This document shows, piece after piece, positions 1 to 47,511 of a stretch of 47,511 bases of DNA. Both the position numbers and the translations under genes were made by a program. The first letter of the stretch is position 1, and every line of letters starts with the position of its first letter. Location of the stretch: NCBI GenBank assembly GCA_947470105.1, contig CANISR010000007.1, forward strand, positions 1 through 47,511. The letters run 5' to 3'. Under the pieces are notes generated by a model, which worked only from the letters and a program-made list of their open reading frames with translations, made no database searches and was not told the origin of the DNA. This stretch comes from Fidelibacterota bacterium (GTDB lineage: Bacteria > Pseudomonadota > Alphaproteobacteria > Rhodospirillales > Rhodospirillaceae).

Positions 1-518
1 CGCATGGCGCCATTGGCCTCATCCGTGTCGGTCAGGTAGACGAAGAACTTCAGCACCTGGCGTTTGTCGAAATGCAGGGCAAAGGGCGGTGCGGTCTGGG
101 GACCCATGGTCTCGGCCAGGTTAGACACGAAGATCTCGCCGTTCAGGCGATAGGCGCCGGGGCCGAAATAGGCGTCGGCGATGTCGACCATGAAGGGTTG
201 AGCGAAGAACGCCGCCGTGGCCGGAAAATGCTCGGTGGGGAGGTGCTCACGGGTCAGGCGCAGATTGACGATATTGTCGTAGGCATCGACCGGCACACCG
301 AGGACATGGCGGGCGGCGATCATGCGATCGAATTCCCGGTTGAGGGCCGTGAGCGTCTCGCCGGCGACAAATCCCGGGAAAATCGCGATGCCCCAGCGGC
401 GCACGGCTTCCGCCACCTCGGTCGGGGCCCCAAGCCCCTGGCGGGTCACGGTCGCGATCGATAGCGATAGGTCAGCCGGCAGATATTCGGCTGCCGGAGG
501 GGCCGGGAGGGCGTTCAT
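1..518 (-). CDS. Phytanoyl-CoA dioxygenase (PhyH)-like protein, C-terminus cut by the window edge
   Basis: The first 172 residues are visible, read from an ATG at 518 with no stop before the edge. Residues 41-60 (WGIAIFPGF) resemble the N-terminal strand of PhyH proteins. H149-F-D151, followed by a lysine/arginine-rich stretch and FFVYLTD, matches the HxD iron ligands of Fe(II)/2-oxoglutarate oxygenases. The distal His and the 2-oxoglutarate-binding Arg would lie beyond the edge. The family hydroxylates varied small molecules, so a substrate cannot be named. The gene diverges from the sugar operon starting at 693. A second PhyH-like gene sits in the other sugar locus near the right end, which suggests a role in modifying a surface sugar or its carrier; that role is inference. 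Confidence 0.72.
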   Translation of the reverse strand, partial: MNALPAPPAAEYLPADLSLSIATVTRQGLGAPTEVAEAVRRWGIAIFPGFVAGETLTALNREFDRMIAARHVLGVPVDAYDNIVNLRLTREHLPTEHFPATAAFFAQPFMVDIADAYFGPGAYRLNGEIFVSNLAETMGPQTAPPFALHFDKRQVLKFFVYLTDTDEANGAM

Positions 519-655
519 CGGGACGTCCAAGGAAAGAGTAGGAGCAGTGTGCCAAGGTAAATCGTAGATATTGGCGCGCGGTTAACGCCGGACCGCCAAC
601 GGGGCCGGCCTTAAAGATTTGGTCACCGGCTTCGGGCAATCTCGCCGTGCGGCCG

Positions 656-663
656 TATAAAAT
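656..663 (+). promoter_or_regulatory. Possible -10 element of the sugar operon
   Basis: TATAAAAT stands out in GC-rich DNA about 30 bases upstream of the GTG at 693. The best upstream hexamer, TTCGGG at 631-636, is a poor -35 match with 19-base spacing. Only the -10 is worth noting. Confidence 0.25.
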
Positions 664-692
664 GCAAGCGCCGCCTGGACTTAGAGGACATC

Positions 693-2516
693 GTGACGGA
701 AGCGCGCATCGTTGCCGAACTCGGCATCAACCATGACGGATCGGCCGCGGTCGCCCGCGACCTGATCGATGCCGCGGCCGCGGCCGGTGTCTGGGGCGTC
801 AAATTTCAGTACCGCAACCTGGCGCGCGCCTATGCGTCCGACGCCCGTGAACTCGGCGACGAGATGCTGCAGAAGGAAATCCGCCGCAACTATCTCTCGC
901 CGGAGACCATCCTCGATCTCGCAGCCCATGCCGCCAAAGCCGGCGTAAAGCCCGGCATCAGCTTCTTCATCCCCGAGGATATCGACGACTTCGCCGGCGA
1001 CATCGCCCGGTTCGATTTCTTCAAGATCCCCTCGGTGGAATTCACCAACCTGCCGCTCATTACGCGGATTCAAAATCTCGGCAAGTGGGGCCTGATCTCC
1101 ACCGGCGCCTATACCGAAGCCGCGATCCGCGACACCATCGCCCATCTTGATCGCGCCGCCTGGGTGCCGCTGCATTGCATTTCCAACTACCCGGTGGCGG
1201 TGGCCAACCCGAAGCTCGGCTATATCGCCCATTTACGCGGGCTGTGGGGCGGCCCGGTGGGCTATTCCAGCCACGACGAATACTGGGAAACCTGCCTCCT
1301 GGCCCTGCACCTCGGCGCCACGGTGATCGAGCGGCACATTACCTTCGACAAGGCAGCGAACGGTCTGGACCATTCCTCCAGTTCCACTCCGGATGAGTTC
1401 GCGAAACTGGTGCAGTTTGCGCAAGATATGGACATCATTGTCGCCGGTAGCGGCCCCCGCAATCCGAACCAGGGTGAATTGCTCAACCTGCAGAATCTCG
1501 GCCGTTCGTTCTATGCCGCGCGCGATATCGCGGCGGGCGAGCCGGTCGACGCCGACAAGCTTGTCCTGCGCGCGCCGCGCACAGGTCTCGGCCGCGAGGA
1601 GGCTGCGGTGCTCCTCGGCAAGCCTGCCGTGCAGGAGGTGAAGGCCGGTGCGGTCATCGATCGGGCGGTGTTCGCTAAAACGCCCGCACTTTCGTCCGCG
1701 GCGCTGGATTTTGCCCGGACCAAGAAGCTCTCGCTGCCGGTGCGGTTTCATGACCTCGCCAAGATGGAGGCCCTGGCCCCCCTTGGACGTTACGAATTCC
1801 ACCTGTCATTCGGCGACGTCGCCGGGACTATCGACCTCGCGCCCATCAATGCACGCAACCAGTACAGCGTCCACCTGCCGGACTACGTGAGTCCTACTCA
1901 GCTTATGGACCCCTTCTCTCCGGCGGCGGACCACCGCGCCGAGAGCCTTAAAGTCCTTGACCGCACCTCCGACTTCACCAAAGCCCTGCAGGACCGCACC
2001 GGTGCGGAAACCGTCATCGTCGGCAGTTTCTCCGTGGTCCACGACGGGCTCGATGACTTCTTCCGCCGCTACGCCGATCTGTTCGGGACTTACCGCGCGC
2101 GCGGCGTCACCATCCTGCCGCAGTGGCTGCCGCCGGTGGCTTGGTACTTCGGCGGCGCGGTGCGGTTGCACGCCATGAACAATCTGGCGGATATTGAGGC
2201 CATCAAACGTCACCAACTGCCGATCTGCATGGACATCTGCCACCTGTGCATGGGCGATAAGGTCTTCGATTTCGACGCCGCCGCGGTGGTAAAGGATCTC
2301 GCCCCGCTGACGCGCCATGTCCATATTGCCGATGCCTTGGGATTTGATGGCGAAGGCGTCGCCTTCGGCGAAGGCGACCCGGAGAACCGCGCCGCCATCG
2401 CGGCTGCCTTGGCGTTCGATTGCGTGAAGGTCGTGGAGGTTTGGCAAGGCCACCTCCATGGCGGCGCCGGCTTCATCCAGGCCCTGACCGCGCTGGAGGC
2501 GCAGTTTAATGGCTAA
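693..2516 (+). CDS. NeuB-family nonulosonate synthase fused to a xylose-isomerase-like TIM barrel
   Basis: This 607-residue protein starts at GTG 693 after AGAGGA (683-688). Residues 1-240 are a NeuB/SpsE synthase domain (ELGINHDG at 9-16, VKFQ, HCISNYP at 161-167). H194 and H215 are spaced like the two metal ligands of Neisseria NeuB. E116 follows the KIPS motif, where the family has an acidic residue. Residues 268-330 resemble the SAF (antifreeze-like) domain. Residues 345-607 form a sugar isomerase/epimerase-type barrel with likely metal ligands D514, H517, H544 and E582. NeuB enzymes condense phosphoenolpyruvate with an N-acyl hexosamine to form sialic, legionaminic or pseudaminic acid. 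The added barrel could prepare the sugar substrate, but that is inference. The stop overlaps the next gene by 8 bases. Confidence 0.85.
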   Translation: MTEARIVAELGINHDGSAAVARDLIDAAAAAGVWGVKFQYRNLARAYASDARELGDEMLQKEIRRNYLSPETILDLAAHAAKAGVKPGISFFIPEDIDDFAGDIARFDFFKIPSVEFTNLPLITRIQNLGKWGLISTGAYTEAAIRDTIAHLDRAAWVPLHCISNYPVAVANPKLGYIAHLRGLWGGPVGYSSHDEYWETCLLALHLGATVIERHITFDKAANGLDHSSSSTPDEFAKLVQFAQDMDIIVAGSGPRNPNQGELLNLQNLGRSFYAARDIAAGEPVDADKLVLRAPRTGLGREEAAVLLGKPAVQEVKAGAVIDRAVFAKTPALSSAALDFARTKKLSLPVRFHDLAKMEALAPLGRYEFHLSFGDVAGTIDLAPINARNQYSVHLPDYVSPTQLMDPFSPAADHRAESLKVLDRTSDFTKALQDRTGAETVIVGSFSVVHDGLDDFFRRYADLFGTYRARGVTILPQWLPPVAWYFGGAVRLHAMNNLADIEAIKRHQLPICMDICHLCMGDKVFDFDAAAVVKDLAPLTRHVHIADALGFDGEGVAFGEGDPENRAAIAAALAFDCVKVVEVWQGHLHGGAGFIQALTALEAQFNG

Positions 2517-3555
2517 TGCCGGCAAGACCGCTTTCATCTTCGGCGTCACGGGTCAGGATGGCGCCCTGGTCGCCGCCGAACTGCTGCGCCAGGGTTGGAC
2601 CGTCCACGGCGGCTCGCGCCGGGGTCATGTGAGCAAGCTCTGGCGGCTGGAAGAACTCGGCATCCTCGACAAGGTCAACCTCGTCAACGTCAACCTGCTC
2701 GAACCGTTTCAGATCGTCGAAGCCCTCACCAGCCTGCGGCCCGATCACATCTATCATTTCGCCGCCGAGAGTTTCGTCGCGGATTCCTTTCATCAACCCC
2801 ACTCCGTCATCGCGACCAATGTGGTGGGTACACTCAATGTGCTCGAAACCATGCGGATTGCAGCACCCGGCGCGAAGCTGTTCTTCGCATCCAGCGCCGA
2901 GGTCTTCGGCGTGCCGCCTGCGACAGGATTTCTCGACGAAACCAGCGCACTCCAGCCCATCAATCCTTACGGCGTGTCCAAGCTCGCCGCGCAAAACCTG
3001 GTGAAGGTCTACCGCGAGCGTTACGGCATCCACGCCGCGTCCGGAATCATGTTCAATCACGAGAGCCCCCTGCGCGCACGCAACTTCGTGACACGCAAGA
3101 TCAGCTACAACCTCGCGCGGCTAAAGCTTGCGGGCGGCCCGCCTATGAGCCTAGGCGCCCTCGACGCCGCGCGCGACTGGGGCGCGGCCGCGGACTATGC
3201 CCGCGCCATTCCTCTGACGCTGAACCTCGACGCCGCCGAGGACTTCGTCTTCGCCACCGGCCGCAAAACATCGGTGAAGCAATTCTTCGAGTATGCAGCC
3301 ACCGCCGCCGGATATGATCCCGTGTTCGAAGGCCACGGCGTGGCGGAAACCTGCCGTGACCGCAAAACCGGCCAGGCCTTGGCCGCGGTATCGGAGAAAT
3401 ATTTCCGCCCCTTCGACACTCAACCCCTGGTCGGCAACCCTGCCAGACTCAAAGAGCGGACGGGCTTCGCCGGATCACGCGACGCAGCCGCCGTGGCCGA
3501 GGAGATGGTGGCGGCCGACTTGAAACGCAGAAAGGACGGAGCGATCCATGTTTGA
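2509..3555 (+). CDS. GDP-mannose 4,6-dehydratase-like NAD(P)-dependent nucleotide-sugar dehydratase
   Basis: A 348-residue extended short-chain dehydrogenase. The cofactor loop is GVTGQDG (12-18). The catalytic region has SSAE (128-131) and Y154-x3-K158. FNHESP (182-187) and the later ALDAARDWG are hallmarks of GDP-mannose 4,6-dehydratases, so the substrate is probably a GDP-linked hexose. LegB of the Campylobacter legionaminate pathway catalyses the comparable GDP-GlcNAc 4,6-dehydration, so a GDP-N-acetylhexosamine is an attractive alternative to GDP-mannose. It overlaps the genes on both sides by 8 bases, implying translational coupling. No matching aminotransferase or 4-reductase lies in this operon. 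Confidence 0.82.
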   Translation: MANAGKTAFIFGVTGQDGALVAAELLRQGWTVHGGSRRGHVSKLWRLEELGILDKVNLVNVNLLEPFQIVEALTSLRPDHIYHFAAESFVADSFHQPHSVIATNVVGTLNVLETMRIAAPGAKLFFASSAEVFGVPPATGFLDETSALQPINPYGVSKLAAQNLVKVYRERYGIHAASGIMFNHESPLRARNFVTRKISYNLARLKLAGGPPMSLGALDAARDWGAAADYARAIPLTLNLDAAEDFVFATGRKTSVKQFFEYAATAAGYDPVFEGHGVAETCRDRKTGQALAAVSEKYFRPFDTQPLVGNPARLKERTGFAGSRDAAAVAEEMVAADLKRRKDGAIHV

Positions 3556-4495
3556 CGATGTGAAGGAACGGCTGCAGGGCTGCGTCTACACCATTTTTAC
3601 GCCCTTCGATGCCGACGAGAAGGTGGATTACGCCGCCCTCGACCGCTACCTCGAGCACATGTACCGCACCGGCGCCCGCAAGTTCTACGCCATGGCGTAC
3701 AACTCGCGCTATTCGCAGCTCACCCACCCGGAAATCCTGGAACTGAACGCCTTCTGCATCCGCAAGGTTAAGCAGCTCGATCCCGACAACATCGCCATTG
3801 TCGGCGACCCGATTCATTGCTCTACAAAAGAGACCATCGAATTTTCCCGTCACGCCAAGGATCACGGCGCCGACCTGGTGTCCCTGCTGGTACGCGAGAA
3901 GTATTTCAGCGACGACCAGATCATCGATCACTACGCCGATGTGGGCCGCGCCGCGCGTATCGGCATTTTGGTGCACGAAATGCCGTTTCTGTCGGGCATG
4001 AACGGCCTGCAGATGCATTGGCCGGCGTCCTTGTTCCTCGCCCTGCCCAAGGTGCCGGAGATCGTGGCGCTCAAGGAAGACGCCAAGGACTTCGAGATCA
4101 CAAAACTGACCCTGACTCTGGAGCCGCGGATCCGGGTGGTGATCGCCGGCCGCAAGTCGGTTTTCATGGACTACCGCCCCTACGGCGCACGCGCCTACCT
4201 CAACGGCATCTCCATGCTCGACGCCCGTATCGGCGAAGCGTTTTGGGCGGCTTATGAAAGAGACGACAAGGCCAGGATCCAGTTCATCCTGGACAAGCTG
4301 GAGGCGCCGTTCTTCGACCGCTGCTGCGCCAAATACGGCTGGCACCGCACCAACAAAGCCCTGCTTCAAGCCGCGGGTTTCATGCATCGCCGCGACCGCA
4401 TGCCGATGCCGCATTTGAGCGACGCGGACTATGCGCTGGTCGAGGATGTCCACCGCGAAGTCGCCGCCGCCGCGGCCACGCTGTTCGCATCATGA
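3548..4495 (+). CDS. DapA/NanA-family aldolase-like protein with altered active-site motifs
   Basis: A 315-residue TIM barrel of the dihydrodipicolinate synthase/N-acetylneuraminate lyase family. The Schiff-base lysine is probably K176 in VALKEDAK. The family GTTGE loop is replaced by AYNSRYSQLT (50-59). The usual catalytic tyrosine of the YNxP segment appears as H143 in LVHEMPF. Known relatives join or cleave pyruvate and an aldehyde or sugar. The changes suggest a different carbonyl substrate or a non-aldolase role. The gene overlaps both neighbours (8 and 4 bases), so it probably acts in the same sugar pathway as the NeuB fusion. A plain sialate lyase would be odd inside a biosynthetic operon. 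Confidence 0.78.
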   Translation: MFDDVKERLQGCVYTIFTPFDADEKVDYAALDRYLEHMYRTGARKFYAMAYNSRYSQLTHPEILELNAFCIRKVKQLDPDNIAIVGDPIHCSTKETIEFSRHAKDHGADLVSLLVREKYFSDDQIIDHYADVGRAARIGILVHEMPFLSGMNGLQMHWPASLFLALPKVPEIVALKEDAKDFEITKLTLTLEPRIRVVIAGRKSVFMDYRPYGARAYLNGISMLDARIGEAFWAAYERDDKARIQFILDKLEAPFFDRCCAKYGWHRTNKALLQAAGFMHRRDRMPMPHLSDADYALVEDVHREVAAAAATLFAS

Positions 4496-5199
4496 GCATT
4501 ACCGCCTTCATCCCTGCCCGCTCCGGCTCCAAGCGGGTTCCCGGCAAGAACATCAAGCCACTCGCAGGAAAGCCGCTGGTGCTGTGGTCCCTCGATGCCT
4601 GTGTGCGGGCGCCAAGCGTCAGCCGCGTGATCTTTTCGACGGACTCCGAGCAATACTGGGACTTGGCCCGGCGTCATCTGGGGGAAGAAAAACTGACCTT
4701 GGATTTCCGCTCACCTGACGAAGCCGGCGACAAGGTCAAGATCTTCGATTATTTGCGCGGCGCCCACGGCAAGATTTTCTCAGGTAGCGACACCACCTTC
4801 CTGATGGGTCTGCCGACGGTACCTTTCCGCAGCACCAAGCATATCGAGGAAGCTATCTCCCTCCATCGCACCAGCCAAAAGCCGGTGTTCTCCGCCACCG
4901 AATACGGCTTTCCAGTTTCCTTTGCGTTCTACATGGAGAGCGACGGCACGTGGGCGCCGGTCGGCGCGGCCAACCCCATGGAAACCGGCAACACCCGCAG
5001 CCAGGACCAGCGCACCGCCTACCACCCCAATGGCGCGATCTACGTTCGCGCAGTGGCGGACCTCGCCAAGCCTGATCTCAAAACCCTCTATGACGGCGCC
5101 GTGGCCTATGTGATGGACAGGAACGCCTCGGTCGATATCGACAACGAAGCCGATTTTGCCATCGCCAGCGCCATGGTCGACGCCGGCCTCGTCGCATAG
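4492..5199 (+). CDS. Acylneuraminate cytidylyltransferase-like nucleotidyltransferase
   Basis: A 235-residue protein with the sugar nucleotidyltransferase signature IPARSGSKRVPGKNI (7-21). Further family segments are GLPTVPFRS, HPNGAIYV and the C-terminal VDIDNEADF. NeuA, PseF and LegF activate nonulosonic acids with CTP. PtmE-type enzymes of the same fold make GDP-sugars, and either role fits here. Because a GDP-mannose-dehydratase-like enzyme is two genes upstream, a GDP-sugar-forming role is a real alternative to CMP activation. Its ATG overlaps the previous stop by 4 bases, and 12 bases separate it from the next gene. I see no Shine-Dalgarno sequence in that gap. Confidence 0.82.
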   Translation: MSITAFIPARSGSKRVPGKNIKPLAGKPLVLWSLDACVRAPSVSRVIFSTDSEQYWDLARRHLGEEKLTLDFRSPDEAGDKVKIFDYLRGAHGKIFSGSDTTFLMGLPTVPFRSTKHIEEAISLHRTSQKPVFSATEYGFPVSFAFYMESDGTWAPVGAANPMETGNTRSQDQRTAYHPNGAIYVRAVADLAKPDLKTLYDGAVAYVMDRNASVDIDNEADFAIASAMVDAGLVA

Positions 5200-5211
5200 G
5201 CGCCGCATCGT

Positions 5212-6699
5212 ATGCAGGCCGAAGCCATCGCCATCATCAACGCCGTCGAGCAGGCCTGCGACACCACGGCGCTCACCTATCGCGGCGTTTGCTACTGGCC
5301 GCTGATCCGGCTGCGCCTATGGACAGCGCTGATGCAGCGGATGGTGATCGGCAAGAAGACGGGCGAAGGAGATACCGTCTCCAACGCAGGGCCAAGCTTC
5401 ACCACGGAGGCCGCCGCCGCGGCGGAGTTGATCGGTCCCCCGGCCCTCGGGCTGCTGCGCGGCGAAAATAGCGGCGCCGCCTTCGTGGCGAACCCTGACA
5501 TCGTGTTTTTCGCCAGGCCGGAGGAGCATTCCGACAGGACCCCCGCGGGGATGTTCGCCAAGATCCTCGACAGCGTGATCGAACGGGCCCCGGGTCCGTG
5601 GGCCAAGATCGAACTGGCCGATCCGCGCACCATCGGATTTCGGCGCGCAACCCCCAGTCAGTTTCTTGACCTGTCGCGGGCACAGGCCGGAGTTGCTTTC
5701 GATCCGCCTGGAACCCTCGTCGGCTTCCCTGACGTTGCCGCCGCGGTCAATCGCGCCGGCGACGTGTCCTTGGACCAGGGGCGCATGCTCACGGACATGG
5801 GGAAGATCTTCTATTTCGCACGCATCTTCGAAAAACTGCTGCGCACCCTTGGTCCCAAGGCATTCATACATTCGGTTTACTATCATCCGGTTGGCATGGC
5901 CTGGATGCTGGCCTGCCGATGGGCGGGCGTAACATCAGTCGATCTCCAGCACGGCCGCCTGGGCCCGCACCACGGGCTTTACACCGACCTTATCGCCGCA
6001 CCGCCGGACGGTTACGACCTCATGCCGGACCGCATCTGGTGCTGGGGGTCTAGGACCGCAGATGACATTGCGCGCCACAAGAACCTGCTGTGCCGGCGCC
6101 ATGGTGGTTTTTCCGGCGGCAATGCCTGGCTCTACAAATGGCGCTACGGCGACGCGTCGGCGTTCACGCCATCCGACGCAGAGGCATTCCGGGCGCGGCT
6201 CGAGGGCTCGCGGGTCATCCTTGTGAGCCTCCAGCCCCTGGACACCCCCGTGTCGCCGCCGCTGCTGGAGGCCATGAAGGCTGCACCGCCCGACTGGATC
6301 TGGCTGCTGCGTCTGCACCCGCTGCGCCGCCATACGGCGCCGGAGATCGCTGCGCTGCTGGCGCGCAACGGCGTCACGCGGTTCGAAATGGAAAACGCCA
6401 CCACATTCCCGCTGTTCACCTTGCTCCGCCTGGCGGACCATCATGTGACAGCGTTTTCCTCAGTGGTGGTGGAGGCCGCGGCCTTCGATCTGCGCACCAG
6501 CCTGACGGCGCCCGAGGGCGAGACCATCTTCGCGCCCGAGGTGGAGAACGACACGTGCCGCTATACACCCACGGGACCGGCATTGCTCGCGCATATCCAC
6601 GATGTATTATCCGGAGAACGCACGCCCGTGCGCAGCGATTTCATCGACATGACCGATGGCGTTGTCGATCGCGCCTTCAGCACAGTATTGAATTCATGA
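5212..6699 (+). CDS. Candidate GT-B glycosyltransferase of the capsule/sialyltransferase type
   Basis: A 495-residue protein without a clear family name by eye. Three features point to a surface-glycan transferase: DLQHG (244-248) followed by GPHHG; LLRLHP, with the His-Pro at 369-370; and TAFSSVVVEA, with Ser-Ser at 416-417. HP and SS motifs in this order are typical of bacterial sialyl- and polysialyltransferases and of related capsule transferases. No membrane segment or signal peptide is evident, consistent with a cytoplasmic or peripheral enzyme. Its position between the nucleotidyltransferase and the second NeuB suggests that it transfers the activated sugar made here. The stop overlaps the next start as ATGA. 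Confidence 0.55.
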   Translation: MQAEAIAIINAVEQACDTTALTYRGVCYWPLIRLRLWTALMQRMVIGKKTGEGDTVSNAGPSFTTEAAAAAELIGPPALGLLRGENSGAAFVANPDIVFFARPEEHSDRTPAGMFAKILDSVIERAPGPWAKIELADPRTIGFRRATPSQFLDLSRAQAGVAFDPPGTLVGFPDVAAAVNRAGDVSLDQGRMLTDMGKIFYFARIFEKLLRTLGPKAFIHSVYYHPVGMAWMLACRWAGVTSVDLQHGRLGPHHGLYTDLIAAPPDGYDLMPDRIWCWGSRTADDIARHKNLLCRRHGGFSGGNAWLYKWRYGDASAFTPSDAEAFRARLEGSRVILVSLQPLDTPVSPPLLEAMKAAPPDWIWLLRLHPLRRHTAPEIAALLARNGVTRFEMENATTFPLFTLLRLADHHVTAFSSVVVEAAAFDLRTSLTAPEGETIFAPEVENDTCRYTPTGPALLAHIHDVLSGERTPVRSDFIDMTDGVVDRAFSTVLNS

Positions 6700-7754
6700 A
6701 CGCCCCCCTCATCCACATCGGCGACCATGTCATCGGACCGGGGCGCCCGGCCTTCGTCATCGCTGAAGCGGGGGTCAATCACAACGGTTCGGTGGATATT
6801 GCCCTGAAGTTGATCGACGCGGCGCATAGCGCAAAAGTCGACTGCGTTAAATTCCAGACTTTCAAGGCGGAACGCGTAGCCTCAGCCAACGCACCCAAGG
6901 CGGCTTATCAGTTGGAGGTCACCGACCCGAATGAATCCCAGGTCGCCATGCTCAAGGACCTTGAGCTGGACCACAGCGCTTATCCGGGCCTGATGGCGGC
7001 CTGCCGCAAGGCAGGCCTGACCTTCATGTCCACGCCCTACAACGAAGAGGACATCGCATTCCTGGTGAAGCTGGGCGTGCCTGCCCTCAAGCTGTCATCC
7101 ATTCACGCGCCAGAACCGTCCACCTTGCGCGCGGCTGCCGCCCCAGGCCTGCCGGTGATCCTGTCCACGGGCATGTGCACCATGGACGAGGTCAAGCGCG
7201 CGGTGGAAGTGTTCCATGGCGCGGGCAACCGCAAACTCATTCTACTTCAGTGCACGTCCAACTATCCGTCCGCCACAGCCGACGCCAACTTGCGCGCCAT
7301 GAACACCATGGGTGAGCAGTTGGGCGTGATGATGGGCTATTCCGACCACACCCAGAGCGACACAGCCTGTATCGCCGCCATTGCGCTGGGGGCGCGCGTG
7401 ATCGAGAAACACTTCACCCTCGATAAGACCATGAAGGGCCCGGACCAGCCCACCTCCCTGGAACCGGCGGAGATGGCGCGCCTGATGGTCTGTATTCGCG
7501 AAGCGGAAGCCGCACTCGGCACCGGCGTTAAGGCGCCCCCGCCGAGCGAGGCTCGCAATATTCCGGGCGTGCGGCGCGGGATTGTCGCCCGCCGCGCGAT
7601 CAAGCAGGGGGCGCGTATCACCGCCGAAGACCTCATCCTCAAACGGCCATTGTCGGAAATTGCGCCCTCGGCTTGGGATCAGGTCGTGGGGGCCGCCGCT
7701 GCCCGTGACGTCGCCGAGGGAGCCGCACTGGTGTGGGCCGACATCGCCGTATGA
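6696..7754 (+). CDS. neuB: N-acetylneuraminate synthase family protein (second NeuB of the operon)
   Basis: The ATG at 6696 overlaps the previous stop (ATGA) and gives a family-sized 352-residue protein. The open frame runs further upstream, but that part lies inside the preceding gene. Motifs are IAEAGVNHNG (22-31), VKFQTF, QCTSNYP, GYSDHT and IEKHFTLD. Ligands H218 and H239 have the NeuB spacing. A C-terminal SAF domain covers about 289-350 (GVRRGIVARR). Family members condense phosphoenolpyruvate with ManNAc or a 6-deoxy-diamino hexose. One oddity: after the KLSS motif at 132-135 the usual acidic residue is H137. The sugar made is unknown, so the symbol denotes the family only. Confidence 0.86.
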   Translation: MNAPLIHIGDHVIGPGRPAFVIAEAGVNHNGSVDIALKLIDAAHSAKVDCVKFQTFKAERVASANAPKAAYQLEVTDPNESQVAMLKDLELDHSAYPGLMAACRKAGLTFMSTPYNEEDIAFLVKLGVPALKLSSIHAPEPSTLRAAAAPGLPVILSTGMCTMDEVKRAVEVFHGAGNRKLILLQCTSNYPSATADANLRAMNTMGEQLGVMMGYSDHTQSDTACIAAIALGARVIEKHFTLDKTMKGPDQPTSLEPAEMARLMVCIREAEAALGTGVKAPPPSEARNIPGVRRGIVARRAIKQGARITAEDLILKRPLSEIAPSAWDQVVGAAAARDVAEGAALVWADIAV

Positions 7755-7859
7755 GGCTTTGCGGCTCGAAACCCGGCTCCATTAAGGCATTTTTGACGGG
7801 TCATTAAGTAGTGTGCGGTGCCCGACTCCGCCAGCACCATGCACCTTGAGGAACCGACA

Positions 7860-8807
7860 ATGCCGGACACTGCTCCAGAGACCTTGCCGGTCCTGAACTG
7901 GCTTGAAGGCCGTCACGATGTGTATTCGCGTGAGGGCGCGGCGGATTTGCAGAGTTCGATCCACCGTGGCCTGATGAATACCTTCAAGGATGAAGCCGGC
8001 GCTGCGGCGTTCCTCGCCTCCGACCGCTCCCACTGGCGCCAGCAGGCGATCATCAAATCCCAATTCGTCATGGGCAAGACGTTCGCTGGTTCCATCCTCG
8101 AAATCGGCGCCGGCACCGGCTGGTGCTCCAGTCTTCTGTCCACCCTCGCCCAGGTCGACCGGGTGTACTGCTCGGACTACGATCGCACCGCGGTGGAAAC
8201 CCTGATGCCGCAGGTGCAAAAAGTGCTGCACGCGGTGCCCGGTAAAATCCAGCGGGTGTATGGATCGTTCAACAGCATCCCGATGGAAAATGAAGTTGAT
8301 ACGGTGGTTTCCATCGGCGCACTTCATCACTCGGAGAACCTGTATGTAACGCTGTCCGAGTGCTTCAAGGCGCTGAAGCCGGGTGGATGGCTGGTCGCGA
8401 GCGAACCCACCTATCCCGACACCGAGACCAACAAGCAGATCGCAGCGCGCTACAAAAAGGAAGATCCGGCGTCCGTCAAGAAGTACGGCAAGGTCACGCG
8501 CCACGAAGACAACTCGGACCACTACTACCGCCTCAGCGAGTTCATCGCCGCCGCGCACAGTGCGAAGTTTGATGTGTTTCCCTTCATCTTTGATCTCACT
8601 GGCAGCCGTCATGCGGACGACCGCACCTTGTCGGAACGCAAGACGGCGACCGGCTTCCTCGCGAACGTGCTCTATCCCTACTTCGCGAAGAACCCCGTCA
8701 ACCCCATGTTCGATACATTGCTTCTCGTATTGCAGAAGCCGGTGAACGGAGGGGACGATCTCCACCATGTGTTGTCCGGCGCCGGTCGCAGCTGGAAAAG
8801 CGTATGA
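7860..8807 (+). CDS. Class I SAM-dependent methyltransferase
   Basis: ATG 7860 is chosen because GAGGA (7848-7852) lies 7 bases upstream; an in-frame GTG at 7818 is less likely. The 315-residue protein has motif I LEIGAGTGWCS, an acidic SDYD after the second strand, and VSIGALHHSENL followed by LKPGGWL, as in small-molecule methyltransferases. No tailored substrate domain is visible. It follows the second NeuB after 105 bases and overlaps the GSCFA gene by 4. A role in O- or N-methylating the surface sugar or its glycan is inferred from position only. Confidence 0.82.
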   Translation: MPDTAPETLPVLNWLEGRHDVYSREGAADLQSSIHRGLMNTFKDEAGAAAFLASDRSHWRQQAIIKSQFVMGKTFAGSILEIGAGTGWCSSLLSTLAQVDRVYCSDYDRTAVETLMPQVQKVLHAVPGKIQRVYGSFNSIPMENEVDTVVSIGALHHSENLYVTLSECFKALKPGGWLVASEPTYPDTETNKQIAARYKKEDPASVKKYGKVTRHEDNSDHYYRLSEFIAAAHSAKFDVFPFIFDLTGSRHADDRTLSERKTATGFLANVLYPYFAKNPVNPMFDTLLLVLQKPVNGGDDLHHVLSGAGRSWKSV

Positions 8808-9877
8808 CGAGTCCGCCCATCGCGCGGACGATGGGGGGCTACGCCGCGGTCAGGACAGCGGCCGCCAACCCCAATAGCCGCTTTGCTTATGCCAAGGATG
8901 ATCCCACGTCCGCCGGCTGGCGCCTCGCGCAGACCGCTCCGGTAAAGGTCCGGACAGCGCCCAAGTTCCGGTTGTCGACCGAAGACACCATTTTTACCAT
9001 GGGGTCATGCTTCGCCCGCAATGTGGAAGAGAGCCTCATCCGCCTCGGCATTCGGGTGTCGCTCGCTGATTTCGATTTTCCGGTGGAATACTTCCATCCC
9101 AATTACGGCCGGCTGGACACATGGATCGGCACGCCGATGCACGGCAACATGATTCGTTCGGTCTTGAATAAATACACGCCGCTGTCGATGGCGATTGAAT
9201 TCGAGCGACTGCTGCGCCCTGAGGTCTTCCCGGATCGGGCGAAGGGCCTCATCCAGGTTGACGAATACCGCTGGTTCGACCCTTACATCAAGAACACACG
9301 CATGATGGGCTGGGAAGATTGCCTGAATGCGCGGCGACTTGTTAATTCGGCCTCATCCAAGGTGCGGGAGGCAACGGCGGTATTCGTGACTTTGGGCTAC
9401 ACCGAGACGTGGCTGGATTCCGAAACCGGGCATGTCTTGAATGTCGGGCCGCCGCCGCTTCTTATTAAGAAATGGCCGGACCGATTCCGCTTTTATAACG
9501 CCACTCACGCCGACGTTCTCGCGTCTTTGGAGCAAATTCACGACCTGATCACCACTCACATCCGCGCTGATATGAAGTTCGTGGTGACAGTATCCCCGGT
9601 ACCCCTGGGGACCACGTTCACCGCTATGGATGTCATCAGCGCCAACGCCTACTCAAAGGCTACGCTGCGGTCCGCGGTGGGCGAGTTCTGCGCCGGCCGG
9701 GATAACGTCGACTACTTCCCAAGTTATGAAATGGTGACGTCCACCAATCCGGCGATCGCCTGGGAAGAGGACCGGATCCATGTGACGGTTCCGCTGGTCG
9801 ACACCGTCATCGGGCATTTCGTCGACACCTATTTCGGCGAAACCCCTGTTGCGAAGGCGGCGGGTTCCGCGTCATAA
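8804..9877 (+). CDS. GSCFA domain protein (first copy)
   Basis: A 357-residue protein carrying the diagnostic TMGSCFARN segment near residue 65, then FVTLGYTETW and VVTVSPVPL, blocks typical of the GSCFA family. The family is related to SGNH/GDSL hydrolases, with the GSC serine in the position of the GDS nucleophile. No biochemical role is well established. A sugar O-acyl esterase or acyltransferase would fit the fold and the location. No signal peptide is seen, so it is probably cytoplasmic. The start overlaps the methyltransferase stop (ATGA). A second GSCFA gene lies at 42095-43045. Confidence 0.84.
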   Translation: MTSPPIARTMGGYAAVRTAAANPNSRFAYAKDDPTSAGWRLAQTAPVKVRTAPKFRLSTEDTIFTMGSCFARNVEESLIRLGIRVSLADFDFPVEYFHPNYGRLDTWIGTPMHGNMIRSVLNKYTPLSMAIEFERLLRPEVFPDRAKGLIQVDEYRWFDPYIKNTRMMGWEDCLNARRLVNSASSKVREATAVFVTLGYTETWLDSETGHVLNVGPPPLLIKKWPDRFRFYNATHADVLASLEQIHDLITTHIRADMKFVVTVSPVPLGTTFTAMDVISANAYSKATLRSAVGEFCAGRDNVDYFPSYEMVTSTNPAIAWEEDRIHVTVPLVDTVIGHFVDTYFGETPVAKAAGSAS

Positions 9878-9911
9878 CCTCCCGACGTTTCCTCCCGATT
9901 TAGGGCTATTC

Positions 9912-10967
9912 ATGCGTCTCCTCGTCACCGGCGGCTACGGCTTCATCGGCTCCGCTTATATCCGTCACGTCATGAAAACCCCGGGCGTCGAGGTCCTCAA
10001 CGTCGACAAGCTCACCTATGCCGCCAACCCAAAAGCGATCGAGGCCGCCGCGGATGTGGCCGGCTACAGCTTTGTCCAGGCCGACATCACCGATCGCGCC
10101 GCCATGCGTACGCAGCTCCTGGCCTTCCGGCCCGACGCGGTGGTGAACTTCGCCGCCGAGACACATGTGGACCGCTCCATCGACGGGCCGTCGCTGTTCG
10201 TGCACACCAACGTCGTGGGCACCGCGATCCTGCTCGAGGAAACCACCGCCTACTGGAAGACCCTGGACGATGCCGGCAAGGCGCGGTTCCGCTTCCACCA
10301 CATCTCCACCGACGAGGTTTTCGGCACCCTCGGCGCGGATGGGCTTTTCACCGAGGCCACGCCGTACCAGCCCAACTCGCCCTATTCGGCGAGCAAGGCC
10401 GCCGCCGACCATCTGGTGCGCGCCTGGAACCACACCTATGGGCTTCCGGTACTGGTGACCAACTGCTCGAACAACTACGGCCCCTGGCAATTCCCCGAGA
10501 AGCTGATCCCGGTAATGATCATCAAGGCCCTCCTCGGCGAGCCGCTGCCGGTCTACGGCAAGGGCGAGAACGTGCGCGACTGGCTGCATGTGGACGACCA
10601 CGCTGAAGCCTTGTGGCTGGTCTTGCGTAAAGGAACCGTGGGCGAGAGCTACAACGTCGGCGGCAATTCGGAGCGCAAGAATCTCGACGTCGTGCATACC
10701 ATCTGCGACCTGGTCGATCAGGCCGCGGGCGTGGATGCGGCCGGTCCGCGCCGGCGCCTGGTGAACTATGTCACCGACCGCCCCGGACATGACTTCCGCT
10801 ACGCCATCGACGCGTCCAAGATCGCGGCGACCTTGGGCTGGCGGCCCAAACAGACCTTCGAACAGGGTCTGGCGGCGACGGTGGCCTGGTACCTCGCCAA
10901 CCGCCCGTGGTGGCAGGACATCCGCGACAAGGCCTACAGCCAACAGCGCTTAGGGCTTACGAAGTAG
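9912..10967 (+). CDS. rmlB: dTDP-glucose 4,6-dehydratase
   Basis: ATG 9912 begins MRLLVTGGYGFIGS, the normal RmlB N-terminus; 21 upstream in-frame codons are not family-like. The 351-residue protein has the cofactor loop at 6-14, STDEVFG with D134 and E135 as catalytic acid and base, and Y158-x3-K162. It converts dTDP-glucose to dTDP-4-keto-6-deoxyglucose, the entry to L-rhamnose and other deoxysugars. No rmlA, rmlC or rmlD is in the window, so the later steps are encoded elsewhere. The 3' end overlaps convergent maf by 11 bases. Confidence 0.92.
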   Translation: MRLLVTGGYGFIGSAYIRHVMKTPGVEVLNVDKLTYAANPKAIEAAADVAGYSFVQADITDRAAMRTQLLAFRPDAVVNFAAETHVDRSIDGPSLFVHTNVVGTAILLEETTAYWKTLDDAGKARFRFHHISTDEVFGTLGADGLFTEATPYQPNSPYSASKAAADHLVRAWNHTYGLPVLVTNCSNNYGPWQFPEKLIPVMIIKALLGEPLPVYGKGENVRDWLHVDDHAEALWLVLRKGTVGESYNVGGNSERKNLDVVHTICDLVDQAAGVDAAGPRRRLVNYVTDRPGHDFRYAIDASKIAATLGWRPKQTFEQGLAATVAWYLANRPWWQDIRDKAYSQQRLGLTK

Positions 10968-11532
10968 CCCGCGCTGCGGCGATCAATCCGGCGGCAGTAT
11001 AGACGCACAAGCCGACGATATTCGGATATGAGCCGTTGATGGCGCTTACCAGCGCGGCCGCCCGGCCCTGGATGCCGTAGCCACCGGCCTTGCCGATGCC
11101 TTCGCCCGATTGAACGTAAGCGTCGATCTCATCCCGCGAGAGGCGCTTGAGCGTCACCGCCGTCATGACGACCCGCTCCCAGGTACGGCCGTCGGGGGCG
11201 CGCACGCAGATGCCGCCATAGACCCGGTGACGGCGGCCCGACAGCAACTCCAGGCAAGCCCGCACCTCGGTTTCGGATTCCGCCTTGGGCAGGATGCGCC
11301 GGCCGCAAGCCACCACGGTATCGGCGGCAAGGATGACAGCGTCTGGGCGTAGCACGGCGATGGCGGCGGCTTTGGCGGTTGCCAGCCGCCCGGCATGAAG
11401 CCGGGGCAATTCCGCCGGCAAAGGCGTCTCGTCCAGGTCCGCCGGAATCACGGCATCGGGCGCGATGCCGATCTGCGCCAGCAACTGAAGGCGGCGCGGT
11501 GAAGCCGAAGCGAGGATAAGCGGTGCGGTCAT
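10957..11532 (-). CDS. maf: Maf family nucleoside triphosphate pyrophosphatase
   Basis: The chosen ATG (11532) gives MTAPLILASASPRR, the standard Maf start; an upstream ATG at 11556 would add eight atypical residues. The 191-residue protein carries ASASPRR, AADTVV and the C-terminal GSYPNIVGL block. Maf proteins hydrolyse modified or non-canonical nucleoside triphosphates to monophosphates and were first linked to septum formation. It lies downstream of the UPF0262 gene and murA on the same strand, a common alphaproteobacterial arrangement. Its 3' end converges on rmlB. Confidence 0.9.
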   Translation of the reverse strand: MTAPLILASASPRRLQLLAQIGIAPDAVIPADLDETPLPAELPRLHAGRLATAKAAAIAVLRPDAVILAADTVVACGRRILPKAESETEVRACLELLSGRRHRVYGGICVRAPDGRTWERVVMTAVTLKRLSRDEIDAYVQSGEGIGKAGGYGIQGRAAALVSAINGSYPNIVGLCVYTAAGLIAAARATS

Positions 11533-11572
11533 GCTCTCTTGTGCGAAGCCCGGCACGCCGGGTCAAGCCTCT

Positions 11573-12079
11573 TCATCCGCGCATATGCAGAACGCAGATC
11601 AGCGTGAACAAGCGCCGGGAGGTGTTGTGGTCCAGCTCCACATGCTCGCTCACCCGCTCCTTCAGCGTCATGGCGCCTTCGTTGTGGAGCGCGCGCCGTC
11701 CCATGTCGATGGCTTCGATCTGCGACGGCGATGAAGTCTTGATGGCGTCGTAATAGCTTTCACACACCATGAAGTAGTCCTTCACCAGCATGCGGAACGG
11801 CCTGACAGCGAGGGCGATCTGTTTTTGCGGCGCCCCTTGTTCGTCCGCCACATCGAACACCAGCCGGTCCTCGGAGAGGGCGAGCTTCAGGTGATAGGGG
11901 CCGGGCGCGGTGCCCTCGCCTTTCAGGATGAAGACGTTTTCCTCCAGCAGGTCGAACAGCGCCACTTCGCGCTCATGTTCGACTTCGGGGCGGCGGCGCA
12001 GGAATGAGCGCTCATCCAGCTCGACCCGGACGATGGAGCGCGGGCGCTTGGCCTGGCCGGACGGATCGTCGGCGCCCAC
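11573..12079 (-). CDS. UPF0262 family protein
   Basis: A 168-residue soluble protein recognised as UPF0262 by segments such as VRVELDE, EREVALFDLLEEN and VKDYFMVCESYYDAIK, and by its place between murA and maf. It starts at GTG 12079, nine bases after the murA stop, so it is probably translated from the same mRNA. The family is largely restricted to Alphaproteobacteria. Its function is unknown, and I see no catalytic motif. Confidence 0.82.
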   Translation of the reverse strand: MGADDPSGQAKRPRSIVRVELDERSFLRRRPEVEHEREVALFDLLEENVFILKGEGTAPGPYHLKLALSEDRLVFDVADEQGAPQKQIALAVRPFRMLVKDYFMVCESYYDAIKTSSPSQIEAIDMGRRALHNEGAMTLKERVSEHVELDHNTSRRLFTLICVLHMRG

Positions 12080-12088
12080 GCTGCCCGC

Positions 12089-13390
12089 TCAGCCCGGCGA
12101 GAGGCGCTCGATGCGCGCCCCACAGGCGGCGAGTTTTTGTTCCAGCCGCTCATAGCCGCGGTCGAGGTGATAGACGCGGCTGATAATAGTTTCACCCGAT
12201 GCGGCAAGGCCCGCCAGCACCAGCGAGGACGAGGCGCGCAGGTCGGTCGCCATCACCGGCGCACCCGAGAGATGCTTGCGGCCGCGGACGATGGCCGAGG
12301 CGCCGTGCACGTTCACATCAGCGCCGAAGCGGGCCAGCTCGGGCACATGCATGAAGCGGTTCTCGAAGATGGTCTCGGTGATCATGGAGGCCCCGTCGGC
12401 GGTAGCCATAAGCGCCATCCACTGGGCCTGCATGTCGGTGGGAAAGCCGGGGAAAGGATCAGTGGCGATGTCGACGCCCTTCAGGCCGTTCTTGGCGCTG
12501 ACCACGATGCCGGCAGGCGTGTCATCGACCTCCACGCCCGCCTGGCGCATGGCGGTGAAGACGGATTCCAGGAGATCGTAGCGCGTGCCTTTGAGTGTCA
12601 CCTTGCCACGGGTGATGGCGCCGGCGATGGCATAGGTTCCGGTTTCGATGCGGTCGGGGATGACGGCCACCTTGGCGCCGTGCAGCGCCGAAACGCCGCG
12701 GACGCGCAGGGTGCCCGAGCCGATGCCGGTGATATCGGCGCCCATGGCGTTTAGGCAATCGGCCAGATTGCCGATCTCCGGTTCGCGGGCAGCGTTCTCC
12801 AGCAGGGTTTCGCCTTTGGCCAGGGTCGCGGCCATGAGCAGATTTTCGGTGCCGCCGACGGTGACTTTGGGGAACGTGACTTTGGCGCCTTTGAGGCCGC
12901 CGGGAGCAGATGCGTAAATATAGCCTTCCCGCACCTCTATCTTGGCGCCGAGCACTTCGAGGGCCTTGAGGTGCAAGTCCACGGGCCGCGAGCCGATGGC
13001 GCAGCCGCCGGGCAGCGAGACCTTGGCCTCACCCATGCGCGCCAGCAGCGGCCCCAGCACCAGGACCGAGGCGCGCATGCGGCGCACCAGGTCATAGGGC
13101 GCGGTGAGGTCGGTGATGCGGTCGGCGGTCAGGGTCATGGTCTGACCGGTGGCTCCGGCCTCGCCGTTCTCATGGCCGGCGCCAAGCGCCGACTGATCGA
13201 CGCGCGTGCCATGGTGGCGCAACAGTTTGGCCAGGGTCGCGATATCCGCGAGGTCCGGCATGTTGACCAGGGTCAGCGCGCCGTCGGTCAGCAGCGCCGC
13301 GGTCATGAGCGGCAACGCCGCGTTCTTGGCGCCGCCGATGACGATGTCACCGTTGAGCGGTATGCCGCCTTCTATTCTTATGCTGTCCAC
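12089..13390 (-). CDS. murA: UDP-N-acetylglucosamine 1-carboxyvinyltransferase
   Basis: A full-length 433-residue MurA. It transfers enolpyruvate from phosphoenolpyruvate to UDP-GlcNAc, the first committed step of peptidoglycan synthesis in the cytoplasm. K22 in GGAKNAALP and C130 in [15 protein letters not shown] match the conserved lysine and the active-site cysteine that fosfomycin modifies. The cysteine is intact, so this is not an Asp-type resistant variant. A glycine-rich insert near residues 70-80 is slightly unusual. It heads a minus-strand run with the UPF0262 gene and maf. Confidence 0.95.
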
Positions 13391-13443
13391 GGATTGCGCC
13401 TGCTACCTGGGAAAACGGAACTGATGTATCGGACGGGCGGATC

Positions 13444-13998
13444 TTAGAGGCGCGGCAAGGTCACGCCCTTCTGGCCTTGGTACTTGCCCTTGCGGTCGGC
13501 GTAGGAGGTTTCGCAGACGCTGTCGGCCTTGAGGAAGATAAATTGCGCGGCGCCTTCATTGGCGTAGATACGCGCCGGCATGGGCGTGGTGTTGGAGAAT
13601 TCCAGGGTGACGTGGCCCTCCCACTCCGGCTCCAGCGGCGTCACGTTGACGATGATGCCGCAGCGGGCATAGGTCGACTTGCCGAGGCAGATCACCAGCG
13701 TGTTGCGCGGGATACGGAAGTATTCGACCGTGCGGGCTAGGGCGAAGCTGTTGGGCGGAATGACGCAGACATCGGTCTTGCGGTCCACAAACCCCCGGTC
13801 GGAAAAGTTCTTGGGGTCCACCACTACCGAATCCAGGTTGGTGAAAATCTTGAACTCGTCGGACACCCGGGCGTCGTAGCCGTAGGACGAGACACCGTAG
13901 GAAATCACGCCCTCGCGCGCGAGACGGTCGGTGAACGGCTCGATCATGCCTTTGTTCACCGCCATGTCGCGGATCCAGGTATCGGGCATCACGGTCAT
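13444..13998 (-). CDS. dcd: dCTP deaminase
   Basis: A 184-residue Dcd-type trimeric deaminase with [32 protein letters not shown] and [12 protein letters not shown], covering the nucleotide-binding and catalytic (Glu) segments of the family. It deaminates dCTP to dUTP, supplying dUMP for thymidylate synthesis. It starts at ATG 13998; a second in-frame ATG three codons later is also possible. It lies upstream of murA on the same strand with a 53-base gap. Confidence 0.93.
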
Positions 13999-14100
13999 GG
14001 CAGAACCTCGGGCATTTCTTGGGCGCGCGTTTCCCGCGCGCTGGCGTGAACAGTATAATCGGTTTGTAACTCAGGGGTTGTGCGCTCTCAAGCCGCGCAG

Positions 14101-14301
14101 CTATCCCTCGCTCTCCTTCGGTTCATCCTCGGGTTTCTGCCCCTGTTCCTGCTGGCCGCGGGCCTGGGCCTTGCGGCGCTGGAGGTTCTCCCGAAGCGCC
14201 GCAGCCGACCGCGCTTTAGCGGCCGGGGATGTGGGCGGGGGCCGCCCGCCCTTTGTAAAATCTCCAGAACCGTTCACGACCAGACCCTCAAAGTGCTCCA
14301 T
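14101..14301 (-). CDS. Small basic C-terminal-charged protein of unknown function
   Basis: A 66-residue reading frame from ATG 14301. The end is strongly biased: ARSAAALRENLQRRKAQARG, then a Gln/Glu/Lys-rich tail. The LREN-LQRRKAQAR pattern recalls short conserved alphaproteobacterial proteins found near this kind of locus. That composition supports this frame over the overlapping plus-strand one. No domain, membrane segment or signal peptide is seen. It is tandem with dcd, 102 bases upstream of the dcd start. The start codon is uncertain because no clear Shine-Dalgarno sequence precedes it. Confidence 0.55.
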   Translation of the reverse strand: MEHFEGLVVNGSGDFTKGGRPPPTSPAAKARSAAALRENLQRRKAQARGQQEQGQKPEDEPKESEG

Positions 14302-14437
14302 TTGGCGCAAAAACCCCCATAAACACGAGGGATTCGCGGGGCGCGCGCTGTGCTTGCGCCGCCGATGGCTGTTATGGCATGTTCCGCGCCTCTTTGCAGG
14401 CGGGGCCGCCACTCCACAGGCCCCCGATGATCTCCCT

Positions 14438-14512
14438 GCTGCCGTAGCTCAGTGGTAGAGCACCCCCTTGGTAAGGGGGAGGTCCGCAGTTCAATCCTGC
14501 GCGGCAGCACCA
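14438..14512 (+). tRNA. tRNA-Thr (anticodon GGT)
   Basis: A complete cloverleaf with CCA encoded. The acceptor GCTGCCG pairs with CGGCAGC, and the D arm is GCTC/GAGC. The anticodon stem CCCCC/GGGGG encloses the loop TTGGTAA, giving anticodon GGT. The T loop is TTCAATC. It reads ACC and ACT codons. Confidence 0.97.
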
Positions 14513-14524
14513 TCATCCTGGAGG

Positions 14525-14537
14525 GGCCTCGAAGGCC
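14525..14537 (+). terminator. Weak hairpin after tRNA-Thr
   Basis: GGCCT-CGA-AGGCC forms a 5-bp stem 13 bases after the tRNA, followed by a pyrimidine stretch rather than a clean T run. It could serve as the tRNA terminator or an RNase-processing boundary. Confidence 0.3.
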
Positions 14538-14559
14538 AGTTCTCTCTCACAGGCGCCTG

Positions 14560-15699
14560 ATGGCCTATTTCGCGAACCGCGCCGTCAACCTGCTCAATCT
14601 CCATTACGCCATCCATTCCATCGCCCTGTTCGGCAGTGGCGCCTTCTTCTTTGTCTTCCTGCTCAAGGCCGGGGTACCGCTGCCCGGCGTGCTGGTGTCC
14701 ATCGCGGCGGTGCTGGGCGGCCGGTTCCTGATTCGCCCCGCCGTGGTGCCGCTGGCGGCGCGCTTCGGCCTCCGGCGCGTGCTGATCATCGGCACGCTGC
14801 TCACCGCCGTGCAGTTCCCCTTGCTGGCGATGGTGGACGGCATCGGGCCGGCGTTGTTCGCCCTGTGCGCGGCTGCCTCTATCGGCGATACGCTCTATTG
14901 GACCAGCTACCACGCCTACTTCGCCTCTCTCGGCGACACGGAGCATCGCGGCCACCAGATCAGCGCCCGCGAAGCCGTGGTGGCCATGATCGGCATCGTC
15001 AGCCCCCTGGCGACCGGATGGGCGCTGGTGACCTTTGGGCCCCAGGTCGCCTTCGGCGCCACAGCGTTGGTGCAGCTCGCCGCGGCGCTGCCGCTGCTGG
15101 GCACCCCCGAGGTGACGGTGGCGCGGCACGTTCCCGGCGCCTTCAAGGCCGCGGTCCCCGGCATCCTGCTGTTCATCACCGACGGCTGGATTGCCACCGG
15201 CTTTATGATCGTCTGGCAGATCGGCCTGTTCACCACACTTGGTGAAAGCTACCTGGCCTACGGCGGCGCGCTCGCCATCGCAGCCGTGGCCGGCGCCATC
15301 GGCGGATTGGTGCTCGGCCGCTATATCGACCGCGGTCACGGCATAAAGGTGTTGTGGCTGGCGGTGCTGGCCCTTGCAGCCGCCATATCCTTGCGCGCCG
15401 GCGCCCTGGGCCACCCGGTGCTGGCAATCACCGCCAATGCGCTTGGTGCTTTTGTCGTATGCCTTTATACGCCCATGCTCATGACCGCTGTGTACAACCA
15501 AGCCAAGCGATCCCCGTGTCCGTTGCGCTTCCATGTCGCCACCGAAGGCGGGTGGGATACGGGCGGCGCCGTGGCGTGCCTGATCACCGCGGGCCTCGTC
15601 AGCCAGGGCGCACCGCTGGCTGTGGGTGTGTTGCTGTCCCTGTTCGGCGCGGCCGCGGCTTTCGTTCTCCTCCGCCGCTACTATAGGACTGCCGCCTGA
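14560..15699 (+). CDS. MFS transporter
   Basis: A 379-residue integral membrane protein with about a dozen hydrophobic segments, for example HSIALFGSGAFFFVFLL near the N-terminus and LAVGVLLSLFGAAAAFVLL near the C-terminus. After the second helix it has a basic FGLRRV loop, as in major facilitator proteins. I set the start at ATG 14560, because the open frame further upstream runs through tRNA-Thr. The substrate is unknown. The stop overlaps the uup start (TGATG), so the two are translationally coupled. Confidence 0.8.
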   Translation: MAYFANRAVNLLNLHYAIHSIALFGSGAFFFVFLLKAGVPLPGVLVSIAAVLGGRFLIRPAVVPLAARFGLRRVLIIGTLLTAVQFPLLAMVDGIGPALFALCAAASIGDTLYWTSYHAYFASLGDTEHRGHQISAREAVVAMIGIVSPLATGWALVTFGPQVAFGATALVQLAAALPLLGTPEVTVARHVPGAFKAAVPGILLFITDGWIATGFMIVWQIGLFTTLGESYLAYGGALAIAAVAGAIGGLVLGRYIDRGHGIKVLWLAVLALAAAISLRAGALGHPVLAITANALGAFVVCLYTPMLMTAVYNQAKRSPCPLRFHVATEGGWDTGGAVACLITAGLVSQGAPLAVGVLLSLFGAAAAFVLLRRYYRTAA

Positions 15700-17504
15700 T
15701 GCCGCCGCTGCTCATCCTGCGCGATATCCACCTGACATTCGGCGGCGCACCGCTCCTGAACGGCGCCTCGCTGGCGGTGTCGGAAGGCGAGCGCCTGTGC
15801 CTGGTGGGCCGCAACGGCTCGGGCAAATCGACGCTGCTCAAAATCGCTGCCGGGCTTGTTCAGCCCGATACCGGCGATCGCGACCTCAAGCGCGGCATCT
15901 CCATCCGCTACCTGCCCCAGGAGCCGGACCTCACGGGGTTCGCGACCACGCTTGCTTATGCCGAAGCGGGTCTCGGGCCGCAGGACGATCCCTACCGCGC
16001 GCGCTACCTGCTCGAACAGCTCGGCCTCACCGGCGCCGAAGACCCCGCACATCTCTCCGGCGGCGAGATCCGCCGCGCCGCCCTGGCCCGCACGCTGGCG
16101 CCGGAGCCGGACGTGTTGCTGCTGGACGAGCCCACCAACCACCTGGATCTGCCGCTGATCGAATGGCTGGAGCAGACCCTGGCCGCCACCCGCTCGGCCC
16201 TGGTGCTCATCAGCCATGACCGGCGCTTCCTCACCACCTTGTCGCGGAGTTGCATCTGGCTCGACCGCGGCATTACCCGGCGGCTCGACCAGGGTTTCGG
16301 TACCTTCGAGACCTGGCGCGACGAGGTTCTGGAACAGGAGGAACGCGACCGCCACAAGCTCGACCGCAAGATCGCCATGGAAGAGGACTGGGTGCGCTAC
16401 GGCGTGTCGGGCCGGCGCAAGCGCAACCAAAAGCGCCTCGGCGACCTGCATACGATGAAGCGCAACCGGCGCGAGGACCGCAAGACCCTGGGCACGGTCG
16501 CCATGCCGGAGATGACCGCGGAGATGTCAGCCAAGCTGGTGGTCGAAGCCAAGGGCATCGGCAAGTCTTACGGCGACCGTGATATCGTCAAGGAGTTCTC
16601 CATCCGCATCGGCCGCGGCGACCGGGTCGGCATCGTCGGCCCCAATGGCGCCGGCAAGACCACGCTGCTCAATTTGCTCAACGGCAGCCTGGCGCCGGAT
16701 CACGGCACGGTGCGCCTCGGCGCCAATCTGGAAACCGTCACCCTGGACCAGAGCCGCGATTCCCTCGACCCGTCCATGACGCTGCAGGACGCCCTCACGG
16801 GCGGCCATGGCGATCACGTGTCGGTCAACGGTGAGTCACGCCATGTGGTCGGCTATATGCGTGATTTTCTGTTCGAGCCCAACCAGGCGCGCATTCGTGT
16901 GTCGGTGCTGTCGGGCGGCGAGCGCGGCCGGTTGATGCTGGCCCGCGCCTTGGCGAAGCCTTCGAACGTCCTGATCCTCGATGAACCGACCAATGATCTC
17001 GATCTCGAAACACTCGAACTCCTGCAGGAAACCCTGGCCGACTATCCGGGGACGGTGCTGCTGGTGAGCCACGACCGCGATTTCCTCGACCGGGTCGCGG
17101 ATATGCTGATCGCCTATGACGGCCCCGGAAAATGGACGGTCTATGCCGGCGGCTACTCGGACATGATCGCCCAGCGCGGTCACGGGGTGGAGGCGCGGAG
17201 TGTTGCGGCGCCGAAACCCGCCAAAGAAACCGCGCCGAAGGAAACCGCGGTGCGCGCCGCTTCGAAAGGCAAACTTACCTTCAAGGAATCCCATGCCCTG
17301 CGCACCTTGCCGGCGCGCATCAAGGAGCTGGAAGCCGAAATCGCGCGCCTGAAGGCCGCGCTCGCGGACCCCGCGATTTTCGCGCGCGACCCCAAAGCCT
17401 TCGCCACCACGGCCAGCGCCCTGGAGGCCGCCGAGAAGGCCTTGGCAGACGCCGAAGACGAATGGCTTGCGGTCGAAATGCGCCGCGAGGAAATCGAAGG
17501 CTAA
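15699..17504 (+). CDS. uup: ABC-F family ATPase (Uup type)
   Basis: A 601-residue protein with two ABC ATPase domains and no membrane domain. Domain 1 has GRNGSGKST and LSGGEIRR with DEPTNHLD. Domain 2 has GPNGAGKTT and LSGGERGR with DEPTNDLD. A basic, charged linker lies between them, and the last 80 residues form a predicted coiled coil (IKELEAEIARLKAAL), the Uup C-terminal domain. ABC-F proteins act on ribosomes, and Uup also affects transposon excision and branched DNA. It is coupled to the upstream MFS gene, and its 3' end overlaps the convergent gene by 4 bases. Confidence 0.9.
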   Translation: MPPLLILRDIHLTFGGAPLLNGASLAVSEGERLCLVGRNGSGKSTLLKIAAGLVQPDTGDRDLKRGISIRYLPQEPDLTGFATTLAYAEAGLGPQDDPYRARYLLEQLGLTGAEDPAHLSGGEIRRAALARTLAPEPDVLLLDEPTNHLDLPLIEWLEQTLAATRSALVLISHDRRFLTTLSRSCIWLDRGITRRLDQGFGTFETWRDEVLEQEERDRHKLDRKIAMEEDWVRYGVSGRRKRNQKRLGDLHTMKRNRREDRKTLGTVAMPEMTAEMSAKLVVEAKGIGKSYGDRDIVKEFSIRIGRGDRVGIVGPNGAGKTTLLNLLNGSLAPDHGTVRLGANLETVTLDQSRDSLDPSMTLQDALTGGHGDHVSVNGESRHVVGYMRDFLFEPNQARIRVSVLSGGERGRLMLARALAKPSNVLILDEPTNDLDLETLELLQETLADYPGTVLLVSHDRDFLDRVADMLIAYDGPGKWTVYAGGYSDMIAQRGHGVEARSVAAPKPAKETAPKETAVRAASKGKLTFKESHALRTLPARIKELEAEIARLKAALADPAIFARDPKAFATTASALEAAEKALADAEDEWLAVEMRREEIEG

Positions 17505-17935
17505 GGTTTGGGCGCCACGGCCGGCGGCGCATCGCTTGGCGGCGCCGGAGGCGCCTCACTCTTCTGCGGACCAATGGGGATCACCCGCTCGCCAGGGATG
17601 GTGATCTCGTAGGGATTCTCTTGTTTCAGCTTCGGCAGCTTGGTGAAGAATCCGCATTTGCCGCCGAAGCGGGTGTCCGAGGCCGCGCGCATCACGTGAC
17701 TGATGAATTTATCGGTGCCGGTGAAATAGGTGCAGCTCAGGCGCATCATTTTCGAGCTGCCGTCGCTGGTCTCCTCGGCGCTGCCGATCAGGAACCCATA
17801 CCCCTCGCTATTGAACTGATAGGCCGCGACCCCGAGCATGAGGATGAAAGCCGCCGCCATGGCCCGCTCCGGCCGGCGCCGTGCCCGGGACATTGCTGGC
17901 AGCGGCTTTTTCTCGGAGGGCTTCTGGTCGTTCAT
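17501..17935 (-). CDS. Single-pass membrane protein of unknown function
   Basis: ATG 17935, preceded by GGAAAA, gives 144 residues; longer upstream frames look non-coding. A basic cytoplasmic N-terminus (RARRRPER) is followed by one membrane segment near residues 30-45 (AAAFILMLGVAAYQF). A roughly 70-residue presumed periplasmic domain has two cysteines, in LSCTYFTG and KCGFF. The tail is Pro/Ala-rich. I recognise no domain family. The positive-inside pattern suggests an N-in orientation with the soluble part outside the membrane. Confidence 0.7.
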   Translation of the reverse strand: MNDQKPSEKKPLPAMSRARRRPERAMAAAFILMLGVAAYQFNSEGYGFLIGSAEETSDGSSKMMRLSCTYFTGTDKFISHVMRAASDTRFGGKCGFFTKLPKLKQENPYEITIPGERVIPIGPQKSEAPPAPPSDAPPAVAPKP

Positions 17936-18032
17936 GATTTTTCCGGTGCGAGTGTGGCCTGACTCTACTGTGGAAAATTGAACTGTCGCAACCCGGCTTG
18001 ACTCTCTTCCCGTCTTGGCAGACCACACCCCT

Positions 18033-19082
18033 ATGAACCACACGGCTTCCCGCGCTTTGACCACGCCCGCGGCACTGGCTGACGCTGGCTTGCTCGCGGC
18101 TGACGACGTGCCGGGCCTCACGGCCGTTGCCGCGCGTTACGCCATCGGCGTGACGCCGGCCCTGGTGGAGTTGAGCCTGATGCACCCCGCCGTGGCGCGC
18201 CAGTTCGTGCCCAGCGACGCGGAGTTGTTGGTGCGCCCCGGCGAGCGCGCCGATCCCATCGGTGACGAGGCCTATGCGCCGGTGAAAGGCATCGTGCACC
18301 GCTATCCCGACCGCCTGCTGCTGATGCCGACCTTGAGCTGCGCGGTCTACTGCCGCTTCTGCTTCCGCCGCGAAACCGTGGGCGACGCCGGCGTGTTGTC
18401 ACCGGCCGAGATGGACGCCGCGCTTGCCTACATCGCCGCGACACCGGAGGTATGGGAGGTCATTCTCACCGGCGGCGATCCGTTGACCCTGTCGGCGAGG
18501 CGCCTCGGCAACATTCTCGCCGCGCTCGACGCCATTCCTCACGTCAAGGTCATCCGCATCCACACGCGCGTGCCGGTAGCAGCACCCGAACGCATAGATG
18601 CAGCGCTCATTGCAACACTCAGCGCATTGTCGAAGCCTGTCTACATGAGCATCCACTGCAATCACGCGGCGGAACTCACCGCCGCCATGCGCGCCGCCTG
18701 CGCACGATTGGCCGACGCCGGCATCCCGCTGCTCGCCCAGTCGGTGCTGTTGCACGGCGTGAACGACAACGTCGAGGCGCTGGAAGCACTTTTCCGCGGC
18801 CTGGTAGAGGCGCGTGTGCGGCCTTACTACCTGCACCAGCTCGACCTCGCGCCCGGCACCGGTCACTTCCGGGTGCCAGTGGAGGAAGGCCAGCGATTGG
18901 CGGCGGCGCTGCGCGGCCGGCTCTCGGGGATCGCGCTCCCGACCTACATTCTCGATATCCCCGGTGGCGCCGGCAAAGTGCCCATCGGCGCGGCGTTCCT
19001 ATCCCCGGAGGGGGATGGAAGTTTCCTCGTGCGCGATCCCCACGGGGACATCCACTCTTACCCGCCAACAGAAATCAGTTGA
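18033..19082 (+). CDS. Lysine 2,3-aminomutase family radical SAM enzyme (KamA/EpmB-like)
   Basis: From ATG 18033 the protein has 349 residues; an in-frame TTG at 18015 is possible. C103-x3-C107-x2-C110 is the radical SAM iron-sulfur motif. VILTGGDPL and the C-terminal DIPGGAGKVP, with the PLP-binding lysine, identify the lysine aminomutase family. The short length fits EpmB, which makes (R)-beta-lysine for modification of elongation factor P. No efp or epmA is in the window, so a free lysine 2,3-aminomutase role remains possible. It stands 31 bases before the sulfide:quinone oxidoreductase gene. Confidence 0.87.
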   Translation: MNHTASRALTTPAALADAGLLAADDVPGLTAVAARYAIGVTPALVELSLMHPAVARQFVPSDAELLVRPGERADPIGDEAYAPVKGIVHRYPDRLLLMPTLSCAVYCRFCFRRETVGDAGVLSPAEMDAALAYIAATPEVWEVILTGGDPLTLSARRLGNILAALDAIPHVKVIRIHTRVPVAAPERIDAALIATLSALSKPVYMSIHCNHAAELTAAMRAACARLADAGIPLLAQSVLLHGVNDNVEALEALFRGLVEARVRPYYLHQLDLAPGTGHFRVPVEEGQRLAAALRGRLSGIALPTYILDIPGGAGKVPIGAAFLSPEGDGSFLVRDPHGDIHSYPPTEIS

Positions 19083-19113
19083 ACCGCCCGGCTCGGCGAT
19101 GATGTGATGCGCC

Positions 19114-20361
19114 ATGGCGCAAATTCATCATCAGATCGTCGTTGTCGGCGGCGGTGCGGCGGGGATCACCGTCGCGGCCTCCTTGTCACGGCATAGCGAT
19201 GTTCCACTAGACATCGCCGTCATCGACCCCGCCGACCATCACTACTATCAGCCCGCGTTCAGCTTGGTGGGCGCGGGCGTCTGCACGCTCAGCGAAACAC
19301 TGCGCGATGAGGAGAGCCTCATCCCCAAGGACGTGAGTTGGATCAAGGCGCGGGTGCGGAGCTTCGAGCCGGAAACCAAAACTGTCGTGCTCACCTCGGG
19401 CAACAGCGTCACTTACGACTACCTCGTGATCTGCCCTGGCCTGGTCTGTAAGTGGGATGCCATCGCCGGCCTGAAGGACGCGCTCGGCCGGGAAGGCGTG
19501 TGCAGCAACTACGCGCCCGACACGGTGGAATACACTTGGGCGTGCCTTAAGGCGCTCAAGCCCGGCGCCAAGGCGCTGTTCACCCAGCCGGCTATGCCGA
19601 TCAAATGTCCGGGGGCGCCACAGAAGGCCGCCTACCTCGCGGCCGATTATTTGAAACGCACCGGCATCAGGCCCCATTGCGAGGTGAGATTCTTCACCCA
19701 GACCCCAGCAATCTTCGGCGTGCCGTTCTATGCCAAGGAACTGGTGAAGGTTGCCGCAGGCCACGGCATCGAGGTTCACACCCACCACAATCTGGTTGAA
19801 GTGGACCGCCGCGCCAGGCGCGCGACCTTTGAAATCGTCGGCGGCGATCAGCAGGGCGCGCGGGTCAGCTTCGCCTACGACATGCTCCATGTAACACCGC
19901 CGCAAGCAACGCCGGACTGCCTCAAAGGCAGCCCAGTCGCCAACGCTGCGGGCTTTGTGGAGGTCGATGCCGGGAGCCTGCAACATGTGAAGTATCCGGA
20001 GATTTTCGCCCTCGGCGACGCCGCCGCCACCGCCAACTCCAAGACCGCCGCCGCGGTGCGCAGGCAGGCGCCGGTTGTGGTCCGGAACCTGTTACATCTG
20101 CTTCGCGGCGAGGCGGTCGAAGCCAGCTATGACGGCTATGCCGCCTGTCCGCTGACCACGGCTTATGGCAAGGTGCTCATGGCCGAGTTCATCTACGGCG
20201 GCAAACCGACGCCGACCTTGCCCCTGGATCCGAGCAAGGAGCGCTACGTGAACTGGGCCATTACGAAGCACGGTCTCCCCCGCCTCTATTGGGACTACAT
20301 GCTCAAAGGCTACGAATCCTTTCCCGCCCACGACACCAGCTACGCCGATCCGGCAGCGTGA
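19114..20361 (+). CDS. sqr: Sulfide:quinone oxidoreductase, type II (mitochondrial SQOR-like)
   Basis: A 415-residue flavoprotein. VVVGGGAAG at 9-17 is the FAD-binding loop, and ALGDAAATANSKTAAA is the second FAD contact. C165 in IKCPGAPQK and C345 in AACPLTTAYGKVLMAEF match the two redox-active cysteines of the mitochondrial-type enzyme. The middle cysteine typical of type I enzymes is absent. It oxidises sulfide at the membrane and passes electrons to quinone. The hydrophobic, aromatic C-terminus (LYWDYMLKGYESF) is the likely membrane anchor. The lipoprotein gene starts one base after the stop. Confidence 0.9.
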   Translation: MAQIHHQIVVVGGGAAGITVAASLSRHSDVPLDIAVIDPADHHYYQPAFSLVGAGVCTLSETLRDEESLIPKDVSWIKARVRSFEPETKTVVLTSGNSVTYDYLVICPGLVCKWDAIAGLKDALGREGVCSNYAPDTVEYTWACLKALKPGAKALFTQPAMPIKCPGAPQKAAYLAADYLKRTGIRPHCEVRFFTQTPAIFGVPFYAKELVKVAAGHGIEVHTHHNLVEVDRRARRATFEIVGGDQQGARVSFAYDMLHVTPPQATPDCLKGSPVANAAGFVEVDAGSLQHVKYPEIFALGDAAATANSKTAAAVRRQAPVVVRNLLHLLRGEAVEASYDGYAACPLTTAYGKVLMAEFIYGGKPTPTLPLDPSKERYVNWAITKHGLPRLYWDYMLKGYESFPAHDTSYADPAA

Positions 20362-20362
20362 C

Positions 20363-21319
20363 ATGAACATGAATCAGTTCATACGCTTTGCCGCCATCGC
20401 GGCGGCCGCTCTCTGGCTGGCAGGGTGTGCCAGCCGACATCAGATCAACGACGTCAACGACGCACGCGCATTATCGGACAAAGGCTTCGCGCTGTTTGAA
20501 TCCGGCGACTATAGCGGCGCCAAGGCGGCCCTTGATGCCGTCATTGCCTACGGGACCCTCGACGAGAAGGATTACACCCGGCGCGCCACGGTTTACGCGG
20601 CCCTCAAGGATTACGAGAAGGCGCTCTCCGACAACGACATGGCGTTACAGCTGGCCCCCAACGAATGGCGCACCCATAACCAGCGGGCCATTCTCCACCA
20701 GCGCCTGAAGAAATATGACGACGCTATCGCCGACCTGGACGTGGCTTATCGGGCGGCGCCCACTCAGCTTGATCTGTTGCGCCGGCGCGCCTATCTCAAG
20801 GTTGTTGCCGGACGCTTCCAGGACGCCATCACCGACTACGACATGCTGGCGGAGACCGGCGCCCAGGCCGACGCGGGCGTTTTGGGGCGGGGCGTGTCCC
20901 TCTATCTGCAAGGTAAATGGCGCGACGCCGCCGACATATTCGGGCGGATTTTGCTGAAAGATCCCGGCGATGGATTGACGGCGTATTGGATGGGCAAGGC
21001 GTCCTTGCGCGCGGGCCTGCCGCTGGATTTCGCCCAGTTTGGCGCCCACGATGCCAAGGACCCATCCTGGATCATGGCAGATGTTTTGCTGACGGCCGAA
21101 ACCATGGACGAGGTCACGGCCAAGATCGGTCCGCTGGCGATCCGCGGCACCGGAGACTGTGAGATTCACCTGTTCTACGGCATCTGGCGAATCGTGCGGG
21201 CCGCGAGCGCCGATGCCGCCGCGGCGTTCAAGGCTGCCGAGGCGCAATGCCCCTTCGACAGCATCGAAGCGTCCGAGGTCCGCGTCGAGTTGGGCCGCCT
21301 CGCCGCCGCGGCAAAATAG
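20363..21319 (+). CDS. TPR-repeat lipoprotein
   Basis: A 318-residue protein with a lipoprotein signal ending LWLAGC (C22), so it is probably anchored to the outer membrane. Tetratricopeptide-like helix pairs run from about residue 35 to 220, for example GFALFESGDYSGAKAALDAV and AILHQRLKKYDDAIADLDVA. The C-terminal third is less regular and has two cysteines. TPR lipoproteins usually scaffold envelope complexes, and no partner is identifiable. It begins one base after the sqr stop and is probably cotranscribed, although a functional link to sulfide oxidation is unproven. Confidence 0.83.
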   Translation: MNMNQFIRFAAIAAAALWLAGCASRHQINDVNDARALSDKGFALFESGDYSGAKAALDAVIAYGTLDEKDYTRRATVYAALKDYEKALSDNDMALQLAPNEWRTHNQRAILHQRLKKYDDAIADLDVAYRAAPTQLDLLRRRAYLKVVAGRFQDAITDYDMLAETGAQADAGVLGRGVSLYLQGKWRDAADIFGRILLKDPGDGLTAYWMGKASLRAGLPLDFAQFGAHDAKDPSWIMADVLLTAETMDEVTAKIGPLAIRGTGDCEIHLFYGIWRIVRAASADAAAAFKAAEAQCPFDSIEASEVRVELGRLAAAAK

Positions 21320-21320
21320 C

Positions 21321-22595
21321 TCAACGCGGCAGATAGCCGGCGGGCGGCTGGTTCTTCACGTCGCGATAGCGATCCCGCAATTGAGTCTGGCGTGAGGTCA
21401 GATCCTGGGCCGTGCCGCGAATGAACACCGCGGCGGGCACGCTGGCAATCTCCAGCGGATCACCACTCCAGATCACTACGTCCGCATCTTTGCCCTTCTC
21501 CAGAGTGCCGTAACGCTCCGCCATGCCCCAGATCTCGGCGGGCACGCGGGTGATGGCCGCCAGCGCCTGGTCATAGGGCAAACCGTTGGCGACCGCGATT
21601 CCGGCGAACTGCGGCAGACTGCGATAGCGCTGGTCGAGCGCGCCGCCCAGAGTGGCGATGGCCACCTTCACGCCCGCCTTTTGCAAACGCGGCACATTGT
21701 CGAGGCTGGCGCCGAGGGTTTCGAAACTCGTCGGCAAATTGTCGCGCGGATCGGCGATGACGGGGATGCCCGCCTTGGCAAGTTCCGGCGCCACCTTCCA
21801 GGCTTCGGCGCCGCCCAGCAGGATCACCCGCAGCTTGTAGGCGCCGGCGAAGGCGATCACCTGCCGGATGTCGGACTCGCGGTAGGCCTCCACCACCAAC
21901 GGCATCGAGCCATCCAGTACCGGCAGCAAAGCCTCAAGGTCAGCGCGCGGCAACAGGGTGGCGCGGGCCTCGGCCCGGTCGAAGGCCTTTCGGTTGCCCT
22001 GGAAGAACCGCAGGTCGTCCATCGCCTGGCGCAGGTAGACCCAGGAGGCGCCGCGGGCGCCGCCGGCCAAGCGCGCGCCGGTGCCGTCGAGCGACATGAA
22101 CATGCCGATGCCTGGCCGCACCCAGAAGCTGGCGCCCTCGCCCAAGGAAATGGCGGCGGCCTGCCCGGCGAAGATGGTCTTCGAGGTCACCGGCGCTGTA
22201 ATGGCGCGGGTGATGCCGTGAGCTCGCGTCACCGGGATAACCGCTGACGCCGGATTGAGGCCATAGGCCACATCGAAGGCCGCGCTGAATTCCGCCTTGG
22301 CGGCGGTAGTGTCATCGGTGGAGTCCTCTCCGCTCACTTCGCGCAGACCCAGGAAGGTAAGCGAGTCCATCAAGCCCGGCGTCACAATGGCGCCCTTGGC
22401 GTCGATCACCCGCGCCCCCGCCGGCGGCGCGGGGCCGGCGCCGGCGGCAGTGATGACGCCGTTGTCAAAAATCACTGTGCCATTCTTGAGGACACCTGCC
22501 CTGCCCATTGTGTGGACAGTCGCGTTAATGATCGCCACGGGTTCGGCAAGCGCCGGTGTGCTGAAAAGTGCGAGCAGGACCAGGAGGCGCTTCAT
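21321..22595 (-). CDS. Exported amidohydrolase-like protein lacking the metal-binding residues
   Basis: A 424-residue protein with signal peptide MKRLLVLLALFSTPALA. The overall layout matches imidazolonepropionase-like amidohydrolases and the gene upstream. The HxH of the first strand is replaced: VTPGLMDSLTFLG here, against VTPGIIDVHSHLG in the partner, giving L79 and F81. The other ligand positions read as LVVEAYRE, RVILLGGAEAW and IATLGGALD, with no His or Asp where the partner has them. It therefore looks metal-free and possibly non-catalytic, perhaps a subunit of its partner. Its start overlaps the partner's stop by 4 bases. Confidence 0.83.
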   Translation of the reverse strand: MKRLLVLLALFSTPALAEPVAIINATVHTMGRAGVLKNGTVIFDNGVITAAGAGPAPPAGARVIDAKGAIVTPGLMDSLTFLGLREVSGEDSTDDTTAAKAEFSAAFDVAYGLNPASAVIPVTRAHGITRAITAPVTSKTIFAGQAAAISLGEGASFWVRPGIGMFMSLDGTGARLAGGARGASWVYLRQAMDDLRFFQGNRKAFDRAEARATLLPRADLEALLPVLDGSMPLVVEAYRESDIRQVIAFAGAYKLRVILLGGAEAWKVAPELAKAGIPVIADPRDNLPTSFETLGASLDNVPRLQKAGVKVAIATLGGALDQRYRSLPQFAGIAVANGLPYDQALAAITRVPAEIWGMAERYGTLEKGKDADVVIWSGDPLEIASVPAAVFIRGTAQDLTSRQTQLRDRYRDVKNQPPAGYLPR

Positions 22596-24016
22596 GGCGC
22601 GCGCTCCTGCCCCACATAGCCCAATTCAAAATCCGACCTGAATTGCCGGGCGGGATCATGAAGGTCGAAGGCCAGCGCGCCGTCCACATAGACCTTCTCG
22701 GCTTTTGCGTAGACGCTGAAAGGATCGCGATCCCAGACCACCACGTCCGCCATCTTGCCGCTGGCGATGGAGCCGGTTTTGGCGTCGATACCGAGGGCCT
22801 TCGCCGGGTTGAGCGTCAGCCATGTCCAGGCCTCGGCGTCGGAGATGTCCAGCCCCATGCGGCGGCCGGCGGCCAGTGCGCGGGCCACATCCTGATTGAG
22901 GCGCTGGTTACCGACGTTGTCGTCGGAGTGAATCATGGCGCAGGCCCCAGTGGCATGGACCAGCGGGATGTTCTCCTCGATGCCGTCGAGGGATTCCATC
23001 TTGAAGCCCCACCAGTCGGCCCACATGGAGGCGCAGATGCCTTCCTTGGCCAGGAGGTCACCGACCTTGTAGGCCTCCACCGCATGATGGAAGGAGGTGA
23101 CGTGGTAGCCGAACTCCTTGGCCATATCGATCACCTGGGCCATCTCATCGCCGCGGTAGCAATGCATGTGGATCAGGATCTCGCCGCGCAGGGCTCCCGC
23201 CAGGGTTTCGAGCTGGAGATCGCGCTTCGGCGGTTTGTTCTCTTCTTCCTTCTTCCCGGGCTCAGTCCCACCTTTTCCAAGCGGGGCGCTCTTCTTGGCT
23301 TCGTATTTGTCCCAGTCGTCACGATAGGCCTGGGCTTGGATCCAGGCGTTGCGATATCCGGCGAAGTTGCCCATGCGCGTCGCCGGTGACGTGCCCTTGC
23401 GGCCGTAGACCCGCTTGGGGTTCTCACCACAGGCCATCTTGAGGCCGTAGGGAGCGCCGGGGAATTTCATGCCCTGCACGGTACGCGACCATACGTTCTT
23501 GATCGTCACCGAGCGCCCGCCGAACAGGTTGGCTGAACCGGGGAGGATCTGCATCACCGTCACACCGCCCGCCAGCGCGCGGACGAAAGCGGGGTCTTGC
23601 GGCCACACGCTGTGTTCCGCCCACACCTGCGCCGTGTTGGGACTGGTGGCTTCGTTGCCGTCATCGTTGGCGTTGACCGAGGGCACCGCGTAGTCGCCGA
23701 GATGAGAGTGCACGTCGATGATGCCGGGGGTGACAATCTTGCCTTTGCCGTCGATGACCACAGCTCCCGCCGGCGGCGAGACGTCCGGGCCGACGGAGAG
23801 AATTTTGCCCTCTGCCATGACCACGGTGGCGGTGGGATAATAAGCGCCGGCGCCGGTGAAGACCGCGGCGCCCACAATGGCGGTCACAGGTGCGGAGGGG
23901 GCTTTGTAGGTCGAGGGATAGGGATCTTTGAGATTGGGGGTGGGAGCTTTGTCCGCTGCCAAAGCCGATGTGGCCAACGCCGCACAGAGTCCACCGCACA
24001 CCATCCACTTGCGCAT
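22592..24016 (-). CDS. Exported metal-dependent amidohydrolase (imidazolonepropionase-like)
   Basis: A 474-residue protein with signal peptide ending near TSALAADKAP, so periplasmic. The amidohydrolase metal site is complete: H103 and H105 in DVHSHLG, K193 in GLKMACGENP, the His pair in LIHMHCYRGDE (283-285), FHHAVEAYK (310-311) and the aspartate in MIHSDDN (365-366). A Lys/Glu-rich linker (about 240-265) interrupts the barrel. The substrate is probably a cyclic amide, dipeptide or similar, but this cannot be fixed. It is coupled by ATGA to the downstream inactive-looking paralogue. Confidence 0.86.
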   Translation of the reverse strand: MRKWMVCGGLCAALATSALAADKAPTPNLKDPYPSTYKAPSAPVTAIVGAAVFTGAGAYYPTATVVMAEGKILSVGPDVSPPAGAVVIDGKGKIVTPGIIDVHSHLGDYAVPSVNANDDGNEATSPNTAQVWAEHSVWPQDPAFVRALAGGVTVMQILPGSANLFGGRSVTIKNVWSRTVQGMKFPGAPYGLKMACGENPKRVYGRKGTSPATRMGNFAGYRNAWIQAQAYRDDWDKYEAKKSAPLGKGGTEPGKKEEENKPPKRDLQLETLAGALRGEILIHMHCYRGDEMAQVIDMAKEFGYHVTSFHHAVEAYKVGDLLAKEGICASMWADWWGFKMESLDGIEENIPLVHATGACAMIHSDDNVGNQRLNQDVARALAAGRRMGLDISDAEAWTWLTLNPAKALGIDAKTGSIASGKMADVVVWDRDPFSVYAKAEKVYVDGALAFDLHDPARQFRSDFELGYVGQERAP

Positions 24017-24078
24017 GTCACCCCCCCTGCTCCCATTGCAGGAGCAAACGTGGCATGCGTGGCTTTATAAGCGCAAGC

Positions 24079-25116
24079 CTACTCGCCCTTATCGCGGGCC
24101 GGTAACAGATTGTGCTTGCGCAGGGTGTTGCGGAACTGGTGATAGCCGAGGCCCAGACGGCGGGCCGCTACCCGCTGGTTATGGCGGGCCTCCGTGAGGG
24201 CGCGGGTGAGCAGGTCACTCTCGAACGCCGCCACCGCGGATTTAAAATCATCGGGCAGCGGTTGCACGCCGCGCGGTGAGCTAACGGCCGGAATGGCTCC
24301 GGCATTCACGTTGGCTCTCGCCATCGGCGCATGCTGCGGCCGGAACGGCGATTCGAACGGATCGAATTGCACCCGGTCGATGCTCTTGGTCTCGTCGGGC
24401 CAATGGGCCACGGCGCGCTCCACCACATTTTTGAGTTCGCGCACATTTCCGGGCCAGCCGTAGGCGTCGAGCATGCCTTGCGCGGCGATGGTGAATCCGG
24501 GAAACGCCTTCCAGCCCAGTTCCCGCGCCATGTCGCGGCCGAAGTGATCGGCAAGCATGGCGATATCTCCGGCGCGGGACCGCAGCGGCGGCAGGGTCAT
24601 GACATCGAACGCCAGACGGTCGAGCAGATCCTCGCGGAAACGCCCGGCCACCGCTTCGCTCGGCAGGTCGCGGTTGGTGGCCGCCACCACGCGCACCGAG
24701 ACGTTCAGGGTTTGCGTACCGCCCAGACGTTCGAACTCACCGTATTCGATGGCGCGCAGGACTTTCTCCTGTACTGCCAAGCCGGCGTTGCCGATCTCGT
24801 CCAGAAACAGGGTGCCGCCGTCAGCCAGCTCGAAGCGGCCCTGGCGGCGCTTGGCGGCGCCTGTGAAGGCGCCCGGCTCCACGCCGAACAGCTCGGCTTC
24901 CAGCAGGCTCTCGGGCAATGCCGCACAGTTGAACTTGATGAAGGCACCCGACCAGCGCCGGGACAGGAAGTGCACGCGGGCAGCCGACAGCTCCTTGCCG
25001 GTGCCGCGCTCGCCGATAATCAGAACCGGGCGATCAAGGGGCGCCACCCGCGACAGATGGTCGAGATGGGCGAGAAAGGCGCTGGATTCGCCCATGGGTG
25101 CGGGGAGGTCGGCCAC
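24079..25116 (-). CDS. pspF: Sigma-54-dependent phage-shock activator
   Basis: A 345-residue bacterial enhancer-binding protein without an N-terminal regulatory domain, as expected for PspF. Walker A is GERGTGKE (35-42), GAFTGA at 82-87 contacts sigma-54, Walker B is LFLDE, and the C-terminus carries a Fis-type helix-turn-helix (NQRVAARRLGLGYHQFRNTL). It activates the divergent psp operon. In known systems PspA holds it inactive until the membrane is stressed. It starts at GTG 25116; ATG 25095 is an alternative. It diverges from the sigma-54 promoter, which lies about 120 bases away. Confidence 0.92.
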   Translation of the reverse strand: MADLPAPMGESSAFLAHLDHLSRVAPLDRPVLIIGERGTGKELSAARVHFLSRRWSGAFIKFNCAALPESLLEAELFGVEPGAFTGAAKRRQGRFELADGGTLFLDEIGNAGLAVQEKVLRAIEYGEFERLGGTQTLNVSVRVVAATNRDLPSEAVAGRFREDLLDRLAFDVMTLPPLRSRAGDIAMLADHFGRDMARELGWKAFPGFTIAAQGMLDAYGWPGNVRELKNVVERAVAHWPDETKSIDRVQFDPFESPFRPQHAPMARANVNAGAIPAVSSPRGVQPLPDDFKSAVAAFESDLLTRALTEARHNQRVAARRLGLGYHQFRNTLRKHNLLPARDKGE

Positions 25117-25130
25117 GGCGCTTCGCCCTT

Positions 25131-25166
25131 GCTAATGTTTTTCGGAATATCGCATTAGTTAGCTAA
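25131..25166 (+). promoter_or_regulatory. Candidate PspF upstream activating sequence
   Basis: An AT-rich patch contains CTAATG (25132-25137) inverted as CATTAG (25153-25158) and the palindrome TTAGCTAA (25159-25166). It lies roughly 75-110 bases upstream of the -24 element, in the usual range for an enhancer. Binding here could also autoregulate pspF. Confidence 0.45.
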
Positions 25167-25237
25167 ATCAGCAATAAGGCGTCTGTGGGGTTCGCTCGCG
25201 AATTTATATATTTCAACGGGTTATAAGAAAAATCCGG

Positions 25238-25254
25238 TTGGCACGACGCTTGCT
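25238..25254 (+). promoter_or_regulatory. Sigma-54 (-24/-12) promoter of the psp operon
   Basis: TTGGCACGACGCTTGCT matches the sigma-54 consensus closely. The invariant GG is at 25240-25241 and GC at 25252-25253, with exactly 10 bases between. It is the only such site I noticed, and it faces the 31-residue peptide gene and pspA. Confidence 0.93.
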
Positions 25255-25314
25255 CTTATAGGGCCAAGAGCCGCGGAGCGTTTCCGGGCCACAACCTGAT
25301 ACGGAGCTACGACC

Positions 25315-25410
25315 ATGCTGAAGCTTTCCACCCTCAATACCTCGGTGTTCGAGATCTGCGTACTGGCGCTCGTCGCCGTCACCACCCTCTCCATGTTCGC
25401 GGGCGCCTAG
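25315..25410 (+). CDS. 31-residue membrane peptide, first gene of the psp operon
   Basis: ATG 25315 is preceded by GGAG (25303-25306) at good spacing. The product is 31 residues with a short polar start (MLKLSTLNTSVFE) and one hydrophobic segment (ICVLALVAVTTLSMFAGA), long enough to cross the membrane once. It lies between the sigma-54 promoter and pspA, so it should be the first protein made on PspF activation. I know of no named family for it. Small membrane proteins are plausible Psp effectors or sensors, but that is inference. The stop codon sits inside a perfect hairpin. Confidence 0.68.
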   Translation: MLKLSTLNTSVFEICVLALVAVTTLSMFAGA

Positions 25411-25419
25411 CGCCCGCGA
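25397..25419 (+). other. Perfect 10-bp hairpin over the small peptide's stop codon
   Basis: TCGCGGGCGC, loop CTA, GCGCCCGCGA. The stem covers the end of the 31-residue gene, including its TAG. No T run follows, so it is more likely an attenuator or mRNA-stability element between the peptide gene and pspA than a full terminator. Confidence 0.6.
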
Positions 25420-25461
25420 CACGACTTCCCTTCAAGATTGGCACTTAAGCGGAGTTATCCC

Positions 25462-26139
25462 ATGGGCATTTTTTCCCGCCTGACCGACATCGTGAATTCC
25501 AACATCACCGCGCTCCTCGATAAAGCGGAGGATCCGGCGAAGATGATCCGCCTGATCGTCCAGGAGATGGAGGACACGCTGGTGGAGGTGCGCTCCGACG
25601 CCGCGCGGCTCATCGCCGACCGCAAGGAAATCCGCCGTCGCCTGGGCCGTCTCGCTGATGCCCAGAGCGAATGGCAGAAGCGCGCTGAACTGGCGCTGAC
25701 CAAAGAGCGCGACGATCTCGCCCGCGCGGCACTTGTCGAGAAGGCCAAGATCGCCGAACTCGCCGCGACCATGGAGGCCGACGACGCGGACCTCAAGGAG
25801 CGCATGGTTCACCTCGACGACGACATCATGCGGCTGCAGAACAAGCTGGCCGAAGCCAAGGCCAAGCAGGCCGGCCTGATGGCCCGCGCCCAGAGCGCCA
25901 ACGCGCGGCTCGCCATCCGCGAGCAGCTTTACGACGGCCGTGTCGATAACGCCGTTGCCCGCTTCGACTTCATCGAAAAGAAGCTGGACGAGATGGATGG
26001 CCGGGTGGAAGCTTTCGACCTGGGACGGGGTGCCAAGACCCTGGCCGACGAGATCGCCGACCTGGAAGCCCAGACGCAGATCGAAGATGAACTGGCCCAG
26101 TTGAAAGCGGGCCTGGGGACTGCAAAGCCGGCCAACTAA
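25462..26139 (+). CDS. pspA: Phage shock protein A
   Basis: ATG 25462 (GGAG at 25451-25454) gives 225 residues starting MGIFSRLTDIVNSN, the canonical amphipathic helix that binds stressed membranes. An in-frame start at 25438 adds eight unlike residues. The rest is almost all coiled coil (ALLDKAEDPAKMIRLIVQEM onward), as in the PspA/IM30/ESCRT-III family. PspA binds and inhibits PspF and, when released, oligomerises on the inner membrane to limit proton leakage. It lies 51 bases after the 31-residue peptide gene and is followed by pspB and pspC. Confidence 0.95.
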   Translation: MGIFSRLTDIVNSNITALLDKAEDPAKMIRLIVQEMEDTLVEVRSDAARLIADRKEIRRRLGRLADAQSEWQKRAELALTKERDDLARAALVEKAKIAELAATMEADDADLKERMVHLDDDIMRLQNKLAEAKAKQAGLMARAQSANARLAIREQLYDGRVDNAVARFDFIEKKLDEMDGRVEAFDLGRGAKTLADEIADLEAQTQIEDELAQLKAGLGTAKPAN

Positions 26140-26187
26140 GCCGGCGGCAGGGGGACCCAAGAAATTGGGATGTGAGGAGTTGCCTAA

Positions 26188-26439
26188 GTGGACATGACTG
26201 AAGTCATGGTGGCGTTCCTGGGCGTGGTCAAGCTCGCGACCATTTTCGCCTTCGTGCTCGCCATCATCTGGATCAATCGCCGTTACGGCACGCGCAAGCG
26301 CGAAGCCGGCATATTGATCGAACAAGAACAAGACACGCTGGCTCAGCTGACGCGGGTCGCGGACAAAATGGAACAACGTCTGGATACGCTTGAGAAGATC
26401 CTCGACGCCGACACTCCCAAATGGAAGGAGCGCATGTGA
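26188..26439 (+). CDS. pspB: Phage shock protein B
   Basis: An 83-residue protein with one N-terminal membrane helix (LATIFAFVLAIIWINRRYG) and a cytoplasmic coiled coil ending LEKILDADTPKWKER, typical of PspB. The GTG at 26188 is preferred because AGGAG (26175-26179) lies 8 bases upstream; the in-frame ATG at 26194 would be too far. PspB and PspC sense membrane stress and recruit PspA. The stop overlaps the pspC start (TGATG). Confidence 0.92.
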   Translation: MDMTEVMVAFLGVVKLATIFAFVLAIIWINRRYGTRKREAGILIEQEQDTLAQLTRVADKMEQRLDTLEKILDADTPKWKERM

Positions 26440-26807
26440 TGAGACGCGGCCGCAAACTTTATCTCGACAAGGAACGGGCCAAGATCGCGGGCGTCTGCGC
26501 CGGCATCTCCGACTATCTGGAATGGGACCTCAAAGTCGTCCGCATCATCTGGGGCATCGCCACCATCATGTGGGCGCCGGTGATGATTACCGCTTACGTC
26601 GTCATGGCTTGGCTGGTGGACCCCAAGCCCGCGCCGGGCTTCGCCACCGCCGGCAGCAGCGCGCCCTGGCCCACCGATCCGGCCGCGCCGCGCCGCCGTC
26701 TGGTGGACGTGAGCGACCGCTTCCAGCGCCTCGAAGGCCGCCTGCGTTCTCTGGAAACCGTGGTAACTTCGCGCGAGTTCCAGATCGACCGGGAACTCAA
26801 AGCCTAA
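26439..26807 (+). CDS. pspC: Phage shock protein C
   Basis: A 122-residue protein from ATG 26439. Residues 1-65 form the PspC domain: KLYLDKERAKIAGVCAGIS, then the hydrophobic segment IIWGIATIMWAPVMITAYVVMAWLV. After a Pro/Ala-rich linker, the C-terminal helix (RFQRLEGRLRSLE) probably pairs with PspB or PspA. It acts in the inner membrane to relieve PspF inhibition under stress. It is translationally coupled to pspB by a 1-base overlap. Confidence 0.92.
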   Translation: MRRGRKLYLDKERAKIAGVCAGISDYLEWDLKVVRIIWGIATIMWAPVMITAYVVMAWLVDPKPAPGFATAGSSAPWPTDPAAPRRRLVDVSDRFQRLEGRLRSLETVVTSREFQIDRELKA

Positions 26808-26889
26808 ACACTGTCTGCGACGTATAGTCTTCGACCTGCGCGCGGGCGACCGCCCACTGCTAACCGAACGCTGATGAAAGTCCGGCGCC

Positions 26890-27132
26890 ATGAGCGAAAC
26901 GATATTCGTCCCCGTCATCCTGTTCCTGGTGATCGTCTGCCCCCTCTGGCTGGTCCTGCACTACCGCGCCCAGGCCCGGCGGGAGACTCTGGGCTTAAGC
27001 GGGCCCGCCTCTCCCCACGACCAGGAACTGATGGCGCGCATGGTGGCCCTCCTGGAGAAAATGGAAGGCCGGATCGGCTCGCTGGAGAAGATCCTCGACG
27101 CCGAGCATCCCCGCTGGCGCGACCGCCAATAA
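26890..27132 (+). CDS. Second PspB-like membrane protein
   Basis: An 80-residue protein with an N-terminal membrane helix (FVPVILFLVIVCPLWLVLHY) and a cytoplasmic coil ending LEKILDAEHPRWRDRQ. This end is nearly the same as that of PspB at 26188-26439, so I read it as a diverged pspB duplicate. It follows pspC after 82 bases on the same strand and may be in the same transcript. It could form mixed complexes with PspB or PspC, or respond to another stress; the sequence does not decide. Confidence 0.8.
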   Translation: MSETIFVPVILFLVIVCPLWLVLHYRAQARRETLGLSGPASPHDQELMARMVALLEKMEGRIGSLEKILDAEHPRWRDRQ

Positions 27133-27339
27133 CACCCCTATCCCTTTGAAGTTGCCCACGCTGCGGGACGACACAACCGGTGATTAACGGTTGACGCCGC
27201 GAGCCGTATCCCTGAATGTTACCCGCCGCTTCGCGGAATGGTTGCTTTGTGCTCGAAATCTTTGGGACCGGACGTCGGTCCCCGGTCGAGCCCGCCAGGC
27301 GCGCCTCTGCGGGACCCTGAGACCTCAGGACGAGGACAG

Positions 27340-28260
27340 TTGAAAAAGTTCGATAAAGACCGGCTCGGCGAGCTCGATGTTTACCTCGGCGAGCCCAATG
27401 AACAGGTGCGCGAGAGCCTGCGCTCCATGATGCGCGGGGAAGGACTGCGCCGCACGCGAACTTTCGCGCGCATGGAGGACCTTCTCAACGCCATTAAGGA
27501 AGCGCCGCCCGATCTGCTGATCGCCGCCGACGATCTCGATCCGACGTTGTTCGACATGATCCGCGATATCCGCCACTACAGGATCGGCCGCAACCCGTTC
27601 ATCATGATCACACTCATGGTGAAAGCGGACAGCGACGACGCCGTCAAGAAGGCCGTCCTCTCGGGCGCCGACGACGTGATGATTAAACCGGTAGCGCCGG
27701 GCAAGATGCTGGACCGCGTCGGGCACCTGGCCATGAATCGCTCGGCTTTCATCGTTACGACGGATTATGTGGGCCCCGAACGCCGCAAGGCCGGTGACGA
27801 CCGCCCGTCCAAGATCAAGCAACTCAAGGTGGTCAACACCTTGAGGGCCAAGGTCGAAGGCAACCGCATGAGCATGGCCGAACTCAGCCGCGCGGTCGAA
27901 AGCAATATGAACGAAGTGATGGCCGCCCGGCTCGACAGCCACGGCCTCAAGCTCGGTTGGGTGTGCAACCTGATCCTCAAGGCTTACGAGGAAAAGCGCA
28001 TCGACAAGGAGCTGGAAGAACGCCTGCTCATCCTAGTGAGCGTGCTGGAAGACGCGGCGCGCACTGCGCGTGTCCTGGGCGAGCCGGAGCTATCTCAGAT
28101 TTGTAACCAGATGGCGCGCCAGGTCGAAGAGATGGCCGAGAATTATGAGAACCCCACCGACTCTCAGCGGGCCACCATCCAGAAGCTCACTAAGGCGTTT
28201 GAGCTGGCCAAGACCGCCAAGATGGCCCCTGCCGAACCGCCTCAGGCCGCCGCAGGCTGA
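27340..28260 (+). CDS. Atypical receiver-domain protein, first of a tandem pair
   Basis: I favour TTG 27340, with AGGA at 27327-27330, because the N-terminus then matches the paralogue downstream; a longer 340-residue form from 27238 is possible. The resulting 306 residues carry a CheY-like fold at about 9-125 (DVYLGEPN, DLLIAADDLDP, IMITLMV, DDVMIKPV). The usual acidic pair after the first strand is missing and the phosphoacceptor position is ambiguous, while the Thr and Lys positions are kept. A helical C-terminal domain of about 170 residues has no DNA-binding motif that I recognise. It lies 207 bases after the psp genes. Confidence 0.78.
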   Translation: MKKFDKDRLGELDVYLGEPNEQVRESLRSMMRGEGLRRTRTFARMEDLLNAIKEAPPDLLIAADDLDPTLFDMIRDIRHYRIGRNPFIMITLMVKADSDDAVKKAVLSGADDVMIKPVAPGKMLDRVGHLAMNRSAFIVTTDYVGPERRKAGDDRPSKIKQLKVVNTLRAKVEGNRMSMAELSRAVESNMNEVMAARLDSHGLKLGWVCNLILKAYEEKRIDKELEERLLILVSVLEDAARTARVLGEPELSQICNQMARQVEEMAENYENPTDSQRATIQKLTKAFELAKTAKMAPAEPPQAAAG

Positions 28261-28288
28261 CTCCAGGTTTTTAGGCTTTCTAAAATGG

Positions 28289-28311
28289 CCGCCGGCAACG
28301 ATCACCGGCGG
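28289..28311 (+). other. GC-rich hairpin between the tandem receiver genes
   Basis: CCGCCGG and CCGGCGG can pair over a 9-base loop, 29 bases after the first receiver gene. A T run is lacking. It may be a weak terminator or an mRNA-end-protecting structure. Confidence 0.35.
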
Positions 28312-28453
28312 ACGTCATCTTGTTGAAATACAGCCTGAATTTGGCCCACCGTTGCGCTCCTCCCGGCAATGGCGGATGATCAGCGCCTGACCGGACTGCC
28401 GTGGGGGGACCGCGGCGTTCCTGAATCTTCCGCCCACACCCGCCGGACGCTCA

Positions 28454-29389
28454 ATGCCGCCTCGCCTGAACCAGGACACGTTGCGCAAAGCGACCGTCTA
28501 TCTCGGCGAGAAGAACTATTACGAACGGCAGCAATTGCGTGAATTGTTCCTGGCTCAAGGTCTCAAGCAGATCGTCTGTCATTCGGGGCTGGAAGCGCTG
28601 CGCGAGGCAATGCTCGAAACTCCACCCGATCTCCTCGTGGTAGCATCGGACTTCGATCCCGGTGTCTTCGAGTTCATTCGCGAAATCCGCATGCAGCAGA
28701 TCGGGGACAATCCGTTCATGCTGATCAGCATGATGGTAGCCCCGACCCACGCCGAGGCGCTCAACCGCGCCATCGAGGCGGGGGTCGACGACATCATCAT
28801 CAAACCGATCTCGGCGGAACGGGTGCAGGAGCGCCTGCGCTTGGTCACGTTCCACCGGCGTCCTTTCATTGTGGTCGACGGCTATGTGGGCCCGGAGCGC
28901 AAGACCGAGGAACCGCGACCGCGCAATGTGAAGCGCATCCCGGTCATCAATACGCTGCTTGAGAAGGTAAACGGGCGCGAGATGGACAAACTGGCTCTCA
29001 AGGCCGCGGTCGAAGGTTCATTGCAGATGGTCCTGCAGGCCCAGCTCGACTCCCAAAGCTTCCGGCTCGGTGAAGTGTGCGAGCGTCTGGTGACGGCCTA
29101 TGACACCGGCGCCATCGGCGAGGATGTGCAGAACGACCTGATGACGCTGGCCAATGTGCTCAAGGACGCCGCCACGCTCGAGCAGCGGCTGCGCGATCAG
29201 CAGCTTTCATCCCTGTGCCTGAGCCTGGCGGAAAACGTCGACGGGATTGCGCAGCACTACGAATATCCGACCACCAGCGAAATCGACCTGATCCGGAAAA
29301 TTACGGCGGCGTTCAAGATGGCGATGAATGCCCCGGCCCCCGAGATCGCCGCGCCACCGGACGAGATCGACCTCAGCCAGTACCAGTGA
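28454..29389 (+). CDS. Atypical receiver-domain protein, second of a tandem pair
   Basis: A 311-residue paralogue of the preceding protein, aligning along its whole length: VYLGEKN/VYLGEPN, DLLVVASDFDP/DLLIAADDLDP, IIIKPI/VMIKPV, GYVGPERK/DYVGPERR. Again the acidic pair after the first strand is absent and the phosphorylation site is unclear. The C-terminal region is helical and ends with an acidic tail (DEIDLSQYQ). No output domain is recognised. It could be a scaffold or partner of the first protein. It starts 193 bases after it, so cotranscription is uncertain. The 3' end converges on the small gene at 29418. Confidence 0.78.
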   Translation: MPPRLNQDTLRKATVYLGEKNYYERQQLRELFLAQGLKQIVCHSGLEALREAMLETPPDLLVVASDFDPGVFEFIREIRMQQIGDNPFMLISMMVAPTHAEALNRAIEAGVDDIIIKPISAERVQERLRLVTFHRRPFIVVDGYVGPERKTEEPRPRNVKRIPVINTLLEKVNGREMDKLALKAAVEGSLQMVLQAQLDSQSFRLGEVCERLVTAYDTGAIGEDVQNDLMTLANVLKDAATLEQRLRDQQLSSLCLSLAENVDGIAQHYEYPTTSEIDLIRKITAAFKMAMNAPAPEIAAPPDEIDLSQYQ

Positions 29390-29417
29390 TGCCGAAGCCT
29401 GGCCGCTTGGGCCCGCT

Positions 29418-29708
29418 CTAGGCGTGCCAGTTGTTCACGAGGAACTGCGACACTTCCGGCTTGATGTTGTACCAGCGGGCGTCGTTTTTGGTGGCGTCGA
29501 CGACCACCAGCTTGTCGTCCATGTTCATCGCCGCCCACACCTTCGCGCCGACAAAGGCGGCGTCGAGTTCGCCGTGCAGGTAGAACACATGCCGGTTGAT
29601 GCGCGCCCAGACGCAGCCGAAAGCCTCAACGGCTTCCTGGATCCGGTCCTCGCCCCGATCGGGACGGAACAGCTCAAACGAAACGAAGATATTGCGCGCC
29701 TGTGTCAT
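29418..29708 (-). CDS. Small SinR/Cas2-like ferredoxin-fold protein
   Basis: A 96-residue protein beginning MTQARNIFVSFEL, followed by a helix, GCVWARINRHVFYLH, and the end segment MDDKLVVVDATKNDARWYN. The beta-alpha-beta order, the VxFxL start and the D-x-LVVVD ending resemble small proteins annotated as SinR family, which share the Cas2 fold. No CRISPR repeats or cas genes are nearby, so a CRISPR role is unlikely. The function is unknown. It converges on the second receiver gene with a 28-base gap. Confidence 0.6.
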   Translation of the reverse strand: MTQARNIFVSFELFRPDRGEDRIQEAVEAFGCVWARINRHVFYLHGELDAAFVGAKVWAAMNMDDKLVVVDATKNDARWYNIKPEVSQFLVNNWHA

Positions 29709-30152
29709 GGCGAATCATCCCCTCGAACGGACTTCCGCGGCAGGCTCGGGCAGCCGTTCCCCTTTCGGACTGTGTTTTGGGGCGGGGTTGACCCCGCGCC
29801 CAGCTTCATTGGGCAGCTTGGTTGGACGGAGTGTCGTCAAAATACGTCAATAGATCGTCAACGTTTCGCAGGTCTCCCGGTTCAACTTTTAGTTGCCACC
29901 AGAAGGCCCTAGCCGCCGCCAGCCTGTCGACGGGGCACCATACCGGCGCCGCAATCACGAACGTTAATGGGCCGTCTTTCCTACGGGGTTTTGCCCGCTA
30001 AAATGGCGGCGTTTCAGCAGAAAATGCCTTGGGACAGGGGGGCGCGTCTGGTTTAGGGTGCGCGCCGCATCGGCTTTAGGGCCGGTTTTTAGGTAGTGGC
30101 GCCCGGGGCAATATCCCATCGGGCGTGATTGAGGATTAGAGGGGACGGCTGG
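29709..30152. other. 444-base intergenic region upstream of the autotransporter
   Basis: The longest gene-free stretch in the window. I see no convincing small gene or RNA. It holds three phased CGTCAA hexamers (listed separately) and AT-richer patches, and it should carry the promoter of the autotransporter and that of the small minus-strand gene at 29418. Confidence 0.6.
29835..29861 (+). repeat. Three CGTCAA hexamers in helical phase
   Basis: CGTCAA occurs at 29835, 29845 and 29856, spaced 10 and 11 bases, so all face one side of the helix. Such direct repeats are typical of binding sites for OmpR/PhoB-type response regulators. They lie about 290 bases before the autotransporter ATG and 130 upstream of the divergent small gene. 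Confidence 0.5.
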
Positions 30153-33100
30153 ATGGGCGGGCGGATTGGTTTCGGTACTCTGCGTTATTTGGCTGTGCTC
30201 GCCGCGGCTTTCCCGGTCCTCCATGACACCCGCGCGGAAGCTGCTGACCTGACCATCAGCACGGCCACCACGGTCCCGGTCGCGACCAGTACCGGCAACG
30301 GCACGGGACCGGGAAACATCACGGTCGACACCGCCGGCAGCATCGTCGTGCCGACCGCCACGGCGATCACCATCGACAGCAGCAACACGGCCGTCAACTC
30401 CGGCTCCATCGCATCCTCCATTGCCGCCAACGCGCGGGCGATTTTCATCGACCTGGGCCAGACCACGGCGCGCAACATCACGTCGGGGTTCACAAACAGC
30501 AACGTCATCACGGCAGTGGGGCTCGACGTCTCCAGCGCCGACTACGCCAGCAGCATCAACAACTCCGTGGTCTACCTGTCCGGGCTCGGCACCTTCACGG
30601 GCAACATCACCAACAATGCGGAAGGCTCGCTGGTCGCCGGCGGCAAGAACGCCGCGGTCCTCAACCTCCGCGGCAATATGGTTGGTAACCTCGTCAACTT
30701 CGGCACCCTGAACGCCCTGGGCGACGGATCCTATGGCATCCTCACCACCGGCACGATCACCGGCACTGTCACCACGGGCGGCGTCATCGCGGCCGGCGGC
30801 AACGGCGCCGTAGGCGCTTATTTCGGCGGCGCCATCAACGGCGTTCTGAACCACACAGGCGCGATCCTCGCCGGCAGCGGCCCGCAAGTCGCGCTGGCGC
30901 CCAACGGCATCGACCTCACCACCACCGACCCCATTCCGGCGGCGGGCGGCCTGTGGGTGGCGGCCAACGTCAGCGGCGGCGTCGTGCTCGCAGGCAACAA
31001 GGCCACCACCGCAAAGGAAGCGCTGGACGCGACCATCGTCACGAACCAGACCACGCCGGACTCGTCCATCAGCATCATCGGCCCGGCGCCGGCGGTGCGC
31101 TTCGGGCAAGGCGGGCCCGGCGCTATCGCCAACATCACCATCGGCGCCAACGCCGATAACGGCAACTATTCGCTCGTCAGCCAGGGAAACATCACCGCGT
31201 CGGGTTCGGCCAAGGGCACCAACGCCATGGGCCTGGAGGTCACCGGCCTCACCAGCGGCGGCCAGAACTTCACGACGACCTTATCCGGCGGCGTCTGGAT
31301 TCAAGGCAGCACCATCGACGTCACGGCGGTCGACGCCAACGCTGTCGGCCTCCACGTCGGCAACTACGGCGTGGTGTCGCGGTTTCAGAACGACGGCGAC
31401 CTGATCGTCACCACCGGGGATTCGACCGCCAACTCCATTACCGGCTTCATTGGTGAGAAGGGCGGCAACGCCACCGGCATCCTGATCGAGCAGTTCGGCA
31501 GCATGCCCACCTTCGCCAACACCGGCAACATCACGGCCTCCAGCAGCGGTCCGACCGGCACGTCCTACGGCGTGCTCGACCGCTCGGGGTCCATCACGAC
31601 CTTCACCAACTCAGGCGCGATCACCGCCGGCATCCCGTCGGGCTCCACCGGCAAGTCGGTCGCTGTCGACCTGTCCGCCAACACCACCGGCGTCAACTTC
31701 ACCAACACCGGGACTATTTTCGGCGACATCTATCTCGGCGGCGGCAACAACACCGTGTCGATCTCCAACTCCACCATCAACGGCAGCCTGTTGCTTCAGC
31801 GCGGCGCCTCGAAGACCGGCAACAACACCGTCACGCTCGAGAAGGCCATCATCGTCGACAAGCTGTATCTCGGGAACGGCAACCACACCCTGACCTTGAA
31901 CAACGGCTCGGAAATCACCGAAGGCCTGTCCAGCGGCACCGGCCAGACCGCCCTCATCGTCAATCAGTCTAAAGTGACGCTGGTCGGCAACGAGCCCCTG
32001 AACGCCAGCACCGCGGCATTCTCCAGCGGGTCCAGCCTGCGGTTCGATCTGTCGAGTGTCGCGCCCACCGGGCCGGTGCTGAATGCCACGGGTGCGGTGA
32101 ACTTCGCCGCCGGCTCGCAGGTGACAGCGGCCTTCACGGGCATTCTGACCTCGACTCAGAACTACACCCTCATCCGCGCCGGTTCGCTCACCTCCGGGTC
32201 CGGCGTGCCCTTGAGCCAATTCGCCACCGCGCCGTCGTCGTTCCTCAACAGCACGCAATTCACCTCGACCGCCACCTCACTGGTGCTGACCGTGCGTCCG
32301 AAGACCGCGGCTGAGCTGGAACTCGGTCCCAACGCCACCACGGTCTACAACCTGTTCTCGACGTCCATGAACAAGGACACCGCGCTCGCAACCGCCATCT
32401 CAGCCCAAGGCTCGAAGGAAACCTTCACCGCAGCCCTGCGCCAGTTCCTGCCCGACACGTCGGGCGCGACGCAGCAGGTGGCGCTCAATACCCAGGACAT
32501 GGCCGCGGGCGAAATCCGCCGCCGCTTGGTGGGCGTGGCCAAGAACGGCAACCCGACCCATGCGTCCGGCGACACCGCGAGCTTCTGGGCCCAGGCCATC
32601 GGCGATTATTCCGTGCAGAGCGCCAAGGGTGAGCAGCAGGGCTTCGGCGCCTGGGGCCTGGGCATCGCGTTCGGCTCCGACATGCCGGTGGGCGAACGCA
32701 CCAACATCGGCTTCAGCTTCGTCGAGACCTGGCATTCCGCCGACCTCGAAGTGTCGAAGATCTCGCCAACGCAATTCTATTCGACCATGGGCTATGTCTA
32801 TGGGCGCAGCGACTTCGGCAACGCCTATGTCCAGGCCATGGGCGGCGGCGGCGTCAACAGCTACAGCCAGGCGCGCCACGTCACCATCGACACCACCAAG
32901 CGCATCGCCAACGGCTATTGGAAAGGCTACCAGTACGGCGGTGCCATCGAAGCGGGCTACATCAAACGCTGGGACGACTACAGCATCACGCCCTTCCTGC
33001 GCGGCACCTACCTGAAGATGCACGAAAACGGCTACACCGAAACCGGTGGCGGCCCGGCGGTCAACCTGGTGGTCGGCGCCAAGGATCCGGACGCCTCGAC

Positions 33101-33410
33101 CCGCGGGTCGATCGGCTTCAACTTTGATCGCAACTTCCCGGTCTATTTCGATTCCTATATCGAGGCCGAGTTCCGCGCCAACTACACCCGGGAATTTAGC
33201 CACGCGGCGACTACGCTCAACGCGTCGTTCGCCTCGGGCAGCCCGACCTTCGTCAACGTCGGCAATCCGCGCGAGCCCAACCGTGTCATGGCCGGCTTCG
33301 GCATCGCGGGCAAGGACAGCTACTCGTCCATCAGCCTCGATTACGACGTGGAAGTGGGCAAAGGATATCTCGCTCATATCGCCGGCGTCACCGCGCGGTT
33401 CCGGTTCTAG
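30153..33410 (+). CDS. Type Va autotransporter with beta-helical passenger
   Basis: ATG 30153 is set by AGAGGGGA (30138-30145). The 1085-residue protein has a signal peptide (LRYLAVLAAAFPVL, cleavage near AEA). Its roughly 780-residue passenger is rich in Asn, Thr, Ser and Gly with repeated turns such as FTNSGAITAG and FANTGNITAS, as in right-handed beta-helices. The final 275 residues form the outer-membrane beta-barrel, ending in VTARFRF with the terminal Phe recognised by the Bam complex. I find no cysteine in it, normal for the class. It is probably an adhesin or surface-layer protein; no protease triad is seen. A lipoprotein gene starts one base after the stop. Confidence 0.9.
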   Translation: MGGRIGFGTLRYLAVLAAAFPVLHDTRAEAADLTISTATTVPVATSTGNGTGPGNITVDTAGSIVVPTATAITIDSSNTAVNSGSIASSIAANARAIFIDLGQTTARNITSGFTNSNVITAVGLDVSSADYASSINNSVVYLSGLGTFTGNITNNAEGSLVAGGKNAAVLNLRGNMVGNLVNFGTLNALGDGSYGILTTGTITGTVTTGGVIAAGGNGAVGAYFGGAINGVLNHTGAILAGSGPQVALAPNGIDLTTTDPIPAAGGLWVAANVSGGVVLAGNKATTAKEALDATIVTNQTTPDSSISIIGPAPAVRFGQGGPGAIANITIGANADNGNYSLVSQGNITASGSAKGTNAMGLEVTGLTSGGQNFTTTLSGGVWIQGSTIDVTAVDANAVGLHVGNYGVVSRFQNDGDLIVTTGDSTANSITGFIGEKGGNATGILIEQFGSMPTFANTGNITASSSGPTGTSYGVLDRSGSITTFTNSGAITAGIPSGSTGKSVAVDLSANTTGVNFTNTGTIFGDIYLGGGNNTVSISNSTINGSLLLQRGASKTGNNTVTLEKAIIVDKLYLGNGNHTLTLNNGSEITEGLSSGTGQTALIVNQSKVTLVGNEPLNASTAAFSSGSSLRFDLSSVAPTGPVLNATGAVNFAAGSQVTAAFTGILTSTQNYTLIRAGSLTSGSGVPLSQFATAPSSFLNSTQFTSTATSLVLTVRPKTAAELELGPNATTVYNLFSTSMNKDTALATAISAQGSKETFTAALRQFLPDTSGATQQVALNTQDMAAGEIRRRLVGVAKNGNPTHASGDTASFWAQAIGDYSVQSAKGEQQGFGAWGLGIAFGSDMPVGERTNIGFSFVETWHSADLEVSKISPTQFYSTMGYVYGRSDFGNAYVQAMGGGGVNSYSQARHVTIDTTKRIANGYWKGYQYGGAIEAGYIKRWDDYSITPFLRGTYLKMHENGYTETGGGPAVNLVVGAKDPDASTRGSIGFNFDRNFPVYFDSYIEAEFRANYTREFSHAATTLNASFASGSPTFVNVGNPREPNRVMAGFGIAGKDSYSSISLDYDVEVGKGYLAHIAGVTARFRF

Positions 33411-33411
33411 A

Positions 33412-34104
33412 ATGGTGCATAGACGCCTGCTCCGTTCTCTCGGCGCAGCGGTTGTTCTGACCGCGGCGCTGTCCGGTTGCGGCGGCGGACGCAGCGGCGA
33501 CCCGGATCAGCCCGACGGCGCCATGCTGATCGGCGGTCCCGACGGACGCGGTTCTTTGATCCGGCCCGGCGTGGATGCCAACGCCGCCTACAGCCAGGGT
33601 GTCGAACTCAAATCCAAGGGCGACTGCAAAGCGGCGGTGCTTAAGCTGCGCGGTCCCGCCAATATCGGGCCCGGCTATGAGAACGCGCAGACGGCCCTCG
33701 GCGATTGCCTGTTGCAACTGGCCGGTAATAGCGACCTGTCGTCGGACTACCTTGAAGGCCTGACCTGGCTGCGCCGTGCCGCCGACGGCGGCTGGGCCGA
33801 AGCCCAGGCGGCTTTGGCGCAGGCCCACACCATTGGACCGCCGACGCTGCGCAATCCGGCCGAAGCGGCCTATTGGCTGGCGCTATATGATTCCAATCCC
33901 GGCAAGGCGCGGATCGGTTTCACACCGTTTGATTCCGCCGCACTCGCCGCCATCCGCGCCAAACTCACGCCCGCGGACAAAAGCGCCGGCGAGAAGCGCG
34001 CCGCCGCCTGGGAGCGCAAAGTCTGGTTGCCGCCGGCGCCCGTGGGCGGCCCCGGCCTCAACCGCCGCAACGTCCGCATGCCACAGCAGACAAATCCGAG
34101 CTGA
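33412..34104 (+). CDS. Lipoprotein with Sel1-like repeats, paired with the autotransporter
   Basis: A 230-residue protein from ATG 33412, with lipobox LSGC (C23) followed by a flexible Gly/Asp-rich stretch. The central part (LEGLTWLRRAADGGWAEAQ, then NPAEAAYWLALY) has the Ala-rich helix pairs of Sel1-like/TPR repeats. The C-terminus is basic and Pro-rich. It starts two bases after the autotransporter stop codon, so the two are surely cotranscribed. A role in autotransporter assembly or anchoring is plausible but inferred only from position. The upstream continuation of this frame lies inside the barrel gene and is not used. Confidence 0.78.
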   Translation: MVHRRLLRSLGAAVVLTAALSGCGGGRSGDPDQPDGAMLIGGPDGRGSLIRPGVDANAAYSQGVELKSKGDCKAAVLKLRGPANIGPGYENAQTALGDCLLQLAGNSDLSSDYLEGLTWLRRAADGGWAEAQAALAQAHTIGPPTLRNPAEAAYWLALYDSNPGKARIGFTPFDSAALAAIRAKLTPADKSAGEKRAAAWERKVWLPPAPVGGPGLNRRNVRMPQQTNPS

Positions 34105-35757
34105 TCACCCGATCGCGCGCAGCTGATCGGCCACGGCGGAAATAACCCCCGCCCAATCGCCGGGCGCATCCTGCCTGAAGAGCCTCGCGGTGGGGTACCA
34201 GGGACTATCGTCGCGATCCGTCAGCCAGCGAAAATCAGGCGCAAAGGGCAACAGCACCCAGGTCGGGCGGCCGCAGGCGCCGGCGAGATGTGCCGGCGCG
34301 GTATCGACGCTGATCACGAGGTCTATATTGGCGATCAGGCCTGCGGTGTCGGTCATGTCGATCAATTCATGGTCGTGAAAAATCACGCCGCGAGGTGTCG
34401 CCCAAACGCGGTCGGCATACTTAACTTCCTTTTGCAGACAGTGGACTTCGAAGCCTAGTTCGAGCCACGGCGCGATCTTTTCCACCGGAAGGCTGCGATT
34501 GTGATCGTTGTGATGGTCCGGGCGGCCGGCCCAGACCAGTCCGATGCGCCGACGTCCCCGGCGCGGCCCCAGGCGCGCGGACCAGAGGATCGGAACCATG
34601 GGATCCACTTTGATATATGGAACCTGCGCCGGGATCGTGTCCACGGTAGTTTGAAACACCGCCGGCAGACTCAGGAGCGGGCAGTGAACATCGATAGGCG
34701 GGATCGCATCCTGCGCACTAATCACCTGCGCGGCGCCATCAAGTTTCTTCAGCAGGTTTGAAAGCGCCCTGTGCACCTGAACCACCACGCGCGCGCCGCG
34801 CGCGGCCACGAGCGGCACGTAACGGCAGAATTGGAGCGTGTCCCCCAGCCCCTGCTCCGCATGGATCAGGATGGTCTTGCCCGTGATGTCCTCGCCGCGC
34901 CACTGGGGGGCGGCAAAGGTCCGCGCCATGTGCCGCAGGGCGGACGATTTCCAGCGCCACTCATAGGCCGGCCACCCGTTTTCATAGTCGCCGCGCAGCA
35001 GCAGAACGAGAGCGCGGTTCCAGTGGGCGTCGGCATTGTCCGGGGAGATCGCGATGGCGGCATCGTAGTCGGCGACAGCATCTTCATATCGCCGGAGAAA
35101 TTGCCATGCGACGCCACGATTATTGTAGGCCTCGGCGAAGGACGGATTGCAGGCGATAGCCGCGGAATATCCGACGATGGCCTCTTCAATGCGGCCGATC
35201 CTGCGCAAGACATTGCCGCGGCCATTGTGCGCCTCGGCCATGCGCGGCGCATGGGCGAGCGCAGCGTCGAAGCTGGGGATGGCCTCCTCGAGCCGGCCGC
35301 TCTCGTACAAAGCATTGCCGAGGATACAATGGGCGGCGGCGAAGTCTGGCCTCGCCCGCAACAACGGCTGGCAGGCTTTCACGGCTTCATCAAAATTGCG
35401 GAGGCTGAGCAAAGCCGCCGCGCGATTGGCTGCCGCGTCAAATGAACCGGGATCAAGTCGCAGTGCGCGTTCGTAGTACTCCAGAGCCGCTCGCGCCTGG
35501 CCGAGCCGCGCCGCCGCCAGGCCTTTGATGTTCCAGGCCGGCGCATGACCGGGGTCGTGCGCCAGCGCCCGGTCAGCGTATGACATTGCCGCCGCGCCGT
35601 CGCCGCGGCCAAGTACGATGGCGCCGAGATAGACCAGGGCCGCGAGGTTGCCCGGGTCTTGCTCCAAGACCGCGTAATAGAGCGTTTCCGCCCGGCTGAT
35701 ATCGCCGGCGTTATGGCAAGCCATGGCTTCGTTCAGGATGGCTTTTGCGGCGTTCAT
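34105..35757 (-). CDS. TPR-repeat glycosyltransferase-like protein
   Basis: From ATG 35757 the protein has 550 residues; a TTG at 35802 would add 15. Residues 1-270 are seven or so tetratricopeptide repeats (for example AWNIKGLAAARLGQARAALE and AEAYNNRGVAWQFLRRYEDA). The C-terminal half is a GT-B-like domain with HAEQGLGDTLQFCRY, GLVWAGRPDHHNDHNRSLP and DTAPAHLAGACGRPTWVLLP. This TPR-plus-ADP-heptosyltransferase-like layout is common in proteins linked to surface or flagellin glycosylation. The acceptor is unknown. It diverges from cysS and converges on the lipoprotein gene, with no gap. Confidence 0.82.
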   Translation of the reverse strand: MNAAKAILNEAMACHNAGDISRAETLYYAVLEQDPGNLAALVYLGAIVLGRGDGAAAMSYADRALAHDPGHAPAWNIKGLAAARLGQARAALEYYERALRLDPGSFDAAANRAAALLSLRNFDEAVKACQPLLRARPDFAAAHCILGNALYESGRLEEAIPSFDAALAHAPRMAEAHNGRGNVLRRIGRIEEAIVGYSAAIACNPSFAEAYNNRGVAWQFLRRYEDAVADYDAAIAISPDNADAHWNRALVLLLRGDYENGWPAYEWRWKSSALRHMARTFAAPQWRGEDITGKTILIHAEQGLGDTLQFCRYVPLVAARGARVVVQVHRALSNLLKKLDGAAQVISAQDAIPPIDVHCPLLSLPAVFQTTVDTIPAQVPYIKVDPMVPILWSARLGPRRGRRRIGLVWAGRPDHHNDHNRSLPVEKIAPWLELGFEVHCLQKEVKYADRVWATPRGVIFHDHELIDMTDTAGLIANIDLVISVDTAPAHLAGACGRPTWVLLPFAPDFRWLTDRDDSPWYPTARLFRQDAPGDWAGVISAVADQLRAIG

Positions 35758-35831
35758 GACTGCTGACGGATCTCGAACCTGTGCCTGCCGGCGGTTTTGC
35801 AATCTTTTGGCCGATGCGCTATCACCGGGCC

Positions 35832-37208
35832 ATGTCTCTGCATCTCTACAATACCTTGAGCCGCCGCAAGGAACTTTTTACGCCGGTCGATCCGGCCCGC
35901 GTCACCATGTATGTCTGCGGGCCCACGGTCTACAATTACGTCCATATCGGCAATGCGCGGCCGGTGGTGGTGTTCGATGTACTCTACCGCCTGCTGTCCC
36001 GCGACTACGCCAAGGTGATTTACGCGCGTAACATCACCGACGTGGATGACAAGATAAACGCCGCCGCCAAGGCCGGCGATGTTCCCATCACCGCGATCAC
36101 CGAGAAGTTCGCGACCGTCTATCGCGACGAGATGGCGACGCTGAATGCGTTGCCGCCGACCATCGAGCCCCACGCCACCCAGCACATCCCGCAGATGATC
36201 TCCATGATCCAGCGGTTGCTGGACGGCAAGCACGCTTATGAAGCCGAAGGCCATGTGCTGTTCCACGTGCCGTCTTTCGCCGGCTATGGCCAGCTCTCGG
36301 GCCGGGCGCGGGACGATATGATCGCCGGCGCGCGGGTGGAAGTGGCGCCCTACAAGAAAGACCCCGCCGATTTCGTGCTGTGGAAGCCTTCGACCCCGGA
36401 CCTTCCAGGCTGGGACAGCCCCTGGGGCCGCGGACGCCCGGGGTGGCATATCGAGTGCTCGAGCATGATCGAGGCGCATCTCGGGCCCACCATCGACATT
36501 CACGGCGGCGGCCATGACCTGATCTTTCCGCATCATGAGAACGAACTGGCGCAAGGCACCTGTGCCCACGGCGGCGCGCCTTACGCCCGCTATTGGATGC
36601 ACAACGGCTTCCTGACGATGAACAAGGAAAAGATGTCCAAGTCCATCGGCAACATCGTCACTGTGCGCGAGCTGCTGCGGCATCATCCGGGCGAAGCCAT
36701 CCGCTGGGCGTTGCTGAGCGCACATTATCGCCAACCGCTTGATTGGTCCGACGATACCATCGTTCAGGCCAACCGCACCCTTTCGCGCCTCTACGGCGCC
36801 CTCGAACAAGCGGGTGACGCACCGGCAACCCTGAGTGAGCCTCCGGCGGCTGTGCTGGAAGCTTTACGCGATGACCTCAACACGCCGCGGGCCATGGCGG
36901 AAATCTCAAATATCGCCGGCGCGCTCAATCAAGCGACCGGTGCGGCCAAAGCAGAACTGAAGGCGCAGCTCATTGCTGCCGGCAGCCTGCTGGGCGTATT
37001 GCAGCAGCCCCCCAAAGCCTGGTTCGAAGCCGCGGCCGGCCGCAAGACCATCGACGCCGACGAGGTGGAACGCCTGATCGCCGCCCGCGCCGCGGCCCGT
37101 AAGGCACGCGACTTCGCGGGCGCCGACCGCATCCGCGACGAGATTGCGGCGCTAGGCGTGGTCATCGAGGACCGGGCCGACGGCACCAAATGGCGGGCAG
37201 CGGAGTAA
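35832..37208 (+). CDS. cysS: Cysteinyl-tRNA synthetase
   Basis: A full-length 458-residue class I synthetase from ATG 35832 ([16 protein letters not shown], the usual start). C29 in YVCGPTVYN begins the zinc site, completed by the Cys in WHIECSSM and HHENE. HIGN (38-41) and KMSKS are the ATP-binding signatures. It charges tRNA-Cys in the cytoplasm. In-frame codons upstream of 35832 are not family-like. The argE gene begins two bases after the stop. Confidence 0.95.
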
Positions 37209-37210
37209 TC

Positions 37211-38383
37211 ATGGCCAGCGTAAACGATCAGACCGCGCGCACCATCACCATGCTGGAAAAGCTGGTGTCGTTCGACACGGTGTCGCGCAACTCCAACCTC
37301 GTCTTCATCGACTATGTACGCGGCCTGCTGGGCGCCCACGGCATCGAAAGCCGTCTCGTCTATAACGAGGATCGCAGCAAGGCCAACCTGCTCGCCACTA
37401 TCGGCCCGCAAGTCGCCGGCGGCATCGTACTCTCGGGCCACACGGACGTGGTTCCCATCGACGATCAGGACTGGAGCAGCGATCCGTTCACGGTGGTGGA
37501 GCGGAACGGCAAGCTCTATGGCCGCGGCACCGCCGACATGAAGTGCTTCCTGGCCATCATCCTGGGGGCGCTCGACACCCTCGTTAAGGCGCCGATCAAG
37601 GTACCCATCCATCTAGCCTTCTCGTACGACGAGGAAGTGGGCTGCCTGGGTGCGCCATCGCTGATAAAGTTCCTCACCGAAAATTTGCCGGCGCCTCGCG
37701 CCGTGATCGTGGGCGAGCCGACCGACATGAAGGTGGTCAGCGCCCACAAAGGCATCACCGGCGTGCGCACCGTGATCACGGGGCATGAAGCCCATTCGTC
37801 CCAGATCCACCGCGGCGTCAGCGCGGTGATGGTCGCCGCCGAACTGATCCAGTTCCTGCAGGGACTGTGCGCCGAGGCCGGGGCCCGCGGGCCGTTTGAT
37901 CCGCTGTTCGAGCCCAATCACACCACCCTGACCGTCAACCATATCGCCGGCGGCACCGCCATCAACATCATGGCCGGCCATTGCACCTTCCAGTGGGATG
38001 TACGGGCGCTGCCGGGTGACGATCCGGATATTTACATCAACCGCTTCCGGCGCCATTGCGAGGAGATCGTCCTGCCGCGCCTGCGCAAGATCGCCCCCAC
38101 CTGCGCCATCGAAACCATCCCGCGCGCCGGCACGCCGGCGCTGCGCGTCGAGCAGGATTCAGCCGCCGAACAACTCTGCAGTGCTTTGACCGGAGATAAC
38201 GTCACGCGCGCGGTCAGTTTCGCCGCCGAGGCCGGACAGTTTCAGCGCGAAGGCCTATCGACCGTCATCTGCGGGCCGGGCTCCATCAGCCAAGCCCACC
38301 AGCCCGACGAATTCATCACCGTGGAGCAGGTAGCGGCCGGCACCCGATTCCTTCACGACCTCGTGACGCATTTGGCGCGCTAA
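37211..38383 (+). CDS. argE: Acetylornithine deacetylase (M20 family)
   Basis: ATG 37211 with GGAG at 37202-37205 gives 390 residues. The M20 metallopeptidase metal site is complete: SGHTDVVP, GRGTADMK, the catalytic DEEVG, VGEPTD and the late QAHQPDE. The middle dimerisation domain is present. The sequence and length fit ArgE, which releases ornithine from N-acetylornithine in arginine synthesis; a related succinyl-diaminopimelate or amino-acid deacylase is less likely. It sits directly behind cysS, probably in the same transcript. A strong hairpin follows. Confidence 0.85.
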   Translation: MASVNDQTARTITMLEKLVSFDTVSRNSNLVFIDYVRGLLGAHGIESRLVYNEDRSKANLLATIGPQVAGGIVLSGHTDVVPIDDQDWSSDPFTVVERNGKLYGRGTADMKCFLAIILGALDTLVKAPIKVPIHLAFSYDEEVGCLGAPSLIKFLTENLPAPRAVIVGEPTDMKVVSAHKGITGVRTVITGHEAHSSQIHRGVSAVMVAAELIQFLQGLCAEAGARGPFDPLFEPNHTTLTVNHIAGGTAINIMAGHCTFQWDVRALPGDDPDIYINRFRRHCEEIVLPRLRKIAPTCAIETIPRAGTPALRVEQDSAAEQLCSALTGDNVTRAVSFAAEAGQFQREGLSTVICGPGSISQAHQPDEFITVEQVAAGTRFLHDLVTHLAR

Positions 38384-38404
38384 CTCACGCCTCTGTCATG
38401 GCCG

Positions 38405-38432
38405 GGCCATGGCGGTACGCACCGCCATGGCC
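38405..38432 (+). terminator. Perfect 12-bp hairpin after argE
   Basis: GGCCATGGCGGT, loop ACGC, ACCGCCATGGCC. It lies 22 bases after the argE stop and 33 before the CheY-like start. No T run follows, so it may act as a rho-assisted terminator or RNA-end protector. Confidence 0.5.
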
Positions 38433-38464
38433 TAGGCTGCTCCGGTAGATTCTGGAGAACGCTC

Positions 38465-38836
38465 TTGGCTGCGCCCAAAATACTTGTCGTCGACGACCTC
38501 GCGGGGATGCGCACCGCGCTGCGCCAGGTGCTGGGCAAGCTCGGCTTCGACGCCGTGATCGAGTGCGAAGACGGCTCCCAGGCGCTCGACTGCTTGCGCG
38601 CCGACGACATCACCCTGGTGATTTCAGATTGGCAGATGGAGCCCATGGACGGCCTCACACTGCTGCAAGAGGTCCGCAACGACGTGCGGCTCGCGGCGCT
38701 TCCGTTCATTCTGGTCAGCGGGGAACTCAGCCCGCAACTGCATGAGCGGGCCAATGCCGCGGGTGCCTCAATGGTATTGAGCAAACCCTTCGGCCCCGAA
38801 ACCCTGCGCGATGCGCTGGCCGGACTAGGTTATTAA
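38465..38836 (+). CDS. Single-domain CheY-like response regulator
   Basis: A 123-residue receiver domain with no output domain. The acidic pair D10-D11, phosphoacceptor D55 in ISDWQMEPMDG, S85 and K107 are all in place, so it should be phosphorylated normally. TTG 38465 is used because GGAG (38454-38457) is well placed and no other start fits. Candidate roles are chemotaxis-type or phosphorelay signalling; no kinase is nearby. The 3' end overlaps the convergent unknown gene by 12 bases. Confidence 0.88.
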   Translation: MAAPKILVVDDLAGMRTALRQVLGKLGFDAVIECEDGSQALDCLRADDITLVISDWQMEPMDGLTLLQEVRNDVRLAALPFILVSGELSPQLHERANAAGASMVLSKPFGPETLRDALAGLGY

Positions 38837-39856
38837 GGGATTCTTCGACAGCTCGTTCTTCCCCGGCTCTTTCGCCAGGGCGCCGGGCTGGCGCTTCATC
38901 ATGCTCTTGCCGGTGGAGAAGCGGCTCGCTAGGAACTGGTAGGTGGACGTCATCGCCTTGTCGATTTCCGGACTCTTGACCATGTTCAGGTTCTGCCATT
39001 TGGCCAGGGTCGGATCCCACTCCATCAGGACGTGATGAAGCTCGTCGCGCGCCTTGCGCACTGACTTGATCACATGGTCGATGGACATCAACGCGCCGAG
39101 TACGTCGGCCACTTCCGCGTCGATGTTGTCGAGTATGTGCCGCAGTTCATTGACGCCCTTGACGATCAGAATCTTCATCCGTCCGATGTCGGCGGACACG
39201 CGCAGATCGGCACTGTAGACCTTGGTCAGGGCTTCAAGGTTGACCTGGATCTTGACCACTTCCTGGGCGCGTTCGCGCAAGGCTTCGATATAGCAGAGCT
39301 CGCGCGCCAACGTTTCGATGCGGTCGAGCACTTTCTCGGAATCATTCGCCTGATAGCCCAGGGCCACGGCCGCACGGCCGAAAGCGTCCTTCAGGCCGTT
39401 CTTGCTTTCGTCGGAACCGAGGATGCGCTTCAGGTCTTCCTGCGTGGCGTAGCTCACGGGCGTGCCCGACATCCATGACAGCAACTGCACCTGGATTTTA
39501 TCGCGGGCGATGGTCTTGTGGCGGCGTGCCACGGTCCATGACGCAGAACCGTCGAGGATCTCATTGGGAATTTCATCGCCCGGCTTGATGTCCGGAACGT
39601 AGTGGAGCCCGGCGGCAGCGCGGTCGATCAGGGTGTCGTCGTGACTGCCGGCTTCGATGAAAAACGTCCTGCGAAGATCCTTGAGCGAGATGATCCCCTG
39701 CCCGCCGCCCATATCGACCACGAACATGGGCGACTTGTCCCTGCCCTTGATCATGAAACACGCCCCCGGCGCCTGGAACACCTTCGCCTGGAAGTCGAAG
39801 TGGGTATTGCGCGGCCCCGTTGGCGGAGCGGGTGTAGGGTCGGGGGTATCAGTCAC
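38825..39856 (-). CDS. Conserved protein of unknown function
   Basis: A 343-residue soluble protein from GTG 39856. The first 110 residues (FMIKGRDKSPMFVVDMGGGQGIISL, continuing to KPGDEIPNEILDG) look like a beta-rich domain. The remainder is mainly helical, with a long run at about 170-290 (VLDRIETLARELCYIEALRERAQ) suggesting a coiled coil. I recognise no family. It converges with the CheY-like gene, so coordinated function is possible but not shown. Confidence 0.75.
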   Translation of the reverse strand: MTDTPDPTPAPPTGPRNTHFDFQAKVFQAPGACFMIKGRDKSPMFVVDMGGGQGIISLKDLRRTFFIEAGSHDDTLIDRAAAGLHYVPDIKPGDEIPNEILDGSASWTVARRHKTIARDKIQVQLLSWMSGTPVSYATQEDLKRILGSDESKNGLKDAFGRAAVALGYQANDSEKVLDRIETLARELCYIEALRERAQEVVKIQVNLEALTKVYSADLRVSADIGRMKILIVKGVNELRHILDNIDAEVADVLGALMSIDHVIKSVRKARDELHHVLMEWDPTLAKWQNLNMVKSPEIDKAMTSTYQFLASRFSTGKSMMKRQPGALAKEPGKNELSKNPLIT

Positions 39857-39901
39857 GGACAGAACGTTTCACACGATTTGCCGCCGCAGCAGTGCGGCAC
39901 A

Positions 39902-39919
39902 GTGAAGGGAATCGGACCC
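39902..39919 (-). repeat. Partial copy of the tRNA-Gly T-arm/3' region
   Basis: These 18 bases match the tRNA-Gly segment at 39982-39999 at 17 positions and lie exactly 80 bases from it, on the 3' side of the tRNA. The rest of a tRNA is not present. It may be a remnant of tandem duplication or of an integration event at the tRNA. Confidence 0.6.
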
Positions 39920-39973
39920 CGCAGCCGAAGGCCGCAAAAACAACCACGCGAGGCTTCGCTGCTACTCGGGAAT

Positions 39974-40047
39974 TGGAGCGGGTGAAGGGAATCGAACCCT
40001 CGCCTAAAGCTTGGGAAGCTTTCGTTCTACCATTGAACTACACCCGC
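39974..40047 (-). tRNA. tRNA-Gly (anticodon CCC)
   Basis: A complete cloverleaf on the minus strand. The acceptor GCGGGTG pairs with CACCCGC, the D arm is GTTC/GAAC, and the anticodon stem AAAGC/GCTTT encloses the loop TTCCCAA, giving anticodon CCC. The T loop is TTCGATT, the discriminator is T and CCA is encoded. It reads GGG codons. Confidence 0.95.
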
Positions 40048-40300
40048 GAGAGGCTCCGTCCGCGCGAACAGACGGCCCTAGGCCGCAGCCACAGAGAGTA
40101 TCTAGCATGAACCTCCGGCGGGCAAAAGCTCCGGGATACCAAGGCTTTGGGGCCTCGCGGGTGGCAAGCTTTTAATACCGGACGATAACAGTGGGGCTTC
40201 GCCGCGCGGGGCAGCGCGCGTAATGTGCCCTTTCCCTGAACCCGTGCGGGCGCCCGGCCTGCTAGTTGTGCCCCGCTCTTTGTCCCCCCGATACTCCCCA

Positions 40301-40804
40301 ATGGATCTCTGGTCGCTGAGCTGCCTTTCCGTTCTTGCCGTCGGCCTGGTGTGGCTGTCGGTGGTCGATCTGCGCACGGGCTATTTGCCCGACCCGCTGC
40401 AGGCCGCGCTCGCGGTTGCCGGCCTTGGGATCGCCATTGCCGGCTCCCCGGTCGGCATCGGTTGGCGCGGCGCACTGGCCGGCGCGGTGTTGAACGGCGG
40501 GGTATTCTGGGCCCTGCGCTGGCTCGTCAGCCGCCTCAAAGGCCGCGAGGCCATGGGCTTCGGCGACGTGAAGCTGGTGGCGGTGGGCGGCCTGTGGCTG
40601 GGGCCGGCCGCACTTCCTTACATCATGGCCGCGGGCGGTCTCTTGACCCTTCTCGGCGTCGGCCTCCTCAGCCTGATCCGGCGCAAAGCGCTGTGGCGCG
40701 GCGAGATGCCGTTGGGGCCGGGTCTTGCCGCCGGCATCCTGGCGATGTTTATTGCCGCCCTCGTCCATTTGTCCCCTGCCGACGCCACGTGGCTGAAACT
40801 GTGA
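40301..40804 (+). CDS. Short prepilin peptidase (A24 family, CpaA-like)
   Basis: ATG 40301 gives 167 residues with about six membrane helices. D23 in VVDLRTGYLPD and D89 in the GFGD motif are the two catalytic aspartates of type IV prepilin peptidases. The N-terminal methyltransferase domain of PilD is missing, as in CpaA/TadV-type enzymes. It would cleave leader peptides of pilins or pseudopilins at the inner membrane. No pilus genes are in the window. The next gene, pseC, begins seven bases after its stop. Confidence 0.85.
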   Translation: MDLWSLSCLSVLAVGLVWLSVVDLRTGYLPDPLQAALAVAGLGIAIAGSPVGIGWRGALAGAVLNGGVFWALRWLVSRLKGREAMGFGDVKLVAVGGLWLGPAALPYIMAAGGLLTLLGVGLLSLIRRKALWRGEMPLGPGLAAGILAMFIAALVHLSPADATWLKL

Positions 40805-40811
40805 TGCACTC

Positions 40812-42020
40812 ATGACCAATACCCCCGCGATGCTGCCCTACGGACGCCATGTCATCGACGACGAGGACGTCGCCGCTGTAGCCGCGGTCTTGAAGTCGAA
40901 CGCGCTGACGGGCGGCCCCGCCGTGGACCAGTTCGAGCGCGCCCTCGCCGAGGTCACGGGCGCCGCGGACGCCATTGCCTGCTCCTCAGGCACATCAGCG
41001 CTTCACCTCGCCGTTCTCGCCCTTGGCCTTGGACCGGGCGACCAGGTGATCGTGCCGAGCCTGACCTTCCTCGCCACCGCCAATTGTGCGCGCTATGTGG
41101 GCGCGGACGTCGTGTTTGCCGATGTCGATCCCGAAACGGGGCTCATGACGCCCGCGACCTTTGAACAGGCCGTGGCGCGCGCCGTACCGGGCCGCGTCAA
41201 GGCGGCGATCCCAGTGCATCTCAACGGCCAGGCCTGCGACATGCGCGGGCTCAAGCAGGTCGCCGACCGCCACGGCATCGCTTTAATCGAAGACGCCTGC
41301 CACGCCCTGGGGACGACGTATCCCGGCAACGACACCGTGCCGGTGGGCGCCGGCCGTGAAGCGGTGGCCACATGCTTCTCCTTCCACCCGGTCAAAACCG
41401 TCGCCATGGGCGAAGGCGGCGCCGTCACCACCAACGATCCCGTCCTGGCCGCCACCATGCGTCGGATGCGCGGCCATGGGATGGAGCGCAACGCCGCGGC
41501 TTCGACGGTGCCCGAGTTCGCCCTGGGGCCCGACGGCACACCGAACCCCTGGTTCTACGAAATGAACGAGGTCGGCTGGAACTACCGCGCCAGCGACATC
41601 CACTGTGCGCTCGGCTCCAGTCAGCTCAAGAAGCTCCCGGCGTTCCTGAACCGCCGCATCGAATTGGTGGCGCTGTATGACGCGGCGATGAAACCCCTGG
41701 CGCCGGTCGTGCGCACTCTGGGCCGGACCGGCGGCACCGTGGGCTGGCACCTCTATGTCGTATTGATCGATTTTGCCGGCATCGGCAGAGACCGCGGCGC
41801 GGTCATGCGGGCACTCGCCGCCGACGGCATCGGCACCCAGGTGCACTACTTCCCGGTGCACCTGCAGCCCTATTACCAGCGGCTCAATGGCCGCCAGTCG
41901 TTGCCGGGCGCCGAAACGTATTACAGCCGCTGCCTCAGCCTCCCCTTGTTCCCAGCTATGGCCGACAGCGACGTGACACGCGTCGTGGAGGCGCTGGCCC
42001 GCGCCACCCACCTGAATTGA
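40812..42020 (+). CDS. pseC: UDP-4-amino-4,6-dideoxy-N-acetyl-beta-L-altrosamine transaminase
   Basis: A 402-residue DegT/DnrJ/EryC1-family PLP aminotransferase with the PseC-type start LPYGRHVIDDEDVAAV. The PLP lysine is K195 in FSFHPVKTVAMGEGGA, and IEDACHALG binds the cofactor ring. PseC aminates the 4-keto product of PseB in the pseudaminic acid pathway. pseB is 4.3 kb downstream, which supports this assignment over other sugar aminotransferases. It could also serve the first sugar locus, which lacks an aminotransferase. Confidence 0.86.
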   Translation: MTNTPAMLPYGRHVIDDEDVAAVAAVLKSNALTGGPAVDQFERALAEVTGAADAIACSSGTSALHLAVLALGLGPGDQVIVPSLTFLATANCARYVGADVVFADVDPETGLMTPATFEQAVARAVPGRVKAAIPVHLNGQACDMRGLKQVADRHGIALIEDACHALGTTYPGNDTVPVGAGREAVATCFSFHPVKTVAMGEGGAVTTNDPVLAATMRRMRGHGMERNAAASTVPEFALGPDGTPNPWFYEMNEVGWNYRASDIHCALGSSQLKKLPAFLNRRIELVALYDAAMKPLAPVVRTLGRTGGTVGWHLYVVLIDFAGIGRDRGAVMRALAADGIGTQVHYFPVHLQPYYQRLNGRQSLPGAETYYSRCLSLPLFPAMADSDVTRVVEALARATHLN

Positions 42021-42036
42021 CGCCCGATTAACCGCG

Positions 42037-42066
42037 TTGAGGCAGTCTCTGCCGACCTGATAAACT
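42037..42066 (+). promoter_or_regulatory. Candidate promoter of the second GSCFA gene
   Basis: TTGAGG (42037-42042) and TAAACT (42061-42066) are separated by 18 bases in an AT-richer gap. The ATG follows at 42095 with GAGGAA (42082-42087) as ribosome binding site. Confidence 0.45.
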
Positions 42067-42094
42067 AGACGCTGAATTTCTGAGGAAATCGTCC

Positions 42095-43045
42095 ATGAAC
42101 GCTCCCGACGCCCCGCCAGTGCCTTTGAACATGAAGAGCTGGGCCGATTTCAGCCGGCACCCCAGCCTCAAGATCTCCCGCCGCAAGCTCATCAAGCCCG
42201 ATTCAAAAATCTTCACGATGGGAAGCTGTTTTGCCGTGGAGATTCGCCGCGCCATGGCGCGGCGGGGCTATGACGTGTTTCCGCATTATGTCGATGTCAA
42301 ATTCGATCCGACGCAGCAGATCTTCGACATGATCCCAAAACGGGAAATGATCGCGCACTACGACACTTTCGTTATTCGCCAGGAATTCGAGGCCGCACTC
42401 GGCGTATGGACGGACCGGGACGCGGGATTTTGGGAAGTCACCAATGCCGCCGTCAACCAACATATCCAGTCGGAGAAGGTCTATCAGGACCCATCCCGAA
42501 AACTGATTTATGCCAAGAGCCTTCCGGCCCTCAAGGATTTGGCCGACAAGATCGATGCCGTGATGCTGCAGGGGATCGTGGAAAGCGATCTGATCGTCAT
42601 TACCCTGGGGCTGACCGAAGTATGGCGGCACAACAAGACCGGGCGCTATCTCTGCCGGCCGCCCAATACCGGCTACGGCGGCGGCGACGGTCTCGCTACG
42701 TTCAGGCAAAGCACCTTCGTCGAGAACTACCTCAACGTGAAAGCCACGCTTGATCTGCTGTTCTCAAAATTTCCGGCGAAGAACGTCATTTTGACGGTTT
42801 CTCCGGTGCCGCTCGCGCTGACCTATTCGGCCACTGATATCGGCACCGCCAATACCGAGAGCAAATCGATCCTGCGCGCGGTGGCCGGGCAAATCTGCCG
42901 CGAATACGCCGCGCGCGTGACCTATTTCCCGTCCTACGAAATGGCCACGATCATGCCGTGGCCGGTGTTCCAGGAAGACAAACGCCACGTGCTCCCGGAA
43001 TTCGCCGACCGGGTGGTGACGACGTTCCACGATATGTTTTCGTGA
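42095..43045 (+). CDS. GSCFA domain protein (second copy)
   Basis: A 316-residue protein sharing the GSCFA blocks with the copy at 8804: KIFTMGSCFAVE, VITLGLTEVW, ILTVSPVPLAL and VTYFPSYEMAT. It is diverged elsewhere and shorter, so it is a paralogue and not a recent duplicate. The SGNH-like fold suggests esterase or acyltransferase chemistry on a sugar; the substrate is unknown. It sits between pseC and a PhyH-like gene, as the other copy sits in a nonulosonate-type locus. The start is well supported by GAGGAA. Confidence 0.85.
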   Translation: MNAPDAPPVPLNMKSWADFSRHPSLKISRRKLIKPDSKIFTMGSCFAVEIRRAMARRGYDVFPHYVDVKFDPTQQIFDMIPKREMIAHYDTFVIRQEFEAALGVWTDRDAGFWEVTNAAVNQHIQSEKVYQDPSRKLIYAKSLPALKDLADKIDAVMLQGIVESDLIVITLGLTEVWRHNKTGRYLCRPPNTGYGGGDGLATFRQSTFVENYLNVKATLDLLFSKFPAKNVILTVSPVPLALTYSATDIGTANTESKSILRAVAGQICREYAARVTYFPSYEMATIMPWPVFQEDKRHVLPEFADRVVTTFHDMFS

Positions 43046-43052
43046 GGCAGTT

Positions 43053-44102
43053 CTAGACTAGATACTGGCGGGTAGCGTAGCGCACCAGCGGCGAGAGCTT
43101 GCTGCTGTCGGTCTCCAGGCCTGCCGGGAGTCGCAGATCGGCACGCCGCTGCGGCTTGGCGACTTCGTTGAATTTCGGAAGCACCGAATAGAAGATCTCG
43201 AACACGAACCGAGGTCCGGTTTGCGGGCGCGTGCCTTTGTGCAGGCCGCGCGTATCCTCAAAAAAGCTTTTCCCTTTGGGACCGGTGAAAGACAGCACTT
43301 CGTTTTCCGGAAAAAACAACCGCACCTCGTCGTCGGTCTTACGGTGCTGTTCCATCCAGCGCCAAAACTTGTGAAACATCTCCGGATTTGAGCCCAGGCG
43401 CTGGGACATGAGCGGCAGCAGCACCTCCATGTCATGGGTGTGCTCCACGAACGAATGGGGTCCCGTACCCGCCGCCACGTCGGAGAGATAGACGAAGAGA
43501 TTGCATGAGCGGAAATCGCCGCGATCGTGATGGAACATTTGCATGCCCTCGGCGCCCCCGGGGGCCGGGTAGGACCACCATGCCGTCGTAATGCCGATGG
43601 TCGCAGGAGCACCCAGGTAGGCGCTGGCAAGGCTGATGAGCCGTTCGTCGTGGAGCGCTCTGTAAATCGGAGGGCAGCCGCACACCGCCGCCCCATGGAA
43701 ATGGGCGAAGCCGGCCGCCGGCGGCACATCCTTCAGCAGCGCGTGGCTCTCGGGGACACCGCCGGATACGGCGGCCGGAATAGTTTGAACATAAGCGCCG
43801 ATCTCTTCGATCTCCGCGTCGGAGAAGATATTGGGAACCGGCGCGTAGCCCTTTTTTTGAAGATTCTTGACCGTGGGACGGTCGCGCTCGTCCAAAGGAA
43901 TGCGCCCGTCGGCAAACAGTGACGGCCCGACTTTTTGCGAGATAAAGGCCGCCGAGGCCCGGCCGATGCTGTCGCGCGCCGCCTTGTCCAAGCCGCCCTT
44001 CATCATGAACAGCCAGAAGTTTTCGAAATCCTGCTGCCGGCGCAGGAACTCGGGGCTGAAGATATCGAAACCTCGGGACGGATTATTCACGAATTTGCTC
44101 AC
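43053..44102 (-). CDS. Phytanoyl-CoA dioxygenase (PhyH)-like oxygenase
   Basis: A 349-residue protein with a complete iron site: H191-x-D193 in MFHHDRGDF, distal H288 in TRGLHKGT, and R298 in GPRFVFEIF as the likely 2-oxoglutarate-binding arginine. The first 80 residues are an extra helical region. Family members use Fe(II) and 2-oxoglutarate to hydroxylate lipids, sugars or secondary metabolites. It converges on the GSCFA gene with a 7-base gap. A second PhyH-like gene lies at the left edge beside the other sugar locus, so action on a surface sugar or lipid carrier is suggested. Confidence 0.82.
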   Translation of the reverse strand: MSKFVNNPSRGFDIFSPEFLRRQQDFENFWLFMMKGGLDKAARDSIGRASAAFISQKVGPSLFADGRIPLDERDRPTVKNLQKKGYAPVPNIFSDAEIEEIGAYVQTIPAAVSGGVPESHALLKDVPPAAGFAHFHGAAVCGCPPIYRALHDERLISLASAYLGAPATIGITTAWWSYPAPGGAEGMQMFHHDRGDFRSCNLFVYLSDVAAGTGPHSFVEHTHDMEVLLPLMSQRLGSNPEMFHKFWRWMEQHRKTDDEVRLFFPENEVLSFTGPKGKSFFEDTRGLHKGTRPQTGPRFVFEIFYSVLPKFNEVAKPQRRADLRLPAGLETDSSKLSPLVRYATRQYLV

Positions 44103-44121
44103 GCTTTATGACGTTAGGACA

Positions 44122-44168
44122 TCGTGCCGAAAGTGGCGCCGGTTTTCGGCATTCCGGTTTCGGCACGA
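44122..44168. repeat. Perfect 11-bp inverted repeat
   Basis: TCGTGCCGAAA (44122-44132) is mirrored by TTTCGGCACGA (44158-44168), with a 25-base spacer that is itself partly self-complementary. It lies in the divergent gap between the PhyH-like and acetyltransferase genes. Confidence 0.55.
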
Positions 44169-44190
44169 GCAATGCGACCAAACAGCACTT

Positions 44191-44232
44191 TAGAGCATCG
44201 AGCGAGATTCCTAAATCGTGAACGATGCTCTA
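44191..44232. repeat. Perfect 10-bp inverted repeat
   Basis: TAGAGCATCG (44191-44200) is mirrored by CGATGCTCTA (44223-44232) over a 22-base loop. With the neighbouring repeat it resembles the short palindromic intergenic elements dispersed in some alphaproteobacterial genomes. A regulator site is the alternative. Confidence 0.55.
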
Positions 44233-44302
44233 GGATGGACTGATAAGTCATGATTACCATAGTCTTCCAGGCCCCGAAGCACAACAAACGCGGACCTTTG
44301 CA

Positions 44303-44858
44303 GTGGCGCAGTCCCCGATTCTCTCCGGCGTAAAATGCCGCCTCGAACCCTTCGCCGCGCAACATCTCAGCGCGCGGTATGTGGGATGGCTGAACTCGCC
44401 CGATGTCGTCCGCCATAGCGAACAGCGGCACCGGCGCCATGACCTCGCCTCCTGCAAAAGCTATGCGGCTTCGTTCGACGGGTCGGCCCACTTCTTTTGG
44501 GCAATCATCGCCAACGACGAGGCCCTCGGCCATATCGGCAACATCAACGCCTATCTTGATACGGCCAACCGCGTTGCCGACGTCGGCATCATGGTGGGTG
44601 AACACGCGGCCTGGGGCCGCGGCTACGGCACCGACGCTTGGCTGACGGCATGCCGCTATCTGCTGCTCGACTTGAATCTCCGCAAGGTTACCGCGGGCAC
44701 TTTAGCCAACAACCTCGGCATGCTGTCCGTGATGAAGCGCTCGGGGATGCGCGAGGAGGGACGGCGGCGGCGTCAGGCGCTGTGGGAGGGCGTCGAAGTG
44801 GACATGGTGGAAGCCGGGCTCATGCGCGAGGAACTTGCCGCTTTTCTAGAATCAGGCC

Positions 44859-44872
<14 letters not shown>
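44303..44872 (+). CDS. GNAT-family N-acetyltransferase
   Basis: A 189-residue GNAT protein from GTG 44303; the start is uncertain because no Shine-Dalgarno sequence is obvious. The acetyl-CoA loop is WGRGYGTDA, following the strand VADVGIMVG. The conserved early segment VGWLNSPDVVRHSEQ is typical of acetyltransferases found in nonulosonate loci. In the pseudaminic and legionaminic pathways PseH or LegH acetylates the 4-amino sugar made by PseC or LegC, so that role is likely but not certain. The 3' end overlaps the convergent transferase-like gene by 14 bases. Confidence 0.8.

Positions 44873-47511
<2,639 letters not shown>

Follow-up and report, generated by a model that had tools for sequence, protein, structure and literature searches.

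A conserved operon built around a NeuB-TIM barrel fusion, a candidate source of a Kdn-type nonulosonic acid

A conserved gene set encoding a NeuB-TIM barrel fusion, a Gmd-like dehydratase, a DapA/NanA-family protein (DapL) and a NeuA-like synthetase, with a strongly diverged subclade of the fusion, is newly described here from a bacterial contig (the window; the whole analysed stretch of 47,511 nucleotides). On balance, we think that the operon probably makes a CMP-activated Kdn-type (deaminated) nonulosonic acid, or a derivative, for a surface polysaccharide. Kdn-type acids are the less common sialic-acid-like sugars with no attached acetylamino group. As judged from the sequences, the most likely product is a modified deaminated nonulosonic acid, and the presence of the Gmd-like and DapA-like enzymes makes a new sugar possible.

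The operon lies on the forward strand. The fusion gene (693..2516; GTG start; 607 aa) is followed by the genes for the Gmd-like 4,6-dehydratase (2509..3555; 348 aa; PF16363), DapL (3548..4495; 315 aa; PF00701) and the CMP-nonulosonate synthetase-like protein of the NeuA/PseF family (4492..5199; 235 aa; PF02348). In the list of open reading frames the successive overlaps are 8, 8 and 4 bases, in agreement with the 4-8 bases given in the preliminary description, which had also named a candidate transferase, a second NeuB, a methyltransferase and a GSCFA protein downstream. These correspond to a putative GT-B type glycosyltransferase, gtX (5212..6699; 495 aa; assigned from weak matches in family members), a canonical NeuB, NeuB2 (6699..7754; NeuB Pfam 283.4 bits, over the cut-off; the listed frame is 6090-7754, and the ATG at 6699 was taken as the start), a SAM methyltransferase (7818..8807; by Pfam; relatives at 61% in L022 and 79-81% in L145/L146) and a GSCFA-family protein (8804..9877; 152.2 bits, over the Pfam cut-off). 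The dTDP-glucose 4,6-dehydratase RmlB beyond it (9912..10967, listed from 9849, forward strand; TIGR01181 472.8 bits, over the cut-off) is probably a neighbour gene for a separate sugar. On the reverse strand and divergent from the operon, a PhyH-type 2OG dioxygenase is partial at the contig end (3..530); this fragment scored 17.7 bits, below the Pfam cut-off of 22, which its full-length homologues from L022 and L096 exceed. In L096 the PhyH homologue immediately precedes the fusion; in L022 and L149 it lies some 4 kb past the fusion, with DapL and another NeuB in between.

The fusion of NeuB to a xylose-isomerase-type barrel, as first described, was borne out by PF03102, PF08666 and PF01261 matches in one frame (NeuB, 138.5 bits, cut-off 22.1; SAF, 26.4 bits; AP_endonuc_2, 44.7 bits, cut-off 31.1; all over the cut-off), with the SAF (antifreeze-like) domain at 1503..1661 and the TIM barrel at 1725..2513. 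We take COG1082 and PF01261 to denote the same barrels. A frame artefact was ruled out, since single open frames with 69-73% identity occur in three genomes of the same genus (G011, G014 and G015); full-length fusions with 30-32% identity were found in G019 and on an Ensifer canadensis plasmid. The AlphaFold model (pLDDT 82.7, pTM 0.61) gave NeuB 1xuu and PseI 8h2c as the top Foldseek matches, and the scores were under the NCBIfam cut-offs for NeuB_NnaB (178.9 vs 399.65) and PseI (129.9 vs 340.25). In the alignment, the catalytic positions of the NeuB part are kept across the fusion rows: each metal and PEP residue (meningococcal E25, K53, K129, S132, H215, E234 and H236) is present in 84 of 85 rows, the remaining row being gapped. 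The Glu134 position is Glu in the window subclade and Asp in 77/85 fusion rows.

A search for the fusion architecture across genomes found it in many phyla, loci L034-L113 among them. The fusion NeuBs form one side of a tree branch (support 100/99). The window subclade is set apart from its relatives by great branch length (4.43 changes per column) and by its Glu at the Glu134 position, so it may use a different substrate. Most homologues, from cyanobacteria, gammaproteobacteria, Actinomycetota and others, are longer (about 750 aa) by an N-terminal stretch, which where tested is a CBS part (over the Pfam cut-off in L052, just under it in L022). A NeuA-family gene was present among the scanned same-strand neighbours in 37/62 fusion loci, and Pfam NeuA-family matches were obtained for 31/77 upstream and 6/67 downstream ORFs beside the fusions.

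The residue that bears most directly on the substrate is meningococcal Arg314, which corresponds to Ala294 of the window fusion (bases 1572-1574, SAF domain). Among the 85 fusion rows (78 distinct proteins) this position is S in 74, A in 6, G in 3, C in 2 and Arg in none; L021 (T) and L088_9057 (S), first filed as non-fusion, proved to be truncated or split fusion members and are left out of the non-fusion count. Arg is present in 23/24 distinct non-fusion NeuB proteins (17/17 rows, 16 of them distinct, in the first set and 7/8 of the added ones), the exception, L165, having D in a poorly aligned stretch. NeuB2 keeps Arg314, has His at the Glu134 position and scores 384 bits for NeuB_NnaB, slightly below the cut-off of 399.65. 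In meningococcal NeuB, the N-acetyl group of ManNAc is positioned by Arg314; the R314A variant has no activity, and mannose is not accepted (PMC6795526). The loss of Arg314 in the fusions thus agrees with a Kdn-type substrate. In Serratia marcescens strains with a fusion NeuB, Kdn exceeds Neu5Ac about 20:1 according to the available text (PMC9000132), so that the base product is likely Kdn, a known 9-carbon acid, or a derivative.

No hydrolysing 2-epimerase (NeuC/LegG/PseG) is present in the operon, as originally noted; PF02350 was also unmatched in 4/7 fusion-bearing genomes and PseG in 6/7. In G011, G014 and G015 the fusion is the sole PF03102 gene; there PF02350, PseG and PF07221 (GlcNAc 2-epimerase) were unmatched, and PF04131 (NanE) gave nothing over the cut-off. 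With no other NeuB and no such epimerase found in these three relatives, the barrel probably supplies the aldose for the NeuB part, as far as gene content can indicate, and its replacing the hydrolysing 2-epimerase step is reasonable given the 4/7 genomes. The PF02350 matches of G472 and G473 have a canonical, Arg314-bearing NeuB nearby, at 0.3 and 1.0 kb respectively. Failure to find a known 2-epimerase does not amount to proof, because G019, with a canonical NeuB that keeps the Arg, also has no PF02350 or PseG match. The same absence would suit a barrel that acts as a new 2-epimerase (e.g. from free GlcNAc to ManNAc) in place of NeuC, giving an ordinary N-acetylated, Neu5Ac- or legionaminate-like product, and the fusion-NeuB strains of S. 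marcescens do make minor Neu5Ac in the available text (PMC9000132), so the loss of Arg314 may not exclude N-acetyl substrates. However, none of the 78 distinct fusion proteins compared retains the Arg that an N-acetyl group requires, and the main S. marcescens acid is Kdn, and we regard an N-acetylated product as unlikely.

A barrel that is a non-catalytic or regulatory passenger is more improbable still. Gln477 is invariant in all 46 aligned members at a position where the barrel of the MJ1311-type relatives has Glu, which we take to be the first metal ligand of the family, and the barrel could be weakened because Gln replaces this ligand. Nevertheless, many barrel positions are invariant across the 46 sequences, Asp514, His544 and Glu582 (presumably ligands likewise) are kept, and the fusion has been kept in one clade spanning many phyla.

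That the four genes travel together, as the preliminary description proposed, holds in several genomes (drafts, listed as 66-99% complete; G286 with 10% contamination). The order is the same in the window, G014 and G472 and also, with contig breaks dividing the set, in G011 and G286; it differs in G019, in G473 and on contig L096 from Bacteroidia. The set, often with PhyH, was seen in two families of Alphaproteobacteria and on that single Bacteroidia contig. Genomes with strong DapL had the fusion in 6/6 cases in the family and 2/2 in the class sample (the window's genome in both), plus L096.

The Gmd-like enzyme scored 293.5 bits for GDP_Man_Dehyd (over the Pfam cut-off). Its closest solved relatives are Gmd enzymes (2z1m at the top, 271 bits), and it shares with GDP-mannose 4,6-dehydratase the (S/T)-x-E (Asp in L096) and the Y-x3-K (8/8 aligned rows) of the active site, whereas its NCBIfam gmd equivalog score was below the cut-off (246.7 vs 415 bits). 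DapL shares with the DHDPS / N-acetylneuraminate lyase family the PF00701 match (54.8 bits, over the Pfam cut-off) and, in the alignments, the Schiff-base Lys176, but not Tyr133 or GTTGE: at what we take to be these DHDPS positions, it has His143 and AYNSR. Its NCBIfam scores for dapA, nanA and KdgD fall far short of the respective cut-offs. The NeuA-like protein scored 61 bits for CTP_transf_3 (over the Pfam cut-off) and 109.1 for NCBIfam PseF (cut-off 205.7).

These active sites would also suit two separate sugars, Kdn made by the fusion and NeuA, and another, e.g. 4-C-branched, sugar made by the Gmd-like enzyme and DapL, for instance if pyruvate, bound as an enamine to the DapL lysine, were added at C4 of GDP-4-keto-6-deoxymannose. 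An addition of this kind would be required for the pyruvamide branch of shewanellose, a tentative comparison; in the literature search that name turned up in a single paper, where it occurs once. The Gmd active-site residues and the DapL lysine are kept, and DapL certainly belongs to the DHDPS family. The parts also separate: G015 retains fusion-Gmd-NeuA and lacks DapL; of 80 named fusion loci, several of them incomplete, the Gmd-like gene directly follows the fusion in 5, and 1 has DapL, so most fusions have neither beside them; and DapL occurs without the fusion, with NeuA and another NeuB, in G001, G004, G008 and G470. In L145 DapL is preceded by a gene for a CBS-DegT sugar aminotransferase (Pfam), and in L144 by one whose product is 70% identical to it. 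On the other hand, near DapL in those four genomes NeuA and NeuB matched and no Gmd-like gene did, so that its association is with ulosonic-acid genes and not with Gmd. We hold two sugars to be a possibility, though a minority one. Much the same weight is due to DapL acting through its Schiff base on the finished 2-keto-3-deoxy acid (dehydration, epimerisation around C3/C4 or lyase recycling) to give a deoxy or epimeric Kdn. DapL adjoins NeuA- and NeuB-family genes in every examined locus showing its surroundings, the NCBIfam family to which it comes closest is 5-dehydro-4-deoxyglucarate dehydratase (47.2 bits, a long way under the cut-off of 278), and Tyr133 and GTTGE are replaced; yet the similarity to all sub-families is weak, and the best solved relatives by the DapL-alignment profile (A4) are DHDPS enzymes.

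For the Kdn-type pathway, gene content, conservation, residue changes and the failure to find a 2-epimerase in several genomes are observations; which substrate is used, how the steps follow one another and what the barrel, Gmd-like and DapA-like enzymes do are inferred. The TIM barrel would isomerise or epimerise a neutral hexose to the mannose-like aldose needed by the fused NeuB; NeuB-SAF would condense this aldose and phosphoenolpyruvate, giving a 2-keto-3-deoxy C9 acid; and the NeuA-like enzyme would form the CMP sugar, to be used by gtX or another transferase. gtX itself had no match in Pfam, NCBIfam or PHROG, no credible match came from a profile search against the PDB, and its AlphaFold model is of very low confidence (pLDDT 32.3); 2/8 family members match Glyco_transf_4 (best 1.1e-4), with weak Glyphos_transf matches, and we read its QHG, RLHP and FSS as GT-B motifs. 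The Gmd-like enzyme would probably give GDP-4-keto-6-deoxymannose, and together with the Schiff-base DapA relative may be a dedicated add-on altering the acid or its sugar precursor, perhaps joined by PhyH and the methyltransferase. The joint reading, to which we give somewhat less than an even chance, is an undescribed deaminated C9 acid without N-acetylhexosamine, made by a synthase with a built-in isomerase and modified by DapL, a Schiff-base enzyme of a new kind, working with the Gmd-like enzyme, with Arg314 loss and the fused barrel defining a large clade of Kdn-type synthases in many phyla that databases name sialic acid synthases. If these two features do mark Kdn-type synthases, Kdn-type capacity could be read from genomes; the add-on points to a further modification, for which our search yielded no precedent, and to a Schiff-base enzyme whose active site has changed.

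NeuB- and NeuA-family enzymes are common to the Neu5Ac, legionaminic and pseudaminic acid pathways and the window operon, which differs in having no hydrolysing 2-epimerase, a lost Arg314, the barrel fusion and the Gmd-like and DapA-like partners. The long NeuB-SAF-barrel proteins share the domains, Arg314 loss and clade of the window fusion, but have the extra N-terminal part, absent from the long-branch window type, and mostly no adjacent Gmd-like gene or DapL. A view that no known set has the fusion is not supported, given the S. marcescens KL1/KL2 capsule, where, in the available part of the report, NeuB carries an added COG1082 sugar phosphate isomerase/epimerase domain and adjoins NeuA (PMC9000132). 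There, neuB deletion made the sialic acid signal 4-fold lower and stopped the capsule; the loss of Kdn itself was shown for removal of the entire capsule region, whereas for the neuB mutant the assay was one for sialic acids in general (PMC9000132). The NeuB-isomerase fusion is therefore already known from this capsule; that text mentions no Gmd-like, DapA-like or PhyH partner, and the Gmd-like and DapL companions are unexplained. Likened by the described domains, the two systems share NeuB and an isomerase/epimerase domain (COG1082/PF01261 type in the window) in one protein, a CMP synthetase gene beside it (NeuA, within the operon in the window) and a polysaccharide locus.

The operon starts at position 693 on the forward strand, and the positions previously given for its first four genes were confirmed: a NeuB-SAF protein fused to a PF01261-type TIM barrel (693-2516; the fusion), a Gmd-like gene (2509-3555), a gene of the DapA/NanA family (DapL; 3548-4495), and a NeuA-like gene (4492-5199), with successive overlaps of 8, 8, and 4 bases. 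The domain searches agreed with the domains assigned in the preliminary description, and the downstream series was also as described, namely a putative glycosyltransferase gene (gtX; 5212-6699), a second, canonical NeuB (NeuB2; 6699-7754), a methyltransferase, and a GSCFA protein; RmlB then follows. The reading of the operon as one for a nonulosonic acid stood, the gene set being real and conserved. Just upstream, a divergent gene for a 2OG dioxygenase (PhyH; 3-530, reverse strand) is cut into by the contig end. No promoter-like sites were found, and terminator-like sites were present only at chance level. Elsewhere in the window, a lysine-2,3-aminomutase-like radical SAM protein and a DegT aminotransferase (18015-19082 and 40812-42020) look ordinary.

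The four genes do travel together in several genomes; DapL also occurs without the fusion in four. The order fusion-Gmd-DapL-NeuA-gtX was seen in the window, G014 (L019), and G472 (L148; 5' end of the fusion cut), and again, with contig breaks inside the Gmd-like gene, in G011 (L018/L152) and G286 (L153/L159), the last being a genome of another family with a gtX of only 25% identity. The order fusion-Gmd-NeuA-DapL was seen in G019 (L022), G473 (L149), and a Bacteroidia contig (L096); a further NeuB and then PhyH come after the set in the first two, and PhyH sits before the fusion in L096. G015 retains the fusion, the Gmd-like gene, and a different NeuA (35%), and the DapL search gave no match there. 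The DapL scores in the family were grouped: six genomes at 390-561 bits, all six with the fusion, and four (G001, G004, G008, and G470) at 261-282 bits without it; the next score after these ten genomes was 98 bits. Among the 73 genomes of the family, the fusion and a strong DapL were both present in 6, the fusion only in 5, DapL only in 0, and neither in 62 (Fisher's test, p = 2.7e-6); with all ten DapL genomes, the counts were 6, 5, 4, and 58 (p = 4e-4), where both tests count genomes as independent and ignore kinship. In the class sample, two of 385 genomes gave a DapL match (E up to 1e-35); these, the window's genome and G286, also carry the fusion, and DapL was not found at this threshold in the other six fusion genomes.

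In G008 and G004, a window-type locus (PhyH, gtX, NeuB2, methyltransferase, GSCFA, and RmlB) carries DapL-NeuA-NeuBx (NeuBx, another NeuB beside DapL) in place of fusion-Gmd-DapL-NeuA. Thus, DapL tracks nonulosonic genes, not the fusion alone. The replacement was seen in L145 (G008) and L146 (G004), at the window's locus, and also in L144 (G001) and L147 (G470); it amounts to an exchange of cassettes within a single genus, G470 being from another genus of the family. A CBS-DegT aminotransferase lies before DapL in both L144 and L145, and NeuB2 of L145 has a separate PF01261 barrel after it. On the reverse strand of L022 (7092-7808), there is an ORF of which the first 125 residues match gtX and the end resembles, by eye, the separate barrel of L145; it looks like the scar of a deletion between the gtX and separate barrel genes. 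No report on the Gmd plus DapL set was found among open-licence papers on the fusion, on DapA-family proteins of nonulosonic clusters, or on branched sugars, and the available portion of PMC7371886 names no NeuB-barrel fusion.

The fusion itself is distributed more widely. In the protein search (61 genomes: the window's own and 60 relatives), it was full-length in the window genome, three genomes of the same genus (69-73% identity), and G019 (32%), and was broken by a contig end in G026; a plasmid of Ensifer canadensis carries a fusion at 30% identity. With the barrel profile, the 385 genomes of the class sample yielded eight with the fusion and the 73 genomes of the family yielded 11, both counts including the window's genome; two of the matches in the family are partial (G026, contig end; G478, two stops). 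The barrel scan of named genomes gave at least 549 confirmed relatives, of which the best 80 were kept; by record titles, these 80 are from cyanobacteria, Actinomycetota, Chloroflexi/Anaerolineae, gamma- and alphaproteobacteria, bacilli, and others. The fusion of G182, listed in the same class as the window's genome, is identical to that of L057, titled alphaproteobacterial, which identifies the class as Alphaproteobacteria. A fusion frame was called in 67 of the best 80 loci of the at least 549, with 740-810 aa in 56 of them. The window's fusion is shorter by an N-terminal part, which is CBS by Pfam in L052 and just below the cut-off in L022, and this CBS-type part is absent from the window type and L096. 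The fusion ORFs in L042, L072, and L081 have 1008-1073 aa against the usual 750. The L052 barrel query had no match in phage records and matched one plasmid.

Neighbours were sampled at those 62 of the best 80 loci that have a forward frame of 600 aa or more, with no more than two same-strand ORFs taken on either side, and a NeuA-family neighbour was present at 37. By Pfam (77 of 84 upstream and 67 of 71 downstream ORFs covered; first 25 families, so that rarer ones may be missed), CTP_transf_3 was found in 31 of the 77 upstream and six of the 67 downstream ORFs, GDP_Man_Dehyd in two and six, respectively, and, downstream, an MptE-like (Maf-type) family in four and the polysialyltransferase PF07388 in two. 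The surroundings of the fusion genes are a nonulosonic-acid context. The NeuA-fusion pair of Alkalimonas L055 lies less than 10 kb from genes of the flagellin, FliD, and Maf glycosyltransferase Pfam families. NeuA and long NeuB-barrel genes were noted no more than about 10 kb from flagellin, FliD, and Maf-type genes in L055, L068, and L088 (Alkalimonas and Arsukibacterium), where the flagellar families were tested on L055 only; a flagellin glycosylated with a Kdn-type sugar is possible in these genera.

For the substrate of the NeuB part, residues were mapped onto meningococcal NeuB via the HMMER alignment. The window's fusion retains the catalytic, PEP, and metal positions and has Ala294 at the Arg314 position. 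Among 104 NeuB rows, this position was Ser in 74, Ala in six, Gly in three, Cys in two, and Arg in none of the 85 fusion rows; Arg was present in 17 of the 19 rows filed as non-fusion, the other two being truncated or split fusion members. When distinct proteins were counted, Arg was found in 0 of 78 fusion and 16 of 16 non-fusion proteins, and eight further non-fusion proteins had Arg in seven cases and Asp in one (L165). The Asp214 position was Gly or Ser in 84 of the 85 fusion rows and Asp in the 17 Arg-bearing non-fusion rows. According to the available portion of PMC6795526, Arg314 places the N-acetyl group in the meningococcal enzyme, R314A is inactive, and mannose is not accepted. Given this role of Arg314, its loss suggests that the fusion NeuB should not need a 2-acetamido sugar. 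In the tree, where bootstrap support had yet to converge and long branches were flagged, the fusion rows were on one side of a branch (support 100/99), and the window type formed a subclade on a branch of length 4.43. The NeuB2 proteins of the window, L144, and L145 are canonical and have His at the meningococcal Glu134 position, and L146 does likewise; this His occurs in four of the 19 rows filed as non-fusion, two being the same window protein.

Genes for 2-epimerases were sought as well. The fusion is the sole PF03102 gene in G011, G014, and G015 (completeness 99%, 84%, and 96%), and PF02350 had no match in these or in G019 (99%); the control matched 11 out of 14 named genomes. PseG had no match in seven genomes except that of the window, and PF07221 none in eight except G286; PF04131 stayed below the cut-off in all eight, matching weakly in G011 and G015. 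The PF02350 matches in G472 (one stop inside) and G473 lie near a canonical, Arg314-bearing NeuB (at 0.3 kb and 1.0 kb, respectively) and not beside the fusion. G019 is a counter-case, having a canonical NeuB with neither PF02350 nor PseG matched. In the window genome, a third NeuB is near a PseG match (L017, G000:C71) and a PF02350 epimerase is near a NeuA-like gene (L160, G000:C92), so that other nonulosonic acids are probably made there too.

In the Gmd-like protein, the active site of the dehydratase is conserved, and Gmd enzymes score highest among its solved relatives, which would make GDP-4-keto-6-deoxymannose the likeliest product. DapL retains the lysine and has lost Tyr133 and GTTGE, pointing to what is probably a Schiff-base enzyme; as candidate reactions, addition of pyruvate to a keto sugar and action on an ulosonic acid were weighed about equally. 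gtX is tentatively considered a probable GT-B transferase. Its AlphaFold model from two sequences had a pLDDT of only 32.3 and does not show the fold, and the profile search of PDB gave nothing credible (best E 0.22, ribosomal L4). For the model of the complete fusion, the 50 Foldseek matches listed were NeuB and other TIM-barrel enzymes and were not informative on the second barrel, a PF01261 family member for which no close solved relative was found. Ten NeuA-like proteins all scored best with PseF, below its cut-off; thus, they do not separate the products, and the idea of a 9-deoxy product, which rested on these scores, was dropped. A link to bradyrhizose was also considered, and the accessible portion of the literature on it gave no support.

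The preliminary description held that none of the standard sets has this fusion together with a DapA relative; as regards the fusion, this was not supported. According to the available portion of PMC9000132, S. marcescens KL1/KL2 has a NeuB that carries an extra COG1082 domain, with an adjoining NeuA; without neuB, the sialic acid signal falls 4-fold and no capsule is produced; and the acid is Kdn, with Neu5Ac at about one twentieth, both being removed by deletion of the capsule region. Our reading that the substrate is not a 2-acetamido sugar preceded this evidence; thus, the two lines are independent. With the Serratia protein published, a fusion of this kind is not in itself new. The core of a NeuB-isomerase fusion with NeuA, and a probable Kdn-type product, has a published parallel in S. 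marcescens, and what is new here is the set with the Gmd-like gene and DapL and the diverged subclade of the fusion.
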